A DNA stretch of 64,000 nt, taken from the IMG/VR virus record IMGVR_UViG_3300044295_000092, positions 1-64,000 of that record. One strand, given 5' to 3'. Source of the DNA: a virus. Of this stretch, positions 1 to 64,000 are shown piece after piece (within the stretch, counting starts at the first letter, position 1; every line of letters starts with the position of its first letter). The notes beneath the pieces are model-generated. The model was given only the letters and a program-made list of their open reading frames with translations, made no database searches and had not been told where the DNA came from. The translations under genes were made by a program, and so were the position numbers.

Positions 1-69
1 CACCCACCCACACACTTATGACCGAACCACCCGAACCGAACTCGGAACGGGGTTAACAAAATTCAGACG

Positions 70-105
70 AAAAAAAAAAGGGCTCGTGGAATTAACCACG
101 AACCC
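70..105 (-). terminator. Rho-independent terminator after the 227-aa gene
   Basis: Read on the minus strand, a 10-bp stem (GGGTTCGTGG with CCACGAGCCC, one G-U pair) closes a TTAATT loop and is followed by about ten T residues. It lies 28 bp beyond the stop codon of the minus-strand gene at 133-816. Stem strength and the long T-run make this a textbook intrinsic terminator. Confidence 0.93.
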
Positions 106-132
106 TTAACCCTTATAACTACGTTAACTTAG

Positions 133-816
133 TTAACTTAATACTTTCTGAACTACTGCACGAACTTCTTTGTTAAGTCTTAACGCTATCAATTCACTTC
201 TACCCTCTTGCGTTTTGAGTAGTCCGTTGAACCAATCTGTATATTGGGACTTGAAGTCCTTTAACTCTTGGCTTTCTTTGGCTTTCTCATCTTTTTCTAA
301 CTCTTGAGCTTTCTTAAACACTACGCTTGAAACCTCTTTGAATTTTTGTTTGCTTTCTTTGTCAGTTTTATCTGATAAGTTAACTAACTCTGATTTAAGA
401 TTTTCAATGCTAACGTGTTCATACTTCTTTTCTATTTCAGCTTGTTCAGCTTTCTTAGCTTGTTCATGCTTTGCAGTTTTGCTAGTGCCTTTGGGCTTTG
501 TAATGCCGTCAGCTTTAAGAATAGCAACCACTTCTTTAGAGTAGTTAGAAGCCGTTGAGGGTAAAATTTCTTTGGTATTCACAAGTCTGTTTTCAAAGTC
601 CGCAAATATCAATTCCCAGCGTTGCTTAGTGCAATCACTACCAATCAATGACTTGGTAGCTTTCGCAACCTTGAACACTAATTCACTACGTTTAAGCCCT
701 GCATGATGAGCTTGGCTCATTACATCTACCATTTCAACATCAATAAACTTCTTGTCTTGAACTGATAACACTTCTACTTGCTTTGCTGTTGCTGTTGCTG
801 TTGTTTTCTTTGACAT
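133..816 (-). CDS. Hypothetical lysine/glutamate-rich protein (227 aa)
   Basis: I do not recognise this protein. The N-terminal 90 residues look globular. Residues about 110-195 are very rich in K, E, A and Q with coiled-coil character, and a short helical C-terminus follows. The gene stands alone as a transcription unit, with a consensus sigma70 promoter at 917-945, a palindromic leader element at 848-882 and a strong terminator at 70-105. The ATG follows an AAAGAGG ribosome binding site. Such a strong promoter suggests high, probably early, expression. A DNA- or host-protein-binding takeover factor is possible, but no motif proves it. Confidence 0.8.
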   Translation of the reverse strand: MSKKTTATATAKQVEVLSVQDKKFIDVEMVDVMSQAHHAGLKRSELVFKVAKATKSLIGSDCTKQRWELIFADFENRLVNTKEILPSTASNYSKEVVAILKADGITKPKGTSKTAKHEQAKKAEQAEIEKKYEHVSIENLKSELVNLSDKTDKESKQKFKEVSSVVFKKAQELEKDEKAKESQELKDFKSQYTDWFNGLLKTQEGRSELIALRLNKEVRAVVQKVLS

Positions 817-847
817 ATTAAACCTCTTTAAGTTAAGTTATAAAATT

Positions 848-882
848 CGTTCTGCTTTGCACGATTGAGTGCAATTCAGAAC
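848..882. repeat. 35-nt nested palindrome, copy A
   Basis: This is one of five copies of an imperfect palindrome built as GTTCTG, 2 nt, TTGCAC, 6 nt, GTGCAA, 2 nt, CAGAAC. Both arms pair perfectly in this copy. It lies in the 5' leader of the 227-aa gene, between its promoter (917-945) and its start codon (816). The other copies are at 57042-57076, 59453-59487, 61126-61160 and 63801-63834. It could be a DNA operator or an RNA hairpin. Confidence 0.85.
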
Positions 883-916
883 ACTTATGAACTGAGTTAA
901 CTCAATTCATACGAGC

Positions 917-945
917 ATTATAGCATAACTAATTGACAATGTCAA
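917..945 (-). promoter_or_regulatory. Consensus sigma70 promoter for the 227-aa gene
   Basis: On the minus strand TTGACA (945-940) and TATAAT (922-917) are separated by exactly 17 bp, and TGC precedes the -10 box (extended -10). The -35 box is half of a perfect 13-bp dyad, TTGACATTGTCAA (933-945). The same dyad overlaps the -35 boxes at 61198-61226 and, with one mismatch, 47311-47338. This implies shared control by a dimeric regulator. Confidence 0.9.
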
Positions 946-1021
946 GTATATTATAAGGTATAACCCCTACTACCCCCCTATACCCCCAAAATTTTTTGGG
1001 ACTCCCACACAGGCGCGTACA

Positions 1022-1051
1022 TTGAACTTTGCACAAATAATAGGATATAAT
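1022..1051 (+). promoter_or_regulatory. Putative promoter for a small RNA
   Basis: TTGAAC (1022-1027), an 18-bp spacer and a perfect TATAAT (1046-1051) point to transcription starting near 1058-1060. That is exactly where the structured segment beginning GGGTTCG starts. No credible coding region follows on this strand before 2106, so the promoter probably serves a non-coding RNA. Confidence 0.55.
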
Positions 1052-1059
1052 TTAAAAAT

Positions 1060-1166
1060 GGGTTCGGTTAAGCCGACTTCAAAGGACATAGTAAGTTTGG
1101 CTTTTTTCGGCTTTCCGCCAGACAAGCAGTAACTATCAAATTTGCGAACCCACCCCCTTCTTTTTA
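1060..1166 (+). ncRNA. Candidate phage small RNA (about 105 nt)
   Basis: A 7-bp closing stem joins GGGTTCG (1060-1066) to CGAACCC (1145-1151). Inside it, GTTTGGC (1095-1101) pairs with GCCAGAC (1117-1123) and ATAGT (1088-1092) pairs with ACTAT (1132-1136). The 3' flank CCCCCTTCTTTTT could act as a weak terminator tail. A TATAAT box sits 9 nt upstream. It is not a tRNA, because no T-loop consensus precedes the 3' acceptor strand. The stretch otherwise lies between two minus-strand transcription units. The existence of the RNA is inference from structure plus promoter. Confidence 0.5.
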
Positions 1167-1202
1167 AAAAGGGCATTTCAAAAAATTTTTTGCAAAAAAT
1201 TT

Positions 1203-1227
1203 AAAAAAATGTGTAATATACTACACA
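1203..1227 (-). terminator. AT-rich intrinsic terminator of the 1268-2007 operon
   Basis: On the minus strand TGTGTA (1227-1222), a 6-nt loop and TACACA (1215-1210) are followed by seven T residues (1209-1203). It lies about 40 bp beyond the stop of the SprT-like gene. The stem is short and AT-rich, but it is perfectly paired and has a good T-tract. Confidence 0.65.
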
Positions 1228-1267
1228 ATTTTCATTCATATTAAAAAAGTCAGAGGTTGAATGAAAA

Positions 1268-1612
1268 CTAAAAGGTCTTACGATTGTAGCCGTAGAGTTT
1301 GCAGATCTCATCTGCTAGTACATCAAACCGCTCATCGTGCTTTTCATGGTCGTTGCTTTTTGGATTACGAGTGTAATTAAGAAGGTGAATCATTTCGTGA
1401 TGTAGAACTTCAGAAACTTGCTTTAAAGATTTGCGTGACTTATCTATCTGTATACGCATAGGTGGAGTAAGAAATAACCCATAACAATCAGGACTATCTA
1501 TAATTTCAAATTGTATTTTTACAGGGGCGGGCATCTTATAACGATTGAACGGAGGCATTGCAATAAAGCATTTATATAGCTGCCGTAACGTTCGCTTGTT
1601 ACAAAATGTCAA
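1268..1612 (-). CDS. SprT-like zinc metallopeptidase
   Basis: This 114-residue protein carries an HExxH zinc-binding motif (H72-E73-M-I-H76) in a helix preceded by a conserved HH pair. Further conserved-looking H/D/E residues follow (DHEKHDERFD, about 89-98), as in compact SprT-like and phage metallopeptidase families. The substrate is unknown; SprT relatives act on proteins bound to DNA. Its start overlaps the stop of the upstream gene (ATGA at 1609-1612), so the two are translationally coupled. It is the last gene before the terminator at 1203-1227. Confidence 0.7.
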   Translation of the reverse strand: MTFCNKRTLRQLYKCFIAMPPFNRYKMPAPVKIQFEIIDSPDCYGLFLTPPMRIQIDKSRKSLKQVSEVLHHEMIHLLNYTRNPKSNDHEKHDERFDVLADEICKLYGYNRKTF

Positions 1613-2007
1613 AACGAATAAACCTCGAAATAAACCATAGCATTATTATTTTCAAATTTAACTGTAGGCAAATTTCTTGGTTTAAACAATTCAGGATTAT
1701 ATACACCAGTTGCATCTATTTCAGGAAAGTAGATTAAAACAGAACGCATGCCATTCACATTATCCATTCTCCAGCAACCTTCATGATTAGCATGCCCTTT
1801 TTCAGTGGCATAAGCTGCATAAGGATAGTTTTTTAAACCCATCTTAATAAACTCACAAGGTTCTTTAGTCAAAACAACTTCACCAGTCTCTGATTTCATA
1901 GAGAACTCTTTAATATCTTCTTGAGATTTACTTTCCATAGGCCATAATGCAACCCACCAAAGTAAAATTCCTGCAATAGTAATTGTGATGAGGTCTTTCA
2001 TGTACAC
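1609..2007 (-). CDS. Hypothetical exported or membrane-anchored protein
   Basis: The 132-residue protein begins with a hydrophobic segment (about residues 6-23) after MYMKD, which looks like an uncleaved signal anchor or signal peptide. The remainder is soluble, with two cysteines (C52 and one in a GCWRMD motif near 79). I do not recognise a family. A start at the third codon is also possible. It heads the short operon with the metallopeptidase gene and diverges from the terminase operon across the 2008-2105 gap. Confidence 0.65.
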   Translation of the reverse strand: MYMKDLITITIAGILLWWVALWPMESKSQEDIKEFSMKSETGEVVLTKEPCEFIKMGLKNYPYAAYATEKGHANHEGCWRMDNVNGMRSVLIYFPEIDATGVYNPELFKPRNLPTVKFENNNAMVYFEVYSF

Positions 2008-2025
2008 ATTATACTAAAAAAGTAC

Positions 2026-2054
2026 TTGATTTATATAATAAATTAGTATATAGT
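2026..2054 (+). promoter_or_regulatory. Putative promoter of the virion operon
   Basis: TTGATT (2026-2031) and TATAGT (2049-2054) are separated by 17 bp on the plus strand, 52 bp before the start of the terminase small-subunit gene. The match to sigma70 is good at -10 (5/6) and partial at -35 (4/6), as expected of a promoter that needs activation. It lies in the divergent gap between the left minus-strand operon and the virion module. Confidence 0.5.
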
Positions 2055-2105
2055 GCCGTCCAATAGCTGCAAAAATAAATTCAAGGATGTAAACAGCGAC
2101 ATTTT

Positions 2106-2687
2106 ATGGCAATAACCATTATTCCAACGGCTAATGTGCCACTTCCTGACGACTTTGAGTCGGAAGAACCTACTACATTAGAACAAAAAGTCAAAGTAGC
2201 TGCTAAAACCATGCAAATTTTAGATGAAGCAGGGGCAGAAATCCCAGTTTCTACACAAGAAAAGCAAGAAGCTGAAGAAATATTTAAAAATTTTACAAAT
2301 CCAGACATAACTGCTCCATTAAATGCTGCTACTAAGCAAGCTTTGAATGTTCCTGCTACAGTTCAGCATTTATATGCGATGTTATCGGACTATGATCATC
2401 AAGTTGTACAAGAAGCCGTCCAATTGAGACGGTTTGTTACTAATAAACTAATAGAAGATGCAGGGTTATCAGATCCTAGACATAGATTGAAAGCATTAGA
2501 GTTACTTGGTAAGATAAGTGATGTGGGTTTATTTTCAGAAAAAACAGAAATTACTGTTAAAAACTTATCACAAGAAGATTTAGAAGCTCAAATTAAAGCT
2601 AAGATGTATAAAATACTAGGCAAGACTGCAGTTATTGATGCATCATTTGAAGTTGTTGAAACAAAAGACGTAACACCTGATATTTAA
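2106..2687 (+). CDS. Putative terminase small subunit
   Basis: The gene sits immediately upstream of the large terminase gene, 1 bp away, at the head of the virion module. The 193-residue product has an acidic N-terminus and a helical core. A segment near residues 135-155 (KALELLGKISDVGLFSEK) resembles the LLGK..GLF motif common in phage small terminase subunits. It would recognise phage DNA and deliver it to the ATPase/nuclease subunit. The ribosome binding site is weak. Identification rests mainly on position and this motif. Confidence 0.65.
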   Translation: MAITIIPTANVPLPDDFESEEPTTLEQKVKVAAKTMQILDEAGAEIPVSTQEKQEAEEIFKNFTNPDITAPLNAATKQALNVPATVQHLYAMLSDYDHQVVQEAVQLRRFVTNKLIEDAGLSDPRHRLKALELLGKISDVGLFSEKTEITVKNLSQEDLEAQIKAKMYKILGKTAVIDASFEVVETKDVTPDI

Positions 2688-2688
2688 T

Positions 2689-4230
2689 ATGGCGATACAA
2701 ATACCAGGTGTCAGTGAAGCTGATATAGATAAAGCGTTAGCTAATATTTCTGTTCTTCCTCCTCATGAGCAGATGCAGTTTTTAGCACAGCTAAATGAAT
2801 TAGAGAAAACACAAGAAGTATCACAAAGACAGACTACATTTTTAGAATTTGTTAAACATGTTTATCCAGGATACAAAGTAGGAGCTCATCATAAAAAACT
2901 TGCACAAATCTTTGAAGACATTGCTAACGGAAAAAAGAAACGAGTTATTGTTAACATTGCTCCGCGACACGGGAAATCCGAACTCATCTCATATTTGGCA
3001 CCGGCTTGGTTTTTGGGTAAATACCCGGCTAAGAAGATTATTATGGCATCTCATACAGCTGACCTTGCAGTTAACTTTGGTCGACGTGTTCGTAACCTTG
3101 TGGGTAGTGATGCTTATAAAGATGTTTTTCCCGAAGTAGAGTTACAAGCTGATAGCAAATCCGCATCTCGCTGGGGAACTAATTTTAATGGGGAGTACTT
3201 TGCCATCGGTGTGGGGGGTGCTCTTGCTGGTCGTGGCGCCGATTTATTTATCATTGATGATCCTCACTCAGAACAGGATGCGAAGCTCGGACGTCCGGAT
3301 GTTTTTCTACCTGCTTGGGAGTGGTTTCAGTCTGGTCCTATTCAGCGTCTTATGCCAGGCGGTGCTATTATTGTAGTGATGACTAGGTGGTCTAAGTTAG
3401 ATTTGACGGGCCAAATAGTTAACCAAATGGTAAAAAATGAAGGCGTGGATGAGTGGGAAGTTGTTGAATTTCCAGCGATTATTGAAGACAAAGAAGGTAA
3501 CGAAGCTTCACTATGGCCAGAGTTTTGGCCACTAGAAGAACTAAAAGCAAAGAAGGCTTCACTTGATATACGATATTGGAATGCGCAATACTTACAGAAC
3601 CCAGTATCAGAAGAAGGTGCCCTCATCAAACGTGAATGGTGGAAGATATGGGATAAAGAAGATCCACCAAGTTGCGAGTTTACGATTATGGCGCTTGATG
3701 CAGCCCAAGAAGCTAACACAAGGGCTGATTATAATTCGTTAACTACGTGGGGTGTCTTTTTTAACGAAGAAACCAATAATTATAATATAATACTGCTAAA
3801 TGCAATAAAGAAACGTTTGGAATTTCCAGAACTCAAAGAACTTGTTCTAGAAGAATATAAAGATTGGGAACCCGACGCATTCATAGTAGAAAAGAAATCT
3901 AACGGAGCAGCTCTCTATCAAGAGATGAGAAGGATGGGTGTTCCGATAGGAGAATTTACACCTGGAAAAGGGCAAGATAAGATTAGTCGCGTTAACTCTG
4001 TGGCAGACTTGTTTAGATCAGGAATAGTATGGGCACCCGATAGACGTTGGGCACATGAACTGATTGAAGAGTGTAATGACTTTCCTGCAGGTGCTAACGA
4101 TGACCAAGTGGATAGTACAACATTAGCCTTGATGCGCTTCAGACAAGGTGGGTTCATTAGATTACCTAATGATGAACCTGATGAGATATATGGCTTCAAG
4201 AGTAGTAGAAACAGATTGTACTTAGTATGA
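2689..4230 (+). CDS. terL: Terminase large subunit
   Basis: This is the packaging motor ATPase and nuclease (513 aa). The N-terminal ATPase has a Walker A-like motif APRHGKSE (91-98), a Walker B LFIIDDP (186-192) and a coupling segment VMTRW (230-234). The C-terminal RNase H-like nuclease shows the expected acidic residues, in LDAA (D337), VEKK (E401) and NDDQVD (D471, D472, D475). Length and motif order are normal for the family. The stop overlaps the start of the next small gene (ATGA at 4227-4230). Confidence 0.97.
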   Translation: MAIQIPGVSEADIDKALANISVLPPHEQMQFLAQLNELEKTQEVSQRQTTFLEFVKHVYPGYKVGAHHKKLAQIFEDIANGKKKRVIVNIAPRHGKSELISYLAPAWFLGKYPAKKIIMASHTADLAVNFGRRVRNLVGSDAYKDVFPEVELQADSKSASRWGTNFNGEYFAIGVGGALAGRGADLFIIDDPHSEQDAKLGRPDVFLPAWEWFQSGPIQRLMPGGAIIVVMTRWSKLDLTGQIVNQMVKNEGVDEWEVVEFPAIIEDKEGNEASLWPEFWPLEELKAKKASLDIRYWNAQYLQNPVSEEGALIKREWWKIWDKEDPPSCEFTIMALDAAQEANTRADYNSLTTWGVFFNEETNNYNIILLNAIKKRLEFPELKELVLEEYKDWEPDAFIVEKKSNGAALYQEMRRMGVPIGEFTPGKGQDKISRVNSVADLFRSGIVWAPDRRWAHELIEECNDFPAGANDDQVDSTTLALMRFRQGGFIRLPNDEPDEIYGFKSSRNRLYLV

Positions 4231-4397
4231 TTGTATATAGTGTCAAAGGTTTGTTTGATGGGCGTAAACGAAAAGTATGTAGAAGAATGTCAGACAAAAG
4301 CAAAAGAGTATATGCTAAGTTACATAAATACAGAAAAATGTGGTGGCATTTTAAAACAAGATGGGACCCGAACACGGACGAATTAACAGAGGAATAG
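4227..4397 (+). CDS. Small basic protein between terL and portal (56 aa)
   Basis: An ATG at 4227 overlaps the terL stop as ATGA and opens a 56-codon frame that ends 3 bp before the portal start. The product is strongly basic and aromatic (RKRK, KLHKYRKMWWHF) with an acidic tail ending in EE. Position, coupling and frame length support a real gene. I recognise no family. Basic proteins in this spot may assist packaging, but that is only a guess. Confidence 0.7.
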   Translation: MIVYSVKGLFDGRKRKVCRRMSDKSKRVYAKLHKYRKMWWHFKTRWDPNTDELTEE

Positions 4398-4400
4398 AAT

Positions 4401-6893
4401 ATGGCAGTGAATATAGATAAAAGTGTAAGTCAAGCTCCAATGGGGTTAGAAGAATTAGCGAGTGCTCAACCAGACCTTGCTATTGAAATTGAAAATCCAG
4501 ACTCAGTCACATTAGATGATGGCAGTATGGAGATTACCATTGTGCCTGGTAAAGAAACTAATGATGAGTTTAATGCCAACCTTGCAGAGGATATGGATGA
4601 AGGACAACTTACAGAACTTGCAGGTGATCTTGTAGGTGAGTTTGATGCCGATGTTAATTCTAGAAAAGATTGGTTGACTACATACGTTGATGGTCTAGAG
4701 TTATTAGGATTAAAAGTAGAAGATAGAACAGAACCATGGCCTGGTGCATGTAACGTCTATCACCCACTCATGACTGAGGCATTAGTTAAATTCCAAGCGG
4801 AAACGATGATGGAAACATTTCCAGCAGCGGGTCCTGTCAAAACAGTTATTATAGGTAAGCAGACAAAAGAAAAAGAAGAAGCAGCTGAACGTGTTAAAGA
4901 AGATATGAACTATCAGTTAACACAAGAGATGCCAGAATATAGACCTGAGCATGAAAGAATGTTATGGGGTCTAGGTTTAGCTGGTAATGCGTTTAAGAAA
5001 GTTTACTATGATCCGTCTCTAGAACGTCAAGTTTCGATGTATGTGCCAGCAGAAGATATTGTAGTCCCATATGGTGCGTCATCATTAGAAACTGCAGAAC
5101 GTGTAACACACGTCATGCGTAAAACTAAAAATGAGTTACGTAAATTACAAGTAGCTGGGTTCTACCGTGATGTTGACTTAGGAGATCCGTTTATTGATAT
5201 TGACGAAGCTGAACGTCGTATCGCTGAGAAATTAGGGTTCAACCCAACAGAAGATGATCGATATAAAATCCTTGAGATGCACGTTAATATCGACTTAGAA
5301 AATGGTGATAGTGAAGATGGTATAGCACTGCCTTATGTTGTTACGATTGAAAAAGGTACAGGTACCATATTATCTATTAGACGTAATTGGAACCCAGATG
5401 ATAAAAAGAAATTAAAACGTAACCACTTCGTTCACTATGGTTACATTCCTGGATTTGGTTTTTATTGCTTTGGCTTGATCCACCTGATAGGAGCTTTCGC
5501 GAAGTCAGGGACAATGATTCTACGTCAACTTGTAGATGCCGGTACATTATCTAATCTACCAGGTGGTATGAAGTCAAGAGGCTTAAGAATTAAAGGTGAT
5601 GACACACCTATTGCTCCAGGTGAATGGAGAGATGTAGATGTACCATCAGGTGCTATACGTGACAACATCTTACCACTACCGTACAAAGAACCTTCACAAG
5701 TATTGCAAAGTTTGATGAATCAGATTATTGAAGAAGGTCGTAGATTTGCATCTGCTGCTGATATGAAAGTATCTGATATGTCAGCTAATTCACCAGTAGG
5801 TACAACATTAGCGATTCTTGAAAGAACTCTTAAAGTCATGTCTGCAGTTCAAGCTCGTGTTTACTATGCGATGAAACAAGAGTTTAAATTACTTAAAGGC
5901 ATTATTAGAGATTACACGCCAGAAGAATATAATTATGATCCTGAAATAGGTGACAGACGTGCTAAACAAGCTGATTATGATAATGTAGATGTTATACCTG
6001 TATCAGATCCTAATGCTGCTACAATGTCTCAAAAAGTTGTACAGTATCAAGCAGTTATGCAAATGGCTGCACAATATCCACAGATTTATGATTTAGCTGA
6101 ACTTAATAAACAAATGTTAGAAGTTTTAGGTGTTAAGAATATTGGTAAATTAATCCCATCAGCTGACGATCAAAAACCAAAAGATCCTGTAACAGAAAAT
6201 ATGGATATTATTAATGGTAAACCAGCTAAAGCATTTATTTACCAAGATCATCAAGCACATATTCAAGTTCATATGGCTGCTATGCAAGATCCAAAAATTC
6301 AACAAATGGTTGGACAAAATCCACAAGCTCAAACAATACAAGCTGCAGCAATGGCACATATTAATGAGCATGTAGCCTTTGAATATAGAAAACAAATTGA
6401 AGAACAACTTGGTGTACCACTTCCAGAAATGGATGAAACACTACCTGAAGATGTTGAAGTAGAAATTTCTAAATTAATGGCAGCAGCTGCATCTAAATTA
6501 TTAGCTAAAGATCAGTCTGAAATTCAACAACAACAAATTCAACAACAGCAACAAGACCCACTCATTCAATTACAACAGCAAGAACTTGAATTAAAAGCTA
6601 GAGATATAGCTATTAAAGAGAAGAAAACAGCGGCTGATATTGAAGCTGAAAACAAACGTCTTGAACTTGAAAACAAACGTATTGATTCTCAAGAAAGAGT
6701 TGCTGGAGCTCAACTTGGTGCTAAAGTTGTAACAGATCATCAAAGAATTAATGTTGAAGATCAACGTAATAAAGTTCAACAAGCTGCTGATGGTATGCGA
6801 ATTGGTGTTGAAGCAGAAAGACAAAAGAAAGAACATTCACATCGACAAGAACAACTAAATTTACAAAGGGAATCTAAACAACCTAAGGAGTAA
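4401..6893 (+). CDS. Portal protein (830 aa)
   Basis: The dodecameric head vertex through which DNA enters and leaves. The gene directly follows terL and the protein is long, as in podovirus portals of the P22-like fold. Residues about 60-620 form the portal body, including segments such as EPWPGACNVYHPL near 113. Residues about 690-825 form a very long glutamine/lysine-rich coiled-coil tail with QQQ runs, comparable in position to the barrel helix of P22-type portals. Preceded by AGAGGAATAGAAT before the ATG. Family assignment comes from context and overall sequence character. Confidence 0.9.
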   Translation: MAVNIDKSVSQAPMGLEELASAQPDLAIEIENPDSVTLDDGSMEITIVPGKETNDEFNANLAEDMDEGQLTELAGDLVGEFDADVNSRKDWLTTYVDGLELLGLKVEDRTEPWPGACNVYHPLMTEALVKFQAETMMETFPAAGPVKTVIIGKQTKEKEEAAERVKEDMNYQLTQEMPEYRPEHERMLWGLGLAGNAFKKVYYDPSLERQVSMYVPAEDIVVPYGASSLETAERVTHVMRKTKNELRKLQVAGFYRDVDLGDPFIDIDEAERRIAEKLGFNPTEDDRYKILEMHVNIDLENGDSEDGIALPYVVTIEKGTGTILSIRRNWNPDDKKKLKRNHFVHYGYIPGFGFYCFGLIHLIGAFAKSGTMILRQLVDAGTLSNLPGGMKSRGLRIKGDDTPIAPGEWRDVDVPSGAIRDNILPLPYKEPSQVLQSLMNQIIEEGRRFASAADMKVSDMSANSPVGTTLAILERTLKVMSAVQARVYYAMKQEFKLLKGIIRDYTPEEYNYDPEIGDRRAKQADYDNVDVIPVSDPNAATMSQKVVQYQAVMQMAAQYPQIYDLAELNKQMLEVLGVKNIGKLIPSADDQKPKDPVTENMDIINGKPAKAFIYQDHQAHIQVHMAAMQDPKIQQMVGQNPQAQTIQAAAMAHINEHVAFEYRKQIEEQLGVPLPEMDETLPEDVEVEISKLMAAAASKLLAKDQSEIQQQQIQQQQQDPLIQLQQQELELKARDIAIKEKKTAADIEAENKRLELENKRIDSQERVAGAQLGAKVVTDHQRINVEDQRNKVQQAADGMRIGVEAERQKKEHSHRQEQLNLQRESKQPKE

Positions 6894-6897
6894 TTAA

Positions 6898-7092
6898 ATG
6901 AATCAACCGCTAGAGCTATTATTGTCTCGAATAGCTGATAGACGCAAAACAATAGAAACAGGACTTATTGATGGGGCATCGAAAGATTATGCTCAGTATC
7001 AACATTCAGTGGGGTTTATACAAGGTCTTACCACTGCTGAATCCATAATAAAAGACTTTGCAAAACAAATGGAGACATATGACGATGAGTGA
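6898..7092 (+). CDS. Hypothetical small protein (64 aa)
   Basis: A short helical, mildly acidic protein with a good AAGGAG ribosome binding site, placed between portal and the GroES-like gene. Its last eight bases overlap the next gene. A shared pattern of small helical proteins beside portal genes suggests a virion assembly role, but I do not recognise it. Confidence 0.75.
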   Translation: MNQPLELLLSRIADRRKTIETGLIDGASKDYAQYQHSVGFIQGLTTAESIIKDFAKQMETYDDE

Positions 7093-7528
7093 CATACTCA
7101 CAATGAATAAAGATCTGGTAGATGCATCTGGTCGACCGATTAATATTCCAGTAGTAAATGATGTAAAAGCGGAAGACATTCCGATTGAAGAAAGAGGTTT
7201 GCAATTACCAGAACCTCAAGGTTACAGAATTTTATGTGCAATTCCAGATGCATCGGATACATATGAAAGTGGTTTAGCGAAAGCTGGCCAAACAAAACAT
7301 ATAGAAGAACATTCCACTGTAGTGTTATTTGTAGTGAAAATGGGTAATCTATGTTATCAAGATCCAGTTAGATTTCCAACGGGTCCATGGTGTAAAGAGG
7401 GTGATTTTGTATTGACACGTGCTTATGCAGGTACTCGATTCAAAATCCACGGAAGAGAATTCCGCATTATTAACGACGATACTGTAGAAGGTGTGGTGCA
7501 AGATCCACGCGGCTACACTCGCGCATAA
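7085..7528 (+). CDS. GroES-like co-chaperonin
   Basis: The 147-residue product has the size and strand pattern of a Cpn10 fold: a start near GYRILCAIP, a flexible middle, a VKMGN turn, KEGDFVL, and a C-terminal INDDTVEGVV strand typical of GroES ends. Phage co-chaperonins such as T4 gp31 help the host GroEL fold the capsid protein, and this gene lies between portal and capsid genes. I chose ATG 7085 because GGAG lies 9 nt upstream; upstream in-frame starts at 7058 and 7079 have poor spacing. Without a profile search the fold remains probable rather than certain. Confidence 0.65.
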   Translation: MSDILTMNKDLVDASGRPINIPVVNDVKAEDIPIEERGLQLPEPQGYRILCAIPDASDTYESGLAKAGQTKHIEEHSTVVLFVVKMGNLCYQDPVRFPTGPWCKEGDFVLTRAYAGTRFKIHGREFRIINDDTVEGVVQDPRGYTRA

Positions 7529-7538
7529 GGAGAAATAA

Positions 7539-8588
7539 ATGGCTAATGTAAAACAAGATGGTATTGTTTTTGAATATCCAGATGATATGGATGTTCCTGG
7601 AGCGAAAGCTACTGATGAACAAGAAGTTGATTTAAGCCCTAAGGATGTAGAACCTAAAAAAGAAGCTCCTAAGGTTGAAGCAAAGGTAGATAATTTTGAT
7701 CTTGAAATAGAAGATGATACTCCTACACAAGATAGAAATCGTGAGCCTTTACCTAAAGAAGTTGTAGATGAATTAGAAAATGATCCATTGGATGATTATT
7801 CAGAAAGAGTTAAACAACGTTTAGCTCAAATGAAAAAAGTCTGGCATGATGAAAGACGTGCTAAAGAAGCAGCAGATCGTGAAAGACAAGAAGCAATTAG
7901 GTTTGCACAACAAATTGCAGAGGACAATAAGAAGTTAAAAGCTACTTTGAGTTCTGGCGAATTAACCTATATTGAAACTTTGAAAAACGGTTTAGAGCAT
8001 CAACTTAATTTAGCTAAAAGAGATTATCGAGAAGCTTATGATTCAGGTAATACTGAACAGATTATCGAAGCTCAACAAAAAATGAATGATGCACAGTTAA
8101 GACTGTCTCAAGCTCAAAATTATAGACCTCAATACGAATCTTCTTTACAAGATGATAAAAATGAGGTATATATACCACAATTACAACAGCAGCCTCAAAC
8201 CCCTGCTTTTAAACCAGATTCTAAAGCTCTTGCCTGGCAAGAAAAGAATAATTGGTTTGGTAGTGATGAGGAAATGACAAGCTTAGCGCTTGGTCTGCAT
8301 GAAAAATTGGTTAGAAGTGGGGTAAATCCTACATCTGATGAATATTATCGTCGTATTGATAGTACGATGCAAAAACGATTCCCAGAATACTTTGGGGATG
8401 CAACGCTAGACGAGGAAACACCCGCCCAGCGCACAAAACCTTCGACTGTAGTTGCTCCGGCAACGCGTAGTACCGCGCCTAAAAAAGTACGTCTGACGAA
8501 GACACAAGTAGCGTTAGCCAAAAAATTTGGTCTAACACCGGAACAATATGCAAGAGAAACTTTAAAATTGGAGAACGCAAATGGATAA
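7539..8588 (+). CDS. Putative capsid scaffolding protein
   Basis: A 349-residue, highly charged, acidic N-terminal region (1-90) is followed by a long coiled coil (about 90-200), a linker and a basic C-terminus (KKVRLTKTQVALAKKF, about 316-331). This is the layout of scaffolding proteins, where a basic C-terminal helix docks to the capsid protein. It lies four genes before the major capsid gene. The stop overlaps the next start by 8 bp. Confidence 0.75.
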   Translation: MANVKQDGIVFEYPDDMDVPGAKATDEQEVDLSPKDVEPKKEAPKVEAKVDNFDLEIEDDTPTQDRNREPLPKEVVDELENDPLDDYSERVKQRLAQMKKVWHDERRAKEAADRERQEAIRFAQQIAEDNKKLKATLSSGELTYIETLKNGLEHQLNLAKRDYREAYDSGNTEQIIEAQQKMNDAQLRLSQAQNYRPQYESSLQDDKNEVYIPQLQQQPQTPAFKPDSKALAWQEKNNWFGSDEEMTSLALGLHEKLVRSGVNPTSDEYYRRIDSTMQKRFPEYFGDATLDEETPAQRTKPSTVVAPATRSTAPKKVRLTKTQVALAKKFGLTPEQYARETLKLENANG

Positions 8589-9039
8589 GCAAGTAGATAC
8601 AAGACTAGATCGTGAACAAGAAACAAGAAGTGAGTTTATAAGACCTGATAGCTGGAAACCTGCATCATTATTACCTGAATTTAAAAAGGTACCTGGTTGG
8701 GCATATCGATGGATTAGAACTAGTTTACTAAACGAAGCTGATAACATTAACGTTTCTACCAGAATGCGTGAAGGATGGGAACCCGTTAAATTAGCGGACC
8801 ACCCTGAAATGAAACTAATGGTTGACCAAAATTCTCGTTTTAAAGACGGAATTGAAATTGGTGGACTATTACTTTGTAAGATCCCAGAAGAGTTTGTTAA
8901 TCAACGTAGTGCTTACTATGAAAATCAAGCTAAGCAACAAGCGCAAGCAGTTGATAACAGCTTTATGAAACAGAATGATCCTCGTATGCCTCTCTTTGCT
9001 GAGAAAAAATCTACGACTTCATTCGGTAAAGGTAGTTAA
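8581..9039 (+). CDS. Hypothetical head-module protein (152 aa)
   Basis: Soluble and mixed alpha/beta, with aromatic patches (VPGWAYRWIR near 38-47) and a glutamine-rich C-terminal third. It is translationally coupled to the scaffold gene. No catalytic motif is visible. Its place between scaffold and decoration genes suggests a head assembly role. Confidence 0.7.
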   Translation: MDKQVDTRLDREQETRSEFIRPDSWKPASLLPEFKKVPGWAYRWIRTSLLNEADNINVSTRMREGWEPVKLADHPEMKLMVDQNSRFKDGIEIGGLLLCKIPEEFVNQRSAYYENQAKQQAQAVDNSFMKQNDPRMPLFAEKKSTTSFGKGS

Positions 9040-9063
9040 TTTTAAAAATTTAAGGAGATAATT

Positions 9064-9666
9064 ATGGCTTATCCAACAGTCAGTGCTCCGTACGGATTTG
9101 ATCCAATTAACCGTTTTGATGGTTTACCATATGCAGGTGCAACACAGTTGTATCCTGTAACAAGTGGTCAAGCTGTTTATAATGGTCAAGTGGTAGCATT
9201 CGTTGCGGGAGGCACAGTATCACCTGTAGCAGACTTAACAGCAACAAGTATTTATGCTGTAGGTGTTTGCGTAGGTGTACAATACACAAACTCATTAGGT
9301 CAAACAGTACAAGCACAATACGCACCAGCATCTGGTGTAACAAACGTTTATGCTTATGTTGTTAATGATCCAGCAGCTGAGTTTAAAGTAGCTGTAGTAA
9401 ATGGTTCTGGCGTAGTAACACCAGTAGCTGGCACACTACTTAACTCAAACGTAACAGGTTATACAGGCACAGGTTCTGCTACAACTGGTAATATCAATTC
9501 TGGTATTGTTGGTTCTACAGCAAACTCTACTGCTACATTCTTGTTCCGTGTTACAGGTCTTGTTCCAGAATCTGTCAATACATCTGGTTTATACTCAGAA
9601 GTTATTGTTAAATTCAATGGTTCATGGCATCAACAACTTTCAACAACTGGCACTGCCACAGCTTAA
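9064..9666 (+). CDS. Putative capsid decoration protein
   Basis: A 200-residue, beta-rich, G/T/V-rich protein that begins with a typical head-protein opening (SAPYGFDPINR). It lies 12 bp upstream of the major capsid gene with a strong AAGGAGATAATT ribosome binding site. Size, composition and position fit capsid cement or decoration proteins. Alternative: a head fibre subunit. Confidence 0.6.
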   Translation: MAYPTVSAPYGFDPINRFDGLPYAGATQLYPVTSGQAVYNGQVVAFVAGGTVSPVADLTATSIYAVGVCVGVQYTNSLGQTVQAQYAPASGVTNVYAYVVNDPAAEFKVAVVNGSGVVTPVAGTLLNSNVTGYTGTGSATTGNINSGIVGSTANSTATFLFRVTGLVPESVNTSGLYSEVIVKFNGSWHQQLSTTGTATA

Positions 9667-9678
9667 GGAGAATAGAAC

Positions 9679-10593
9679 ATGGCAATTTCACGCGCTCAGC
9701 TCCTTAAGGAGCTATTACCAGGCCTTAACGCATTATTCGGTTTAGAATATAAACGTTACGGTGAAGAACACAAAGAAATCTACGAAACTGAATCATCAGA
9801 ACGTAGCTTTGAAGAAGAAACAAAACTTTCAGGTTTCTCAGCAGCACCAGTCAAAAACGAAGGCACTGCAATCGCTTATGACAATGCTCAAGAAGCTTGG
9901 ACTGCACGATACAATCATCAAACTATCGCTCTTGGTTTCTCTTTAACAGAAGAAGCTGTAGAAGATAACTTGTATGACACATTATCTGCACGTTACACAA
10001 AAGCTTTAGCAAGAGCTATGGCTTATACAAAACAAGTTAAGGCTGCTGCAGTTCTTAATAATGGTTTCAACACTTCTGGTTCATACAACGGTGGTGATGG
10101 CGTATCATTATTCAACACAGCTCACCCACTTGTTGGTGGCGGTACAAACAGCAACACTCAATCTACAGCTACAGACTTGAACGAAACAGCATTGGAAAAT
10201 GCAGTTATTCAAATTGCAGCTTGGACTGATGAGCGTGGTCTCTTGATCGCTGCTCAACCACGTAAATTAGTTGTTCCACCAGCATTGCAATTCGTTGCAA
10301 CTCGCTTGTTAGAAACTGAACTACGTGTAGCAACAGCTGATAACGACATCAATGCAATTAAGAACAATGGTTCTATCCCAGAAGGTTACACAGTTAACCA
10401 CTTCTTAACAGATAGCAACGCATATTTCTTAACAACTGATGTTCCTAACGGCATGAAACACTTTGAACGTATCCCATTATCAACATCTATGGACGGTGAC
10501 TTTGATACTGGTAACGTACGTTACAAAGCTCGTGAACGTTATAGCTTTGGTTGGTCAGATCCTCTCGGTATGTGGGGTTCACCAGGTGCTTAA
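9679..10593 (+). CDS. Major capsid protein
   Basis: The 304-residue protein has the layout of Mu gpT-like major head subunits of the HK97 fold. It has a short N-terminal helix, EIYETESSERSFEEE near 33-47, an FNTAHPLVGGGTN loop near 149-161, and LVVPPALQFVATRLL near 196-210. There is no long N-terminal delta domain, which agrees with a separate scaffold gene. The strong GGAGAATAGAAC ribosome binding site and the terminator right after the gene (10620-10648) fit high expression. Confidence 0.9.
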   Translation: MAISRAQLLKELLPGLNALFGLEYKRYGEEHKEIYETESSERSFEEETKLSGFSAAPVKNEGTAIAYDNAQEAWTARYNHQTIALGFSLTEEAVEDNLYDTLSARYTKALARAMAYTKQVKAAAVLNNGFNTSGSYNGGDGVSLFNTAHPLVGGGTNSNTQSTATDLNETALENAVIQIAAWTDERGLLIAAQPRKLVVPPALQFVATRLLETELRVATADNDINAIKNNGSIPEGYTVNHFLTDSNAYFLTTDVPNGMKHFERIPLSTSMDGDFDTGNVRYKARERYSFGWSDPLGMWGSPGA

Positions 10594-10619
10594 TTAGCAA
10601 CTGGCTACGTACTACTAAG

Positions 10620-10648
10620 GGGCTTGCTTAAAACGCAGGCCCTTTTTT
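10620..10648 (+). terminator. Intrinsic terminator after the major capsid gene
   Basis: GGGCTTGC (10620-10627) pairs with GCAGGCCC (10635-10642), one G-U pair, around a TTAAAAC loop, followed by six T residues. It separates the capsid transcript from the downstream pqqA unit. Confidence 0.92.
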
Positions 10649-10688
10649 CATGGTTTTACGTAAGAATTAAATGCAAAAAAGTAATATA

Positions 10689-10717
10689 TTGACAACTGTA
10701 TACATTGGGTATACAAA
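10689..10717 (+). promoter_or_regulatory. Promoter and operator-like dyad of pqqA
   Basis: A perfect TTGACA (10689-10694) is followed after 17 bp by TACAAA (10712-10717); TATACA 2 bp upstream is an alternative -10 box. A perfect inverted repeat, TGTATAC (10697-10703), 5 bp, GTATACA (10709-10715), covers the spacer and -10 box, as a repressor site would. It lies between the capsid terminator and pqqA, so pqqA has its own regulated start. Confidence 0.75.
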
Positions 10718-10734
10718 AATTTAAGGAGAATATT

Positions 10735-10812
10735 ATGAAAGCATGGACAAAACCAGCAGCAACTGAAATGAGATTTGGCTTTGAAGTTACTATGTACGTG
10801 ATGAATAAGTAA
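10735..10812 (+). CDS. pqqA: PqqA, coenzyme PQQ precursor peptide (25 aa)
   Basis: PqqA is the ribosomally made peptide whose glutamate and tyrosine are cross-linked by PqqE and excised to become pyrroloquinoline quinone. The product shows the family hallmarks: WTKP at residues 4-7, an E-M-R-F-G-F stretch at 11-16, and the core E17-V-T-M-Y21 with E and Y in the E-x3-Y spacing that is cross-linked. Length (25 aa) is typical (22-29). The strong AAGGAG ribosome binding site, own TTGACA promoter and own UUCG terminator make it a complete transcription unit inside the phage head module. No pqqB-E genes are present, so host enzymes must process it. In methylotrophs PQQ serves methanol dehydrogenase. 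Confidence 0.93.
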   Translation: MKAWTKPAATEMRFGFEVTMYVMNK

Positions 10813-10819
10813 TAAATTA

Positions 10820-10839
10820 GGGGCTTCGGCCCCTTTTTT
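10820..10839 (+). terminator. Intrinsic terminator of pqqA (UUCG tetraloop)
   Basis: GGGGC, TTCG, GCCCC, then six T residues. A UUCG-capped GC stem with a T-run 7 bp after the pqqA stop is a canonical terminator and closes the single-gene cassette. Confidence 0.95.
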
Positions 10840-10840
10840 A

Positions 10841-10849
10841 TGATATAAT
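10841..10849 (+). promoter_or_regulatory. Extended -10 promoter for the post-pqqA virion operon
   Basis: TGATATAAT is a perfect TGnTATAAT extended -10 element directly downstream of the pqqA terminator. The -35 position falls inside the terminator stem and has no match, as tolerated by extended -10 promoters. Transcription would start near 10856 at the first stem of the structured leader. Confidence 0.5.
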
Positions 10850-10856
10850 GCTTGTA

Positions 10857-10940
10857 AATAATATCAATTTTGGTATTATTTGGGAATCCGGGTTACCCGG
10901 TTTATTAGACTGTCCCGGCAGACGCATATAAGACTAATAA
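10857..10940 (+). promoter_or_regulatory. Structured 5' leader, candidate cis-regulatory RNA
   Basis: Three consecutive stems lie upstream of the gene at 10969: AATAATA (10857-10863) with TATTATT (10874-10880); CCGGG (10888-10892) with CCCGG (10896-10900); TTATTAG (10902-10908) with CTAATAA (10934-10940), the last holding a small CTG/CAG hairpin (10910-10921). The 84-nt block is non-coding and GC-rich in places compared with its surroundings. I cannot match it to a known riboswitch class. Confidence 0.5.
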
Positions 10941-10968
10941 GCCTAACTTTATATGAAGGAAAAATATT

Positions 10969-11451
10969 ATGTCAAGAACTACTTTTTCGGGCCCAGTCCG
11001 TGCCGGTACTAACCGTTATGCTCCATATCAAAACGTAGGTACTGCTGTTACAACTCAACAAGTTGCTTTTACTTACGATGCAACTCTTACACAAAACGCA
11101 ACATTTTATATCCCAGCAGGTTGCAGAATTATCAATATTTTTGTTGATGTTATTACTGGTTATAACTCAGCTACATCAGCTACTTTAACTATTGGTAAAA
11201 CTTCTGGTGGTACAGAATACGCTTCAGGCGTTAATGCTAAAACAACAGGCCGTACAACACCTACATTTACAACTACACAATTAACTAATATGCAATCAAC
11301 TCCAATTGATGTTGCAGCTGCTAATAGCCAACAAGCATGTTCAGCTATCGTAGTTACAGTTACATCAGTAGGTCAACCAACTGCAGGTACAGGTTTTGTT
11401 ACTGTGCAATACGCTCAATCAGATGATCGTTCAGCATTTGGCCAACAATAA
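10969..11451 (+). CDS. Putative beta-sheet virion protein (160 aa)
   Basis: The protein is threonine/alanine/valine rich with alternating beta-strand pattern and no catalytic motif. It has a GAAGGAAAA ribosome binding site and is followed by a stem-loop at 11461-11479. Composition and place after the capsid gene suggest a capsid surface or head-fibre protein. I do not recognise a named family. Confidence 0.6.
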   Translation: MSRTTFSGPVRAGTNRYAPYQNVGTAVTTQQVAFTYDATLTQNATFYIPAGCRIINIFVDVITGYNSATSATLTIGKTSGGTEYASGVNAKTTGRTTPTFTTTQLTNMQSTPIDVAAANSQQACSAIVVTVTSVGQPTAGTGFVTVQYAQSDDRSAFGQQ

Positions 11452-11460
11452 TTAATCATG

Positions 11461-11479
11461 GGGGGCGCTTAGCCCCCTT
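11461..11479 (+). terminator. GC stem-loop, weak terminator or processing site
   Basis: GGGGGC (11461-11466), GCTTA loop, GCCCCC (11472-11477), followed by only two T residues. The stem is strong but the T-run is short, so partial termination, mRNA 3'-end protection or processing between two structural genes is more likely than full termination. Confidence 0.55.
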
Positions 11480-11502
11480 ATAAAAATTTAAGGAGATTAA
11501 TT

Positions 11503-11796
11503 ATGACAATGCAATATGATGTAAGAAGTATTCACACTGGTGGAACGCAAACAAATCAAGCTCTTGTTTCAGGTAGAGTTCGTATTAAATCAGTTATTAT
11601 TACTGGCGGTGCTACTGCTGGTATGGCTAGATTTTTAGATGCATCAGGCGGTAATATACTTCTAGAACTTGATACAGGTTCAAATTCTAATATGACTAAC
11701 GTAATTTTACCAGGTGAAGGTATTTTATTCCCTAATGGTATTTGGTATACGTCTGTTGCTACTGCACCTATTGGAATTACAGTAATTTATGGCTAG
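11503..11796 (+). CDS. Small beta-rich virion protein (97 aa)
   Basis: The protein shows an alternating hydrophobic strand pattern and glycine turns (IITGGATAGMARFLDASGG). A strong AAGGAGATTAATT ribosome binding site precedes it. Its stop overlaps the next start by 8 bp. Comparable small jelly-roll-like proteins are found in the head region of related phages. No specific function can be assigned. Confidence 0.6.
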   Translation: MTMQYDVRSIHTGGTQTNQALVSGRVRIKSVIITGGATAGMARFLDASGGNILLELDTGSNSNMTNVILPGEGILFPNGIWYTSVATAPIGITVIYG

Positions 11797-12052
11797 TAAG
11801 AAAAAAGGTCCCTCATTAGCAGTCGGACGTGGTGAGAAGCTCCCTGTGTCTAAAGGCGCAGGTCTTACCGCTAAAGGCAGGGCCAAGTATAATGCTGCTA
11901 CAGGATCACATTTAAAAGCACCTCAACCACAAGGTGGACCGCGTAAACGTTCATTTTGTGCTCGTATGTCTGGTATGCCAGGTCCTATGAAGGATGAAAA
12001 AGGTAGACCCACACGTAAGGCTGCTTCATTAAAACGATGGGGGTGCAAATGA
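11789..12052 (+). CDS. Small basic protein, DUF6321-like
   Basis: This 87-residue lysine/arginine/glycine-rich protein carries conserved blocks (LTAKGRAKYN, GGPRKRSFCARM, GPMKDEKGRPTRKA) that I associate with the phage family DUF6321. The role is unknown. Its high positive charge suggests DNA association inside the virion. It overlaps both neighbours. Confidence 0.7.
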   Translation: MASKKKGPSLAVGRGEKLPVSKGAGLTAKGRAKYNAATGSHLKAPQPQGGPRKRSFCARMSGMPGPMKDEKGRPTRKAASLKRWGCK

Positions 12053-12267
12053 GTACAGAAAGAGAATTAGCTGAACATGGCATCGAAATTAAACATATTC
12101 AAGCGGATGTAGATACTATTATGGAAGATATGGAACAATTAAAAGCTAGACTTGATAATATTGAAAAAACGCTAGAAGAAATTAAAGGCGGTTGGAAAGT
12201 GTTTATTGCGATTGCTACTGCAGGATCTATGTTTATTAGTTGGATCGTTAATCACTGGTTAAAATAA
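12049..12267 (+). CDS. Coiled coil plus C-terminal membrane anchor (72 aa)
   Basis: Residues about 10-48 form heptads (a coiled coil), followed by one transmembrane helix (VFIAIATAGSMFISWIVNHW) at the C-terminus. This is the plan of XhlA-like accessory lysis proteins. ATG 12049 overlaps the preceding stop as ATGA and lies after GGGGG; an ATG at 12037 is less likely. It might cooperate with the holin at 26835-27236, but a structural role is not excluded. Confidence 0.6.
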   Translation: MSTERELAEHGIEIKHIQADVDTIMEDMEQLKARLDNIEKTLEEIKGGWKVFIAIATAGSMFISWIVNHWLK

Positions 12268-12295
12268 TATGAAAGCATTTATTGAAAGGGTATTT

Positions 12296-12445
12296 ATGGC
12301 TAAAAGAAATAAAGAAGAGTCTGTACAAGATCAGGCTACAGAAGCCGTAGTAGAAGCTATTGTAGAAACTAAATCTAAATCAGATAAACATAAAGATGAT
12401 TGTCAATGTAGTACATGTTTAGAATGTTTAGAGTGGAGAAAATAA
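12296..12445 (+). CDS. Small acidic protein with a C-terminal cysteine cluster (49 aa)
   Basis: From ATG 12296 (AAAGGG 5 nt upstream) a 49-codon frame runs to TAA 12443. The C-terminus holds C-x-C-x2-C-x2-C (residues 36-44), which could bind a metal. An in-frame ATG at 12269 would add nine residues but has no ribosome binding site. The next gene starts 1 bp after it. I do not recognise a family. Confidence 0.6.
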   Translation: MAKRNKEESVQDQATEAVVEAIVETKSKSDKHKDDCQCSTCLECLEWRK

Positions 12446-12446
12446 T

Positions 12447-12830
12447 ATGCCAAGCGTATCCAAAAAACAACACAATTTAATGGCAGCCGTAGCTAATAAT
12501 CCTGCGTTTGCTAAAAAGGTCGGTATTAAAAAATCAATCGGTGAGGAGTTTCTCCAAGCTGATAAAGGTAAAAAATTTAAAGGAGGCGGTATGGCTAAAT
12601 CAGATTTAAAAGAAGATACAAAGATGGACAAAGCTCAAGACAAAGCTATGATCAAAAAAGCATTTAAACAACATGATGCTCAAGAACATAAGGGTGGCAA
12701 AGGTACTAAATTAGCTCTTAAAAAAGGCGGTTGTGCAAAAATGTGTGGTGGTGGTATGTCTAAAGCTAAAAAATATGCACGTGGTGGTGGTATTGAAGTA
12801 CGTGGTAAAACTAAAGGAAAGATTATTTAA
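12447..12830 (+). CDS. Basic K/G-rich virion-module protein (DUF3008-like N-terminus)
   Basis: The N-terminus (SKKQHNLMAAV, then PAFAKKVGI and a GEEF-x-ADKG block) resembles the DUF3008 type of small phage proteins. The rest is lysine/glycine rich with cysteines at CAKMCGGG, and it ends in the RGKTKGKII motif. The same terminal motif recurs in the next gene and, internally, at 15147-15341. These basic proteins form a cluster between decoration and adaptor genes. The role may be DNA condensation or internal head structure (inference). Confidence 0.65.
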   Translation: MPSVSKKQHNLMAAVANNPAFAKKVGIKKSIGEEFLQADKGKKFKGGGMAKSDLKEDTKMDKAQDKAMIKKAFKQHDAQEHKGGKGTKLALKKGGCAKMCGGGMSKAKKYARGGGIEVRGKTKGKII

Positions 12831-12832
12831 TC

Positions 12833-13219
12833 ATGGCTGATAAAGATCTCAAACCTAGCGATATGTATCAAAAGGAATTAAAAGAGTTGTATGAAACAGG
12901 TACAACTCAAAGACAAATAGATGCTGCTAAAGCAAAAAACAAAGAACTTGCAGACCAATTAATGCAGCAAGGTATTGACCTTGCAGGTCCAAAAGATAAA
13001 GTACGTCCTGTACAAATGCCTGAATTAAAAACAAAAGATACAGGTGATAAAAATAAATTTGATATTAAAGGTACTCTTCCTAAAGGCTATGAAAATGCTA
13101 AACCTGTTAAAAAAGGTGGCATGATTAAGAAAATGAAAAAAGGTGGATCAGTAGGATCAGCTTCTAAACGTGCTGATGGATGTGCTACAAAAGGTAAAAC
13201 AAAAGGACGTATAATCTAA
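12833..13219 (+). CDS. Basic K/G-rich virion-module protein 2
   Basis: The 128-residue protein has a helical N-terminal half and a lysine/glycine-rich second half with KKGG repeats. It ends in KGKTKGRII, nearly the same tail as its upstream neighbour. The shared tail suggests a common targeting or assembly signal. The stop overlaps the next ATG. Confidence 0.65.
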   Translation: MADKDLKPSDMYQKELKELYETGTTQRQIDAAKAKNKELADQLMQQGIDLAGPKDKVRPVQMPELKTKDTGDKNKFDIKGTLPKGYENAKPVKKGGMIKKMKKGGSVGSASKRADGCATKGKTKGRII

Positions 13220-13515
13220 TGAGATCTTCACGTGGTATGGGAGCTATTATGAAATCTAAAATACCTGGTGCTATGCCAGATAAGATGCCTAAAGGCAAAG
13301 TAAAAGCACGTCGTGATAACACAGACTTTACTCAGTATAAAGAAGGTGGAAGTGTTAATGCTGCGGGTAATTACACAAAACCTAGTCTACGTAAAAGAAT
13401 TGTAGCTCAAGTAAAAGCAGCTGCAACACATGGTACAGGTGCTGGTCAATGGTCAGCTCGTAAAGCACAACTCGTTGCAAAGAAATATAAAGCTGCAGGT
13501 GGCGGTTATAAGTGA
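13219..13515 (+). CDS. DUF5872-like small basic protein
   Basis: The C-terminal half (TKPSLRKRIVAQVKA, then GAGQWSARKAQ and KKYKAAGGGY) matches the pattern of DUF5872, a small domain seen in phages and giant viruses. The N-terminal half is basic and disordered. Function is unknown. The stop overlaps the GTG start of the next gene. Confidence 0.7.
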   Translation: MRSSRGMGAIMKSKIPGAMPDKMPKGKVKARRDNTDFTQYKEGGSVNAAGNYTKPSLRKRIVAQVKAAATHGTGAGQWSARKAQLVAKKYKAAGGGYK

Positions 13516-13763
13516 GTGCCTTAGCTAAATCTCAACGTTCACTCAAATCATGGGGTGATCAAAAGTGGAGAACTAAGTCTGGTAAAAAGTCTAGTGAGAC
13601 AGGTGAAAGATATTTACCAGAAAAAGCTATTAAAGCTTTAAGTCCACAAGAATACGCTGCAACAACAAAAGCTAAAAGGGCAGGTAAAGCTAAAGGTAAA
13701 CAATTTGTAGCTCAACCTAAGTCTATTAAACAAAAAGTAAAACCATATAGAAAGATTAAATAA
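13512..13763 (+). CDS. Conserved basic phage protein (83 aa, GTG start)
   Basis: A GTG start overlaps the preceding TGA. The sequence is lysine-rich with blocks RSLKSWGDQKWRTKSG and SETGERYLPEKAIKALS that recur in small basic proteins of many aquatic phages. There is no catalytic motif. It probably belongs to the same virion or packaging-associated group as its neighbours. Confidence 0.65.
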   Translation: MSALAKSQRSLKSWGDQKWRTKSGKKSSETGERYLPEKAIKALSPQEYAATTKAKRAGKAKGKQFVAQPKSIKQKVKPYRKIK

Positions 13764-14701
13764 TGGTAGATAGAACCTCAGGAACAGTAACTTTTAATTT
13801 AGATTTAAATAATCTAGTTGAAGATGCGTTTGAGCGTTGTGGCCAAGAACTACGTACTGGATACGACTTAAGAACTGCACGTCGTTCACTTAATATTATG
13901 ACAGCTGAATGGGCTAATCGTGGTATTAACATGTGGACTTTAGAACCTGGTCAAGTGACATTAAACCAAGGTCAGATTATGTATCCATTACCTGTTGATA
14001 CAATTGATTTATTAGATATGGTTACACGCACAGGTTCAGGTTCAACACAACAAGATATTAATATTAACCGTATTTCTGAATCTACATACATAACAATACC
14101 TAATAAAAATGCTACAGGACGTCCAATACAAGTTTGGATTAATAGACAAAGTGGTCAAGAGAACCCTACTACAATAACTTTAAATGAGACTTTAACTGCA
14201 ACAAATACAACTGCAGACGATATTATTACACTATCAAGTACAGTAGGTTTAGCACAGTTTGGTTTTATTAAAATTGGCGATGAAACAATTCAATATGGTG
14301 GTGTAAGTGGAAATACAATTACAGGATGTATTAGAGCTGTTAATAATACAACAATCGCAGCTCATGCAATAGGTGATAAAGTCTACGTACAAAATTTACC
14401 TACAATTAATGTATGGCCTGCTCCTGATCAAAGTAATTTTTATACATTTGTATATTACAGATTAAGACGCATTCAAGATGCAGGGAACGGCGTGACCGTA
14501 GAAGATATTCCATTTAGATTTATTCCTGCTATGGTTGCAGGATTAGCTTATTATTTAAGTTTAAAATTACCAGGTGCTGAACCTAGAATCACTATGTTAA
14601 AACAAGCATATGATGAATCATTTCAGTTAGCAGCTGACGAGGACAGAGAAAAAGCTCCAGTACGATTTGTACCAAGAGATATGTTCTATTATAGGAACTA
14701 A
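13763..14701 (+). CDS. Head-tail adaptor / gp4-like connector
   Basis: A 312-residue protein with a helical N-terminal bundle (LVEDAFERCGQEL), the ARRSLNIMTAEWANRGINMW signature of short-tail adaptor proteins, and a C-terminal helix (AGLAYYLSLKLPGA). A beta-rich insert (about 137-212) with IGDETIQYGGVSGNTITG looks like an extra surface domain. It would join the portal to the tail. Confidence 0.75.
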   Translation: MVDRTSGTVTFNLDLNNLVEDAFERCGQELRTGYDLRTARRSLNIMTAEWANRGINMWTLEPGQVTLNQGQIMYPLPVDTIDLLDMVTRTGSGSTQQDININRISESTYITIPNKNATGRPIQVWINRQSGQENPTTITLNETLTATNTTADDIITLSSTVGLAQFGFIKIGDETIQYGGVSGNTITGCIRAVNNTTIAAHAIGDKVYVQNLPTINVWPAPDQSNFYTFVYYRLRRIQDAGNGVTVEDIPFRFIPAMVAGLAYYLSLKLPGAEPRITMLKQAYDESFQLAADEDREKAPVRFVPRDMFYYRN

Positions 14702-14703
14702 AA

Positions 14704-15135
14704 ATGCCTAGTAAATATTCAAGTGGCAAGAATGCGATTGCCCAATGTGATCGATGTAATTTTAGGTATAAGCTATCTCAGTTAAAACGATTGGTTATTA
14801 AGACCAAAAATGTTAATATACTTGTATGTAAAACTTGCTGGGAACCAGATCAACCGCAGTTACAACTTGGTATGTATCCAGTAAGTGATCCGCAAGCAGT
14901 AAGAGATCCAAGACCTGATAGTCCTAGTTATTATCAATCAGGATTAGATGGATTACAAGTAGAAGCAGGTACAGGTGTATCACCAGAGCAAACAGGTGTA
15001 CCATTATTAGGTAGTAGAATTATACAGTGGGGATGGAAACCTGTAGGTGGAGCAAGTTATTTTGATGCTGCATTAACACCAAATGATTTAGTAGCACAAG
15101 GTAATGTAAGTAGTGTAACAGTAACAATAACTTAA
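14704..15135 (+). CDS. Zinc-ribbon containing phage protein
   Basis: CDRC (residues 15-18) and CKTC (42-45) make a four-cysteine zinc ribbon near the N-terminus. The remaining part is proline-rich then beta. It lies among adaptor genes. Probably a minor virion or assembly protein. Confidence 0.65.
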   Translation: MPSKYSSGKNAIAQCDRCNFRYKLSQLKRLVIKTKNVNILVCKTCWEPDQPQLQLGMYPVSDPQAVRDPRPDSPSYYQSGLDGLQVEAGTGVSPEQTGVPLLGSRIIQWGWKPVGGASYFDAALTPNDLVAQGNVSSVTVTIT

Positions 15136-15146
15136 GGAGAAGTAAA

Positions 15147-15341
15147 ATGGCATATAAATCAGCAGCTGATGGTATTACTAAAAAAGGTAAGACTAAAGGT
15201 CGTAATTTAGGTGATGATGGCGCTAAAGTAGGCATTGAAAAAGGACCAAAACATGCTGGTTCTAAAGGTGGTAAAACTAATGCTGACATGAAATCTATGG
15301 GTCGTAACCTAGCTAAAATTGCAGCACAGAAAAAAGGATAA
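15147..15341 (+). CDS. Small K/G-rich protein with KGKTKGR motif
   Basis: This 64-residue basic protein has KKGKTKGRNL near its N-terminus (residues 12-21). The same motif forms the C-terminus of the products at 12447-12830 and 12833-13219. An AAGGAG ribosome binding site precedes it. No function is known. Confidence 0.65.
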   Translation: MAYKSAADGITKKGKTKGRNLGDDGAKVGIEKGPKHAGSKGGKTNADMKSMGRNLAKIAAQKKG

Positions 15342-15346
15342 TAAAT

Positions 15347-15568
15347 ATGGCAGAATATAAACAACCAGTAAATGTGCCTAATGCAAACATCTTCTACAAC
15401 GAAGATCCAAATACATTAAAAGCACAAGACCTTAATAAAGGTACAGGTAGACAAAGAGTTAGTGCTGGTGATCCAGGTTCTAAATCTATGAATAGACATG
15501 GCGAAACACAAATTCGTGGATGTGGTGCAGCTACTAAGGGTACTAAAGCTCGTGGCCCTATGGCATAA
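15347..15568 (+). CDS. Small G/K-rich protein with GAATKG tail (73 aa)
   Basis: The protein ends in CGAATKGTKARG, a terminal pattern I have seen in many small proteins of aquatic phages and related to the KGKTKGR motif above. It is likely disordered and basic. Placed directly before the second adaptor gene. Confidence 0.65.
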   Translation: MAEYKQPVNVPNANIFYNEDPNTLKAQDLNKGTGRQRVSAGDPGSKSMNRHGETQIRGCGAATKGTKARGPMA

Positions 15569-15571
15569 TAA

Positions 15572-16216
15572 ATGAACTATACCCAGCTAGTTAACGAAAT
15601 ACAGAGTTATACCGAAAATCAGTTTACTACAACTGATATTAATACTTTTATAACTCAAGCAGAACAACGCATTTATAATAGTGTGCAGTTGCCTGCGCTT
15701 CGTAAAAATGTAACAGGTACTACAACAACTGGGAATAAATATTTAACTATACCAAGTAATTGGCTTTCTACATTTAGTTTGGCAGTTATTAATGCAGATA
15801 ATGAATATTTATATCTTCTAAATAAAGACGTAAACTTTATAAGACAATCGTTTCCAGATACGGATTCTGATTTTTATGGTCAACCTCAGTATTATGCAGT
15901 ATTTGACCAAAATACATTTATATTAGGCCCTACACCAGATCAAAATTATGAAGTTGAATTACATTACTTTTACTATCCAGAATCAATTACAACTGTATCT
16001 GGTGGTCAAACTTGGTTAGGTGATAATTTTAGTTCAGTGCTTTTATATGGTTCACTACTAGAAGCTTATACCTACATGAAGGGTGAGGCTGATGTTATGC
16101 AAGAATATCAAAAACGATACGATGATGCAGTTACATTATTATTACAACTAGGTGATGGCAAAAATAGACAAGATGCGTATCGTTCTGGTCAAGTTAGGAT
16201 TCCAGTTAGAGTATGA
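15572..16216 (+). CDS. Head-tail adaptor / tail tubular protein A-like
   Basis: A 214-residue protein with an N-terminal helical bundle (FITQAEQRIYNSVQLPALRKN) and a beta domain. The C-terminal helix YMKGEADVMQEYQKRYDDAV is typical of gp11/T7 gatekeeper-like adaptor proteins. Preceded and followed by other head-tail genes. It would form a ring beneath the connector. Confidence 0.75.
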   Translation: MNYTQLVNEIQSYTENQFTTTDINTFITQAEQRIYNSVQLPALRKNVTGTTTTGNKYLTIPSNWLSTFSLAVINADNEYLYLLNKDVNFIRQSFPDTDSDFYGQPQYYAVFDQNTFILGPTPDQNYEVELHYFYYPESITTVSGGQTWLGDNFSSVLLYGSLLEAYTYMKGEADVMQEYQKRYDDAVTLLLQLGDGKNRQDAYRSGQVRIPVRV

Positions 16217-16638
16217 TTTTAGGTCAAGCACAAACAACTACTTTTAAACTTAATCTATTAAAAGGGTTAGAGAATTTTTACACAGGTTCTCCTTATACAT
16301 ATAAAATTGCTTTGTATAATGCATCAGCTACTATAGATAGTACTACAACTGCTTATACAACAGATAACGAAATTACAGGTACTGGCTACACTGCTGGGGG
16401 TAACGTATTAACTCCTACAATAGGTAGTGATACTAGTAATAATACGGCTTATGTTACATTTGCTAATGTTACTTGGAGTCCTGCAAGCTTTACGGCAGCG
16501 GGTGCTTTAATATATAATAGCACTACTAATGCATCAGTCGCTGTATTAAATTTTGGTGGGGAAAAGGTAGCCACTACATCATTTACAATAGAGTTTCCTG
16601 CAGCAACCTCGACCACTGCAGTAATAAGAATTAATTAA
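16213..16638 (+). CDS. Beta-rich tail-module protein (141 aa)
   Basis: Starts with an ATGA overlap on the adaptor gene. The T/S/A-rich sequence has regular strands and no catalytic residues. Probably a tail or fibre-base component; no recognised family. Confidence 0.6.
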   Translation: MILGQAQTTTFKLNLLKGLENFYTGSPYTYKIALYNASATIDSTTTAYTTDNEITGTGYTAGGNVLTPTIGSDTSNNTAYVTFANVTWSPASFTAAGALIYNSTTNASVAVLNFGGEKVATTSFTIEFPAATSTTAVIRIN

Positions 16639-16648
16639 GGAGAATTAT

Positions 16649-17413
16649 ATGATTCAAGAACGAAACGGCTTTGGTGATAATGCCTTTGCCTCATTAAATA
16701 CAAGCGTAGCATCCAAAGACAACGTTGGTCTTGAAGGATATTACCACGTAGTATGCCGAGATAAAGACGGTAAACTAAAATGGGAAGAATACGTTGAAAA
16801 CCAAGTAGTACAAGCTGGTAAGAACTTAATGTTCACTCAGTTATTAGGTACTTCTATTGCAGTAGTAGGTCCATACTTAGGTATTATTGGTGTTACAGGT
16901 ACATCTGTTAGTGCAGGTTCTTTTGTAGTAGGTGCGACTTACTCAATTACTTCTGTAGGTACAACTTCATTTACATCAATTGGCGCTTCAGCTAATACAG
17001 TAGGTGTAGTATTTACTGCTACAGGTGTAGGTACAGGTACAGGTACTGCAACACTCATTGGTACTTTCTCACCAACAGATACAATGGCATCACATGCTGG
17101 TTGGACAGAATTTACTGCTTATACAGTAGGTGGTTCAGCAGTTCGTGGTACTGCAGTATTTTCAGTAGCTAACGGTGGACAAACTACTCCAGGTACTAAC
17201 GTAGTAACAGCATCAGCTACATCTATTACTTATACAATTACAGGTGTAGGTGGTAACGTAGGTGGATGTTTCTTAGTTACAGGTACAGGTGCTGTAAATA
17301 CACAAAGTTCAACAGCAGGTACATTATATAGTGCAGGCGCATTTAGCTCTATTAAATCTACAACCGCTGGTGATACAGTAGCAGTTACATACTCAACAAC
17401 AGCAACATCATAA
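16649..17413 (+). CDS. Beta-rich virion protein with inserted SVGTTSFTSIG module
   Basis: The N-terminal 65 residues (LEGYYHVVCRDKDGKLKWEE) and the C-terminal part look like a conserved phage virion protein. Residues 89-134 are a 46-aa Gly/Thr/Ser module that splits it. The same module occurs in the fibre protein at 24442-25440. Without the insert the protein would be about 208 aa. It is followed by a long hairpin at 17423-17450. Confidence 0.65.
   Translation: MIQERNGFGDNAFASLNTSVASKDNVGLEGYYHVVCRDKDGKLKWEEYVENQVVQAGKNLMFTQLLGTSIAVVGPYLGIIGVTGTSVSAGSFVVGATYSITSVGTTSFTSIGASANTVGVVFTATGVGTGTGTATLIGTFSPTDTMASHAGWTEFTAYTVGGSAVRGTAVFSVANGGQTTPGTNVVTASATSITYTITGVGGNVGGCFLVTGTGAVNTQSSTAGTLYSAGAFSSIKSTTAGDTVAVTYSTTATS
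16913..17050 (+). repeat. 46-codon shuttling module, copy 1
   Basis: This 138-nt in-frame segment encodes GSFVVG, then SVGTTSFTSIGASANTVG and a Gly/Thr tail. Copy 2 (25201-25338) has the same length and a 35-base identical core starting at 16952 and 25240. The same protein motif is familiar from other phage tail proteins, so it looks like a small exchangeable domain. Confidence 0.85.
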
Positions 17414-17422
17414 TAAGTAATT

Positions 17423-17450
17423 AGGCCTATAGTAATTGTATTATGGGCCT
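17423..17450 (+). promoter_or_regulatory. Long intergenic hairpin
   Basis: AGGCCTATAGTA (17423-17434) pairs with TATTATGGGCCT (17439-17450) over 12 bp with two G-U pairs and an ATTG loop. No T-run follows, so it is probably an mRNA stabilising or processing hairpin between the virion protein and the fibre genes rather than a terminator. The G-U pairs favour a role in plus-strand RNA. Confidence 0.65.
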
Positions 17451-17470
17451 AGCCTTAAACTTACTTAACC

Positions 17471-17701
17471 ATGAAAAGCGCTGTTGTCAACAGAGAAACG
17501 ACTGTAGTTGAAAACATTATTTTGGCTGATCCTACTGATCCATGGCCATTTCCTAGCACATTCTTAGTTTTAGTTCCAGACGATCTTCCAGTTATTATAG
17601 GTTATACTTATATCGATCCAGATTTTTATAATATGGACGGTAATATTGTTACGCCTATAGTTCAAGAAGTAATACAAGGAGATCTAATAAATGGCAGCTA
17701 G
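17471..17701 (+). CDS. Hypothetical protein before the giant adhesin (76 aa)
   Basis: A small acidic, proline-containing protein (DPTDPWPFPSTF) whose 3' end overlaps the adhesin start by 11 bp. Coupling suggests a chaperone or attachment partner of the fibre. No family recognised. Confidence 0.6.
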   Translation: MKSAVVNRETTVVENIILADPTDPWPFPSTFLVLVPDDLPVIIGYTYIDPDFYNMDGNIVTPIVQEVIQGDLINGS

Positions 17702-20700
17702 ATTCTGGGTAGGTGGAGCAGGTACATGGGATGGATCTACAACTACAAACTGGTCAGCAACTTCTGGTGGTGCCGGTGGAGCTTCTGCTCCTACATCTGC
17801 AGACGATGTAACATTTGATGCTAGCTCAGGCACTGGCATAGTTACAACTGCAGCAACTGCTGCTGCAAACTCAGTTACATATAACTCAAGCACACTCACA
17901 AGTTTAACATTGGGTGCGGCATTAAATATTAGTGCATCTACTTCTGGTGCATTTACTTTAACTGCTGGTACTATTAATTTAGCTACTTTTACTTTAACGG
18001 TTAAATCATTTTCATCTAGTAACTCTAATACTCGCGCTATTCAGTTTGGTACAGGTAATATCACAACAACAGGTTCAGGTACTGCATGGTCCACTTTAAC
18101 TGCAACTAATTTAACCTATACTGGCACTCCAACGGTTAATATATCTAATAATTCAGCAACAGCAACTACAGTAAACGCACATAGTACAGGCGGTACAGAA
18201 GCTAATGCATTTAATTTTAATTTTACAGTTGGTTCATATGGCCTTACTGTAAATACTGGATCTGTGTTTAAATCACTAGCATTTACAGGAGGAACCATAA
18301 CTTGGAGTTCTATTAATCCATATACCTTTTATGGAAACTTAACATTATTAGCAGGGATGACATTTAGTTCTGGAAATACTTTTACATTTGCTGCAACTTC
18401 TGGTACTCAAACTATTACATCAGCTGGTAAATCTTTATTTGCAATAACACAAAATGGCGTAGGAGGTACAGTATCTTTAGCTGATGCTTTAACATTAAAT
18501 AATAGCGGAGCTTATACACTTACTAATGGTACATTTAATACTAATAATCAATCAGTAACTTTAGGAATTTTTTCATCTAGTAACTCTAATACTCGTGCTC
18601 TTAATTTAGGGTCAAGTACAATTACTCTACTTAATAATGCAACACCATGGAATATAAATACTTCTACAGGTATGACACTTACTCGTGGAACAAGTACTAT
18701 AACTATGACTGGGGCAGGTGGTACTTTTAATGGTGGTGGTCTTACATATTATAATTTAACTTATGGACCTAACGGTACACAATATACTATAACTGGATCA
18801 AATACATTTAACAATTTAACTTTAAATTATTATAACGCTGGTTCAAATGTTGCTGTATATGGTTTTACATCTGGAACAACTACTACAGTTCAAGGTACAC
18901 TTAGCTCTAATGGGCTAGCTGTTAATCAAAGAATAGCAATTAGATGTACTTCGGATATTAATTTACTTACAGCTACTATTTCTGCAGCAACAGTTTCTTT
19001 ATCTAATACTGATTTTGGGTTTATTACTGCCGCTGGATCTATACCATGGACAGGTACAAGTTTAGGAAATAGTGGTGGTAATACAAATATAACTTTTGCT
19101 CCAAAGACAGTATATTGGAGTTTACTTGCTGGAGGTAATTTTTCTTCTAATGCATGGGCAACATCTTCTGGCGGAGTTCCATCTACTGCAAATATGCCTA
19201 TACCTGGGGATACTGCAATTATTGATAATACAGGGCTTACAACAGGAAATACAATTACTTTAGATACTACTTATGCTGTAGTTGTAAATACTTTGCCCAG
19301 TATAAATATAACTCGCACAAACGCATCTACTTTTAATTTTGCTAATACTACTAATCTTGCATTTGCTCTTGCAGGATTATCTATATCATCAGCTACGACA
19401 TGTACAAATACTGGAGGAGGATCATTAACATTTTATGGCACAGCAGCTATTCCTGCTACTTTAAGTGGTACAGTACCAAACATATTAACGTTTGAAAATT
19501 ATATTACTTTAACTGGCAATTCAAATGCTACTGGCGGTGTAAGTCAGTTTGGCAATAATAATGGAGGAACATTTAATCTTAATAATTTTACATTTACTTG
19601 CGCTACATTTGCATCTACTAATTCTTTTACTAGAACTATAGCCTTTGGTACAGGAAATATTACTATTACAGGTACAGGAGCTACTGTATTTAACACTGCT
19701 ACCGCAACAGGACTTAGTTATACTGGTACTCCAACGGTTAATATAACTGGTAGTAGTGTAACTGTAACCTCAGGTACTACAGGAGGAGCATCTACCAATG
19801 CATTTAATTTTAATATATCTTCTATTACTGCAATAACAATATCTAATAATTCTGTATTAGGGGCTTTAAACTTTACTGGAGCTACAGGTACTTTTGCACC
19901 TGGTACTAATACATACACATTTTATGGGTCCGTAACGCTAGTATCAGGTATGACTTATACTACAGGTTCAGGTCAATGGACATTTGCAGGGAATACAGGT
20001 ACTCAAGTTATTACATCAGGTGGTAAAACACTTGGACCAATAACTATTAATAATACAGGTACTTCAGTTCAATTTGGCGATAATATTACTGCTAATAGTA
20101 CTATAACGTTTACTACAGGCACTTTAGATATTAATAGTAAAACTAATACTGGTTTTACAACAGCTACTTTTGCAACAGGTCCTACAACAATTCAAAATGG
20201 AACTTTAAATACTACATCAATAACTCATACATCAGGTACATTAAATTTAAGTGCTACAGGTCCTGGTAATATTGCATCAACAGGTACATATACATTTACG
20301 GCCGGCGCGTTAAATCTTTTAGGTAATCAAACAGTATCTGTATCAACTTTATCTTCTGCCAATGCTAATACAAAATCAATAGCTTTTGGTACAGGTAATA
20401 TTACTACTACCGGAACAGGTACAGCAGTTACATTTACTGGAACAGCGTTTACTTATACAGGTACACCTACAATTAATGTATCTTATAGTGGTGCATCATC
20501 TCTTACAGTTACAACATCTACATTTACTGAATCTAATGCTATTAATTTTAATCTTACTGCAGGGTCTTATGTATTAACTGTAACTTCTGCCTCTGTATTT
20601 AAAAGTTTAAATTTAACTGGTTTTGCTGGATCTTGGACTCCTGCTACTTCAACATTTTATGGTGATCTTACATTATCCACAGGCATGACACACGGTGGCG

Positions 20701-23700
20701 GTACTAACGTATGGACCTTTGCTGCTACGTCAGGCGTACAATTAATTAATTCAGCAGGTAAAACACTTAACTCAATCACACAAAGTGGTGCGGGTGGAAC
20801 AGTAAGATTAGTTGCTGGAACTACAACGCTTGGTACCACTGCAACTTATACTCATACAAATGGTACATTAGATTTAGGTACAAATACATCTACACTATCT
20901 ACCGGCTTATTTGCATCCAATAACTCTAATATCCGAGCAATAACATTTGGTACAGGTAACATTACTGTAACAGGTTCTGGTACTTCATTTACTACTGCCA
21001 CAGCAACTAATTTAACCTATACTGGTACACCAACAGTTAATATATCTAATAATACCGCTACAGCTACTACACTTACGGCTCATACTACAGGCGGCACAGA
21101 AACCAATGCTTTTAATTTTTATATTAATGCTGGTACTTATGCATTAACTTTATCTAATGGTAATGTATATAAAACTTTAGATTTTACTGGTTCTTCTATA
21201 TCGTTTTCTCAAGGTACTTTTAACTATACAGTATATGGCAATTTAACTTATGCTGCTGGAGTTACATGGACTGTAACAGGCATTGGCACATGGACTTTTG
21301 CTGCAACTTCAGGCACACAACAACTAACATCTGCGGGTAAAACATTAGGTAACTTAACTATAAATGGTGTTGGCGGAACAGTACAACTGCAAGATGCGTT
21401 AACATTAGATACAGTAAATGGATCACTAACAATATCAAATGGTACATTAAATGCTAATAATCAAAATTTAAATATAGAGAATTTTACATCAACAGGAAGC
21501 CCAACAGTAACTATGGGCTCTGGAACGTGGACAATAACTGGAACTGGAGCACCTTGGAGCGTAAGTTCAACTACTACTTTAAATGCTAATACATCTACTA
21601 TAGCTATTTCAGATACTACTGGCGCAGCTATATCATTTACTGGTGGTACTAAAACTTATAATAACTTAACACTCTCTGGAACTACAGGTTCAACAGCGCT
21701 TACTATTTCAGGCGGAACTACATTTAATACTATATCAAGTTCTAAAACTGTTCCTTATACAATATCACTTGGTGTAGCCGCTCCTATTACAGTTTCTACT
21801 TGGTCTGCACAAGGTAGTTCAGGTAATTTATTAACATTAAATTCAAACACTGCAGGAACTCAAGCTTCACTAGCTGTTACAAATACTGTATCAATTGGAT
21901 ATACAGCCGTAATAGATAATAATCTTACAACCGCTAATGGTACTGTAACAAATGGTTATTTATATAATACAACTGGTTGGACATTTGGTACTGGAACACA
22001 GACTTTTGCAGCGTTGACATCAGGAACTTATTGGACAGTACCTAGCCAATTTAATTTTACAACTAATACTATACACATAATTGGCGGTGGCGGTGGCGGG
22101 TCAGGACCTACTATAGCTTCTACTACTGCAAATAGAATTGGTGGTGCTGGTGGCGGTGGAGGAGGGTATGCAAAACTAATAAATCAAGCATACTATTTAG
22201 GACAAACTTACTATTATAGTATTGGTGCAGGTGGTGCAGGCGCAGCGGGTGCTTCTGCGGGAGGTACTTCTACAGGTGGTACGGGTGGTACAACTTCATG
22301 GGGTGCCCTACAAAATTCAATTACTTTTGTAGCAAGTTCTAAAACACAAAATTCTGCAACGGGAAGTGCTATTTCTATTAGTGTGCCTACTGGAACCGCA
22401 GTAGGTGATTTGATGGTTGTATTTTTAACAGCATCTGGTGGTACAGCTACTTGGACTACAACAGGTTGGACACAAGCTATTACTTTTAATGGTCGTGTAG
22501 TTGCTTATAGAATATCAACTGGAAGTGATCCAACATCTTTTACAGCATCTACAGGTACAGGTACGCTTCAAGGATATATAACTACATATAGAAATGCAAC
22601 CTATGCAGCTGTGTCATCAGCTGGAACAGCCGCTACACCAACAGTTGCCCCATCTGTAACTTGTGCTGTACCTAATAGTGTAGTTCTTGCATTTTATTCA
22701 ACCGTTGGTTCATCTGGCATTACATTTACAACACCAACTGGATATTCAAATGTAGACAGTGATAGTGATGCAACGGCACCATCAAGTGCAATTTTTTCTA
22801 AATCTGGTGTTGCAGCAGGAGCTTCTGGTACAGCTACATCTACTCCATCTGGTGGCGTTACAGCAACAGCAATCCAAATCGCTCTATCTCCAACAGCAGG
22901 ATCTTACTCAGCTACAGCATCAGGCGGTGCTGGTGGTGTTTCTTCTGGTGGTACTACAAATACTGGCGGTACTGGTGGTACAGGAACTGGAGGAACTTTA
23001 AATTATACAGGTGGTACTGGAGGAGTATCTACTGCATCAACAACTACAGGTGCGTGTGGTGGCGGCGGTGGTGGAGGTTCAGCTGGTCCATTAGGTAATG
23101 GAGGTAGTGGTGGAACAGGAAGTACAGGTGCATCTGCAGCGGCTACAGCTGGCGGTGGCGGTGGAGGTAATGGTGGAGGTTCAGCTGGCGGTAACGCAGT
23201 AACTTCTACTTCTGGTGCAGGTGGTAATAATAATGCTGGAGTAGGCGGCGGAACAGCCGTAGGCCCAACAGCTAACGGAATTACAGGTACGAGTGGCGGT
23301 GGTGGATCAGGTGCTGCAAATACAAATACAGCAGGTTCAGGTAGTACAGGCGTAGATATTGTATCATCTTATGGCTCTGGTGGAGGATCAGGAGCTACAT
23401 CAGGTGCTAACACTAACACTATTGCTACTGCAGGGTTATATGGTGGTGCAGGGGGAGCTGCTGGATGTTCTACTACAACTACTGTTACTTATACAGGAGA
23501 TGCTGGTGCACAAGGTCTTGTTGTTATTATATGGGCTCCTACAACAAGTAATAATTATACTGATAGTGTTACTGAACCTACTAATGTACAAGATATATTA
23601 GATATTATTTTTAATACTACAGCAACTCGCGTAGAGCCTATTACAGTAAATGATACTAGAACTATCACTGCTCAATTACTTTTTGATATTACTGAAAATT

Positions 23701-24407
23701 CTAATTTAAATGATGTTAAAACTATTGGGTTTGTCTATACGTTAGATATAACGGAAGATGTATTATTAAATGATGTTATATCCGCTGGAATTAGATTCCC
23801 ACTTACAATTACCGAAAGAGTAACTATAGATGATATAAGAGATATTTTAGCTAACTTTTTAAGAACTATATCTGAAGGGCAAACGGTTAGAGATCTTAAT
23901 ACTACAGTTTCTAATTATTTAACATCATTGACTGAAAACGGGATAATCAGAGATACTCCAACTATAACTGCCCAATACAAACCAACTATAATAGAAAATA
24001 TAAATCTAGCAAGTTTAGAAAATTCAATTACAGCATATAAAATAAGTATATCTGAGGCGTCTACTCTTAATGATTTAAGTATTGCTGGTACAGCACTTAT
24101 AGCTAGTATTACTGAAAATATTACTTTAAGAGAAACTTCTTCTGCAGCTATACAATCATTCTTTAATGTGGTTGAAAATCTTAATATAAATGATATTGAT
24201 TTAATCAAAGCTAATTTTTCAGCTACAGTTTTTGAAAGTTTAGGAATACTAGACTTTGTATGTTATAACGGATGGTTTAAAATTGATGCTAATCAAACAG
24301 CGGCTTGGGCAGCTATAGTAGACTCTCAAACCCCTAATTGGACAGGTATTGACGATTCACAAACACAAAATTGGGGTGATATTGATACCTCACAACCATG
24401 TAGTTAA
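17691..24407 (+). CDS. Giant repetitive tail fibre / adhesin (2238 aa)
   Basis: This is the largest fibre-like protein. Residues 1 to about 1430 are beta-solenoid modules poor in charged residues. Six irregular copies carry a motif like FGTGNITTTGSGT, usually followed by YTGTPTVNIS and FAATSGTQ..TSAGK. About 1460-1530 and 1750-1945 are glycine-rich (GGGGG) stretches, around a beta domain (SKTQNSATGSAISISVPTG). Residues 1959-2191 are eleven exact-length 20-aa repeats plus a partial one, and 2195-2238 are four 11-aa repeats each starting with W. There is no signal peptide and no enzyme motif. It probably binds the host surface. The repeats make recombination and length variation likely. Confidence 0.8.
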   Translation: MAARFWVGGAGTWDGSTTTNWSATSGGAGGASAPTSADDVTFDASSGTGIVTTAATAAANSVTYNSSTLTSLTLGAALNISASTSGAFTLTAGTINLATFTLTVKSFSSSNSNTRAIQFGTGNITTTGSGTAWSTLTATNLTYTGTPTVNISNNSATATTVNAHSTGGTEANAFNFNFTVGSYGLTVNTGSVFKSLAFTGGTITWSSINPYTFYGNLTLLAGMTFSSGNTFTFAATSGTQTITSAGKSLFAITQNGVGGTVSLADALTLNNSGAYTLTNGTFNTNNQSVTLGIFSSSNSNTRALNLGSSTITLLNNATPWNINTSTGMTLTRGTSTITMTGAGGTFNGGGLTYYNLTYGPNGTQYTITGSNTFNNLTLNYYNAGSNVAVYGFTSGTTTTVQGTLSSNGLAVNQRIAIRCTSDINLLTATISAATVSLSNTDFGFITAAGSIPWTGTSLGNSGGNTNITFAPKTVYWSLLAGGNFSSNAWATSSGGVPSTANMPIPGDTAIIDNTGLTTGNTITLDTTYAVVVNTLPSINITRTNASTFNFANTTNLAFALAGLSISSATTCTNTGGGSLTFYGTAAIPATLSGTVPNILTFENYITLTGNSNATGGVSQFGNNNGGTFNLNNFTFTCATFASTNSFTRTIAFGTGNITITGTGATVFNTATATGLSYTGTPTVNITGSSVTVTSGTTGGASTNAFNFNISSITAITISNNSVLGALNFTGATGTFAPGTNTYTFYGSVTLVSGMTYTTGSGQWTFAGNTGTQVITSGGKTLGPITINNTGTSVQFGDNITANSTITFTTGTLDINSKTNTGFTTATFATGPTTIQNGTLNTTSITHTSGTLNLSATGPGNIASTGTYTFTAGALNLLGNQTVSVSTLSSANANTKSIAFGTGNITTTGTGTAVTFTGTAFTYTGTPTINVSYSGASSLTVTTSTFTESNAINFNLTAGSYVLTVTSASVFKSLNLTGFAGSWTPATSTFYGDLTLSTGMTHGGGTNVWTFAATSGVQLINSAGKTLNSITQSGAGGTVRLVAGTTTLGTTATYTHTNGTLDLGTNTSTLSTGLFASNNSNIRAITFGTGNITVTGSGTSFTTATATNLTYTGTPTVNISNNTATATTLTAHTTGGTETNAFNFYINAGTYALTLSNGNVYKTLDFTGSSISFSQGTFNYTVYGNLTYAAGVTWTVTGIGTWTFAATSGTQQLTSAGKTLGNLTINGVGGTVQLQDALTLDTVNGSLTISNGTLNANNQNLNIENFTSTGSPTVTMGSGTWTITGTGAPWSVSSTTTLNANTSTIAISDTTGAAISFTGGTKTYNNLTLSGTTGSTALTISGGTTFNTISSSKTVPYTISLGVAAPITVSTWSAQGSSGNLLTLNSNTAGTQASLAVTNTVSIGYTAVIDNNLTTANGTVTNGYLYNTTGWTFGTGTQTFAALTSGTYWTVPSQFNFTTNTIHIIGGGGGGSGPTIASTTANRIGGAGGGGGGYAKLINQAYYLGQTYYYSIGAGGAGAAGASAGGTSTGGTGGTTSWGALQNSITFVASSKTQNSATGSAISISVPTGTAVGDLMVVFLTASGGTATWTTTGWTQAITFNGRVVAYRISTGSDPTSFTASTGTGTLQGYITTYRNATYAAVSSAGTAATPTVAPSVTCAVPNSVVLAFYSTVGSSGITFTTPTGYSNVDSDSDATAPSSAIFSKSGVAAGASGTATSTPSGGVTATAIQIALSPTAGSYSATASGGAGGVSSGGTTNTGGTGGTGTGGTLNYTGGTGGVSTASTTTGACGGGGGGGSAGPLGNGGSGGTGSTGASAAATAGGGGGGNGGGSAGGNAVTSTSGAGGNNNAGVGGGTAVGPTANGITGTSGGGGSGAANTNTAGSGSTGVDIVSSYGSGGGSGATSGANTNTIATAGLYGGAGGAAGCSTTTTVTYTGDAGAQGLVVIIWAPTTSNNYTDSVTEPTNVQDILDIIFNTTATRVEPITVNDTRTITAQLLFDITENSNLNDVKTIGFVYTLDITEDVLLNDVISAGIRFPLTITERVTIDDIRDILANFLRTISEGQTVRDLNTTVSNYLTSLTENGIIRDTPTITAQYKPTIIENINLASLENSITAYKISISEASTLNDLSIAGTALIASITENITLRETSSAAIQSFFNVVENLNINDIDLIKANFSATVFESLGILDFVCYNGWFKIDANQTAAWAAIVDSQTPNWTGIDDSQTQNWGDIDTSQPCS
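23565..24263 (+). repeat. Eleven tandem 60-bp (20-aa) repeats plus a partial copy
   Basis: Each unit is exactly 20 residues with a loose pattern [DTS]-I-T-E-x3-L-x-D at its start (for example DITENSNLND, DITEDVLLND, TITERVTIDD). The DNA has diverged between units while length is fixed, which indicates structural constraint, probably one solenoid coil or strand-turn per unit. Confidence 0.85.
24273..24404 (+). repeat. Four 33-bp (11-aa) tryptophan repeats at the adhesin C-terminus
   Basis: WFKIDANQTAA, WAAIVDSQTPN, WTGIDDSQTQN and WGDIDTSQPCS are four contiguous 11-residue units ending the protein. A W-x2-I-x2-(N/S)-Q-T core suggests a stacked terminal cap or receptor-contact tip. Confidence 0.85.
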
Positions 24408-24441
24408 TGTATAATACAGATAATTTCATAAAGGATTTACT

Positions 24442-25440
24442 ATGGCAAGTACCTATTCATCACTAAAAATAGAGCTAATCGGGACAGGCGATCAGTCTGG
24501 TACCTGGGGCACAACTACAAATACTAATTTAGGAACCGCAATTGAAGAGGCCATTACGGGGACGGCTGATGTTGCTTTTTCAAGTGCAGACGTTACTTTA
24601 ACCCTAACAGATACTAATAGTGCTCAAACAGCTCGTAACTTACGTCTTAACTTAACCGGCACATCAGGCGGTGCTAGGAATCTTATTGTTCCGGCAATTG
24701 AAAAACAATACATTATTAATAATGGCTTAGCAGACGCAGTTACTGTTAAAAATGCTACAGGTACAGGCGTATCAGTCCCAGCTGGTAAATCAATGCTTGT
24801 ATTTAATACAGGTACAAACGTTGTTGAAGTAGTAACGGCTTTAGCAACAGGCACAGTAATTCCAGTAGCAAACGGAGGTACAGGCGCTTCTAGTGCTTCA
24901 GTAACATCATTTAATAATATAACAGGATATACTGCCTCTGGTGCTACAGGTACTACAAGTTCTAATTTAGTGTTTTCAGCGTCTCCTACACTTACAGGAT
25001 CTCCTTTAGCTCCTACACAAACTGCTGGTGATAACTCTACCAAAATAGCAACAACGCAATATGTAGCAACCGCAGTTACGAACGCTACAGGTTCATTAGG
25101 AACTATGTCGACTCAAAATGCTAGTGCTGTAGCTATTACAGGGGGTACTATAAATAGTACAACAGTTTCAGGAAATAATATTTATGGTACAGCAATAACT
25201 GCAGGTAGTTTTGTAATAGGATATGTATATACTATTGCTTCTGTAGGTACAACTTCATTTACATCAATTGGCGCATCTGCTAATACTGTAGGAATAACAT
25301 TTGTTGCAACAGGAGCTGGGTCTGGTACAGGTACTGCATATAATTATTATGTGGGTAGCAATTCAACAGGAGCTAAAACAGTTTCAACATCTACTCCTTC
25401 AGGTGGTAATGATGGAGATATTTGGTATCAAGTTTCATAA
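24442..25440 (+). CDS. Tail fibre protein with conserved N-terminal attachment domain
   Basis: The N-terminal 130 residues (KIELIGTGDQSGTWGTTTNTNLG, then AIEEAI) form a domain common to tail fibres of aquatic phages. A VANGGTGASS linker and SPTLTGSPLAPT segment, typical of fibre shafts, follow. Residues 254-299 are copy 2 of the 46-aa module shared with the product at 16649-17413. It probably assembles with the adjacent giant adhesin and glycine-rich protein. Confidence 0.75.
   Translation: MASTYSSLKIELIGTGDQSGTWGTTTNTNLGTAIEEAITGTADVAFSSADVTLTLTDTNSAQTARNLRLNLTGTSGGARNLIVPAIEKQYIINNGLADAVTVKNATGTGVSVPAGKSMLVFNTGTNVVEVVTALATGTVIPVANGGTGASSASVTSFNNITGYTASGATGTTSSNLVFSASPTLTGSPLAPTQTAGDNSTKIATTQYVATAVTNATGSLGTMSTQNASAVAITGGTINSTTVSGNNIYGTAITAGSFVIGYVYTIASVGTTSFTSIGASANTVGITFVATGAGSGTGTAYNYYVGSNSTGAKTVSTSTPSGGNDGDIWYQVS
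25201..25338 (+). repeat. 46-codon shuttling module, copy 2
   Basis: Same length (138 nt) and reading phase as copy 1 at 16913-17050. A 35-base identical core starts at 25240 (TCTGTAGGTACAACTTCATT...). Outside the core the copies diverge more, so the duplication is not recent, or the core is under selection or conversion. Confidence 0.85.
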
Positions 25441-26825
25441 TGCCCAAACTTTATGTAAAACAAAGCGGTACTTGGAAACAAGTACAACTTTTATGGATTA
25501 AAAAAAACGGTGTATGGACATCTCCTACAGCTGCATTAATTACTTCTGGCGGCATAGGTAAACAATTTTATCCAGATTCTATTGGCCCCACATCATATTT
25601 AACCTCTGGTAGTTTCAGTTATACTGTTCCAGCTACTGTCACCTCGTTAAAAATTACTATGATTGCAGGGGGAGGAAGTGGGTCAGGAGGTAATGATTAT
25701 GGTTCTGGAGGCGGAGGTTCAGGTGGCTATTATCAAGATTACATATATGCAGTAACTCCTGGACAAGTTATATCTGGATCTGTAGGAAGTGTTGGACAAA
25801 ATACAACTTTTGGAACATTAACTTGTACAGCAGGAGGAGATGGACAATTTTCTGGTACAGGTGGAACAGCAGGTAGTCCTAGTGGTACTGTTGGTGGTAC
25901 TGCATATTATTCAGGACAAGCTTATGCAGGTAATGGAGCTAATTCTCCATTTGGTACAGGTGGTGCTGGTGGTATTGGTGGTGGACCACATGTTACAGGT
26001 AATGCTGGATCTCCAGGTACAGGTTATGGATCAGGTGGAGGTGGTGGCGGTAATAATAAAGGTGGTGGATCTGGAGCACCTGGTTTTGTAACTGTAACCC
26101 CTGTAAGCCCTAATGTTATTTCCTATAATACAGGCGGAACTAATACAACATTTACTGTCCCTGCTGGAGTTACATCTATCACTATCGCAGTTGCTGGAGG
26201 TGGTGGAGGTGGAGGTGGAGGTGATGGTGGAGCTGCTGGAGGTTATCCTAGTGGTGGTAGTGGAGGTTCATTAATTTCAGGAACAGTAGCAGTTACTCCA
26301 GGAGATATTTTTACTATTCAAGTTGGAGGATATGGTGGTCTCGGTCTTGGTGGCGTTAGAGGTTATGGTGGTGGTACAGCTGGTGTAGCATATAATACAG
26401 CATATAATGGTGGTAGAGGTGGTAATGCTGGTACTTCAGGAACTTCAGGTGCTGGAGGAGGAGGCGGAGCTGCAACAGTAGTATTAAAAAATGGATCAAA
26501 TTATATTATAGCAGGTGGTGGATATGGAGCTGGGGGATCAGGACTTAGTAATTATGGATTAGGTCCTTATGGTTCATATAATACAACAACTACTGGACTT
26601 CAAGGCGATGATAAAGGCGGAGATGGTGGCGGCGGTGGAGGCGGTGGAGGTGGATATGCTCGCGGCGGTGGTGGAGGTCCAACAACAGGTGGAGATTCAG
26701 GTGCTTACTCAGGAACTTCAGGTGAGTCGTTAGTACCATCAGGATTTACTACATCAACAGCATCAAATGGTGGATATTGGATAAGTGGCAATGGCGGAAA
26801 TGGGTACGTTACAATAACTTATTAA
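25440..26825 (+). CDS. Glycine-rich tail tip protein (461 aa)
   Basis: The first 40 residues (MPKLYVKQSGTWKQVQ) resemble fibre proteins that begin with a short trimer or anchor motif. The rest contains two glycine-rich beta domains with runs such as GGGGGGGGDGG, similar in composition to polyglycine-II tips of T4-like gp38 adhesins. I use ATG 25440, which overlaps the previous TAA, rather than a TTG at 25422. Likely role: receptor-binding tip. Confidence 0.7.
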   Translation: MPKLYVKQSGTWKQVQLLWIKKNGVWTSPTAALITSGGIGKQFYPDSIGPTSYLTSGSFSYTVPATVTSLKITMIAGGGSGSGGNDYGSGGGGSGGYYQDYIYAVTPGQVISGSVGSVGQNTTFGTLTCTAGGDGQFSGTGGTAGSPSGTVGGTAYYSGQAYAGNGANSPFGTGGAGGIGGGPHVTGNAGSPGTGYGSGGGGGGNNKGGGSGAPGFVTVTPVSPNVISYNTGGTNTTFTVPAGVTSITIAVAGGGGGGGGGDGGAAGGYPSGGSGGSLISGTVAVTPGDIFTIQVGGYGGLGLGGVRGYGGGTAGVAYNTAYNGGRGGNAGTSGTSGAGGGGGAATVVLKNGSNYIIAGGGYGAGGSGLSNYGLGPYGSYNTTTTGLQGDDKGGDGGGGGGGGGGYARGGGGGPTTGGDSGAYSGTSGESLVPSGFTTSTASNGGYWISGNGGNGYVTITY

Positions 26826-26834
26826 GGATTAGTT

Positions 26835-27236
26835 ATGGATGGCATAGTAGGAACAATATTAAGTACAATTGGAAGCATTTTAGATAAAGTAATACCCGAT
26901 ACAAATAAAAGAAAAGAAGCTGAAGAAGCTTTTAGATTAGCATTAGAATCAAACGAATTTCAGTTAGCAATTGAACAAATTAAAGTCAATGCAATTGAAG
27001 CGGCAAGCAACGATAAATTTACTAGTAGATGGAGACCTTTTATAGGGTGGACTTGTGGAACAGCATTCGCATTACATTTTGTTATTTTTCCTATTCTTAA
27101 TTGGTTTGTGGTTCTATTCGGAGCTCCAGCTATTAACATCGTATTTGATATGCAATCTCTTATGTATGCTCTCGGCGGTCTTTTAGGATTAGGTGGATTT
27201 AGAACCTATGAAAAAATTAAGGGTGTAACTAAGTGA
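26835..27236 (+). CDS. Holin-like membrane protein (3TM / GTA-holin type)
   Basis: A helical charged N-terminal region (NKRKEAEEAFRLALE) leads to FTSRWRPFIGWTCGTAFALHF, the signature of the 3TM holin family. Two or three hydrophobic segments follow (about 70-125). It would permeabilise the inner membrane for lysis. Its stop overlaps the GTG of the next gene, making a lysis pair. Confidence 0.75.
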   Translation: MDGIVGTILSTIGSILDKVIPDTNKRKEAEEAFRLALESNEFQLAIEQIKVNAIEAASNDKFTSRWRPFIGWTCGTAFALHFVIFPILNWFVVLFGAPAINIVFDMQSLMYALGGLLGLGGFRTYEKIKGVTK

Positions 27237-27622
27237 TTATAGAAGTCAAACGATTTGAGTTTGGTGATAACTATACAATAGGGCAAATGACTATTGATGG
27301 AATCTTTTTTTGTTATACACTAGAAGACAAAGTTCGTACTGAAAAAATAAAAGGAAAGACTGCAATTCCTGAAGGTACTTATTCGGTTATTGTCGATAAG
27401 TCTATTAGGTTTGGTAAAGACATGCCACATATTATGAATGTACCTGGGTTTGATGGTGTTAGAATTCATTCAGGTAATACTGATGCAGATACAGAAGGAT
27501 GCATTTTAGTAGGTATGGATTGGGTAAAAGGCAATTTTATAGCTCGTTCCAAAGAAGCATTTAATAAGTTTTTTCCTAAATTACAACAAGCTAAACAAGC
27601 AAAAATAACAATATGCCATTAA
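27233..27622 (+). CDS. DUF5675 protein, putative lysis or cell wall protein
   Basis: The 129-residue protein shows the DUF5675 pattern: FEFGDNYTIGQM near the start, YTLEDKVR, KTAIPEGTYSV, and RIHSGNTDADTEGCILVG (about 77-94). The H-S-G-N...G-C arrangement resembles L,D-transpeptidase-like active sites, but catalysis is unproven. GTG start is coupled to the holin gene. The 3' end overlaps the next gene by 10 bp. Confidence 0.65.
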   Translation: MIIEVKRFEFGDNYTIGQMTIDGIFFCYTLEDKVRTEKIKGKTAIPEGTYSVIVDKSIRFGKDMPHIMNVPGFDGVRIHSGNTDADTEGCILVGMDWVKGNFIARSKEAFNKFFPKLQQAKQAKITICH

Positions 27623-29598
27623 GTAAATTAGTATTTAAACCTGGTATTAATCGAGATCAGACTGACTATGCTTCTGAAGGTGGTTGGTATGAGATGGATA
27701 AGGTTCGTTTTCGTTCAGGATTCCCTGAAAAATTTGGTGGTTGGACTGTATCCAATATTAATCAATATAAAGGTTCCGCACGTTGTATTTTTTCTTGGTC
27801 TACTACTAATGGTTCTAATCTATTAGGTATAGGCACTAATTCTAAAGTGTATGTTGGATCAGGTACTACGTTATATGATATTACCCCAATTCAAAATACA
27901 TATACTCATTCTACAACACCAACAACTGATAATTGTATAAATACAACTAACGGATCCAAAACTGTTACTGTAAAAATTACAGGTCATGGAGCTACAACAA
28001 ATACCTGGGTATTATTTAGCGGCATTGTAGGTACAGGGTCTCCTCAAAAAATAGGCGGCATACCTATTACAGAAATGAATACCGAAGTTCAAGTAACAGT
28101 TATTGATTCTAATACTTTTACATTTGAAGCTACAACAGCCGCTACTTCTACAACTACTAATCAAGGTGGTACAGCAATCACAGCCGTTATTTATATGGAT
28201 GCTGGATACCCCATTACTACTGCTGGTTATGGTTGGGGTACATCTACATGGGGTCGAGGTACTTGGGGTTCAGGATCAACAACACCTGTATATGAACCTG
28301 CTAGATTATTATTTATGGATAAGTTTAATAATGATTTAGTATTTAATACTGCATATGATACAGTAAGTGGTTCAGGAGGTTTTATTTATTATTGGGCTTT
28401 TGATTCTTCATTTACTACAGATGCTGTTTTACTAAGTTCTATATCGGGTGCTGTAGCAGTGCCACAAAAAGTACAAAAAATACTATTTACACCTCAAGGT
28501 TTTCTATTAGCATTAGGTTGTACAAACTATGATCCTACAGCCGCTGCTCCTGATTATTTAGGAAGTTATGATCCATTACTTATTCGTTGGAGTAATGTTG
28601 ATCCTGATCTAGGCCCAGAACCAGAGAATTGGCAGCCCACTTTAACTAATACTTCAGGATATATAAGACTACAATCAGGTTCTAAAATTATTACTGCAAT
28701 TAATACACGACAAGAAACACTTGTATTTACTAATACATCATTAACATCTATTCAATATTTAGGTTCTAATGAAGTATTTGGTGCACAAGAAATGTCACAT
28801 AATATATCTATCATAGGTCCCAATGCTGTGGTAGGTTCAAACAATATTAATTACTGGATGGGACGAGATAGGTTCTATACTTATTCAGGCCGTGTTGATA
28901 CTTTACCTTGTACATTAAGACAATATATATTTACAGACCTTAATTATACTCAAAGTGCTCTAATTTTCTCAGGCGTTAATAATAAGTTTACTGAAATTAT
29001 ATGGTTCTACCCATCAGCTAATTCAACTGAAATTGATCGTTATGTAGTGTTTAATTACCTTGAAAATATTTGGTATTATGGCCAACTAGAAAGAACTGCA
29101 TGGATTGACTCAGGCGTATTTAATAATCCTGTAGCACTAGACAATGGTTGGGTATATCAACATGAAAGTGGTACTGATGATGGTCAACCTTTAGGTGCGG
29201 CTCCACTACCTATTACTTCATATATTAAATCTGCTGATATTGATGTTGATGATGGTGATAAATATATGTTAATTCGTCGTGTTATACCTGATGTTAACTT
29301 TGTAGGTTCAGAAACATCTAATCCAGTAACAGGTGCTGCAATCACCCCACAAGCAACTATTACAGTTGGAGTTAGAAACTTCCCAGGTGCTGCAACATCT
29401 ACTACAAATGAAGAAGGTCAAACTACCGATGCAGATATTATTACAGCTACTGCCACAGTAAATCAATATACTAATCAAGTATTTATTAGAGCTCGTGGTC
29501 GTCAAATGTCATTTCAAATAGGTTCAGATACAGTAGGTACTCAATGGCAATTAGGTTTACCAAGAGTAGATGCCCGTCCTGATGGAAAGAGAAACTAA
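27613..29598 (+). CDS. Tail nozzle / packaged-DNA stabilisation protein
   Basis: A 661-residue, beta-rich protein. Its opening (LVFKPGINRDQTDYASEGGWYEMDKVRFR, here only in part) is characteristic of podovirus P22 gp10 / tail tubular protein B-like proteins. Later repeated YLGSNEVFGAQEM and INYWMGRDRFYTYSG segments suggest propeller blades. It would close the tail beneath the adaptor ring. Confidence 0.75.
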   Translation: MPLSKLVFKPGINRDQTDYASEGGWYEMDKVRFRSGFPEKFGGWTVSNINQYKGSARCIFSWSTTNGSNLLGIGTNSKVYVGSGTTLYDITPIQNTYTHSTTPTTDNCINTTNGSKTVTVKITGHGATTNTWVLFSGIVGTGSPQKIGGIPITEMNTEVQVTVIDSNTFTFEATTAATSTTTNQGGTAITAVIYMDAGYPITTAGYGWGTSTWGRGTWGSGSTTPVYEPARLLFMDKFNNDLVFNTAYDTVSGSGGFIYYWAFDSSFTTDAVLLSSISGAVAVPQKVQKILFTPQGFLLALGCTNYDPTAAAPDYLGSYDPLLIRWSNVDPDLGPEPENWQPTLTNTSGYIRLQSGSKIITAINTRQETLVFTNTSLTSIQYLGSNEVFGAQEMSHNISIIGPNAVVGSNNINYWMGRDRFYTYSGRVDTLPCTLRQYIFTDLNYTQSALIFSGVNNKFTEIIWFYPSANSTEIDRYVVFNYLENIWYYGQLERTAWIDSGVFNNPVALDNGWVYQHESGTDDGQPLGAAPLPITSYIKSADIDVDDGDKYMLIRRVIPDVNFVGSETSNPVTGAAITPQATITVGVRNFPGAATSTTNEEGQTTDADIITATATVNQYTNQVFIRARGRQMSFQIGSDTVGTQWQLGLPRVDARPDGKRN

Positions 29599-30260
29599 TG
29601 GCTAATGTTAATATTGCAAATGTAAAAGCCCCCAAAGCACCAAACTTACCTATTCCTACTGTAAGTTATAGTCAAACTTATTTTGAAGTTTTAACTAATG
29701 TATTACGTTTATATTTTAACCAACTTGATTTATTTGGAGCAACGTTAACAACACCTGATATTGGGTATTATTTAAATCAACCATATGGTGGTTTTTCTGA
29801 TTCAACTACTCAAACTCCATCAGCTATTAATACCCCTATTGCATTAACTTTAAATACTAGTGATATTGTTGATGGCCCACAATTTACGGGGGGTACTCCT
29901 GATATTTATATAGACCCTACATATAGTTCAAGAATAGTTATTCTATATCCTGGGGTTTACAATGTTCAGTTTTCATTACAATTACATAGTACAAACGCTG
30001 CAGCAAAAAATATTTATATATGGTTAAATCAAAACGGAACACCTGTTCCAAATACAGCATCTAGATTTCAAATATCCGGAAGTAATAATGAACAGATAGT
30101 TGCTTGGAACTTTTTAACAGAAACTTTTACTTCAGGTGAGTATATTGAATTAATGTGGCAAGTAGATAATGTTAACATTCAAGCATATGCAGTGCCTGCA
30201 ACGGCAACAATACCTGCAATTCCATCATTAATTTTAACAGTAACACATGCATCTGCTTAA
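29598..30260 (+). CDS. C1q/TNF-like jelly-roll virion protein
   Basis: A helical N-terminal anchor (SYSQTYFEVLTNVLRLYFNQ) is followed by a beta domain ending with VYNVQFSLQLHS and YIELMWQVDN, typical of C1q-like trimers in phage fibres. 220 residues. Start overlaps the previous stop by 1 bp. Likely a small tail spike or fibre head. Confidence 0.65.
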   Translation: MANVNIANVKAPKAPNLPIPTVSYSQTYFEVLTNVLRLYFNQLDLFGATLTTPDIGYYLNQPYGGFSDSTTQTPSAINTPIALTLNTSDIVDGPQFTGGTPDIYIDPTYSSRIVILYPGVYNVQFSLQLHSTNAAAKNIYIWLNQNGTPVPNTASRFQISGSNNEQIVAWNFLTETFTSGEYIELMWQVDNVNIQAYAVPATATIPAIPSLILTVTHASA

Positions 30261-30300
30261 CTTTTATGGTAATATTTAACATATCTAACAAGGATTTTTT

Positions 30301-32202
30301 ATGACTCACCACCAATCAGCACAAGGTTTAGCATCCCTAGGTCGCCGTGGCGACAGTATGCTTGTCCATATGAGCCCTCATGAAGTGGCTGGACTTAACT
30401 ATTTAGCTCAAAAACAAGGCACTAAACTTACTGTAAACCCACATACAGGTCTTCCTGAAGCATTTAGTTTAGGTGGTTTCTTTAGTTCGTTCTTACCTAC
30501 CATTGCTGGTATGGCTTTTGCACCTGAAACAGGTGGGTTTTCAATGGCTCCACTATTAGCAGGTGCTGCAACAGGTGCTGGTCTTGCAGCTATTAAAAAA
30601 GAAGATCCCTTAATGGGGGCTTTAATGGGTGGATTAGGTGGTTATGGTGGAGGACAATTAGGTCCTGCTTTATCAAATGCTGCAGGTGCTGGAACTATTG
30701 CTCCAGATGTATTAAATAAAGGTATGCAACAAGTTGTTGCAGGTGGCGCTGATATAGCTAATCCATTAGTTAAAGATTCTATTACTCAAACAGTTTCTAG
30801 TAGCTTAGGAATATCTCCAGCAGAGGCCGCTAATATGGTTAAATATGGACCTTTAACTGCTGAACAAGGTACTATTCTTTCAAATGTAGGACAATATGGT
30901 CCATTAACTGGAGGTAGTAGTGGAGTAGCAGGTACTGGGTTTATGGATAAATTATCTCAAGCAGGTACAGGATTAAAAAATATAGCTACAGGTCAGCCAG
31001 GTGCGTGGGATGCATTTAAAGCTGCAGGTGGTACAGGAACTCAATTAGCACTACCAGTAGGCGGTGCAGTATTAAGTGGATTAGAACCATCTGATTTATA
31101 TGGTGAACCTTTAAAAACAAATGATAAAGGTAAATACAATCCATACTCAACATTAAATTTAGGTAATGATACTGGTTTAAGATTATATGCAGGGGGTGGA
31201 GCTATTGGTAATCCATCAGTAGGTCAAGGTATATCCGATTTATATAATAGACCAGAAGGTCAAACTAATGAAATATTATCTAGAGATGGATATGGCATAG
31301 GTAGATTAGATAACTTAGCTGCTCAACAATCATTAGATCAAGCTAAAACTATGGGTTATGCTATGGGCGGTCCAGTAAGTTTTGCTGATGGTGGTGATGC
31401 TATGAAATTGTCTGATGAAATTCCAGCAATAGATCAAGGTATGGGATTAGGTTCATTAGCTCCAGTTACATCACAATCAATGCCTACACAACAAGTACAA
31501 AATGCTGCAATATCAGGTGCACAAGCACAACCTAGTGATAGTGGTATTATTGCACAAGTAGCAACAAAACTAAAAACTGATCCTAATTATCAACCAACCA
31601 ACCCTATTGAAGTAGCAATTGCTAAACAATTAAAAGGTGATAGTGGCCAACAAGGTCAAGGCTTAGGATCATTAGGCTCTGCACAACCTTCACAACCGAT
31701 GGTACCAAGTTATAATGCATCACAACCTATCGGACCAACTTATTATGCTGGTATGAATGCACCAAGAAGTTATGCACAGGGTGGTTTAACAACTGAAGGG
31801 TATAATTATAATAATTTACCTACTTTAAATTTAAATACTGGTCTAAGTACATTACCCGGTGCAATGGGTGGTAATAGATTTAAAAAAGGTCCACCAGTAT
31901 TACAAACACCTCACCCTGTTAAAAAATATAATATGGGGATGATGGCTAAAGGTGGTTATTTAGATGGTGCTGGTGATGGTATGAGTGACTCAATTCCTGC
32001 TACGATAGAAGGCAAACAACCAGCTCGCTTAGCTGACGGTGAATTTGTGGTACCAGCAGATGTAGTTTCTCATTTAGGTAATGGCTCATCAAAAGCAGGA
32101 TCACAAAGATTATATGCGATGCTAGACAAAGTTCGTAAAGCTCGTACAGGACATACTAAACAAGGTAAACAAATCAATCCTAATAAATACTTACCTGCAT
32201 GA
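30301..32202 (+). CDS. Putative internal/ejection virion protein with conserved C-terminus
   Basis: A 633-residue protein with a glycine-rich hydrophobic zone (about 60-140) and long Q/P/G-rich linkers. The conserved C-terminal domain (DGMSDSIPATI, ADGEFVVPADVVSHLGNGSS, about 560-600) occurs in many aquatic podoviruses. It lies at the head of the ejection-type gene run. A role crossing the membrane with the DNA is inference. Confidence 0.6.
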   Translation: MTHHQSAQGLASLGRRGDSMLVHMSPHEVAGLNYLAQKQGTKLTVNPHTGLPEAFSLGGFFSSFLPTIAGMAFAPETGGFSMAPLLAGAATGAGLAAIKKEDPLMGALMGGLGGYGGGQLGPALSNAAGAGTIAPDVLNKGMQQVVAGGADIANPLVKDSITQTVSSSLGISPAEAANMVKYGPLTAEQGTILSNVGQYGPLTGGSSGVAGTGFMDKLSQAGTGLKNIATGQPGAWDAFKAAGGTGTQLALPVGGAVLSGLEPSDLYGEPLKTNDKGKYNPYSTLNLGNDTGLRLYAGGGAIGNPSVGQGISDLYNRPEGQTNEILSRDGYGIGRLDNLAAQQSLDQAKTMGYAMGGPVSFADGGDAMKLSDEIPAIDQGMGLGSLAPVTSQSMPTQQVQNAAISGAQAQPSDSGIIAQVATKLKTDPNYQPTNPIEVAIAKQLKGDSGQQGQGLGSLGSAQPSQPMVPSYNASQPIGPTYYAGMNAPRSYAQGGLTTEGYNYNNLPTLNLNTGLSTLPGAMGGNRFKKGPPVLQTPHPVKKYNMGMMAKGGYLDGAGDGMSDSIPATIEGKQPARLADGEFVVPADVVSHLGNGSSKAGSQRLYAMLDKVRKARTGHTKQGKQINPNKYLPA

Positions 32203-32612
32203 ACAAAGTACAAATAGTAACTCCAAATAATGTATATTCAGTTTGGGGTGATGTAGAAAATTATTTAAATGCTTCTATTAATGTAAGTAATAATGATATA
32301 ACATTAGAGCAATTAAAACTTATATTAGCTAGAGGTGAACAAACATTACTAGTATCTACAGATGATAAAGGTAATCTTAACGGTGCCATGACTGTAGAGT
32401 TTCAAAATTTACCTAATAATAGAGTGATGTTTATAACTGCATTGGGTGGTAATGGTATTGTAAACAAAGATACATTTGACCAAGTAGAAATTTGGGCAAG
32501 AATGCAAGGTGCAACAAAAGTAAATGCTTGGGCCCAAGAAGCACAAGCTAGGTTATATAAAATAAAAGCAAATTTTAATACTGTAAGAATGGTTGTGGAG
32601 AAAGACTTATGA
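32199..32612 (+). CDS. GNAT-like small internal virion protein
   Basis: 137 residues with an acetyltransferase-like strand-helix order, ending VNAWAQEAQARLYKIKANF, as in small T7 gp13-like proteins found before ejection proteins. There is no clear acetyl-CoA loop, so enzymatic activity is uncertain. Coupled by ATGA to the previous gene and overlapping the next. Confidence 0.55.
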   Translation: MNKVQIVTPNNVYSVWGDVENYLNASINVSNNDITLEQLKLILARGEQTLLVSTDDKGNLNGAMTVEFQNLPNNRVMFITALGGNGIVNKDTFDQVEIWARMQGATKVNAWAQEAQARLYKIKANFNTVRMVVEKDL

Positions 32613-33718
32613 AATTATTAAACTTATTTAATTGGGTACAAAACCTAGTTGAGTCATTTACATTTTATGGTTCCAGTGGTGGTGGAGGTGGAGGTAATAC
32701 TACATCTACTTCTTATTCTACAAATTTACCTGAATATGCTAAACCATACTATGAAGAGCTACTAAAACAAACTGGTAAAGCTGTTTATACAACTGATTCT
32801 GCAGGTAATGTAACTGGTGTGCAACCAATGCAAACGTATACTGGTTCTAGATTAGCTGGATTTACACCAGGTCAACAAGCGATCCAACAAGAAGTAGCAG
32901 GTTTAACAACTCCAGAAGGTTTTAATCAAGCAACAGCAGGACTTAATGTAGGCCAAAATATGGGTTTTGGTGCCAGTGCATTGGGTCTAGGTCAAGCATT
33001 TGGATATAACCCTGTTACTCAAACAGGTGGTACTTTTGATGCTAATGCTGCACAAGCATATATGTCTCCATATCAATCTAATGTAACTGATATTGCAATT
33101 AGAGAAGCTCAAAAGCAAGCTGAGATTGATAGAAATAATAGAATGCAAGGAGCTATTGGACGTGGTACATTTGGTGGTGCTCGTCAAACATTAGCTGATG
33201 TAGAAGCACAAAGAGGAACTAATCTAAACTTAGCTGATATTAGAGCTAAAGGTCAACAAGCTGCGTTTGAAAATGCACAAAAAATGTTTGGAGAAGATCA
33301 AGCTAGACGTTTACAAGCTGCTCAAATGACACAACAAGGTCAACAATATGCTGCAGGTTTAGGTAAAGATATAGGTCTTGCTGGATTACAAGCAGGTATT
33401 GATACTTCTAAAGGTTTAGCAGCTACAGCAGCGGCTGAACAAGCAGCTAATTTAGATCGATTAAAAGCACAAGCAGCTAGTGCAGCTGAACCTCAAGCTA
33501 TGCAACAAAGACAACTTGACTTAGCTTATCAACAATTCATGGAAAAACAAAACTATCAAAAACAACAGCTTGAATATCTTAGCAATATTCTTCGTGGTAA
33601 TGCAGCGGCTTTGGGTTCAACTCAAACACAATACACACCAGCTCCTAGTTTAGCATCTCAAGTAGGTGGACTAGGATTAGCAGGATTAGGGCTATATAAT
33701 CTATTAGGTAAAGGTTAA
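32609..33718 (+). CDS. Putative ejection protein, Q/A-rich helical (369 aa)
   Basis: After a short hydrophobic N-terminus and a GGGGGG hinge the protein is helical and rich in Q and A (AREAQKQAEIDRNNR style heptads). It ends in a hydrophobic glycine-rich helix (GGLGLAGLGLYNLL). This composition is typical of internal proteins that form the ejection tunnel. Confidence 0.6.
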   Translation: MKLLNLFNWVQNLVESFTFYGSSGGGGGGNTTSTSYSTNLPEYAKPYYEELLKQTGKAVYTTDSAGNVTGVQPMQTYTGSRLAGFTPGQQAIQQEVAGLTTPEGFNQATAGLNVGQNMGFGASALGLGQAFGYNPVTQTGGTFDANAAQAYMSPYQSNVTDIAIREAQKQAEIDRNNRMQGAIGRGTFGGARQTLADVEAQRGTNLNLADIRAKGQQAAFENAQKMFGEDQARRLQAAQMTQQGQQYAAGLGKDIGLAGLQAGIDTSKGLAATAAAEQAANLDRLKAQAASAAEPQAMQQRQLDLAYQQFMEKQNYQKQQLEYLSNILRGNAAALGSTQTQYTPAPSLASQVGGLGLAGLGLYNLLGKG

Positions 33719-33720
33719 TT

Positions 33721-35022
33721 ATGAATATCGTTAAATTACAAAACGAATTAAAAAATATACCGGATCAAGCTCTTATAGGATATGTTCAAAACCCTACAGG
33801 TCAAGTACCTACCTACTTAGCATTAAGTGAATTACAACGTCGTAAAGACATGAGAGAAAAATTTCAGCAACAACAAAAACCTGAATCAACAGTAGCTGAA
33901 GATTTAGTAGCACCACCTGCTAAGCCACAAGGTCTTGCTGCATTAACTCAATCTACTGCACCTCAAGAATCTGGTGTTGCGGGTCTTCCTGTACCAGATC
34001 AAATGTTTAGTGGTAAAGGTATGGCAGCGGGTGGTATCGTAGCGTTTGCTGGTGGTGGATCTACATTAGATGATTATGGTATTGATATGCCTGTTGTTCC
34101 TACCTATGATGATTTAAAAATGGAAAACTTTAATGCTATGCAACAATATGGCGTTGATCCTGAGTTTTATGCTAAACAAGCTAAAGAGTTACAAAAACAA
34201 AGAGAAGAATTAAAAGGTGAAAAAACAGATGCTGGATGGATGGCATTAGCTCGTGCAGGTCTTGGTATGGCTGCAGGTACATCTCCGTATGCATTAAAAA
34301 ATATTAGCGAAGGTGCTGTACAAGGTGTTACTCAATATGCTGCTGATATTAAAGATATTAAAGCTCAAGATAGATTACTCAAACAAGCAGATATGAAACT
34401 AGCTGAAGCTCAAAATGCTCAAAATCGTGGTGATGCTCAAGGTGCTCTTAAATCTATGGAAGAAAGAAAGAACACATTACTTAATGCTCAACTTAAAAGA
34501 GCTGAAATTCTTAGTAAAGATGCTATTGCAAGGGCTAAAGCTACAGGTGATAAAGATAAATTGGAGTCCGCAATAAAAATACAAGCTGCTAAAATAGGAG
34601 AGCAGAAATTTATAAATGCTTATCCTTCAGGTTCTGTATCGGGTTACTTAGGTGATAACCAAGCATTAACACAGTTTATTAGAAATAGATTTATTAAAGA
34701 TACTGAAAACTATTTACGCAATGGTACGGAAGCTCCTATCCCAAGTGAGCAAAGTCTTATTAAAGAGTTTGAAGCATTGTATCCAAAATCAAAACCTGCT
34801 AGTGGTAAACCAGATAATAAACCAGCAGCTAAACCAGCTTCTAAAGTTAGTGGTCCTGATAGCGCATTAAATATACCTAGACCAGCAAACATTCAAAAAA
34901 TTATTGATAAACATGCAGCTAATGCAAATAAAAGATATAATACTACTAATACAGATGAGGAATTAAATACTAATTGGGACTTAGCAGGTCAAGGATTGGA
35001 TGATCCGTACTACCAAGATTAA
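33721..35022 (+). CDS. Putative internal virion protein (433 aa)
   Basis: The N-terminus (LQNELKNIPDQALIGYVQNPTG, in part) is a pattern of internal virion proteins in related phages. The middle is a long coiled coil (about 130-270), the C-terminus proline-rich and acidic. It lies between the Q/A-rich ejection protein and the giant protein, so it probably ejects with them. Confidence 0.6.
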   Translation: MNIVKLQNELKNIPDQALIGYVQNPTGQVPTYLALSELQRRKDMREKFQQQQKPESTVAEDLVAPPAKPQGLAALTQSTAPQESGVAGLPVPDQMFSGKGMAAGGIVAFAGGGSTLDDYGIDMPVVPTYDDLKMENFNAMQQYGVDPEFYAKQAKELQKQREELKGEKTDAGWMALARAGLGMAAGTSPYALKNISEGAVQGVTQYAADIKDIKAQDRLLKQADMKLAEAQNAQNRGDAQGALKSMEERKNTLLNAQLKRAEILSKDAIARAKATGDKDKLESAIKIQAAKIGEQKFINAYPSGSVSGYLGDNQALTQFIRNRFIKDTENYLRNGTEAPIPSEQSLIKEFEALYPKSKPASGKPDNKPAAKPASKVSGPDSALNIPRPANIQKIIDKHAANANKRYNTTNTDEELNTNWDLAGQGLDDPYYQD

Positions 35023-35025
35023 ATA

Positions 35026-38000
35026 ATGGATGATTTAAAAGAACTCTATAGAGTCCTAGAAAATGCAGATGCTGCTGGTGATGAAGCTTCAGTAGCAGAA
35101 TTAATACCTTACATCAAACAGGTTGAAGCTGCACAAGCTCAACAAGCTGTAGAAGAAACCCCCGTAGAAGCCCCACAAGCTGATTTAACTAAACCCCCTA
35201 AAGTTATACCTAAACCATCTATTGATGTTATGGGTCGTCAATTTACACCTGAAGAATATGCAAAATATTCAGGTATGCCTATAGCTGCTAAACCAGGTGA
35301 ACAAGCTAAAGGTGCTTTCTCAGGTTCATTTGGTAGAAGCATTTATAATTTAGCTGCTGATCTTGCGTTAGCGCATGGTAAAGCTACAGGTAATGTTGAT
35401 GAAGCTGAAGCTACTGCTAAACGATTAAGAGAGTATGGGGCTAATACATATACGGATACTACTAAAGGATGGAAAGAAGATCCTTTAACTAAAATACTAG
35501 AACTAGCAGGTGGTTCTGCGCCATACATGGTTGGTCCTATTACAGCTGCTTTAGGTTCTACAGCATTAGGTGCAACGGGTGCTGTTGCAGTAGCTGCTCC
35601 ATTATTAACTTCTGCTACTCAATTTACTGGTTCTAACTTGCAACGTCAAATGGACCAAAACAAAAAACTTGCTGATACAAGTTTATTAAAAGCAGGTGCT
35701 TTGGCTATTCCACAAGCAGCTCTTGACCAAATTGGTTTTAGATTTATTCCAGGAATCAAAAAATTATTTGGTGCTGCAGGTAAAGAAATTACTGATGAAG
35801 CAGCAAATGCATTAGTTCAAAAATCAATACTCTCTAAAGCGGGTGAAAAAATACTAGCTACAGGAGAAGCTATGACTGTTGAAGGCGGTACTGAAGCTGC
35901 TCAACAATTATTAGAAAGACTTCAAGCAGGGTTATCTATTACTAGCCCTGAAGCTATGCAAGAATACTTTGATAGCTTTATTGGTGGAGCTGTATTAGCT
36001 GGTGGTTTAGGAACTGCTGGACATGTAGTAGAATCTGTTGCATCGAGATTTCCTGAAAAACCTACAACAGAAACTCCTGAAACTCCTGAAGTAGAAGCCC
36101 CACTTACCGAACAGAAACGCCCATCAAGAGAAACTTTAAAACGTCAGTTTAAAAAGAGTGCTCAAGAACAAGCTGACGAAGTTAACAGAGTTAAACAAGA
36201 GGAAGCGGATAAACTTAAAGCCGCTCAGACTCAACAAACTATATCTGAAGCCGCTGACTTAGAAGGAGCAGCACCTATAACACCAGGTGTCATTACTCCG
36301 ACTACGTTAACTTCGTGGGGTATTAGAAAAGGTTCTAATGCATATAAAGCTTTAGAAGGTGTAGATGCAAGCACTCCAGAAGGCCGAGACCTTATGGATA
36401 AAACATTAGAAGCACATACAGGTAAAATAAACGAACAAGCGGTAGATACATTTACAACCTTACTCGATCAGAAAGTGAAGGCACCCGATGCAAGAATTGA
36501 CCTTGGAACAACTCGAATTAGCGATGCAGTACTTGGAGGACAAAAATATGGCACTCCCGGAGGAGTTGAAGGACGTTACGGACCTACAACTGATATCAGT
36601 GGAGGTCTTGCTGGAGTCGATCAAGAGGGAAAGGGCGCAGGCGACGTTACATTAAAAGGTCCTGAAGCCAAAGCTAAACCTGAAACATTAAAAAGTGGCG
36701 AACGACTACTTAATATTCAAGAATTACTCAACGACCCTAATCCACAACAAAGACGTGCAGCTAGACGTAAGTTTGTTGATATGTTTCAAACATATCAAGC
36801 CAATGAACTTATTAAAGAAGAAGCTAAAGTTGAACGTGCAGAACGAGAAAAACTTTCTAAGCTTAAAAAGACTGAGTATCCGATTGTTGACCAATCAACT
36901 AATCTAGCAAACATCTTAAGTACTCTAAAAGATAAACCTAACTATCTCATTGAAGATTTAAGAAATGAAGATGTGCCTGATGCTGAACGTCAAGAACTTA
37001 ATCAGCATGCTCGTGATTACTTATTAGCAGAAAGTCTACGCAACAAATATAAAGTGCGTATGACACCTGAAGAAGTTAAAGCTCTAGAACAAGAAGGTGA
37101 AAAGGTTGCTCGCACGGAAAAGCCTCTCTCTGAAGATGAGTTTAAAGACTTACAAGAAGAATTTTTATCTAGACAAGCAGCAGAAAAAGGTCCACTAGAA
37201 GCTCGTGCTCCAGAGATACAATCTACAGGTGAGACACCTGAAAGTATTGAAGGCGCATTCCAAAAACAATATGGTAAAAATGTACGTCTAGCTAAACAAC
37301 GTGGACTATTAAACTTCCTAAATGATGTATCTGAGTTACCTCCTGAAATAGGTAAAGTAAGTCCTAATACTAAAGCTGTATACCATAAAGGTAAAGGTTA
37401 CTTTATCACTAATCGTATTACCAAAGAAGATGCACCACGTATGCTTCTACATGAGATTGGTGTGCACTATGGCTTAGAAGGCATGCTAGGCACCAATAAC
37501 TACAAACGTTTAGTTAAACAAATTAAACAAAATCATCTTACCGACAAAGAATTAAAAGCAGCTTGGGACAATACTGTAGATACTTATCCTGAATACGCTG
37601 AAGGTAGTGAAAACTTCATGCAAGAAGTCATTGCTAACTTGAGTGAGTCTGCTCCTAACAATTCTATAATTCGTCAAATTATAGGTTACATTAAACAGTT
37701 CCTATCTAAACTAGGTTATGGTTGGGACATTAATAAGATCACAGCTGATGACATTCGTGATATGGTTCAGCACTCTGTGCGTATGTCTCTTGCAGGTAAA
37801 ATTAAAGGTGTTGAACCTGAACTTGTTATGGCAGCAGAAGAAACAGGTGCACCTAAACCTACATACTATTCAGCTCTATCTCGTGTTATTACTAATGCAC
37901 AGTTTAAAAATAATGTGTCTATTCAATCAGGTGAGCAGTGGGTTAACTGGCTCAATAGCAAAACATCTGAAGCAGGTGTTAAACGTGATGAATTAGAATT

Positions 38001-41000
38001 CTCAGGTCTATTAGAATTTTTAGAGTTAAATAAATCAGAGAAATTTAATAAGCAGGATATATTAAATTACCTTAATGATAACGGCACTAAAGTTTCTGAA
38101 TATATGTATGGCGAAGGAGAAGGTAATGCTTACTCTGACCAAGATAGAGATGAATGGGTAGCCGATGCTTTTTCAGAATGGGAAGAATCTCAACCTGACT
38201 TATGGAGTCAAGCTAATGATGAGGCCGCAGATACTTATGACTTCCCTTATTATGTTAAAGAAGAAACAGATAATGAAGGAAATACAGGTTATAGAGTATA
38301 TGTTGAAGGAAGTCTTGTTTATGATGAGTTTTATCCTTCAGAAGATGAAGCACAACAAGTAGCTGATGAGGCCAATAGCGAAGGTCTTAATGAATATGCA
38401 GATAATATTCATGAAAGATTAGCATATGAATTTAATGGCGCTGCTGACGCTGTTAGAGATGAGTTATATGATCAGTGGGATGAAGATCATGCAAATGTAA
38501 AAACTAAATATTTAGATTGGACTTTAGAAGGTGGAGATAAAAAATACACTGAAGTTATAATTGCTCTACAAAACCCTAAAAAGGGAACAGCATTTTCTCA
38601 TCAACATTGGCCTGATATTTCTAATCCGATAGCTCATTATCGTGTAAATGCACGTATGGATGATAAAGGTAATAATGTTTTATTTGTAGAAGAAATACAA
38701 TCTGATTGGGCACAAGCTCCTAAGAAACTTCGTAAAAAACATATTAAAGAATTAGCAGAAAAATATAAAATTGATGAGAAGAAAATTGCTCAATTTGTTC
38801 CAGGAGATTGGGGATTTATAAGAAAATCTTCTCCTGAGCAAATAAAAGAAATTAATGAAATAATTAATAAGTTACAAGAATTTAAAGCTGCTAGAAGGCA
38901 ACTATCAGATCAAATTTCTAAACTTTTAGATTTTAGAAATCAATTTGCAGATATTATTGATACGGAAGTTCGTAAACGAATTGGCCCTATGGATGCTACT
39001 GAACGTGGTTATGACATGACACGTTATGATTATATTAAAAGTGTTTTAAATAATGACATTGAAGGAAAGACAACCCCTTCTGGATATAAAATAGACGGTA
39101 AAATAATTAGAGACATATTAAATGAACCTATTGTTGATGGAAACATTGAACAGTATCATAAAAATCAAGATACTTTAGATAAGTTATTATATAAAGAAGA
39201 ACAACTTGTTCAAAAAATAGATGACCTTGAATCTAAAAAAGAAGCTTTTTCTCAATCAGGAAAATTTGAAAGAGGTCCATTTATTCAAGATACTGAAGCA
39301 TGGAGTAATCTTGTTCTTAAAAATATTATTAGGTTTGCTGCAGAACGTGGATACGATAAAGTGGCTTTTGTTAATGGCAAGCAAGCTGCATTTAAAGGCG
39401 GTAAGGCAGAAAGAATTGATGAAGTATTTGGAACTAAAAACGAAGATGGTACATTTACTATATATGCTACATTAAAAGATGGTGGTGGTAGATCTCGCAC
39501 AATAGAAAAAGTTCGTGACTTAGATTTAGAAGATTACGTAGGTGGTCTTGCTGATAAAATGCGTTCACTTAAAGTAGGTGAGACAGATGGTTGGGATGCA
39601 GGGGAACTTAAACTACCTGCACAAGGTATGGTTGAGTTCTATGATCACTACATTCCTAGATATGCAGCTAAACTAATTAAGAAGTTAGGTGGCACACAAC
39701 TAGAAAATATTGAACTCATACCACCAAATCAAGATCGTCCTGTCGATGAAAAAGTTGGTAATCAAATAGGCTTTACAGTAACTTCAGCTATGAAAGAAAA
39801 AGCCATGGCTGGTCAACCCCTATTTGCTCGTGCATCTAAACAACAACTTGATGAAGATTTAAAGAAATCAGGCACAGTAGGTAAAGAAGAAAAAGGCCTC
39901 CCAACTTTAAGAGAAAGGTTCATGGGAGCACCTTTAAAAACAATTGATGAATTAATTGCTGACTTTAGAAAATCATTCTTCTCATTCGATGCAGCTATTA
40001 ACAATAAAATGATTATTGCTGCTAAGAAAATGGGATTAACTCCTAAGCAAATAGCAGATATGATTTATGCAACTCGAGTATCTCAAGCAGTTAAAGCAGA
40101 TCAATTAGCTGATATGTGGATGGTGCATGGAGGTGTTCAATATGACCCTCAATCCTTCAGCTTTGTTGTAAAAGATTTAGCTAATAGTATGTCAACTATT
40201 AGAGAGCAATTAAAAGCTTTAGCTAAAAAATATGGCGTATCTGAATATGAAATGTATCAATATGGTAATGCTGCATTTGTATCACAACGCTCTAGAGAAT
40301 TAGTCAATCACAATAATAGATTATATAGACGTATAGTAAAACTTTATGCGGCTGGTAAAACTGCTGCCGCTGATAAAGCAGCTGATAATTATAAGCTAGT
40401 TCACCAAACACCATCAGAAATAAAACGTGGGTTAAAATTCTTTGATACTATTCCTGAGCTTAAAAAAATTGCTAAAACATGGAATATAAATAGAAAACGT
40501 ATTATAAACTTTGCAGTGGATCAAGGTTTATACTCTAGAGAAAAAGCAGATGATTTACTTGATGTTATTCACTATGTGCCTTTCTTTAGAGATAAACAAA
40601 TTGAAAATAGAAAAGGCCCTAACTTATATAAACGAGGTCTACTTGATGCAGCAGTAGATAAACGATTAAAAGGTAGCTACCAACCTGTCCATAATGTATT
40701 TGTTAATATGGAATTATGGTCTAAGTATATATTTAAAAAATCTATTAATAATAGAATTGCTCAAGAAAAAATTAATTATTACTCTAAGCTATTACCTGAT
40801 GATGTTAAAGTATTAAGAAACACTAGATCAGTTACAGGTAATAACGTAGCCGTTTGGCAAAAAGGTAAAGTTGTTAATTATGAGTTCCAAGGATACGATG
40901 GTGAAAGTATGGTGGATGGTTTTACAGGATTAGAACCTGCAACCATGTTACCAGGAGCCGCATTCTTTAGACCATTTAATACATTCTTACGTGCACAAAT

Positions 41001-42585
41001 TGTATTAGAACCTTTATTTAACGTAGCTCAAATTCCTATGGATATGTTTAATGCTATGTTTTCATCAGGGGTTAATGTTTCATTAGCAGTGCCATTACAA
41101 GTAGCTAAAGAAATTATACTTACTCCACTAGGTTTAAGTAGTGCTAGAAAATATTTATCTGCAAGAGCAGTTACAGGTAAACATGATTTTACTTCTGAGT
41201 ATGATGTCATTGATATTAATGCTATGAAAGAAGTTAAAGAAGTTACCAAAATGGGCAAGCTAATTGAATATAGTTTAGCTCCAGCAAAAGCTATTCTTAA
41301 AGGTTTAAGATTCTTTGGTATGGCATCTGACAACGTTATTCGTCAAGCAGTGTTTTCACAAATTATGCTTGAAACAGGTGATGTAGCACGAGCTACTAAT
41401 GCTGCTGATGAAATCATCAACTTCCGTAGAACAGGTTCTTCTGCTGTTGTTAATATTGCTAGGCAAAACGCCATCTTCGTAAATGCTAACTTACAGTCTA
41501 TGAACATTGCTTTTGGAACTTTAATGTTTAGCGACATTACGCCTGATAAAAAACTTGTTCAGGCAAGACGATTAATTCTTAACGGCGCACAAGTTGTTAT
41601 GGCTATATTAGCTATCACTGCTATGAATGCAGATGACGATGATTATAAAAAGTTAGACCCTAAAGATCGTGATAACTATATTGTATTACCTGGAACAGGT
41701 GGTTATAAGTTACCACTTCGTGGCGATATTCTTACTACTTTATTTAAAATATTACCTGAGCATTTATATAATAGATATATTGCAGAGAGTGAAGATTCAG
41801 AAAAAATGAAAGTTGCTTTATCAAGAGCATTTAAAAAAGCATTCACATTCCCTTCACCATTTCCTAATGCACTTACATCTATAGTTGAACAATCTTTAAA
41901 CTTTGACTTTGTAACAGGTAGACCTTTAGTAGGTCGTGGTCAAGAAAATCTAGCTCCTGAATTACAATTTAGTAATAAATATACATCAGAGTTTGCTAAA
42001 TATGTATCTGATTTATCAAGAGATAAATGGTATGAAACATCTCCAGCGGCTGTTCAACATTTTATGAATCGATGGTTAGCATCTACTAGTATGCTTGTAG
42101 GTATGTTTACTAATAGTATTGTAGCTCAAATAAGAGGGGATATAATACCTGAATTAACTACTAAACAAAAACTATTACAAATACCTAATATGGGTAAATT
42201 TGTAAGTAAAGAAGAAAATACTCGTAACATTAACGATCTTTATGAACTTAATGATTTAGTTAACTCAGTGGTTCAAACAGCAACTAAATATGAAAAGCTA
42301 GGCGATCATGAGAATTTTAGAGAGTTCTTAAATAAAGATAATAATCAACAGTTATATAACTTAAGAAAAGAACTTGCCACTATATCTCGTGACTTAGGTA
42401 ATTTAAGAGAATGGGAAAATAGAGTTTACTATTCTAAAGATGCAGGTCGATGGACACCACAAACTAAACGTCAAGAACTAGATCGTATTGAAGCTACTAG
42501 ACAAAGAATTATTGGACACGAACAAGGTGTCAAAGAAGCTATTGATCGTAGAATTCAGAACCTAAGAAGACAAGGCGGCTTATAA
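35026..42585 (+). CDS. Giant polyvalent internal protein (2519 aa)
   Basis: The largest product. The N-terminal third has alpha-helical hydrophobic stretches (about 155-205). A zinc-peptidase-like HEIGVH lies near residues 809-814. A FVEEIQSDW segment near 1222, with QNPKKGTAFSH before it, is typical of 'large polyvalent protein-associated' domains in DarB-like and megaprotein families. The C-terminal third has further helical segments with hydrophobic runs. Such proteins are packed in the head and ejected to defend DNA or modify the host. The stop abuts that of the convergent minus-strand gene. Domain boundaries are approximate. Confidence 0.65.
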   Translation: MDDLKELYRVLENADAAGDEASVAELIPYIKQVEAAQAQQAVEETPVEAPQADLTKPPKVIPKPSIDVMGRQFTPEEYAKYSGMPIAAKPGEQAKGAFSGSFGRSIYNLAADLALAHGKATGNVDEAEATAKRLREYGANTYTDTTKGWKEDPLTKILELAGGSAPYMVGPITAALGSTALGATGAVAVAAPLLTSATQFTGSNLQRQMDQNKKLADTSLLKAGALAIPQAALDQIGFRFIPGIKKLFGAAGKEITDEAANALVQKSILSKAGEKILATGEAMTVEGGTEAAQQLLERLQAGLSITSPEAMQEYFDSFIGGAVLAGGLGTAGHVVESVASRFPEKPTTETPETPEVEAPLTEQKRPSRETLKRQFKKSAQEQADEVNRVKQEEADKLKAAQTQQTISEAADLEGAAPITPGVITPTTLTSWGIRKGSNAYKALEGVDASTPEGRDLMDKTLEAHTGKINEQAVDTFTTLLDQKVKAPDARIDLGTTRISDAVLGGQKYGTPGGVEGRYGPTTDISGGLAGVDQEGKGAGDVTLKGPEAKAKPETLKSGERLLNIQELLNDPNPQQRRAARRKFVDMFQTYQANELIKEEAKVERAEREKLSKLKKTEYPIVDQSTNLANILSTLKDKPNYLIEDLRNEDVPDAERQELNQHARDYLLAESLRNKYKVRMTPEEVKALEQEGEKVARTEKPLSEDEFKDLQEEFLSRQAAEKGPLEARAPEIQSTGETPESIEGAFQKQYGKNVRLAKQRGLLNFLNDVSELPPEIGKVSPNTKAVYHKGKGYFITNRITKEDAPRMLLHEIGVHYGLEGMLGTNNYKRLVKQIKQNHLTDKELKAAWDNTVDTYPEYAEGSENFMQEVIANLSESAPNNSIIRQIIGYIKQFLSKLGYGWDINKITADDIRDMVQHSVRMSLAGKIKGVEPELVMAAEETGAPKPTYYSALSRVITNAQFKNNVSIQSGEQWVNWLNSKTSEAGVKRDELEFSGLLEFLELNKSEKFNKQDILNYLNDNGTKVSEYMYGEGEGNAYSDQDRDEWVADAFSEWEESQPDLWSQANDEAADTYDFPYYVKEETDNEGNTGYRVYVEGSLVYDEFYPSEDEAQQVADEANSEGLNEYADNIHERLAYEFNGAADAVRDELYDQWDEDHANVKTKYLDWTLEGGDKKYTEVIIALQNPKKGTAFSHQHWPDISNPIAHYRVNARMDDKGNNVLFVEEIQSDWAQAPKKLRKKHIKELAEKYKIDEKKIAQFVPGDWGFIRKSSPEQIKEINEIINKLQEFKAARRQLSDQISKLLDFRNQFADIIDTEVRKRIGPMDATERGYDMTRYDYIKSVLNNDIEGKTTPSGYKIDGKIIRDILNEPIVDGNIEQYHKNQDTLDKLLYKEEQLVQKIDDLESKKEAFSQSGKFERGPFIQDTEAWSNLVLKNIIRFAAERGYDKVAFVNGKQAAFKGGKAERIDEVFGTKNEDGTFTIYATLKDGGGRSRTIEKVRDLDLEDYVGGLADKMRSLKVGETDGWDAGELKLPAQGMVEFYDHYIPRYAAKLIKKLGGTQLENIELIPPNQDRPVDEKVGNQIGFTVTSAMKEKAMAGQPLFARASKQQLDEDLKKSGTVGKEEKGLPTLRERFMGAPLKTIDELIADFRKSFFSFDAAINNKMIIAAKKMGLTPKQIADMIYATRVSQAVKADQLADMWMVHGGVQYDPQSFSFVVKDLANSMSTIREQLKALAKKYGVSEYEMYQYGNAAFVSQRSRELVNHNNRLYRRIVKLYAAGKTAAADKAADNYKLVHQTPSEIKRGLKFFDTIPELKKIAKTWNINRKRIINFAVDQGLYSREKADDLLDVIHYVPFFRDKQIENRKGPNLYKRGLLDAAVDKRLKGSYQPVHNVFVNMELWSKYIFKKSINNRIAQEKINYYSKLLPDDVKVLRNTRSVTGNNVAVWQKGKVVNYEFQGYDGESMVDGFTGLEPATMLPGAAFFRPFNTFLRAQIVLEPLFNVAQIPMDMFNAMFSSGVNVSLAVPLQVAKEIILTPLGLSSARKYLSARAVTGKHDFTSEYDVIDINAMKEVKEVTKMGKLIEYSLAPAKAILKGLRFFGMASDNVIRQAVFSQIMLETGDVARATNAADEIINFRRTGSSAVVNIARQNAIFVNANLQSMNIAFGTLMFSDITPDKKLVQARRLILNGAQVVMAILAITAMNADDDDYKKLDPKDRDNYIVLPGTGGYKLPLRGDILTTLFKILPEHLYNRYIAESEDSEKMKVALSRAFKKAFTFPSPFPNALTSIVEQSLNFDFVTGRPLVGRGQENLAPELQFSNKYTSEFAKYVSDLSRDKWYETSPAAVQHFMNRWLASTSMLVGMFTNSIVAQIRGDIIPELTTKQKLLQIPNMGKFVSKEENTRNINDLYELNDLVNSVVQTATKYEKLGDHENFREFLNKDNNQQLYNLRKELATISRDLGNLREWENRVYYSKDAGRWTPQTKRQELDRIEATRQRIIGHEQGVKEAIDRRIQNLRRQGGL

Positions 42586-42786
42586 CCGCCAGACTCTAAT
42601 ACCTTGCACACCGTCTTCAATGACAATCTTATGTGCAAATTCAAACTCTAATCGTTTACTTTCACGAGTAATAGCTGCAATAGCTGCCTTAGTATCTACA
42701 GCAGGTATAAACATAGATGAACCAGGTTTAAACTCTGTCCATAATATCTGATAATCTACACCATTAGTATACATTTCTTGGCACAT
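42580..42786 (-). CDS. Hypothetical protein (68 aa) downstream of the primase-helicase gene
   Basis: Coupled to the upstream gene by a 23-bp overlap; a second ATG at 42774 is possible. Its TAA is directly adjacent to the TAA of the giant virion gene on the other strand (TTATAA). The product is mixed, with a repeated A/I-rich helix. Similar short proteins often end phage replication operons. Function unknown. Confidence 0.6.
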   Translation of the reverse strand: MCQEMYTNGVDYQILWTEFKPGSSMFIPAVDTKAAIAAITRESKRLEFEFAHKIVIEDGVQGIRVWRL

Positions 42787-45613
42787 CCAATGGTAAGTTA
42801 TCTAGTTTAATATCATCAAAGGTTGAATTATCAATCCATAAGCATCGCTTACCTGAACCACTGATGTCTAATCCTTTATGCAACACTTTTAAATCTCCTG
42901 AACGTCTGTGTAATACATTAGCTTCTTTTAATTTCTTAACAAAATCTTCTAACTCAATCTTACCTAATGATTTTAAATAGGTTCTCATTGTATCAACACC
43001 TATATAAATTGTATGGGTATCAGGTTCAATTCTGACACGTAACTCATTGATTGGTTTCAATAAAGGTGCTTCTAGTAATTGAGACCTTGAGTCTACTTTG
43101 CTATTAATAACTAAAGTGTTCTTTAGATTTTCATGCAAGAATGATGTTAATGTTTCCATAGCATCAAAGTCACGTTCTTTAATTTCAATACGAGAGTCAT
43201 TCAATGCCCTACGAACGGCTTCTTGCACAGGCACAGTATCAATATTATGTATGCCTAGTTCTTTAGCAATCTTAGCACCCAAGAATACGGCAGCTAGTGT
43301 AGCAGAATATTTACGTTCACGTCCTGTAATATTCCAAGCTTTATCAATCATCAGCTGGGTTTCTTTTAGTTTTACTTTGACCATTTCTAAATTAGCTATA
43401 AGCCATTGAGCATAGATTTCACCTGCATGTCCAAAGTTATCAAACAATAATTCAAAATATTCATCAGCTTGTTCTTTAGTTAAAGTCTTATCTTCATCAA
43501 TACGGATTTGTAAGAAACGAGCCATCTCACCTGATGCCTTAGCATTTTCAGAGAATACTACTGTCCTAAAATCTGTGTTAGAAGAAACAACGCTAATAAG
43601 ATTAAAGACGGTATCATTATGTCGCTCCTTATTTTTACCACTACTATCCATACGATTTTTACCACGACCCGTAGCCATGAACTTTAAAAACTCATGTAGT
43701 TGGTCGGCACTTACTTTTGTAAATTCATCTACTGCAGATGGTAAGTTATTCATATAACCCATACGATTAATCACAGCATTACCTGTATCACCCCATACTT
43801 GAATAAGGTTAGCATTCATTTCAGGGTTACCATATACGCTAGTCATAGCTTGTAGAATAGTTGATTTGCCTTGTCCTGACTCAGGATTGTATAGGTTAAT
43901 CACTGCTGACTTCTCTTTTGATTTAAAGAACGGCATAAGTAGCGAACCAAATGCACAGAAGAAACCAAACGCACGTAACTCCATACCAGGTCTTTCATAT
44001 ACTGATATAGCTTTCTTCCATAACTCATAGCTACCTTTTTTGACAAGAGCAGGATTAACGTCTTTAATATCATCTGACACAGGCACAAACTTAATACCAA
44101 ATGCACTGATTTCTCTGTTACCTATAAGTATCTTCTTATGGTCAGGTGTCCAACCATATTGTTTATACATCATAGTAGATGGTTTTTGTTTTTGTTGATT
44201 AGCAATTACTGCCATGATGTAGTAAATAACTTCGTCTAGTTGTTTACCATTTCTAACAATACCTTTGGCAGCTAAAATCTTTCTTGCTTCATCTCTTGAT
44301 AATAGTTGTGTAAGTGGTGCTATGAATTCTTGCACACCGTCTTGTGGAAGATGTATCTTAAACCATGCACAGAAACCTGCAGCGTCTTTATCATTAAGAA
44401 TTTCTACAAGGTAAAAGTCATAGTCATATATCAATACGGCTTCTTCTTGTTCGTCTTGTGTAGTTTTGTATACACCACCATTCTTACCTCTAAAGTAAGG
44501 ATATGGATAATCAGGCACATGATATGTAACAGTTTCGTTTAGTGCTTCAGACTTTGCTTGTATAACATTATCTGCACCTTTAGCACGTAAGATAACACGA
44601 CCTAATTCTATGGGGGATGTAATCTTACCTTTATGTTTACAACCTTCACAACCTGATGGGCGTAGGCTTTCAAATTGTTTGCATGTATGAGGGCCTGGTA
44701 TAGCATTAGCTTTAGCTTCTGTTTTAGCATAGTCATAATCAGGATGTCGTTTAGATATGTTATGAATGGCCGCTTCAGCATCATCACAGAAGGCAGCAAT
44801 AGATAATCCTGAACGCCATAAGGGTTCTTCAATGGTAGCTTGTTTAGTTACAATATGAGTTATCTGTGCACACCCATCATCTTTGCTGCAACGTTCTAAT
44901 ATCTTTTTAAATTTAGATGAGTTGTTACCTAGAATAGCTTTAGTAGCTTCATCTAGCGGTCGTTTAGCACGAGGTTTATCTGTAAGATGAATAGGAATAA
45001 GTCTAGCTATTTCATCAAAGGGTGTAGCAACACCTTGATTTATAACAGAAACTTCTACAGGATTAGCAACATCTTTAAAGTTCTGTGTGCCTGGCACTCG
45101 TAGAATACGAGACATATCAGCAGTGCATGCACCATCAGCTTTTAATCCATGTTTAACACATAAGAATTTAAGACCTTCAGCTACAGGTTTCCATACAGCT
45201 TTATCTATAGGGTCAGTTAAAGACCAATAACAATGAACGCCGTTACCTGAGTCAACAATAGTTGGTGCAGGTAATCCTGTCTTATCTGTAAACTCTCGTA
45301 GGGCTATAAGTGCTGCGTCTTTTGTTTCATAGTCTTTCCACTTACGTTTCTTACTATCAAAGCCACAATCAATATCTAACCAAAAGATACGTTGTTCTTT
45401 TGCGTTAACACCTTTTCTTTCAGTAGGTTCGATCCATGATGAGCAAGCAAAATATACGTCTTGTTTATCATCTAGAAACTTGTTTGATATTGATACTGCT
45501 TCATCGATAGTTTTTACAAACTTAGGTGTGACTATATTCTTTTGGTCTTTGCCGCAGATGCAATAGTATCCATCATCGGGCCATACACTTTGTAGAAATT
45601 CTTTTGTTTGCAT
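42764..45613 (-). CDS. Primase-helicase (AEP primase plus DUF927-like ATPase)
   Basis: A 949-residue fusion. The N-terminal archaeo-eukaryotic-type primase has the D-x-D pair in WLDIDCG (80-82) and a GVHCYW motif (125-130) that matches the catalytic histidine block. Cysteines C311, C322 and C325 may bind zinc. The C-terminal ATPase has a Walker A NPESGQGKST (576-585) and a DUF927-like context (FFCAFGSLL, VDEFTK). It would prime and unwind at the phage fork. The 5' leader (45614-45732) holds two hairpins. Confidence 0.85.
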   Translation of the reverse strand: MQTKEFLQSVWPDDGYYCICGKDQKNIVTPKFVKTIDEAVSISNKFLDDKQDVYFACSSWIEPTERKGVNAKEQRIFWLDIDCGFDSKKRKWKDYETKDAALIALREFTDKTGLPAPTIVDSGNGVHCYWSLTDPIDKAVWKPVAEGLKFLCVKHGLKADGACTADMSRILRVPGTQNFKDVANPVEVSVINQGVATPFDEIARLIPIHLTDKPRAKRPLDEATKAILGNNSSKFKKILERCSKDDGCAQITHIVTKQATIEEPLWRSGLSIAAFCDDAEAAIHNISKRHPDYDYAKTEAKANAIPGPHTCKQFESLRPSGCEGCKHKGKITSPIELGRVILRAKGADNVIQAKSEALNETVTYHVPDYPYPYFRGKNGGVYKTTQDEQEEAVLIYDYDFYLVEILNDKDAAGFCAWFKIHLPQDGVQEFIAPLTQLLSRDEARKILAAKGIVRNGKQLDEVIYYIMAVIANQQKQKPSTMMYKQYGWTPDHKKILIGNREISAFGIKFVPVSDDIKDVNPALVKKGSYELWKKAISVYERPGMELRAFGFFCAFGSLLMPFFKSKEKSAVINLYNPESGQGKSTILQAMTSVYGNPEMNANLIQVWGDTGNAVINRMGYMNNLPSAVDEFTKVSADQLHEFLKFMATGRGKNRMDSSGKNKERHNDTVFNLISVVSSNTDFRTVVFSENAKASGEMARFLQIRIDEDKTLTKEQADEYFELLFDNFGHAGEIYAQWLIANLEMVKVKLKETQLMIDKAWNITGRERKYSATLAAVFLGAKIAKELGIHNIDTVPVQEAVRRALNDSRIEIKERDFDAMETLTSFLHENLKNTLVINSKVDSRSQLLEAPLLKPINELRVRIEPDTHTIYIGVDTMRTYLKSLGKIELEDFVKKLKEANVLHRRSGDLKVLHKGLDISGSGKRCLWIDNSTFDDIKLDNLPLDVPRNVY

Positions 45614-45642
45614 TATTCTCTCGAAATAAAGTTTTTATTAGT

Positions 45643-45712
45643 GCTATCTTATGCAATCGACAGATAGCGGTGCCGTATTGTTGACGTGGTTAAGGAGGAG
45701 GCCTTATACCAC
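45643..45712 (-). promoter_or_regulatory. Two hairpins in the leader of the primase-helicase gene
   Basis: GCTATCT (45643-45649) pairs with AGATAGC (45662-45668). GTGGT-TAAGG (45686-45695) pairs with CCTTA-t-ACCAC (45702-45712), a 10-bp stem with one bulge. Both lie in the 119-bp gap between the HTH gene and the primase gene and have no T-run. They may be control or mRNA processing structures. Confidence 0.6.
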
Positions 45713-45732
45713 CCTACTTGCATTGTAAGTAT

Positions 45733-45963
45733 TTACATCTGATTTATTTTATTTAGCAAAGCAGTTATACTTGACTCTGTCTGCCTTCCTGGTTTTGTTT
45801 TACCAGAGAACCAATCATACACCGTTTGACGAGAAACGTGAAGGTCTTTAGCTACTTGACTTACAGGATACTTTAATGCTATGCATGCTCTTCCTAGTAA
45901 AGTGCCTACTGTCTCTCTAGCATTTTGATTAGCTTCTATCATTAATTGGGAGTAGCCACGCAT
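45733..45963 (-). CDS. Helix-turn-helix regulator (Cro/XRE-like, 76 aa)
   Basis: Residues about 34-55 (VSQVAKDLHVSRQTVYDWFSG) form a clear HTH of the XRE/homeodomain-like type, with recognition helix SRQTVYDWF. I chose ATG 45963 after the upstream TAA; a TTG at 45975 would overlap. It sits inside the replication operon and is the only visible candidate to bind the repeated palindromes or the TTGACAWTGTCAA dyads. That link is inference. Confidence 0.8.
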   Translation of the reverse strand: MRGYSQLMIEANQNARETVGTLLGRACIALKYPVSQVAKDLHVSRQTVYDWFSGKTKPGRQTESSITALLNKINQM

Positions 45964-45965
45964 GA

Positions 45966-46877
45966 TTACGCCCAATCTGATACTAAGTCATCTAAACTAA
46001 CATCACCTTGATCTGCTTTTGGAGCAGGTTTCTCTACAGGTTTCTCAGCGGCTCTCACAGTAGGTTCAGGTATATTATCTTCTACTTTAGGTGCAGCTAC
46101 TTGAGGGCGTTGAATAGGTTGTTGTTTCTTTTGTTCAAACTCTTCACCGTCATCATCTTTGTTAGTATTCACTGATAATGTAATCGCACGTTTAGCTTCT
46201 TCTGATGTTGACTTAGCTTGACATACTGCATACTCTTCATCAGATAAACGTTTGATAGCTTTAAATCCTACCTTAGTGCTTGATGAGTCTTCATCAAAAG
46301 ATACACGAGATACAACAGACATTAAGTTTTCACCATTGGCTCTAACATAATCTGTATATTCATGTAAAGGTCTGCAATCTTTTGTGCCATTACCAAAGAT
46401 AGATTGTGCAGGTAATGTCATTTGATATACATCACCATTCAAATCATCAGCACGAACAACTGCAATACGTCTACTAAAGCGACAAGCTTTAGTGCCATTA
46501 GCCCCTGACCCTTTGATATTTTGTGGACAAGCTAAGCATGTGTCAGCTTGTTTCTCTACAACAGTATCATCGGGTCTTTGGCTATCAGATGACCAACATG
46601 ATGGTGGTGGCATCTTTTCTCCTGGCACATATGCTTTCGAGAAATACATTCTATGCACATGTGGTGAGGCATTAACAATAACGACATCGAGTGCGTCTTG
46701 ATTAGACTTTTCAACTTCTTTACCATTAATCATTAATCTAAATTTACTACCACGTATAGAAATACGTTTAGCAGTTACAGAACTTCCTGTGATGTTAGCA
46801 GTAAAGCCATCATCACGTCTGCTATGTTGTGCTACTGCGGTAGAACCTTGTGAAAATACATCTAATTCGTTACTCAT
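45966..46877 (-). CDS. Putative single-stranded DNA-binding protein
   Basis: The 303-residue protein has an OB-like beta core, a cysteine set (C94, C114, C117 and C132 region; CLACPQ) that could bind zinc, and a disordered P/K/E-rich linker. The acidic C-terminal tail (DVSLDDLVSDWA) is the usual partner-binding tip of phage SSBs. It lies in the replication operon. Assignment is by architecture rather than a recognised family. Confidence 0.6.
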   Translation of the reverse strand: MSNELDVFSQGSTAVAQHSRRDDGFTANITGSSVTAKRISIRGSKFRLMINGKEVEKSNQDALDVVIVNASPHVHRMYFSKAYVPGEKMPPPSCWSSDSQRPDDTVVEKQADTCLACPQNIKGSGANGTKACRFSRRIAVVRADDLNGDVYQMTLPAQSIFGNGTKDCRPLHEYTDYVRANGENLMSVVSRVSFDEDSSSTKVGFKAIKRLSDEEYAVCQAKSTSEEAKRAITLSVNTNKDDDGEEFEQKKQQPIQRPQVAAPKVEDNIPEPTVRAAEKPVEKPAPKADQGDVSLDDLVSDWA

Positions 46878-47281
46878 ACATTCTCCTTATTATCTCTAGA
46901 CTTTGTTATTCTTACCGTATATTCGCTTGTTGCTTGTAAACCTGGTGGTTGTTTATCAGGGTTTTGCTCCAAGTATTCTTTAATAGCTGACTGCACTAAT
47001 CTCTTTTCAAAGAACTCAGGTAATTTATTTTCTAAAATAAAATCATACATACTAGGCCAATCATTTGACCAATACCTTGTCTTCAATGTCCTTGATAGTG
47101 TGCCAACTGATGTTTTCAAACTAGTTACATTTAAAGTTCTACAAGCTTCATTAAGTGCTAAATCAACTTTATCTTTCTGCACTTTAATATCTGTAATTTG
47201 CTTTTCTAATTCATCAATCTTATCTCGCATATTGACAGATGCTTGCATAAGCTTTTCTATTTTATTATTGTCTAATTCCAC
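46874..47281 (-). CDS. Conserved phage protein with coiled coil (135 aa)
   Basis: The first 55 residues form a coiled coil (KIDELEKQITDIKVQKDKV). The remainder, with RYWSNDWPSMYDFILENKLPEFF, looks like a winged-helix-like domain that I associate with proteins next to SSB or helicase genes. First gene after the promoter at 47311-47338, coupled to the next gene by ATGA. Confidence 0.7.
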   Translation of the reverse strand: MELDNNKIEKLMQASVNMRDKIDELEKQITDIKVQKDKVDLALNEACRTLNVTSLKTSVGTLSRTLKTRYWSNDWPSMYDFILENKLPEFFEKRLVQSAIKEYLEQNPDKQPPGLQATSEYTVRITKSRDNKENV

Positions 47282-47310
47282 ATAAACTCCTTTCTAATGT
47301 GAAGAGTGTT

Positions 47311-47338
47311 ATTATAGCACACACATTTACAATGTCAA
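47311..47338 (-). promoter_or_regulatory. Promoter for the SSB/HTH/primase operon
   Basis: On the minus strand TTGACA (47338-47333), 16 bp, TATAAT (47316-47311), with TGC before the -10 box. The -35 box lies in the dyad-like TTGACATTGTAAA (one mismatch to the 13-bp dyad of the promoters at 917 and 61198). The -35 box overlaps the end of the HNH gene. Confidence 0.85.
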
Positions 47339-47745
47339 CTAATTTCTTTATCAATTAAATGTCCATAAGTAAGTATTACCCAAAATGCAAACTGCAATAA
47401 CTCTTCAGGTGTAGCATTACCTTTCATGGTATTAGCTTTATTACTTATTACTTGTATATTTCCTTTTATATATCCTTTAGTATTATCAATTCTATCTAGT
47501 GATGGAGACCATGGTTTTCCTCCTGTTTTTTCATTATTAGGTTCTTTTTTTAATTCATATTTTGTAAATACTGGGCAATATTTAGGCATCACAACATCAG
47601 ATACTTCAATATTAAATTCAATACTTTTTGCTTTGGCTCTTACTTTTGCTCTATTGTGCATATACCATTCAGGATTTTTAGCACGATACTCATTTTGCCA
47701 AACTTGCGCTTTTCTCCTTTGTGCTTTTGTATATACTCTAGGCAT
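47335..47745 (-). CDS. HNH-type homing endonuclease 1
   Basis: A basic N-terminal region (KAQRRKAQVWQNEYRAKN) precedes a nuclease-like core with SLDRIDNTKGYIKGNIQVIS (about 93-112). This is the D-R-I/N-x-K-G-Y signature of free-standing phage HNH enzymes. It inserts between the helicase and the SSB operon and overlaps the promoter. ATG 47745 follows GGAG. Confidence 0.7.
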   Translation of the reverse strand: MPRVYTKAQRRKAQVWQNEYRAKNPEWYMHNRAKVRAKAKSIEFNIEVSDVVMPKYCPVFTKYELKKEPNNEKTGGKPWSPSLDRIDNTKGYIKGNIQVISNKANTMKGNATPEELLQFAFWVILTYGHLIDKEIS

Positions 47746-49297
47746 CACTAAACTCCTCCTTGTATAAATCAACTAATTTAACATGGTTGTCTATTTTGTT
47801 TTGCAACATCTTATATATCTTTTGTTCCACAGGAGAACCTTGTAAATGAACCACAGTCATTTTATTTTTTTGTCCTGCTCGATCAACACGTGCACAACAC
47901 TGTATGTATGTTTCGACAGACATTACAGGTGACCAAAATACGACTACGTTAGCTGCGTGGAGGGTAACACCATGCGATGCTGCTTGGGGTTGTATTACTA
48001 ATACTTGTGGGTCTTTTGTTTCTTGAAAGCGTTTAAAAATATCAGAACGATTGTGCATAGATACATCACCATGTATTGCTGCACAAGGTATATGTTCTTT
48101 ATTTAGTTCGGTCATAATTTTTTCTATACTATGGCGAAATGGGCAGAATACGAGAACTTTGTGGCTTGCCTCTTCAATGATTTCTTTGAGAGCCGTCATA
48201 CGATTAGATATATCAAACTCTATGACTTCTTGATTATCAGAATAGATTGCCCCTGCACTTACTTGTAGTAGTTTTGTGAGCATAACTCCTGCATTGACAA
48301 CAGTTATTTCTTCACCTGAAGCTTCCATATACATATCTTTCTTAAGCTTCTTGTAATACTTATCTTGTTGTGGAGTTAGTGGGACTTCTCGTGTTGTATA
48401 TAACACGTCAGGCAAATCTAAACATTCATCTTTAGTATATCGAATGGCAGGTTGTAATGTTTTAAATACAATATCCTGTGCATTAAATCTAGGCACCCAG
48501 GTGAATTGGCTGACTTTTTGCATTACCATATCCTTAAATGTTCCTGCATATTTCGGGACGGATGCGGGGTTCACAAGTCTAGCCAATCCATATGCGTCAG
48601 CTGGTGATTGAGCAGCGGGTGTTCCTGTCATAAGCCATAACCATGTCTGAGGTGTAAGCACACGATTTAATGACTTCCAGCGACGTGTCGTAACAGTTTT
48701 GACATAGTTTGCCTCATCGACAACAACTAAATCAAAACCGCCAGATTTGATTTCTTTCTCTACAATTTCTATACCATCGTAATTAATAATAACTACGTCT
48801 GTATTTTCTGCAAATACTTTCTTTCTCTTTTCAGCAGTGCCATGAGCAATACCTACAGTCCTATGCATAGCAGTTTTAAAGAAGTCTGATTGCCATGCTG
48901 CTTGCATAATAGATAGTGGGCATACAACTAACATACGTCTAATCTTACCTTGGTTCATCAAGTAATCAGCTGCCCAAATTACTGCTGATGTTTTACCTGT
49001 GCCTGCTTCACTTAAACAATACGCACGTCTATGTGCAGACAAAAAAGTAGCAGTAGTTTTCTGATGGTCAAAAGGTTTATGGATACCTGGAAAGTTGTAG
49101 TCACGTGTTATAGGTGAGGGTGGATTTTTAACTTTCATGTCAGATAAAGTTATGACTTCATCTAGTCCCCAATTAACAGCTACTTGTGTAACGCCGTTCT
49201 CATAGGTTTTAACTACTTTACTCTTAGGTATTTTATCTATTATTAATTCAGGGCGTTTTGTATTTACGATTAACGCCTTATCTTTGTATACTTCCAA
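47738..49297 (-). CDS. SNF2-type DEXH helicase
   Basis: A 519-residue superfamily 2 helicase. Walker A AGTGKTS (98-104), DEXH box VVVDEAN (191-197), motif III LMTGTPA (about 218), motif VI CARVDRAGQ (about 479). It is short, without accessory domains, as in phage UvsW-like SNF2 enzymes that remodel forks and recombination intermediates. The start is TTG, with GGAG six bases upstream. HNH endonuclease genes flank it on both sides. Confidence 0.9.
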   Translation of the reverse strand: MEVYKDKALIVNTKRPELIIDKIPKSKVVKTYENGVTQVAVNWGLDEVITLSDMKVKNPPSPITRDYNFPGIHKPFDHQKTTATFLSAHRRAYCLSEAGTGKTSAVIWAADYLMNQGKIRRMLVVCPLSIMQAAWQSDFFKTAMHRTVGIAHGTAEKRKKVFAENTDVVIINYDGIEIVEKEIKSGGFDLVVVDEANYVKTVTTRRWKSLNRVLTPQTWLWLMTGTPAAQSPADAYGLARLVNPASVPKYAGTFKDMVMQKVSQFTWVPRFNAQDIVFKTLQPAIRYTKDECLDLPDVLYTTREVPLTPQQDKYYKKLKKDMYMEASGEEITVVNAGVMLTKLLQVSAGAIYSDNQEVIEFDISNRMTALKEIIEEASHKVLVFCPFRHSIEKIMTELNKEHIPCAAIHGDVSMHNRSDIFKRFQETKDPQVLVIQPQAASHGVTLHAANVVVFWSPVMSVETYIQCCARVDRAGQKNKMTVVHLQGSPVEQKIYKMLQNKIDNHVKLVDLYKEEFSDA

Positions 49298-49320
49298 TGC
49301 AATCTCCTAAAGTTAAAAAT

Positions 49321-49367
49321 AGACGTGCCACCGAGAGAGGTAGTGACACGTCTACACACTGCAGTGT
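49321..49367 (-). promoter_or_regulatory. Stem-loop and palindrome in the leader of the SNF2 gene
   Basis: AGACGTGcCAC (49321-49331) pairs with GTGaCACGTCT (49343-49353). On the minus strand the stem is followed by ATTTTTAA, like an attenuator or a weak terminator. A perfect 12-bp palindrome ACACTGCAGTGT lies at 49356-49367. The 151-bp gap 49298-49448 has no gene. TGACGTGGTT (about 49421-49432) also appears at 45681-45691. Confidence 0.55.
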
Positions 49368-49448
49368 TAACACCCAAGCGGAGTTTTGTTGAGGTTTAGC
49401 TTGTTATTAACTGACGTGGTTTTACCGCACTCACGCCTTGCGGGTCGA

Positions 49449-49751
49449 TTACTTTTTGTTCTTTTTGTTTTCTCTAGCAACAATCTTTTTGTTAGGTTTA
49501 TTAGCTTTTACAGAGTGGTCGCTATTTCTATCTAGCGAGTCATTAATATTTTCATCTACTACTCGTAGATTACTTAATACATTTCTACCACCTTTGCTTA
49601 ACGGAACGATATGGTCAACTGCTTTTCCGTCACCCTTATGCACTTTACCAGCTTTCATCATCATACGTCTAGCTTTATTTCTCTCTACACGCATTTTAAT
49701 TTGTTCAGGTTTAGCTTTATATATGTTTTCTTTTTTATAATCTCTTGCCAT
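49449..49751 (-). CDS. HNH homing endonuclease 2
   Basis: Contains VDHIVPLSKGGRNVLSNLRVVDENIN (short form), with H of DHI and N of NLR as the HNH core. The basic N-terminus (RNKARRMMMKAGK) and tail (KKNKK) bind DNA. ATG 49751 overlaps the previous TAA. The product is 100 aa. It sits beside the SNF2 gene on the side opposite the first HNH gene. Confidence 0.8.
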   Translation of the reverse strand: MARDYKKENIYKAKPEQIKMRVERNKARRMMMKAGKVHKGDGKAVDHIVPLSKGGRNVLSNLRVVDENINDSLDRNSDHSVKANKPNKKIVARENKKNKK

Positions 49752-50425
49752 TATTTTCCCCAATGTGAGCATGATTGAACGGGACAGAACTTCCTGCAAG
49801 CAAAGTTAGGGACTGCATTAAACGTTCCTGACTTATGGGCGGCATCTATCCTATACGTTATTTTACCCCATTCTGCAAACATATCTTCAACTTTATCAGA
49901 AGTATAGTCTTCTTTCAATATCTCTTTTGACACCAAAAATACCAAGCCAGACTTGATTTTATTCATATCTGGAAAGTGTTTAAAAATAGCTACACTAAAC
50001 AATGATAGCTGTCTAGTGTCGGCATATTGGCTAGACTTGCCTGTTTTATAGTCAATTAAGGTAGCCATTTTAGTTTCAGGGTTGATAACAAGTAAGTCAA
50101 TAACTCCACGCCACCATACATCTTTAGCAAAGAAGTCACAGGGTTGTAAGTCTTTAGTTAAACCTAGCTTATACTCACAATATTTATCCCCTGGGATAGC
50201 TATTAACTTATCTAAAGTTGGTTTAAACATTTCAAACTTAGCAGGTAAAGCTTCAGCGTTCTTAACGTATAACTCACAAGCTTTGTGAACTTCATTACCA
50301 TAAAGAAAATGCTCTGTGTTTGGGTCTTGCTTTATATCTTTGGCAACATATAGATGATAGTATTGCTTTGGACACTTCTCAAACGTTGTGGCACTAGAAT
50401 ACGACCATGTTTTTAATTCACTCAT
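49751..50425 (-). CDS. Cas4/RecB-like PD-(D/E)XK nuclease with likely Fe-S cluster
   Basis: The 224-residue protein has GNEVHKA (H47), WRGVIDLL (D110) and LIDYKTGK (D125, K127), the PD-(D/E)XK core of RecB-family exonucleases. Four cysteines, C18 plus C210, C214 and C219, match the split cluster of Cas4/AddB-type iron-sulphur nucleases. Phage versions act in recombination or replication end processing. No CRISPR array is present. Confidence 0.85.
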   Translation of the reverse strand: MSELKTWSYSSATTFEKCPKQYYHLYVAKDIKQDPNTEHFLYGNEVHKACELYVKNAEALPAKFEMFKPTLDKLIAIPGDKYCEYKLGLTKDLQPCDFFAKDVWWRGVIDLLVINPETKMATLIDYKTGKSSQYADTRQLSLFSVAIFKHFPDMNKIKSGLVFLVSKEILKEDYTSDKVEDMFAEWGKITYRIDAAHKSGTFNAVPNFACRKFCPVQSCSHWGK

Positions 50426-50633
50426 TATCTACCTTTTGGACTTCGCCTGTTGATTTGTTAAGTTCGTATTCGTAATGTATGCCATCGTTGCCGTTCTGAC
50501 CAATGACATCTATGCGGGACTTTTCTTTCTTTTTCTTACCAAAGATTAAATCCCAATTCTTTTCAAACATCTCGTTGTTTGGTTTAGATACTAACCATGC
50601 ACCTGTAATGTCATTTTGTGAAGTCTTTTTCAT
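50418..50633 (-). CDS. Hypothetical small protein (71 aa)
   Basis: Charged (KKKKEKSRID), overlaps the nuclease gene by 8 bp and sits downstream of the 50635 gene with 1 bp between them. No family recognised; probably co-expressed with the nuclease. Confidence 0.6.
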   Translation of the reverse strand: MKKTSQNDITGAWLVSKPNNEMFEKNWDLIFGKKKKEKSRIDVIGQNGNDGIHYEYELNKSTGEVQKVDNE

Positions 50634-50634
50634 A

Positions 50635-50877
50635 CTATTCCCCGTAAAATGTATCTTTCAAATAATCTCGTAGCATTTCAACCAAACCTATAACCTCTAA
50701 TCCACTTGCTCTTTGTAGTCTTGAATGATATGCAGCGATATCATCATTGTTATCTAATGTTACGGCAGCATACATAATAAGTTCATCTCGTTCAACACGC
50801 CCTATCATTTCTTTTAGGTTAGCTATCATTTCTACTTTAGCTTCTTCATTAAGTTTTTTAAAGGGAACGGTTTTCAT
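50635..50877 (-). CDS. Hypothetical helical protein (80 aa)
   Basis: Predicted mostly helical, with a regular K/E pattern and a conserved-looking MLRDYLKDTFYGE end. Placed 8 bp downstream of the DNA polymerase gene. Function unknown. Confidence 0.6.
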   Translation of the reverse strand: MKTVPFKKLNEEAKVEMIANLKEMIGRVERDELIMYAAVTLDNNDDIAAYHSRLQRASGLEVIGLVEMLRDYLKDTFYGE

Positions 50878-50885
50878 AAAGTCTC

Positions 50886-52712
50886 CTATTTAGCATCCAT
50901 ATAATTATCACCAACACCAACTTCACAACCTAACGGTAAGTCAGGACACCATGAAGGTGCAGTAGTCATACATTGTTGAACGTATGCTTTACATTCATCA
51001 ACTTCAGTATCTTTACATAACATAACTAACTCGTCATGCACAGTCATAACGACAGGATACCTTTTCGATACTTGAATTAATTGTTCAGCTATTATATCAC
51101 GAGCGAGTGATTGTATGCAACGTTGAAATGTTTTAGATGGGTGAATATACTCAGGAATAATACTACGCCCAAACAACTTGTCATATACCCATGACTCCCC
51201 TGTTTCAGTCTTAAGCTTTCTTAAATTAGGTAGTCCTAACATCATGCCATTAGGTTTCATCATGCCTTCATGTGGCACACTTTCTATAATGTTGCCATTA
51301 CCCATAGTGTAGTGATGCCCACTCCTAACACTTTCTAACATCGTTCCTGCATCACCCCATGCTTCAACCAATTCGGGATTAGCTTTTCTATAAGCATAGA
51401 CAATATTTTTAACTTCGTTTAAGTCTTTCTCAACACCACCTTGTTTTAAGATAGAGTGCATCTTATTAGCACCTACACCATAAATACCTGATAAGTTAAC
51501 CACCTTAAAGATAAAGCGTAAGTCTTTAGATACTTCATCGTAGGGTGTGCCTGTAATGTCTGCGGCTGATTGTTTATATAAGTCAATACCATCTTTAATT
51601 TGCTGTATCTTTCCATGTGATTTAGCAAACCAATACGCTAATCTTAACTCAATATTACTCAAGTCAGACGCTACAATCTTATAACCTTTTGGAGCACATA
51701 TAGCTCGTCTAAGCTCTGATGTTCTTGGTAAGTTTTGCAAGTTAATCCCATCAACGCCTGACCATCGATGGGATACCACTGCCCCTGAATACTTTAATGG
51801 AACGGGTAATAATCCTCTGTTGGCTATTTGAATAAAGTTTTCTGTGCGTGTCTCTTCAATTGTCGACTTGTTGCCAATACGAGCAGCAGCCAAAGCTTGA
51901 ACGTAAGTGTTTTCATGTTCAAGTAAAGCCTTAAATTCTTCATCAGTTTTTGCAAACGCATACGTTTCCTTTCCTGTAGTCGCACTCACTTTCATAGGTG
52001 GAGTCACACCTTGTTCAATAAGTAACTCAGCAAACTTAGGGTTACTCATCAACTCTTCTTTCTCAACGGTTACTTTAGCTAGTAACTTTTCTTTAGCGTC
52101 TTTAACTTGCGTCAGGTGTCGTAGTAATAAACCTTTATTAAGTTCTAGCTTAGGTTCTGTAAACATACGGATAGTTAAATCGATAAGCTTCATCTCAGGT
52201 GCAGTAAACTTATCTTTCATTTCTGTAAACAACTCGTAGGTTAATTCTACGTCATTGATACAATACTTGGCATATTCACCCATTTCACTTGCCGTAAAGT
52301 CTAATCGATGTTTACCTAAGGCGTTTAATACTTCTGTGCCTTTTTCACCAATACCATAAAACTTTGATAGGTTAGCTAATGATACAGACTCAGTTAACCC
52401 ATGTAAGATTTGTCCCATACTCATGGTATCAAATAAACCTAGTGGGTGTATGTCATATATCCATGATAGGATAGCCGCATCGAACCTCATGTTATGTCCT
52501 AACACAAAATGTTCGTGCATGTTATATCCATCTAGGAATGCCTTAATCTCTGCATGTGTTCCTGTGCACCAACTTGTAACGCCATCAGCCTTAACTGCTA
52601 CACCAATAGTTTCAAATTGTTCTGACCTGATATACTCTTCTGTCGTAAACTTCTTTAACCCATACTCTTTATCATAGTATGTTTCAAAGTCTAGCGTGAT
52701 TAGTTTAGGCAT
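50886..52712 (-). CDS. polA: DNA polymerase I (family A) with 3'-5' exonuclease
   Basis: 608 residues with Exo I LDFET (7-11), Exo II GHNMRFDA (72-79) and Exo III YCINDV (about 150-155). Polymerase motif A is VASDLSNIELR (347-357), motif B is RFIFKVVNLSGIYG (399-412) and motif C is MTVHDEL. In motif B the residue equivalent to E. coli F762 is leucine (L407). No 5'-nuclease domain is present. It replicates the phage genome. Confidence 0.97.
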   Translation of the reverse strand: MPKLITLDFETYYDKEYGLKKFTTEEYIRSEQFETIGVAVKADGVTSWCTGTHAEIKAFLDGYNMHEHFVLGHNMRFDAAILSWIYDIHPLGLFDTMSMGQILHGLTESVSLANLSKFYGIGEKGTEVLNALGKHRLDFTASEMGEYAKYCINDVELTYELFTEMKDKFTAPEMKLIDLTIRMFTEPKLELNKGLLLRHLTQVKDAKEKLLAKVTVEKEELMSNPKFAELLIEQGVTPPMKVSATTGKETYAFAKTDEEFKALLEHENTYVQALAAARIGNKSTIEETRTENFIQIANRGLLPVPLKYSGAVVSHRWSGVDGINLQNLPRTSELRRAICAPKGYKIVASDLSNIELRLAYWFAKSHGKIQQIKDGIDLYKQSAADITGTPYDEVSKDLRFIFKVVNLSGIYGVGANKMHSILKQGGVEKDLNEVKNIVYAYRKANPELVEAWGDAGTMLESVRSGHHYTMGNGNIIESVPHEGMMKPNGMMLGLPNLRKLKTETGESWVYDKLFGRSIIPEYIHPSKTFQRCIQSLARDIIAEQLIQVSKRYPVVMTVHDELVMLCKDTEVDECKAYVQQCMTTAPSWCPDLPLGCEVGVGDNYMDAK

Positions 52713-53012
52713 TTAATTCCAAACCTTTACGACCATGATTCTGCTGTCGCCCGTATAACAAACAGCTTGTCTATGATAGAACTTAAATCCTTTATCTTTA
52801 ACGTCCCATTCCAGTCTACGTCCATGACAATACTCTAACTTACTATCTGTTTCACAAACAATCTCATTAGGCTTTAATTCAACCATACATACACTAGCAC
52901 TTTGATTAGAACTACCACTAGACATAGCTGAACCTACCACCATACCTAATAAGAACCCAGCATGTGCATTAATAGATAACAATAATCCGCTTATTAATAA
53001 TATCTTTTTCAT
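52713..53012 (-). CDS. Exported protein with signal peptide
   Basis: Residues 1-18 (MKKILLISGLLLSINAHA) form a type I signal peptide with a probable AHA cleavage site. The mature part has four cysteines and hydrophobic beta strands, so it is likely periplasmic with disulphides. ATG 53012 overlaps the previous stop as ATGA; a TTG start at 53027 is unlikely. Function unknown. Confidence 0.65.
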   Translation of the reverse strand: MKKILLISGLLLSINAHAGFLLGMVVGSAMSSGSSNQSASVCMVELKPNEIVCETDSKLEYCHGRRLEWDVKDKGFKFYHRQAVCYTGDSRIMVVKVWN

Positions 53013-53254
53013 TTCAATATGCTCCAACAGATTTGTAGTTTAGCCCATAGTGATAGCTTGCCTGTGTTTGCTACCATGTAATCTGATAAAGCTTTTTGAA
53101 TACCTGCTTGTAGTATTACTTCTCTACCTGCTTGGTTCATATCAAGTGTTAGCTTACAATCACCTGCTTTTGTATCTTTGATACTTACTACTTTGATATA
53201 GGGTTTTCTTAAATTTCTTACTGTTTTTTCAATCGCTTGTTTTTTTGTTACCAT
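53009..53254 (-). CDS. Hypothetical protein (81 aa)
   Basis: Basic N-terminus, mixed alpha/beta, ending in an aromatic helix (LSLWAKLQICWSIL) that could associate with membranes. Coupled to both neighbours. No family recognised. Confidence 0.6.
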   Translation of the reverse strand: MVTKKQAIEKTVRNLRKPYIKVVSIKDTKAGDCKLTLDMNQAGREVILQAGIQKALSDYMVANTGKLSLWAKLQICWSILK

Positions 53255-53448
53255 TATTTCCCCCTGACTCTAGCTTTAACTGCATGCTCGTAGATAGCGG
53301 CGATGTCTATAATTTCTTCTGACTTGAGACCTTTAGGTCTGATTTTGATAACACCATGATGTATGGTGACGATAAGATTGCGTTCGCCACGATCGAATGT
53401 CGTAGCAGAAGTCTCCCTAATAGTAGGCTTCGTTGACTTTGTAGCCAT
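53254..53448 (-). CDS. Hypothetical small protein (64 aa)
   Basis: ATG 53448 follows a GGAGAGAGA ribosome binding site; longer in-frame readings would run into the upstream gene. The product is beta-rich (NLIVTIHHGVIKIRPKG) with a C-terminal helix. Function unknown. Confidence 0.55.
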   Translation of the reverse strand: MATKSTKPTIRETSATTFDRGERNLIVTIHHGVIKIRPKGLKSEEIIDIAAIYEHAVKARVRGK

Positions 53449-53458
53449 GTCTCTCTCC

Positions 53459-53656
53459 TTATTTGCGTTTATTAACGTGGTAATCCCAATCGTCAGCACA
53501 ATCTTTATCGCACCAACGTCTAGCATCACCTAACTTTTCACCACAGTTCAAACAGAACCCTGTGCCTTGAATATATTTAATATTCTTCATCTCCTTACGG
53601 CGAAGGGCATCTTCGAGTTCTATCCTATCCTGCGTTTTATCTGCATCATCTGACAT
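53459..53656 (-). CDS. Small C4 zinc-finger protein
   Basis: 65 residues with CLNCGEKLGDARRWCDKDC (35-53), a short treble-clef style zinc finger like DUF2116 proteins. Its ATG overlaps the end of the 49-aa gene at 53646-53795. Probably binds nucleic acid or protein. Confidence 0.7.
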   Translation of the reverse strand: MSDDADKTQDRIELEDALRRKEMKNIKYIQGTGFCLNCGEKLGDARRWCDKDCADDWDYHVNKRK

Positions 53657-53795
53657 GTTTTAGCTTTTGTAATACCAATCGAATTATAAATAAGTCAATC
53701 ACTAAAGAAAAAACAAACGGCATGTCTTCCTCTAGAAATCTAAGTTCTAATCCTACCATAACTCCTGATATTAGTGCAAGCTTAAACACCCACAT
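53646..53795 (-). CDS. Small membrane protein (49 aa)
   Basis: ATG 53795 overlaps the preceding TAA (TAATG), and the 49-codon frame ends inside the start of the next gene. It contains two hydrophobic stretches (about 3-16 and 27-42, PFVFSLVIDLFIIRLVL). Coupling on both sides makes it a real gene. It may be a small inner-membrane protein. Confidence 0.65.
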   Translation of the reverse strand: MWVFKLALISGVMVGLELRFLEEDMPFVFSLVIDLFIIRLVLQKLKHVR

Positions 53796-54160
53796 TATTC
53801 TTGTTCTCGAATAATGTAATACGTATTTTCACTATATTTTAATCCAACATTTTTGACAAACTCACCAACATTAGCTAGTTTTAATATGGATACTTTAGGG
53901 TCTTTTGTTTCAATATTTTTGCCTACATGCACATACTCTAATTTATCACCACACAACTCCATATATGCTTCAAGTCTTGATAATGCTATATCACTTTGCA
54001 TCATTTGTGATGGTGGCATGGGTGGTGCACTTGCTAATCCTCCAAACATTCCTCCTGTTCCTCCATTTGATATGGGCATTGATATAGCCTGCCCTGCTCC
54101 AGTTAATTGTGATGCTCTATTAGCAAATACACTTGTGAATAATCCTCCAATAGCCATCAT
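53795..54160 (-). CDS. Hypothetical protein with LKLxxVGxxVK domain (121 aa)
   Basis: The C-terminal 40 residues (KVSILKLANVGEFVKNVG) resemble the N-terminal part of the product at 54725-55033, which suggests an old duplication. The N-terminal 50 residues are glycine/proline-rich with M-P-P-S-Q-M-M. Function unknown. ATGA overlap with the upstream gene. Confidence 0.6.
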   Translation of the reverse strand: MMAIGGLFTSVFANRASQLTGAGQAISMPISNGGTGGMFGGLASAPPMPPSQMMQSDIALSRLEAYMELCGDKLEYVHVGKNIETKDPKVSILKLANVGEFVKNVGLKYSENTYYIIREQE

Positions 54161-54432
54161 TTACCCCTTACTATTTGTTGTTCTGAAAACTTAACCAACC
54201 TATTGACATACCATTGTGCCTTCTTTAAATCTTGTAGGGCATCGTCTTTATATCCTGTCCTTGATAAATACTTTAAGGCAGTCAGTCGTAAGTGTCCTGC
54301 AAACTCTTCAGGTGTTGACTTAGCCTCCATGTAATCGATGGCTTCAATGCCTCCACGTGTATAGTGTGGGGGATTGTTGACCATGTCTACAAACTTTTTA
54401 TATTTATTTAGTATCTTTTTTAACATATTCAT
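54157..54432 (-). CDS. DUF3310 / SaV-like nucleotide kinase-associated protein
   Basis: 91 residues with NNPPHYTRGGIEAIDYM and LTALKYLSRTGYKDDALQDLKKAQWYV (only in part), the DUF3310 signature. Proteins of this family are common in phages beside replication genes and have been linked to nucleotide metabolism. A second start at the M of MVNNPPHY is possible. Confidence 0.85.
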   Translation of the reverse strand: MNMLKKILNKYKKFVDMVNNPPHYTRGGIEAIDYMEAKSTPEEFAGHLRLTALKYLSRTGYKDDALQDLKKAQWYVNRLVKFSEQQIVRGK

Positions 54433-54728
54433 GTAAGTGTCTCCAATCGTTGTTCTAATGCGTCTAAACTATCTTCATTGACTACTAAGGCTATGCCACC
54501 ATTATCACGTATAGCTTCGAGGTTACGAAGTTGTAACTCAGTAGGGCGATTGTTACCTGCCTTACATTCAATGCCCACAAACCTACCTCTAATACACGCA
54601 ACAATATCAGGCACGCCTATACTTGTATAAGCCCCTGCAATCGGAAAGAAGTAATACAAATGTCTTTCCTTCAACATCTTAACGACCTGTTGCTTTACCC
54701 ACTTTTCTTTCACAGGTTGCTTTTTCAT
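54429..54728 (-). CDS. VRR-NUC domain endonuclease
   Basis: Small stand-alone VRR-NUC nuclease (99 aa). Motifs: SIGVPDIVA (D41), VGIECKAG (E54, K56), then ELQLRNLEAIRDNGG (64-78). These match the PD-(D/E)XK fold of Fan1-like/phage VRR nucleases acting on branched DNA. ATGA coupling with neighbours. Confidence 0.9.
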   Translation of the reverse strand: MKKQPVKEKWVKQQVVKMLKERHLYYFFPIAGAYTSIGVPDIVACIRGRFVGIECKAGNNRPTELQLRNLEAIRDNGGIALVVNEDSLDALEQRLETLT

Positions 54729-55033
54729 TTAGGCATCTCCATATACTTTTGCATAGCATGAGATTTTTTACTATGATACTCCATACCTTTTTGTGCTATG
54801 ACTCTAAAGTCTAACTTCTGCATCATGGCTGTATTTATTTTACCTAATGCCTCTCGATACTCTAGATACACTTCGTCAGTGCTATCATCTGCTAACACAT
54901 AGAATTGTCCATCACGAATACCTACACCTTTCACATACCTACCCACATCTACAAGTTTTAAGACCGCTATCTTTTCCCTATCTTCAATAGGTATATCGGT
55001 AGAGTCTTTGTTAACTTCGTGGTATATCTTCAT
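54725..55033 (-). CDS. Hypothetical protein, paralogous domain (102 aa)
   Basis: Contains KIAVLKLVDVGRYVKGVG (22-39), parallel to KVSILKLANVGEFVKNVG in the product at 53795-54160. The C-terminal half is helical and basic. Function unknown. Confidence 0.6.
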   Translation of the reverse strand: MKIYHEVNKDSTDIPIEDREKIAVLKLVDVGRYVKGVGIRDGQFYVLADDSTDEVYLEYREALGKINTAMMQKLDFRVIAQKGMEYHSKKSHAMQKYMEMPK

Positions 55034-55416
55034 AGTTTCCCTTCTTTTTGTAATGCTTCTAAAGCTTCATATTGTTGTTGGCTTAAATAAAACTTTGTTG
55101 CTTTTTCTTCTAAGTCTTGTTGTTGCCGCATAGCCTGTATCTTATTGATAGCTTCCTGCAAGGATTGTTGCGATAGTTCTTCTTGCTCTTCTTTCTCTGA
55201 CTCTAATAACTTGTAGGCAATTCTTTCTTTTAACTTGCCAAGATTTATATTAGCTAGTTTTGTAAATAAAGCTTCATGCTCTTCGGTAGAGAAATATTTT
55301 TTGTAAGAATTTATTTCGCTTATCCAATTATGCTTTACTCCACCTACCCTATCCTGCACAAACTCATCAGGATTTGTTTCCATTCTATCTAAAAAGAATT
55401 TAACGGCGTCTCTCAT
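55030..55416 (-). CDS. Hypothetical coiled-coil protein (128 aa)
   Basis: A long helical region (EKEEQEELSQQSLQEAINK) covers its second half. Acts downstream of the DUF3150-like protein gene. No family recognised. Confidence 0.6.
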   Translation of the reverse strand: MRDAVKFFLDRMETNPDEFVQDRVGGVKHNWISEINSYKKYFSTEEHEALFTKLANINLGKLKERIAYKLLESEKEEQEELSQQSLQEAINKIQAMRQQQDLEEKATKFYLSQQQYEALEALQKEGKL

Positions 55417-56255
55417 ATATTCTCCATGATTTGATTTACTTTACCTAGTATTTCTTTTCTTGCACCTTCGCTATCACGCAACTCATCAGCAGTAACACCT
55501 ACTAACGATTGCTCTAGTGCTTGTCGTGCATTCTCTAATCTAGGGTCTTTTGTAACATTAAGCCTAGTTAATAGATTTGTCAACTCTAACGCATTATCTA
55601 CCATACTATTTCTAAATATCTTTTTCTCATCACCTGATAATCTATCAATCATATGTTCTAGCGTAGTATGCAATCTAGACCATGCGTCTGACATAGCAGC
55701 TTCAATCCTACCCTCGTATGCTTTCTGATATTCTTGTTGCATTTCGTTACGAATATCGTCTGCAATATCTACACGAAAGTCATTTGTTTCAGGCACAGGC
55801 ATAATAGTATATCTTAAGTTAAACTTATTTGCAATCTTATCTGCTTCAGGGTATTCATTTCGGTCGAATAGTTTACCCAACTTAAATGCCATGCCTTGTA
55901 TGATGTTTGGATATTGTTGTATAAACGTATTTATACGTGATTTAAATTCAGCTTCATAAATACCTAGCTGATGTTTGTAATCAAAGAAGTTAGTCATAGG
56001 TAATAACCTTGTGCCTGTATCCGACCAAGGCAGAGTTTGCCTACCATGCCAATCACGAATTTCATTGGCAAGTTTAGTGATAGCATCTAGTTGGTCTGAA
56101 CCTGCTAGGATATGTTTGTTATAATTACCTGCTTTGATTGTTGTATTCTTATTCACATCAATCTCCTTAGACACGTTCTTATCTAGTTTCCTAGCTGTCC
56201 ATACTGATATGTTTAAGTCAATTAAAACTGCACTGCTTGATATACTGATACTCAT
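55413..56255 (-). CDS. DUF3150-like protein of the MoxR/VWA module
   Basis: The N-terminus (VLIDLNISVWTARKLDKN) and a GTRLLPMTNFF...Y...EAEF arrangement resemble DUF3150 proteins. These accompany CobS/MoxR-like ATPases and CobT/VWA-like partners in phages and plasmids. It lies close to both partners in this window (57081-58235 and 58386-59432). 280 residues, mainly helical. The family match is from memory and needs a profile search. Confidence 0.55.
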   Translation of the reverse strand: MSISISSSAVLIDLNISVWTARKLDKNVSKEIDVNKNTTIKAGNYNKHILAGSDQLDAITKLANEIRDWHGRQTLPWSDTGTRLLPMTNFFDYKHQLGIYEAEFKSRINTFIQQYPNIIQGMAFKLGKLFDRNEYPEADKIANKFNLRYTIMPVPETNDFRVDIADDIRNEMQQEYQKAYEGRIEAAMSDAWSRLHTTLEHMIDRLSGDEKKIFRNSMVDNALELTNLLTRLNVTKDPRLENARQALEQSLVGVTADELRDSEGARKEILGKVNQIMENI

Positions 56256-56473
56256 TTTATACTCTCTCCTGTTGTTATGTTATATAATGCATATGCTTCA
56301 TCTTTTGTTAGATTGTCTGCGATGATTACATCATCAGCCATACCCAACGTATGTTCTGTTAAAGCATACCCTTTCTTTCTTTTTATAATTGTATGTATGG
56401 TTCGTGCATACATTTCGTTAAAAGCGTCATGAAAAGTTTTAGTTGCTCGTTGTATTGTCATAGGTTTAGCCAT
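56252..56473 (-). CDS. Hypothetical protein (73 aa)
   Basis: Mixed alpha/beta with R/K-rich middle (TIIKRKKGYAL). ATGA overlap with the downstream gene. Function unknown. Confidence 0.6.
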   Translation of the reverse strand: MAKPMTIQRATKTFHDAFNEMYARTIHTIIKRKKGYALTEHTLGMADDVIIADNLTKDEAYALYNITTGESIK

Positions 56474-56476
56474 GAT

Positions 56477-57022
56477 TTACTCCCAAGATTTAACTTCACT
56501 TACTTGAATAGGCACTATACCTAACTCTCGTTTCTCTAGCTTTGTTAAGAAGTCTTCCATGTAAAGTGATAGTGGTTGTTCAACTTTCATGGTTTTCTTA
56601 ATTACTTTTTTGTATTCACCTAATCGATATGCACTAATACTACCTCTAGGTTTTTGTTCATCAGCCATTTTTATATTTTCATCTAAAGCTTCAAGAAACC
56701 ACTGACTTGGATTAGTTTCAGACAGTTTTTTCATTGAGCAAGCTCGCTTGACGGCGTCATAAAACGGATGACCGTTTGGTATATCCCTCCACTTAATATC
56801 ATAAGTGTCATACAAAAAGAAAGCATAGGGTGTCCCTGACTTATCTTGACGGCGTAACCATCGAGCCAAGTGTGATGTCATAGATGTCCCTCTAGATATA
56901 CACCCTGTGCGGATTTGTTTTACAATGTTTTTAATTTGTCTATCCGTAAACAAACTAAAGTCTACATCTAATGTGATTTGTTTAGCATAGATAGCTAACT
57001 CGTTTGGTATAATTACAGGCAT
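56477..57022 (-). CDS. Hypothetical protein (181 aa) behind palindrome B
   Basis: Mainly helical with a basic surface (SHLARWLRRQDKSG). The start has GGAGAGAG upstream and the 35-nt palindrome (57042-57076) sits 19 nt before the ATG. It is the first gene after the VWA gene. No family recognised. Confidence 0.65.
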   Translation of the reverse strand: MPVIIPNELAIYAKQITLDVDFSLFTDRQIKNIVKQIRTGCISRGTSMTSHLARWLRRQDKSGTPYAFFLYDTYDIKWRDIPNGHPFYDAVKRACSMKKLSETNPSQWFLEALDENIKMADEQKPRGSISAYRLGEYKKVIKKTMKVEQPLSLYMEDFLTKLEKRELGIVPIQVSEVKSWE

Positions 57023-57041
57023 TTCTCTCTCCTTAAGTTAT

Positions 57042-57076
57042 GTTCTGAATTGCACTATAAAGTGCAAAACGGAACG
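57042..57076. repeat. 35-nt nested palindrome, copy B
   Basis: Arms GTTCTG / CGGAAC (wobble-compatible on the plus strand) and TTGCACT / AGTGCAA with an ATAA loop. It lies in the 58-bp gap between the VWA gene stop and the next start, 19 nt before the ATG at 57022, where ATAACTTAAGGAG provides the ribosome binding site. Confidence 0.9.
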
Positions 57077-57080
57077 ATTG

Positions 57081-58235
57081 TTAATCATCAATGTTAATTG
57101 TCTTACCATGTGGTGATGTGATATGTCTAGATGTAATAGCCCAAAGGGTTGGGTATTCCCAATTACCACCAAAGTCATCTTCAACATAACCATCGGTTAA
57201 TATAATGATAGCTTCAGGTGCGATGCGTTTATCCTTGATATACTGATTGACGCAACCGACATGAGTGCCACCTCCACCTGCAGGTTTTGTGGACTGAACC
57301 AACGCTTTGTAATCGCCTTGATTGTATGTCTCATGACCTGCGACTGCCGTATCCCAATACAACAACTCGATACTAGATGGGGATACATCATCACATATCG
57401 CTACAACTTCTGTTAGAAACTCATTGAGTTCCTTATCACCAATAGAACCTGATGTGTCAATACCAATCACGACTTGACCAATAGCTTCACCAATCATGCT
57501 AGGCATATAAATATCTTGTCCCAAGAAACGCTTGTGTGGTCGTTTCCATGAAGTTCTATCTTTGTTCTTACATGTGCTATTCACAAACTCACGCAACTGC
57601 TCACGCCAATTTACTTTAGGTTCAAGTATTTCTGTGACAGACCTATTCTTATTACCTTGCATCTTGCCACGTATGATTTCACCTTGACGTAATGCTTGGT
57701 CTATCTGCTTGGCAGTTTCTTTAACTTCCTCATCAGATAAACTTTCAGCACCTTCCCAATCATGTGTATCATGACCTGCTTGACCACCACCATTATCTTT
57801 GGCATCTTGCATAAGCTTGTCAAAGATTTGTTTGGTTGTCATACCTTTATACTGCAAATCAAACAACGCACTATCGGGTCGTTGTGCTATCACACCATGT
57901 TCATCAGCTTCATGTATCGCATAGTTCACGACATAGTCAGCCGCCATGTTAGCCGCCATAGGATTTATCTTGAATAGCTTTTTCCATAGGTGCATATGTT
58001 GATAGACTTTGTGTAGTGCCTCATGCAACACGACAAAGTTTAGTTCTTTATCATCTAATGTTTTGATGAAGTCTGCGTTATACATGACATCACGACCATT
58101 GGTGCAAGCCGTTGGTATGTCATCTGTAAAGATAACCTTGCCCACCGACAACACGCCTGCAAACATACAAAACTCCTTGCTACGCATTATCGCTATGTGG
58201 GACTTTGTTATCCTTTGTTCACTTGTTAGTGCCAT
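57081..58235 (-). CDS. VWA-like metallopeptidase domain protein (DUF2201 type)
   Basis: 384 residues. The N-terminal metallopeptidase-like part carries LHEALH (H71-E72-A-L-H75). The C-terminal von Willebrand-A-like part starts VVIGIDTSGSIG with a MIDAS D-x-S-G-S (260-264). This arrangement is the known DUF2201 layout, found with MoxR AAA+ ATPases in a chaperone-like pair. The MoxR gene is separated only by a 52-aa gene. Starts ATGGCACT with a GGAG upstream. Confidence 0.85.
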   Translation of the reverse strand: MALTSEQRITKSHIAIMRSKEFCMFAGVLSVGKVIFTDDIPTACTNGRDVMYNADFIKTLDDKELNFVVLHEALHKVYQHMHLWKKLFKINPMAANMAADYVVNYAIHEADEHGVIAQRPDSALFDLQYKGMTTKQIFDKLMQDAKDNGGGQAGHDTHDWEGAESLSDEEVKETAKQIDQALRQGEIIRGKMQGNKNRSVTEILEPKVNWREQLREFVNSTCKNKDRTSWKRPHKRFLGQDIYMPSMIGEAIGQVVIGIDTSGSIGDKELNEFLTEVVAICDDVSPSSIELLYWDTAVAGHETYNQGDYKALVQSTKPAGGGGTHVGCVNQYIKDKRIAPEAIIILTDGYVEDDFGGNWEYPTLWAITSRHITSPHGKTINIDD

Positions 58236-58377
58236 CTTTTATCTCCTTGACATAATTGGTAGTATTGAATTGAGTTTTTAATATCTTCTGATTTTGGTCG
58301 TTCAATATATATTCTCTTGTGTCATCACCTACAATACCAAGATATGCATTTTTAAGTAACGCTTTTATATCTTGCAT
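58219..58377 (-). CDS. Small protein between MoxR and VWA genes (52 aa)
   Basis: ATG 58377 follows a perfect AGGAGG box, and the frame stops 17 bp inside the VWA gene. The product is hydrophilic with N-terminal helix (MQDIKALLKNAYLG). The excellent ribosome binding site and coupling make it a real gene. It may be a connector of the MoxR/VWA complex (inference). Confidence 0.65.
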   Translation of the reverse strand: MQDIKALLKNAYLGIVGDDTREYILNDQNQKILKTQFNTTNYVKEIKDGTNK

Positions 58378-58385
58378 ATATCCTC

Positions 58386-59432
58386 CTAGAAGTATTGGTT
58401 GTTCTTAACTGCCCAATCAACAAACGATTTGTTCTGAGCCGCAACTGCCTTGCGTGATGATGCCATGATATTGACTGCAAACAAAGCTTGTATCTCCATA
58501 GGTAAGCGTTGTAGATAAACTAACCACGCATCCATATGTTCCTCTGTGATTGCCATGAGTTCTCGCATTACCAAGATGACACGAGCCGCAGGGTCGTTAG
58601 GCACATTAGCTTTCAATGGTTCTTTGTAGATACTTTCTTTGGTTGGTAGTGCATCGGCTAAACTGAAGTATGCAGACATATCACGAGCCGCAGACTCACC
58701 AAGTGTGCCACTCAACGCAACCATAGTCGTATCCTCACCGAGTGTTTGTCTATTCTTAACAATGAATGACGCTTTCTCTAACGAACGAGGGGAAACAAAC
58801 GCCTCTTGTTGTTTGCGTGGATTGTATATATACATGTTTTCTTTCTGTGCTTCATCTGTATAACACGCTAGTGCATGGGGGAATTGTTTAACCCAAGCAA
58901 CGACTTCAGGTGCTACTTGATTATCAATAGCCCAATTTATCCATTCATCATCGTTAGGGTTGCGAACGATGACCGAAGTTAATCTGTTCTTGGCATGGGC
59001 TTTCATGCTATCGCCAACACCATCTGTTGTAAGATTACCTGTTGAATACACAATAGAGTCGGGGTGAAACTTAACTGCACCTAGTCTACGTTCTAACATG
59101 ACAGGCAATAACATATTCTTGACAGGCTCACTAGCTTTCGTAATCTCGTCAAGCATGATGATGACAGGTTTGTTATCATGAATAGCAAAGCGTTCATTCG
59201 GATAGAATGTGGTAGTCTTTGTGTCATGGTTCATGGCAGGCATGGCAAGGTCGCCCAAGTCCAAGTCTGCACAATCAATATACACAGGTGTGTGGTCAGG
59301 AAATCGTTTAGATAATGATTTCAAGATTGATGACTTACCAATGCCAGGTTGACCTTTTAGGTGAACCGTAACATCACGACCTATTGTTGCAATTAAATCT
59401 TCTGCTTGTTTCAAACTAATTTCTTGTTGCAT
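58386..59432 (-). CDS. MoxR-type AAA+ ATPase
   Basis: 348 residues. Walker A KGQPGIGKSS (26-35), Walker B VIIMLDEIT (90-98) with MoxR-typical KNMLLPVMLERRLG, sensor region YSTGNLTTDG. MoxR/CbbQ-type ATPases work with VWA partners as metallochaperone-like remodelers. The palindrome copy C lies 20 nt before its ATG. In host methylotrophs MoxR proteins serve methanol dehydrogenase maturation, but this protein need not. Confidence 0.9.
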   Translation of the reverse strand: MQQEISLKQAEDLIATIGRDVTVHLKGQPGIGKSSILKSLSKRFPDHTPVYIDCADLDLGDLAMPAMNHDTKTTTFYPNERFAIHDNKPVIIMLDEITKASEPVKNMLLPVMLERRLGAVKFHPDSIVYSTGNLTTDGVGDSMKAHAKNRLTSVIVRNPNDDEWINWAIDNQVAPEVVAWVKQFPHALACYTDEAQKENMYIYNPRKQQEAFVSPRSLEKASFIVKNRQTLGEDTTMVALSGTLGESAARDMSAYFSLADALPTKESIYKEPLKANVPNDPAARVILVMRELMAITEEHMDAWLVYLQRLPMEIQALFAVNIMASSRKAVAAQNKSFVDWAVKNNQYF

Positions 59433-59452
59433 GATACTCTCTCCTATAAAAT

Positions 59453-59487
59453 GTTCTGATTAGCACTATAAAGTGCAAAACGGAACG
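59453..59487. repeat. 35-nt nested palindrome, copy C
   Basis: Arms GTTCTG / CGGAAC and AGCACT / AGTGC with ATAA loop; two bases of the inner stem differ from copy B. It fills the gap between the 282-aa gene stop and the MoxR start (20 nt away). Confidence 0.88.
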
Positions 59488-59489
59488 GG

Positions 59490-60338
59490 TTAATTTACTT
59501 CTAATAAAACTTGTGGGTTTTCTAACTTAATTATCTTATCTAACCAACGTTTAATTATACCTATGTTGCAATAATAAACTTCTTTATGGTTAGGATAATT
59601 ACCTACCCATTTTGTATGCTGACATTGTCTTAACGCATGGTAATATGCAAGATATGTTTTATCTTCATTAGCACATAATTGCGATACGCCTTCTGTGCCA
59701 CGACTAGTATATTCATGCACTTGTTCACTTAACTTCTCATCGTTAAACATACCTTCACCATTACTCAACTTCAACATGGTATCAGCATATTTAAGAAATG
59801 TTTTATACGGCTTACGCAACTCACGCATCTGACTTGCATCAAACTTATACTTAACTGCTTTCTCAAATTGTTCGGGATACAATGCTTTATTGTCATAACT
59901 TATGGCATACCAATCACGAGCATTCATAAAGTATCTTTCATTACCTACCCATACTTCACATTCAATCTGATGATTTTTAACCATAGGACTTCTAGTAAAG
60001 GGTGAAGGCACATAGTATTTATGTTCAAACCCTCGTAGACTATGCCCACTTATATACCAAACAAAATACTCTGTGCTCAATGATGGATAACCACCTAGCG
60101 TTATCTCTTTGTGTGTTGGATAGAACCTTACTAAATCCGTGTCGTAATATCCTGCAACATACACTTCAATACCATCAAGCATATCTTTGCGTATCCATTT
60201 CTCTTTCTCATATCTATCGCCCAATCTACGAACTGATTGGCTCTCACCACGCACAACTTTTCTACTATCAAACTCTTCTTTTGCCCTGTCATATGTTTCA
60301 ATGCGAGGCATGTTATATACATTGATATGGAAACCCAT
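59490..60338 (-). CDS. Hypothetical protein (282 aa)
   Basis: Mixed fold with many aromatic residues, ending in a helix (KRWLDKIIKL). It contains EFDSRKVVRGESQSVRRLGDRYEKEKWI (shortened). No motif known to me. Upstream neighbour 60340-60681 ends 1 bp before its start. Confidence 0.6.
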   Translation of the reverse strand: MGFHINVYNMPRIETYDRAKEEFDSRKVVRGESQSVRRLGDRYEKEKWIRKDMLDGIEVYVAGYYDTDLVRFYPTHKEITLGGYPSLSTEYFVWYISGHSLRGFEHKYYVPSPFTRSPMVKNHQIECEVWVGNERYFMNARDWYAISYDNKALYPEQFEKAVKYKFDASQMRELRKPYKTFLKYADTMLKLSNGEGMFNDEKLSEQVHEYTSRGTEGVSQLCANEDKTYLAYYHALRQCQHTKWVGNYPNHKEVYYCNIGIIKRWLDKIIKLENPQVLLEVN

Positions 60339-60339
60339 T

Positions 60340-60681
60340 TTATTCTCCCTCCTTCATGTCATAACCTCTATTCATCCAACTTACGAACTTCATGTTTTCA
60401 AGCCAATCTTGTATGGTCGGTATCCAACCACCACAATCTTCTTTTACATGTTGTTCACCAATCAGTCTTGTTGGGACTTCACGACCATCACTATTCACAA
60501 TGAATAACCCAAATTGTCTTTCACATTCAAAGATACCTTGTGCATGATGTCTGATGGCTCTGTGTCTTGCGTCTGCAAAGCATTCTTTCGTTGCGTCAAA
60601 CCAATCATGTATTGGTTGATAGTCTGACTCAACACCTCCCCACTTCTTTACAGATGTTTTAGAATGAAAATGTGTATTCAT
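60340..60681 (-). CDS. Hypothetical protein (113 aa)
   Basis: Histidine- and tryptophan-rich (WFDATKECFADARHRAIRHHAQG). Shares its start with the stop of the upstream gene. Function unknown. Confidence 0.6.
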   Translation of the reverse strand: MNTHFHSKTSVKKWGGVESDYQPIHDWFDATKECFADARHRAIRHHAQGIFECERQFGLFIVNSDGREVPTRLIGEQHVKEDCGGWIPTIQDWLENMKFVSWMNRGYDMKEGE

Positions 60682-61106
60682 TATTCGTTCTCCTCATCTA
60701 AATCAAACTCATGGTCTTCCGTTATCATCTCGTTGATACCAACATGAAGTATTGTTTTAGGTGGGTTTACTTTAAAATCAATTATCAATCTACCTTGACC
60801 ACCTTCGTTGTTATACCAATCTAACCCTGTGCCATCTAATGCCCGATAACATAAGTCTTCAATGACATCTTGAAGTAATGTGCGTTCTGTTGTAGGTTCT
60901 TGACTACCATATGTTTGCTTTGTCCATGCAATCATATCGTTGGGTATATCTTGTGGCTCATTGTTTTTGTCTAGGTAATACACGCTATCAATCTGACCAC
61001 TATCGCCTGCACCACTAAACTCAACAACGACTTCATTTGCACCGAGCAGATTTAACTGCGTGTAAAGAACTTCTTGTTCTTGTTTATTGATTTCATTCTT
61101 TGACAT
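60681..61106 (-). CDS. DUF6878-like acidic protein
   Basis: 141 residues, very acidic, with VVEFSGAGDSGQIDSV (27-42) and IEDLCYRALDGTGLDWYNNEGGQG, resembling DUF6878. Function is unknown. First gene after promoter 61198-61226 and palindrome copy D; GAGGAG precedes the ATG. Confidence 0.7.
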   Translation of the reverse strand: MSKNEINKQEQEVLYTQLNLLGANEVVVEFSGAGDSGQIDSVYYLDKNNEPQDIPNDMIAWTKQTYGSQEPTTERTLLQDVIEDLCYRALDGTGLDWYNNEGGQGRLIIDFKVNPPKTILHVGINEMITEDHEFDLDEENE

Positions 61107-61125
61107 ACTATACTCCTCAAGTTAT

Positions 61126-61160
61126 GTTCTGAATTGCACGATAGAGTGCAAAACGGAACG
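61126..61160. repeat. 35-nt nested palindrome, copy D
   Basis: Arms GTTCTG / CGGAAC and TTGCAC / GTGCAA. The order promoter, palindrome, ribosome binding site, gene is identical to that of copy A upstream of the 227-aa gene. Confidence 0.9.
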
Positions 61161-61197
61161 GGTTTATAAACATACTTCTACTACCAATTCAAATAAC

Positions 61198-61226
61198 ATT
61201 ATACACTATAAACTTGACATTGTCAA
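61198..61226 (-). promoter_or_regulatory. Consensus sigma70 promoter with -35 dyad
   Basis: On the minus strand TTGACA (61226-61221), 17 bp, TATAAT (61203-61198), both perfect. The -35 box is in a perfect TTGACAATGTCAA dyad (61214-61226). It drives the operon that starts with the DUF6878-like gene. Only 20 bp separate it from the end of the zinc-ribbon gene. Confidence 0.92.
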
Positions 61227-61246
61227 GTAAACACCGAAAAAAATTT

Positions 61247-61444
61247 TTACTTACTTTTATGTGATGAATTTAAACCTTTTAATAATTCATAGTCAGTTAT
61301 CACAATATAATTTGATTTGGGCATAGGCACAATCGTATGTTTGTATGACCGAGCCTCTTCCTCGCCACACAATAAACAAGTGTGATACCCTAACTCGTAA
61401 CGTTTTGTTTCTACTTCATCACCACATCTTATACATACTTTCAT
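61247..61444 (-). CDS. Small zinc-ribbon protein (65 aa)
   Basis: CIRC (4-7) and CLLC (23-26) form a zinc ribbon near the N-terminus. C-terminal strand YIVITDYELL. Similar to small phage DksA-like ribbons. It ends the operon before the promoter at 61198. Confidence 0.65.
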   Translation of the reverse strand: MKVCIRCGDEVETKRYELGYHTCLLCGEEEARSYKHTIVPMPKSNYIVITDYELLKGLNSSHKSK

Positions 61445-61617
61445 TTGATATACTCCTTCATGTTGTTATTCCATGTTTTAACTAACGCATAACGTCTTGC
61501 CTCTAACTCTGTGCGTGGTGTAGCAAAGTGATAATAATTCCCTGTAAAGAATTTGTTCTCTCTAATCTTGTCCCAATTTGCGTTGTGTGCAAATAGGTCT
61601 TTCTGTTTTTGCGTCAT
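61441..61617 (-). CDS. Hypothetical small protein (58 aa)
   Basis: ATG 61617 follows AAGGAGATTTGCAA, inside the coding region of the preceding gene. Mostly helical with aromatic residues. Function unknown. Confidence 0.55.
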   Translation of the reverse strand: MTQKQKDLFAHNANWDKIRENKFFTGNYYHFATPRTELEARRYALVKTWNNNMKEYIK

Positions 61618-61786
61618 TTGCAAATCTCCTTTTAAGTTTAAAGTATCCCTGTTGTTCTAGGTATTTCAATCTATGCCAATTCAATATTAACTTATCATAC
61701 ATATCCTTCTGTGTTGCATGAGGATTATCTTGTAGCATTTTGTTAACTTTGTTGGCATGGCGCCTATCATCTAGCTTGGTATACAT
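61562..61786 (-). CDS. Hypothetical small basic protein (74 aa)
   Basis: Starts with a TAATG overlap. Helical and basic, with LNWHRLKYLEQQGYFKLKRR suggestive of a DNA-binding helix. Its last 56 bases overlap the next gene, so either the C-terminus is unconstrained or one gene is not expressed. Confidence 0.5.
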   Translation of the reverse strand: MYTKLDDRRHANKVNKMLQDNPHATQKDMYDKLILNWHRLKYLEQQGYFKLKRRFANDAKTERPICTQRKLGQD

Positions 61787-61902
61787 TACTTCTGTTGCTC
61801 TACCTTTGTGGTATCTTGTGGTGCTTTGTTATCAAAGATAGGTGTATATACACCTAACCATATGGCTACATATATAATAGTTAAAACTCCGATTGCACTC
61901 AT
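61786..61902 (-). CDS. Small membrane protein (38 aa)
   Basis: ATG 61902 overlaps the TGA of the upstream gene as ATGA. One transmembrane helix (IGVLTIIYVAIWLGVY) then a soluble tail with K/Q residues. An ATG at 61911 would add three residues but is too close to GGAG. A small membrane-inserted regulator or superinfection factor is possible. Confidence 0.6.
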   Translation of the reverse strand: MSAIGVLTIIYVAIWLGVYTPIFDNKAPQDTTKVEQQK

Positions 61903-62087
61903 AATAAACATTCTCCTACTAAATTAAATGCCTGTGTAAAGACATCTGTTGTGGTTTCTTTAATTACTTCTAACTTAACTACATTCTTGCCTTGCTCTTT
62001 GTGCCACTTCGCCTCTTTCGGTGTCCATCTATATTGACGCAACACTTCGCCGTCATCATCTACAACTGCATAAGTAAAAGGTATCAT
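61899..62087 (-). CDS. Hypothetical protein (62 aa)
   Basis: Starts with beta strands (FTYAVVDDDGEVLRQY), then helix. ATGA coupling to the next gene. Unknown function. Confidence 0.6.
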   Translation of the reverse strand: MIPFTYAVVDDDGEVLRQYRWTPKEAKWHKEQGKNVVKLEVIKETTTDVFTQAFNLVGECLL

Positions 62088-62332
62088 AGTCCACCATACG
62101 CATCAGCAAGACGCTTGGCATTATACTTCTGCCTATCCTTACTAAATGTTTTCATAAACTCTTTAAAGTCTTTCTCGGTTGAATAATGTTGTAGCAACAC
62201 AAGATACGCTTGGTTGATAGCATCGTATTCGGGTTCATCGGGAAACTGCAAATTGATTTTAAAGCCATCTTTCAATTCTTCTACCATTATCTTTTCACGA
62301 GTTTCGTCTGTCATTTCAATCATTACTTGCAT
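62084..62332 (-). CDS. Hypothetical acidic/helical protein (82 aa)
   Basis: Mostly helical, charged, C-terminal KAKRLADAYGGL-like tail. Overlaps the SleB-like gene by 17 bp. No family recognised. Confidence 0.6.
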   Translation of the reverse strand: MQVMIEMTDETREKIMVEELKDGFKINLQFPDEPEYDAINQAYLVLLQHYSTEKDFKEFMKTFSKDRQKYNAKRLADAYGGL

Positions 62333-62705
62333 ATTGCATCTCTCCTTTTTGTTTATAGAAAATTAAATTACTCCATCTTACCACAGGTTGCAACTTATAC
62401 CATGATTTAGGTTTCTTAATACTCGTATCATGAAAGTTAGTCGCACCATAACTATAATCAACCTCTAACCTATGTAATACCTTGTATGCTATATCCACAT
62501 ACTCCTGTCGTATTACCGAAGGTGGTTTTATATACCCATACCAACTGAATTGATATGGTCGTTTCATTTCACTACACACATTCTTATGATTAAATTCGGC
62601 TCGCCTCATCAATACATATCCTACTGCTATCTGTGCCTGTCGTGGCTCGGTAGCTGACTCCATGTATATGGTCGTGGCAAGACAAAGTAAAGCTTGGTCA
62701 ATCAT
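62316..62705 (-). CDS. SleB-like cell wall hydrolase (endolysin candidate)
   Basis: 129 residues with CLATTIYMESATEPRQAQIAV (partly quoted), the Hydrolase_2/SleB signature in which the E of YMES (E16) is catalytic. Later FSWYGY and ATNFHDT blocks are also SleB-like. SleB enzymes are lytic transglycosylases. The gene has no signal peptide, so it needs a holin such as 26835-27236 on the other strand. Preceded by AAGGAGGTCAGT. Confidence 0.8.
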   Translation of the reverse strand: MIDQALLCLATTIYMESATEPRQAQIAVGYVLMRRAEFNHKNVCSEMKRPYQFSWYGYIKPPSVIRQEYVDIAYKVLHRLEVDYSYGATNFHDTSIKKPKSWYKLQPVVRWSNLIFYKQKGEMQYASND

Positions 62706-62758
62706 ACTGACCTCCTTTATATTTGTTTAAACGAGTTTAGTTTATAACCGAAAGGTTA

Positions 62759-62800
62759 TTAGAATGTGAGAAAGCCCACGATTGATGCGAATGATTTCAT
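62759..62800 (-). CDS. Possible 13-residue peptide gene
   Basis: ATG 62800 follows an ideal AAAGGAG (6 nt spacing) and encodes MKSFASIVGFLTF before TAA. A TAACC-TTTC-GGTTA hairpin follows directly. Short, hydrophobic, and upstream of the SleB-like gene, it may be a leader or an antimicrobial-like peptide. Low certainty because of length. Confidence 0.35.
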   Translation of the reverse strand: MKSFASIVGFLTF

Positions 62801-62817
62801 ATAGTTCTCCTTTATAA

Positions 62818-63063
62818 TTAGTCCTCACAACTGCCATTGATACAGGCATTGTTGTTTAAGATTTCATCTTCAAGCGATGCGAGAGCATCTTGTTTCTCAA
62901 TGTCTAGTGCTTTGGCATTGAGTTCTGCATACATATCTTTAGTATACGGCTCATACCTTACCACTAATCCTGCATCATGACAAGCATTTATATAGTCATC
63001 AAATAAAAACCTTGACACACTATCCGAGTTAATACTTAAAACGATTGTGATTTTATTGCTCAT
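62818..63063 (-). CDS. Hypothetical protein (81 aa)
   Basis: N-terminal beta strand (ITIVLSINSDS) then acidic helix, ending in a cysteine pair. Overlaps the upstream gene by 11 bp. Unknown. Confidence 0.6.
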   Translation of the reverse strand: MSNKITIVLSINSDSVSRFLFDDYINACHDAGLVVRYEPYTKDMYAELNAKALDIEKQDALASLEDEILNNNACINGSCED

Positions 63064-63337
63064 GCTTTTCTCCTTTGTTAAACTTATCTAGCCACCTTCT
63101 TCCTCTAACTGATATCTCATACTTGTAATCTATGTCATCTGCAAACTTTAATAGTTTCATTCTATGCAAGTAATCATGGAAAGCCCATGACATTTTCTTG
63201 TCGTTGCGTTCAACAATTAAGTTTGCAAACTCCTCACCCCAATCCATAGTTAATAGCATGGATACAAGAAAGCTTTTAATCATTTCATTAGATACTTCAC
63301 TTTCAGATATAACAGGTCTGTTAAAATTGCCCATCAA
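63053..63337 (-). CDS. Winged-helix-like small protein, paralog 1
   Basis: 94 residues; helical first half, then a C-terminal YEISVRGRRWLDKF. Shares the GRxWLD end with the next two upstream genes, implying tandem duplication. May bind DNA. Coupled by overlap. Confidence 0.6.
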   Translation of the reverse strand: MMGNFNRPVISESEVSNEMIKSFLVSMLLTMDWGEEFANLIVERNDKKMSWAFHDYLHRMKLLKFADDIDYKYEISVRGRRWLDKFNKGEKHEQ

Positions 63338-63569
63338 GCCACTCCCTTCCGTTTGGTGCTAGGTCTATATGCCACACAAGCCCATTTACTTTGGATACTG
63401 ATACTAGGTGTTTATCTAACGCATAGTTAAAGTAGTTATGCTCACCATCATCTTGGTTATCAACATCAAATTGGTTAGTCAGCATCCACTTCATCATATA
63501 CTTTTTCATAGGGCTTTCAAATATGATGACATCATGCCACCTACCTACTTCTTTATTTATGCTCATCAA
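63321..63569 (-). CDS. Winged-helix-like small protein, paralog 2
   Basis: 82 residues with LAPNGREWLDGQ at its C-terminus; helix PMKKYMMKWMLT in the middle. Overlaps both neighbours. Confidence 0.6.
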   Translation of the reverse strand: MMSINKEVGRWHDVIIFESPMKKYMMKWMLTNQFDVDNQDDGEHNYFNYALDKHLVSVSKVNGLVWHIDLAPNGREWLDGQF

Positions 63570-63792
63570 GCCACTTCCTTCCTCGTTCAGTTATAACAAA
63601 GTTCGGAAACACTTTGTTGCCATTAACACCATACTTAATCATGCGTCTATAATGTAATACTCCTGCAAGTGTTGTATGCTGTTGATATTTAGGGTTCCAC
63701 TCATAGTTTTCATACTCGTCTACCCAATTAGGACACATCATTATCTCAAGCAATAACGCTCTTATTTTGTTAACTTCGTGGTCGTCTAACAT
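63553..63792 (-). CDS. Winged-helix-like small protein, paralog 3
   Basis: 79 residues from ATG 63792 (GGAGATATT upstream); C-terminus ITERGRKWLDEH. Palindrome copy E begins 8 nt before the ATG. Longer in-frame starts would read through the palindrome. Confidence 0.6.
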   Translation of the reverse strand: MLDDHEVNKIRALLLEIMMCPNWVDEYENYEWNPKYQQHTTLAGVLHYRRMIKYGVNGNKVFPNFVITERGRKWLDEHK

Positions 63793-64000
63793 AATATCTC
63801 CGTTCCGTTTCGCACTCATCAGTGCATTTCAGACATTGGATACACGCTTTGTCTATGAGTAAATCTTCATAGTGCCTTTCGGTGTAGAGAATATATCTAA
63901 ACTTATCTAACTCCATGCGTGCATAGTCAATGAGTCTGCGTTCAACTTCCCAAGGTTTAGTAGATGTGATTTGATTATACAAAGCAAGCCACTCACTATC
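63770..64000 (-). CDS. Hypothetical protein, partial (5' end beyond the window)
   Basis: The frame is open to the right edge (64000). Visible part: helical (EWLALYNQITSTKPWEVERR, then YARMELDKFRYILYTERHYEDL) and a small cysteine group CIQCLKC...C (about residues 55-65 of the visible part). The end overlaps the next gene and contains palindrome E. Function unknown. Confidence 0.5.
   Translation of the reverse strand, partial: DSEWLALYNQITSTKPWEVERRLIDYARMELDKFRYILYTERHYEDLLIDKACIQCLKCTDECETERRYYVRRPRS
63801..63834. repeat. 34-nt nested palindrome, copy E
   Basis: CGTTCCG, TTTC, GCACT, CATC, AGTGC, TTTCAGAC on the plus strand: the inner stem is perfect, the outer arm carries one deletion. Located 8 nt before the ATG at 63792, and inside the 3' end of the last gene of the window. 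This shortest spacing suggests it can affect translation. Confidence 0.75.

Follow-up and report, generated by a model that had tools for sequence, protein, structure and literature searches.

The question raised by this locus is whether the segment between two minus-strand genes, in the 64,000 nucleotides of viral DNA that were analysed (the window; positions 1 to 64,000 of IMG/VR record IMGVR_UViG_3300044295_000092), encodes a structured RNA and, if so, how this RNA might be made and on what it might act. The initial annotation, made from the letters of the window, had suggested a small RNA transcribed here from a promoter of its own, and its description of the site was confirmed by direct reading: a TATAAT is followed by a 92-nt segment closed by GGGTTCG/CGAACCC, and minus-strand genes flank the segment on both sides (Table 1). 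The gene upstream, which is divergent from the RNA, encodes a protein without a match to any Pfam or PHROGs model, and the terminase genes start approximately 1 kb beyond the RNA region. The promoter-like site showed 10 of 12 consensus matches in a promoter scan, and 8 nt separate the end of its TATAAT (1051) from the start of P1 (1060). Since such sites are common in positions 1-4000 (20 found, compared to a shuffle mean of 11.3), the site alone is weak evidence.

The window by itself also offers material for the opposite reading, in which there is no RNA and the segment folds by chance, is an intrinsic terminator or belongs to a coding sequence. Folded as a single sequence, positions 1022-1166 were ordinary (z 0.22; 114 of 200 shuffles folded at least as well), and thus the shape seen in the window is what chance gives on single-sequence evidence. 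In addition, two open reading frames cross the RNA, one of 68 aa on the minus strand and one of 24 codons on the plus strand. From the window alone, the case for an RNA would be weak. A scan of positions 1-4000 found no intrinsic terminator-like site on the plus strand. The annotation's statement that the segment does not fit a tRNA was borne out, as ARAGORN found no tRNA or tmRNA gene in the 64-kb window and the Rfam searches were empty at the RNA.

Two further features were observed in the surrounding DNA. A perfect TTGACA-17-TATAAT promoter with a TG before the -10 lies on the minus strand at 917-945, in front of the 227-aa gene. An A/T-rich stretch at 1168-1208 (TTCAAAAAATTTTTTGCAAAAAATTTAAAAAAATG) adjoins the 3' end of the SprT-like gene and gave blastn matches in at least 30 of 82 loci compared, most of them without the RNA; it is perhaps a two-way terminator.

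Table 1. Features at and around the RNA locus in the window, with pairing statistics from the alignment of 53 sequences.
Feature	Position	Strand	Remarks
227-aa gene	133-816	-	Upstream neighbour, divergent from the RNA
Predicted sigma-70-like promoter	1022-1051	+	TTGAAC 1022-1027, 18-nt spacer, TATAAT 1046-1051
Structured RNA, conserved core of the family	1060-1151	+	92 nt; model match 1055-1155
P1, GGGTTCG/CGAACCC	1060-1066 with 1145-1151	+	Inner pairs: 91.1% of cells paired; both-side changes in 6 of 6
Probable pseudoknot helix, AAGCCGA/TCGGCTT	1070-1076 with 1107-1113 (P3 loop)	+	99.7% paired; both-side changes in 6 of 7
P1b, CAAA/TTTG	1080-1083 with 1141-1144	+	100% paired; both-side changes in 2 of 4
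P2, ATAGT/ACTAT	1088-1092 with 1132-1136	+	98.9% paired; both-side changes in 3 of 5
P3, GTTTGGC/GCCAGAC	1095-1101 with 1117-1123	+	One G-U; 91.3% paired; both-side changes in 6 of 7
SprT-like putative metallopeptidase gene	1268-1612	-	PF10263, 28.8 bits; 3' end faces the RNA
pqqA, 25 aa	10735-10812	+	Behind the major capsid gene; ribosome-binding site; followed by a hairpin with a T run; not adjacent to the RNA

Comparative searches revealed that at least 73 IMG/VR loci, with at least 54 distinct core sequences, carry the RNA, and four more loci are known only through a scan that started from pqqA, the small gene of the precursor peptide of PQQ, a vitamin-like cofactor. The route led from a terminase search, which gave at least 80 related loci, through nhmmer with the RNA, which located the element in L001, L006, L016, L028 and L040 (on the opposite strand relative to the terminase in the last three), to pattern scans of IMG/VR and a covariance model, R1, built from 19 distinct sequences. 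With the covariance models, members scored about 73-110 bits and all other matches at most about 26 bits. The RNA of the window scored 102.8 bits with R1 and 99.5 bits with a model R2 (filters off), and the second-best place in the 64 kb scored 16.3 bits with R2. Pattern matches lacking covariance-model support were dropped as chance (6 of 27, namely L088, L097, L098, L104, L108 and L109, as well as L110-L115 and L256), as were most new rows of three later pattern scans. Duplicate contigs (L084-L087, L089) were counted once; L148, which ends at a contig end, is included in the 54 distinct sequences and left out of the 53-row alignment.

Outside this set, blastn of window positions 900-1300 against phage records returned chance pieces only. 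A 27-nt match in Salmonella phage FSL SP-076, where the rest of the fold is absent, and a 28-nt match in Cronobacter phage ESSI-2 were rejected, and R1 rejected all nine stretches from a pattern scan of genome contigs. In the bacterial family of genome G182, tentatively Methylophilaceae judging from its frequent pqqA (present in 47 of 57 genomes, many with 3 to 9 copies), the best scores were 20.2 bits with R1 (57 genomes) and 20.8 bits with R2 (39 of these genomes). A scan of 369 genomes of the bacterial class with R2 gave a best score of 26.3 bits, compared to about 74-110 for members, and this match was rejected, the conserved core being absent. Because no credible bacterial copy was found in these genomes, no host function hints at the target of the RNA.

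The alignment of 53 sequences (A3), which is almost gap-free, revealed a common fold in which a long interrupted stem, P1-P1b-P2-P3, is accompanied by a helix of 7 bp between the P3 loop and the P1/P1b junction, probably a pseudoknot. In the consensus, the 5' half comprises P1 (of variable length), 3 nt, the pseudoknot 5' strand, 3 nt, P1b (CARA/UYUG), GGAY, P2 (RUAGU/ACUAU), AA and P3 of 7 bp, whose apical loop reads UUUU, the pseudoknot 3' strand and UC; after this loop the 3' half continues with AUGUAAUA, P2', YAAA, P1b' and P1'. The two further pairing regions that had been noted inside the closing stem are thus real as pairing and too few in number, since four helices (P1b, P2, P3 and the loop-junction helix) accompany P1.

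Covariation carries the case for this fold. Double changes were present in 28 of the 34 pairs (23 of 34 in A1, an earlier alignment of 19 sequences), pairs were formed in 90.0% of cells compared to 69.2% in shuffles and at most 44.2% with slid partners, and the covariation score was 0.567 compared to 0.190 (sd 0.009) for shuffled and at most 0.135 for slid alignments; these counts lean to the nested helices, because A3 was fitted to R1, a model from which the pseudoknot is absent. It is these pairing counts in 53 relatives that lift the fold above chance. Lack of stem conservation in relatives had been named at the outset as an outcome that would speak against the candidate, and the stems proved to be kept with many compensatory changes. 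The loop-junction helix occurs as AAGCCGA/TCGGCTT, AAACTAC/GTAGTTT, AAGCCTA/TAGGCTT, AAGTCGA/TCGACTT and AGGCAGG/CCTGCCT; P1b has a further compensating change, TAGA/TCTA, in the four members from the pqqA-first scan; and P2 varies in compensating ways, as revealed by a pattern scan that left it free, in which 23 of 24 new stretches were members and many had TAGC/GCTA in place of TAGT/ACTA. The outer pairs of P1 are often missing (55.5% of cells paired). Core-pair cells held 54 G-U and 19 A-C combinations, and this excess of G-U indicates that the plus strand is the folded one.

Among unpaired positions, G13, C23, G30, G31, A32, A39, A40, T49-T52, T60, A77, A87 and A88 (A3 numbering) were invariant in 53 of 53 sequences. 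Nearly all conserved bases are helical or belong to loops no longer than 8 nt, and the longest unpaired stretch of the core, also of 8 nt (A3 columns 70-77), is variable at several positions. Nested energy models favoured other folds (mean of -15.7 kcal/mol for the consensus compared to -21.1 kcal/mol for the minimum over the 53 sequences), and the pseudoknot duplex alone averaged -8.0 kcal/mol. The loop-junction helix and the P1b-P2-P3 stem may coexist or alternate, as the covariation counts are compatible with either.

The same alignment bears on coding. No reading frame is conserved across the core, the best of six being open in 18 of 53 members, in line with the initial statement that no plausible protein is encoded there; a peptide-like plus-strand frame (GTT AAG start, ten codons) was rejected, since just 6 of the 53 members have it open across the core. 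Conserved structure, compensatory changes and no conserved open reading frame, the features expected of a small non-coding RNA, are found together in this family. Covariation, the G-U strand bias, the lack of a conserved frame and the lack of a plus-strand terminator-like site in positions 1-4000 all speak against the reading without an RNA, which is refuted for the family and, taken as a whole, very improbable. Decay confined to the window is possible, though the window copy keeps all five helices.

The RNA corresponds to no catalogued family. Rfam 15 gave no match at the gathering score in the window or in nine member loci, and in ten further loci (nine of them with the RNA) its matches were limited to tRNAs (L173) and a single tmRNA (L291), all away from the RNA; these hits served as positive controls of the same searches. 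Weak matches obtained with loose thresholds (E 0.07-0.3) were unrelated to the RNA and differed from member to member. In the portions available of the literature on pqqA and PQQ, methylotroph phages and phage structured RNAs (including PMC9004378, PMC11118758, PMC7678222 and PMC2864571), no report of this RNA was found, and the titles and abstracts listed on PQQ and riboswitches contained no RNA tied to PQQ. Phage-borne structured RNAs as such are known; this family is new, and its placing and partner are unusual.

Ribozymes occur in phages, and the size, the pseudoknot and the invariant bases of the present RNA resemble those of small ribozymes in general terms, so that self-cleavage generating defined RNA ends was considered. 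We regard this as quite improbable, since no Rfam ribozyme matched at the gathering score in the window or in 19 further loci, and in window-type phages a transcript would start at P1, leaving little to cleave off.

Genomic context analyses revealed several placings of the element. In ten loci, namely the window and its nine closest relatives with upstream sequence (L006, L094, L100, L101, L103, L138, L144, L152 and L154), the upstream gene is divergent and a -10 of TATAAT or TATTAT stands at the same distance before P1, after a nearly constant stretch, with weaker -35 elements in the relatives (TTGAGA, GTGAGT, GTGAAC, CTGAAC and the like; both elements read by eye). The promoter of its own that had been claimed for the RNA therefore gains from a -10 that recurs in the same place, and it is a consensus match of a common kind all the same. 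Outside these ten loci, the RNA mostly sits directly behind a gene. It follows a SprT-like gene on the same strand in 8 of the 54 distinct cases, and also in L311 as judged by eye, while it lies directly behind pqqA in 16 of 54 (20 of the 73 loci listed) and is convergent to pqqA, with abutting ends, in 4 of 54 (10 of the 73 loci listed).

At least 14 unrelated immediate contexts were distinguished with 1.5-kb flanks and a 15% threshold, and pqqA was adjacent in at least one locus of six of them; single-linkage clustering of 4-kb flanks was too lax, joining 69 of 73 loci, and the 1.5-kb version was used. One cluster holds both the form with a promoter-like site (L001 type) and the form behind the SprT-like gene (L016/L028/L040 type), which indicates that, in a single phage lineage, both the strand of the element and the source of its transcription have changed.

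These placings bear on an explanation to which we give a modest chance, namely that the RNA acts in cis at the 3' end of transcripts, as a compact pseudoknot that would halt 3'-to-5' exonucleases or mark where a transcription unit stops and so prolong the life of short messages, that of pqqA among them. In accordance with it, 30 of the 54 distinct cases have the end of a same-strand gene (pqqA, or one of at least 60 aa) no further than about 45 nt from P1, the downstream neighbour is convergent in 40 of 52, the stop codon of pqqA falls within the 5' strand of P1 in several pqqA-linked cases, and members of the L083/L090/L137 type have a separate hairpin with a T run beyond the RNA. The sequence that comes after P1 differs between members. 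However, in the window and nine relatives P1 comes 8 nt after a promoter-like site and the gene upstream is divergent, and these phages would thus have no message to protect. Moreover, ten loci have the RNA convergent to pqqA and not behind it, and the conservation of the loop sequences exceeds the need of a simple roadblock.

The recurrent partner of the RNA is pqqA, which lies within about 110 nt in 30 of the 73 loci listed, its positions having been set by a regular expression that may miss variants. In the window, residues 2-23 of PqqA were 100% identical to the 23-aa query peptide, which was identified as PqqA by PF08042 (42.4 bits) and TIGR02107 (40.4 bits). Three phage variants of the peptide scored 42.4, 36.6 and 37.9 bits with PF08042 (cut-off 21.1) and 40.4, 35.2 and 34.4 bits with TIGR02107 (cut-off 20). 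A search of 14 virus records with the RNA found pqqA somewhere in 11; the other three, of 41, 6 and 11.5 kb, may be fragments. Starting from pqqA DNA without regard to the RNA, a scan gave 6 carriers of the RNA among 80 loci listed, 74 being without it; the RNA was directly behind pqqA in five carriers and about 1.3 kb before it in one. None of seven pqqA-bearing phage records (six cultured, one assembled) contained the RNA. In L083, L090, L093, L137, L146, L169, L170 and L173, a recurring stretch like TAATGATTTTACTGATG separates pqqA from the gene before it and may be a promoter or end element common to these loci. Viral pqqA has already been published as an auxiliary gene of Methylophilaceae phages of Lake Baikal (PMC7678222); it is the same gene in methylotroph phages, and the parts of that article available report no RNA beside it.

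The invariant loop bases, the compact pseudoknot and the repeated adjacency to pqqA could also suit a riboswitch or other aptamer sensing a ligand such as PQQ or a precursor. This is unlikely, given that the RNA is not placed before a gene that it could control (the next gene being convergent in 40 of 52), that the gene commonly found upstream has, in some cases, no relation to PQQ, and that no expression platform was recognised. A wider version, in which RNA and pqqA form a two-part cassette, is offered tentatively and as rather improbable: the phage RNA would sense PQQ or its making, or capture a host regulator or nuclease, and so steer methanol oxidation during infection. If true, it would be, to our knowledge, the first RNA tied to PQQ.

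Regarding hosts, 12 records of the phage collection matched PqqA, and nine of these name a Methylophilales or Methylophilaceae host; the other three are one assembled genome without a host and two records labelled Acinetobacter phage, which carry pqqBCD and look bacterial. By this association, the hosts of the RNA family would be Methylophilales methylotrophs, and the host of the window phage is likewise assigned by association only; its terminase is nearest to those of phage 023Pt_psg01 and pelagiphages, at about 50%. One of the mislabelled records, L174 (CAKLQF020000010.1, Acinetobacter phage MD-2021a), contains pqqB, pqqC and pqqD as well as polyphosphate kinase, and has the look of a bacterial contig. 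The records L167-L173 (MW202481, MT375522, KX815270, MW452941, OP830907, OP830906 and MZ577097), which are cultured Methylophilales phages and one assembled genome, have pqqA unannotated or called hypothetical, and in phage Melnitz pqqA abuts a tRNA-Leu gene.

Taken together, the reading that we favour, with confidence slightly better than even, is that of a putative trans-acting folded RNA of methylotroph phages that binds a protein or a ligand. The same fold is kept as a free unit, as a 3' tail, and collinear with or convergent to pqqA; an element acting in cis on a single message would be lost in such moves, which makes action in trans most likely. In the window phage, the RNA would be transcribed from its own promoter with its 5' end at P1 or slightly upstream; in relatives, the RNA would be made as the 3' tail of the mRNA of another gene (pqqA, the SprT-like gene and others). 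Its partner may be a protein or a small ligand, with the RNA serving as decoy, regulator or scaffold, and the regulatory or decoy role suggested in the initial annotation would fit here. Such a partner is likelier than antisense pairing, because the conserved bases are locked in helices and short loops. As the hosts appear to be Methylophilales methylotrophs, the target could plausibly lie in host RNA metabolism or in PQQ and methanol oxidation. Against a trans-acting RNA, most pqqA phages are without it, and its location between a stop codon and a convergent gene would be explained equally well by an element that acts in cis at the 3' end.

Comparison with known systems shows partial likeness. 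The 3'-UTR-derived small RNAs of bacteria arise either from their own promoter at a gene end or from a processed mRNA tail, and usually act by single-stranded seed pairing; the present RNA would have two similar origins, whereas its conserved bases are mostly in helices and short loops. The manA and wcaG motifs are structured RNAs of cyanophages located in potential 5' UTRs (Weinberg et al., 2010; PMC2864571), and according to the text available of that article they, too, are RNAs of aquatic phages thought to serve changes in host metabolism; unlike them, the present RNA is free-standing or behind genes and matches no Rfam model. The same source, as far as available, describes the L17 downstream element, a structured RNA in a 3' UTR, as highly unusual in bacteria (PMC2864571). 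That element belongs to a ribosomal protein gene of Lactobacillales, whereas the RNA described here follows various phage genes, also has a promoter-like site and has no Rfam match. The OM43 phage Melnitz has a glutamine (glnA-type) riboswitch linked to a tmRNA, as given in the portions available of its description (PMC9004378), which is likewise a structured RNA from a phage that infects the same order of bacteria; the present family is absent from the Melnitz record and matches no Rfam riboswitch.

The structure of the RNA is clear, its natural variants are numerous, and pqqA recurs as its genetic partner in methylotroph phages. Small conserved pseudoknotted RNAs with invariant loops usually prove to have sharp biochemical functions, and methylotrophs connect methanol with the carbon cycle of freshwater and the sea. 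Should PQQ supply or a host RNA enzyme be its target, the RNA would give a view into phage takeover of one-carbon metabolism; should it serve as a 3'-end shield, it would be a rare bacterial counterpart of exonuclease-resistant viral RNAs.

Elsewhere in the window, positions 35026-42585 encode a protein of 2519 aa with an LPD38 domain (large polyvalent protein domain), and a minus-strand gene at 57081-58235 encodes a protein that combines domains of the DUF2201 putative metallopeptidase and VWA-like kinds.

Follow-up and report, generated by a model that had tools for sequence, protein, structure and literature searches.

A solitary pqqA gene with a structured leader beside the capsid gene of an HTVC023P-like phage, and its recurrence among methylophages

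A 25-codon open reading frame next to the capsid gene of an environmental phage raises the question of whether a virus can carry a genuine pqqA, the gene for the peptide that is consumed when PQQ is made, and what a phage would gain from the substrate of a pathway whose enzymes it does not encode. The locus lies in a 64,000-nt stretch of DNA (the window; positions 1 to 64,000 of IMG/VR record IMGVR_UViG_3300044295_000092, 66,018 b in full), in which the plus-strand gene occupies positions 10735-10812 (25 codons plus TAA) and encodes MKAWTKPAATEMRFGFEVTMYVMNK. The product was matched by both PqqA profiles, by TIGR02107 (NCBIfam) over the full model (1-21) at 40 bits (cut-off 20, E = 2.3e-10) and by PF08042 (Pfam) at 42.6 bits (cut-off 21.1, E = 5.5e-11), and was the sole PqqA match in a profile search of the entire record. 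It contains GFEVTMY, in which E17 and Y21 form the Glu-x-x-x-Tyr pair of the G-[FLM]-E-V-T-x-Y signature, while W4-T-K-P7 constitutes the W-x-x-P segment at the N-terminus; the conserved R is also present. Glu and Tyr at the E17-Y21 spacing are the pair cross-linked by PqqE. The C-terminal 22 residues, with all signature residues, were identical to those of bacterial PqqA of the Methylophilaceae type (for example L215, from Methylophilus, and L254), the phage peptide being two residues longer at the N-terminus (MKA-W as against M-W). A PDB sequence search with the peptide gave no match. No homologue of PqqB, PqqC or PqqE was found in the 64,000-nt window, and the pqqBCDE neighbourhood that is common for pqqA, if not defining, is absent around the phage gene. 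The initial annotation, which had proposed a gene with the PqqA signature (E17-V-T-M-Y21, WTKP at 4-7) and no other pqq gene, is borne out on both counts, and ORF 10735-10812 is, judged by its sequence, a genuine PqqA, phage-borne and solitary.

The virus itself was HTVC023P-like. Its major capsid protein, encoded by the upstream neighbour of pqqA (9679-10593, plus strand; NF045541 C-terminal match), was 71% identical to that of Planktothrix phage Pag-Yong1 and 64-66% identical to those of DSL-LC04, HTVC023P and HTVC027P. The latter three also have a related terminase, but were without a pqqA match in the tblastn search described below, and their listed hosts are SAR11 and a gammaproteobacterium. 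Besides terminase, the window encodes a portal, another virion protein, an SU10-type adaptor, a DNA polymerase and a helicase; pqqA is flanked on either side by virion genes and has bacterial homologues, as expected of an auxiliary metabolic gene.

From 5' to 3' on the plus strand, the site consists of the capsid stop, a terminator, a leader with a hairpin, AAGGAG, pqqA, a UUCG terminator, a conserved element and the next gene. The capsid-gene terminator is a hairpin plus T-run at 10617-10645 (fold -16.9 kcal/mol, z -4.08), the ribosome binding site AAGGAG lies at 10723-10728, 6 nt 5' of the ATG, and the pqqA terminator, with a UUCG tetraloop plus T-run, was found by a terminator scan at 10819-10840 (hairpin 10819-10834, fold -11.7 kcal/mol), so that these three signals stand as first proposed. 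AGGAG was retained in the aligned close relatives that have pqqA, and L350, L359 and L049 have, at the corresponding position 3' of pqqA, hairpins that resemble terminators but differ in sequence. On its right side the insertion site is delimited by a conserved 24-base element, TTTATTAGACTGTCCCGGCAGACG (10901-10924), which occurs once in the window, precedes the gene after the capsid gene in relatives both with and without pqqA (for example L123, L125 and L350) and may be a late promoter or a site of processing. The downstream neighbour, taken from the list of open reading frames, encodes 160 aa (10969-11451). The terminator upstream implies that the cassette needs its own promoter. A TTGACA hexamer at 10689-10694 had been proposed as that promoter; the hexamer is present, but a consensus sigma-70 scan found no plus-strand promoter between 10640 and 10735, and TTGACA was not conserved among close relatives. 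Rfam gave no match in the window.

The leader also contains a perfect dyad, TGTATACATTGGGTATACA (10697-10715, plus strand), which occurs once in the window and folds into a 7-bp stem with a 5-nt loop (-5.4 kcal/mol, z -3.13; z -2.85 for the leader). It had been described as operator-like; the dyad as such exists, but its variation and its occurrence speak against an operator. Among relatives the stem changed in sequence and kept its pairing, columns 9-20 being C-G, G-C or U-A and columns 6-23 G-C, A-U or G-U. The covariation score was higher than in any of 500 shuffles or any slid control in an alignment of sequences picked for having dyads, and the main weight is therefore borne by z-score tests on unselected leaders. 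In these, a z below -1.5 was reached by 66 of the 187 distinct leaders of phage pqqA (mean z -1.04) and by 10 of the 12 in the window's group. Leaders of bacterial pqqA reached it in 13 of 125 cases, and other leaders taken from these phage loci in 54 of 400 (p = 3e-9 for phage pqqA leaders against the latter). The phage gene thus differs from bacterial pqqA in being solitary and in having a structured leader, bacterial pqqA leaders as a group being without structure. Because the stem covaries and phage pqqA leaders are enriched in hairpins, the dyad is better read as a phage-specific RNA hairpin than as a DNA operator, and by analogy with known 5'-hairpins the stem-loop probably stabilises or tunes the short pqqA transcript.

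The gene was not confined to this virus. When the peptide was searched by tblastn against 50,697 phage records, 12 matched, nine of them records of cultured methylophages (Venkman, P19250A, MEP301, MEP401, MEP402 and four of Melnitz). The remaining three were ctXG6705, a podovirus from the environment, and two that bear the name Acinetobacter phage MD-2021a. A query of the enterobacterial PqqA type recovered the same records, and beyond the nine methylophage records no genuine host-assigned pqqA record was present among the 50,697. The MD-2021a record that was inspected (CAKLQF020000010) was rejected as phage, having annotated pqqB, pqqC and pqqD beside pqqA; this pqqABCD operon adjoins polyphosphate kinase, and the record appears to be mislabelled host DNA. 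The PqqA ORFs of the cultured methylophages were 77-96% identical to that of the window over 22 residues and likewise each solitary, whereas both the genome types and the position of pqqA differed between phages: MEP401 and MEP402 belong to the Zobellviridae and Melnitz to the Kyanoviridae, Venkman shares its terminase with ctXG6705, and the terminases of MEP301 and P19250A are distant. A DNA match to Venkman (89% over 80 nt) was rejected as proof of transfer, since mainly conserved codons were covered. No gene was annotated at the pqqA locus of Venkman, P19250A, MEP301, MEP401 or MEP402, and the annotation of Melnitz EXVC044M and ctXG6705 has an antisense hypothetical ORF over it; with no more than 23-25 codons, this metabolic gene was too short for routine gene calling to pick up. 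No mention of a phage pqqA was found in the genome papers on the cultured methylophages other than P19250A.

Searches of IMG/VR with degenerate DNA patterns yielded more than 100 contigs, many viral contigs being fragments, with pqqA and without pqqB, pqqC or pqqE. The GFEVTMY pattern gave at least 119 stretches, and all 120 ORFs listed (window included) had W-x-x-P at the right distance, which was not required by the pattern; a second pattern, from which M before the Tyr was excluded, gave at least 120 matches, nearly all of them PqqA-like. The one exception to the absence of pqqB, pqqC and pqqE from the fetched viral loci was a PqqB fragment of 31 residues in the enterobacterial L425, where it lies at the edge of the contig. 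Among 118 bacterial pqqA loci, pqqB was present in 54, pqqC in 46 and pqqE in 31. No PqqE scored over the cut-off in 50 whole pqqA-positive virus records, and a full-length PQQ methanol/ethanol dehydrogenase was found in one of 49 (L044, 608 bits against a cut-off of 480), so that everything else must be supplied by the host. The L044 record (72,356 b) encodes a phage tail assembly chaperone, and its dehydrogenase is listed together with L457. Lineages were sorted by best match to seven reference genomes, a rough procedure in which many assignments consisted of one protein and 71 loci were left unassigned.

The host of the window phage is very probably a Methylophilaceae-like methylotroph, since the 22 C-terminal residues are those of Methylophilaceae PqqA and every pqqA-bearing phage in culture has a host among the Methylophilales. 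The Methylophilaceae, which include OM43, Methylopumilus and their relatives, are abundant in the sea and in lakes, where they oxidise methanol. With a probability of roughly 0.7, we consider the gene to be a genuine pqqA that was acquired by a phage of such methylotrophs and selected as a substrate-only auxiliary metabolic gene. Extra PqqA would be made by the phage during infection, its Glu17 and Tyr21 would be cross-linked by host PqqD/PqqE, and host enzymes would complete PQQ from it; the additional PQQ would keep periplasmic PQQ-dependent methanol dehydrogenases active, and the infected cell would go on drawing carbon and energy from its main source during phage replication. Extra PqqA is a plausible way to raise PQQ because hosts themselves hold multiple copies, two to five in each of five genomes with pqqA of the Methylophilaceae type (three in one genome of 1.3 Mb) and five, three of them isolated, in a published methylotroph, and because PqqA peptide added to cell extract gave PQQ with 70-80% conversion (PMC9851590). 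Solitary extra copies, then, occur in host bacteria as well as in phages, and two Nitrosomonadales MAGs (L242 and L253) contain two tandem copies about 200 bases apart. Raising PQQ would be the best-supported function of phage pqqA, and the pairing of methanol dehydrogenase with pqqA, in the Lake Baikal virus VP_266 considered below and, as an independent case, in L044, fits this reading.

Two other functions were weighed against it. That a PQQ dehydrogenase accompanies pqqA so rarely in virus records could mean that the cross-linked peptide or PQQ is put to another use, as a signal, an antioxidant or the substrate of another radical-SAM enzyme; this appears unlikely, as the genuine matches with a known host are all methylotroph phages, which points to methanol oxidation. 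Alternatively, phage PqqA might act as a decoy that competes for PqqE/PqqD or for the processing protease and slows PQQ synthesis and methanol oxidation. Such a role would be in keeping with a substrate carried without its enzymes, which many copies would titrate whatever the outcome, but a peptide that keeps all substrate residues and shares 22 residues without change with host PqqA would be expected to act as a productive substrate, the hosts multiply pqqA themselves, and methanol dehydrogenase is encoded together with pqqA in one phage. To compete with host PqqA is accordingly a weaker option than raising PQQ, and a distinctly improbable one.

How the gene came to lie at this site, and whether it is of any benefit there, was addressed with relatives gathered by a capsid-based scan, which made the comparison independent of pqqA. 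Those with a capsid protein more than 90% identical (L350, L337, L359, L035, L049/L122 and L095) all had pqqA right after the capsid gene, while L123, L125 and L185 (capsid 86-89%) were without it and had an empty site, made up of the capsid stop, one terminator and the next gene. In a capsid tree of 91 rows, the 11 pqqA-positive rows, window included, formed one clade with no negative member (support 96/88, the bootstrap not fully settled), and the presence of pqqA over the tree took five changes, four of them forced by well-supported branches. No PqqA was found anywhere in 31 pqqA-negative sister records, several above 60 kb, with the same model that detects the window's copy. The gene is a terminator-bounded insertion that is absent from related phages and was inherited through one clade. 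The description as a moron-like cassette holds as regards its own terminator and its absence from the same site in close relatives; the proposed TTGACA promoter is less secure.

Other ORFs occupy the same site in L095, L124, L126, L350 and L359, and some of them resemble HNH/endonuclease VII homing enzymes as judged by eye, for which reason the site 3' of the capsid gene is probably an insertion hot spot. A cassette might hitch-hike in such a place without benefit to the phage, but this is very unlikely here: pqqA was retained in 11 of 11 clade members, it lies at different positions in dissimilar phages, and its copies are intact under constraint, with low pN/pS. The ratio was 0.165 in the window's group (12 sequences) and 0.29 in the first pattern scan when only codons not fixed by the pattern were counted, W1, P4 and R10 being invariant in 107 distinct sequences; values of 0.20-0.28 for the whole collection were set aside in favour of these, which are without search-pattern bias. 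Judged by these ratios, the phage PqqA peptide was shown to be kept by purifying selection. Host contamination or chimeric assembly, conceivable in that host DNA can occur in IMG/VR records and an MD-2021a record has a bacterial pqqABCD operon, is a negligible explanation given virion genes on either side in the window, a capsid gene adjoining pqqA in several independent contigs, and pqqA in complete genomes of cultured phages.

The initial annotation knew of no described phage pqqA, and in this it was mistaken. The gene was reported in 2020 from VP_266, a T4-like predicted Methylophilaceae virus that also carries methanol dehydrogenase, and was proposed to raise PQQ for that enzyme (PMC7678222); a study of sediment likewise lists a viral pqqA (PMC13188868). 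Window and VP_266 are alike in encoding PqqA in a predicted Methylophilaceae-type virus and in the functional idea, but VP_266 has a T4-like genome with methanol dehydrogenase, and the window phage is HTVC023P-like, with a pqqA that stands by itself next to the capsid gene and has a terminator of its own and a hairpin in its leader. Within the open-access papers searched, no account was found of pqqA in cultured methylophages, of its recurrence across dissimilar types, of the empty sites and the clade, or of the hairpin in the leader, and the new part appears to be how widespread and overlooked phage pqqA is. Should pqqA prove common among methylophages, control of methanol oxidation by viruses would be much more frequent than the one published case implies, and raising the methanol oxidation of the host may be a widespread phage strategy that was missed by gene callers. 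A broader proposal, to which we give even odds, is that pqqA is a near-core, convergently acquired and systematically overlooked methylophage gene, one that provides nothing but the ribosomally made precursor of a cofactor and by which the host's PQQ dose is set via substrate and structured leader, and that the temperate enterobacterial phages inserting at pqqU, described below, have independently come to use the same means. The gene may also help to indicate the hosts of uncultured methylophages, and its role is directly testable in the cultured phage-host pairs Venkman/H5P1 and MEP401/FZCC0133; the published medium for H5P1 contains 1 nM PQQ (PMC9004378), an amount that could mask an effect of the gene.

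Viral PqqA of another type, ending in GFEVTCYI, was observed in L335, L336, L345, L346, L360, L414, L415 and L428, and suggests phages of further PQQ-making hosts. A separate set of IMG/VR proviruses (L344, L349, L367, L372, L374, L384, L392, L423, L439 and L444) was of the enterobacterial lambdoid type, with a solitary pqqA near one end; the PqqA of L374 is MWKKPEFVDLRLGLEVTLYISNR (44 bits). The arrangement was not found in complete E. coli genomes. In these proviruses pqqA adjoins the gene for the PQQ importer, pqqU/yncD, present as a 5' fragment (PDB 6v81, E = 8e-21; NF041535), and lysogenic conversion in which PQQ import is traded for PQQ synthesis is possible. An integrase was located at the opposite end in three of the eight enterobacterial provirus records tested.
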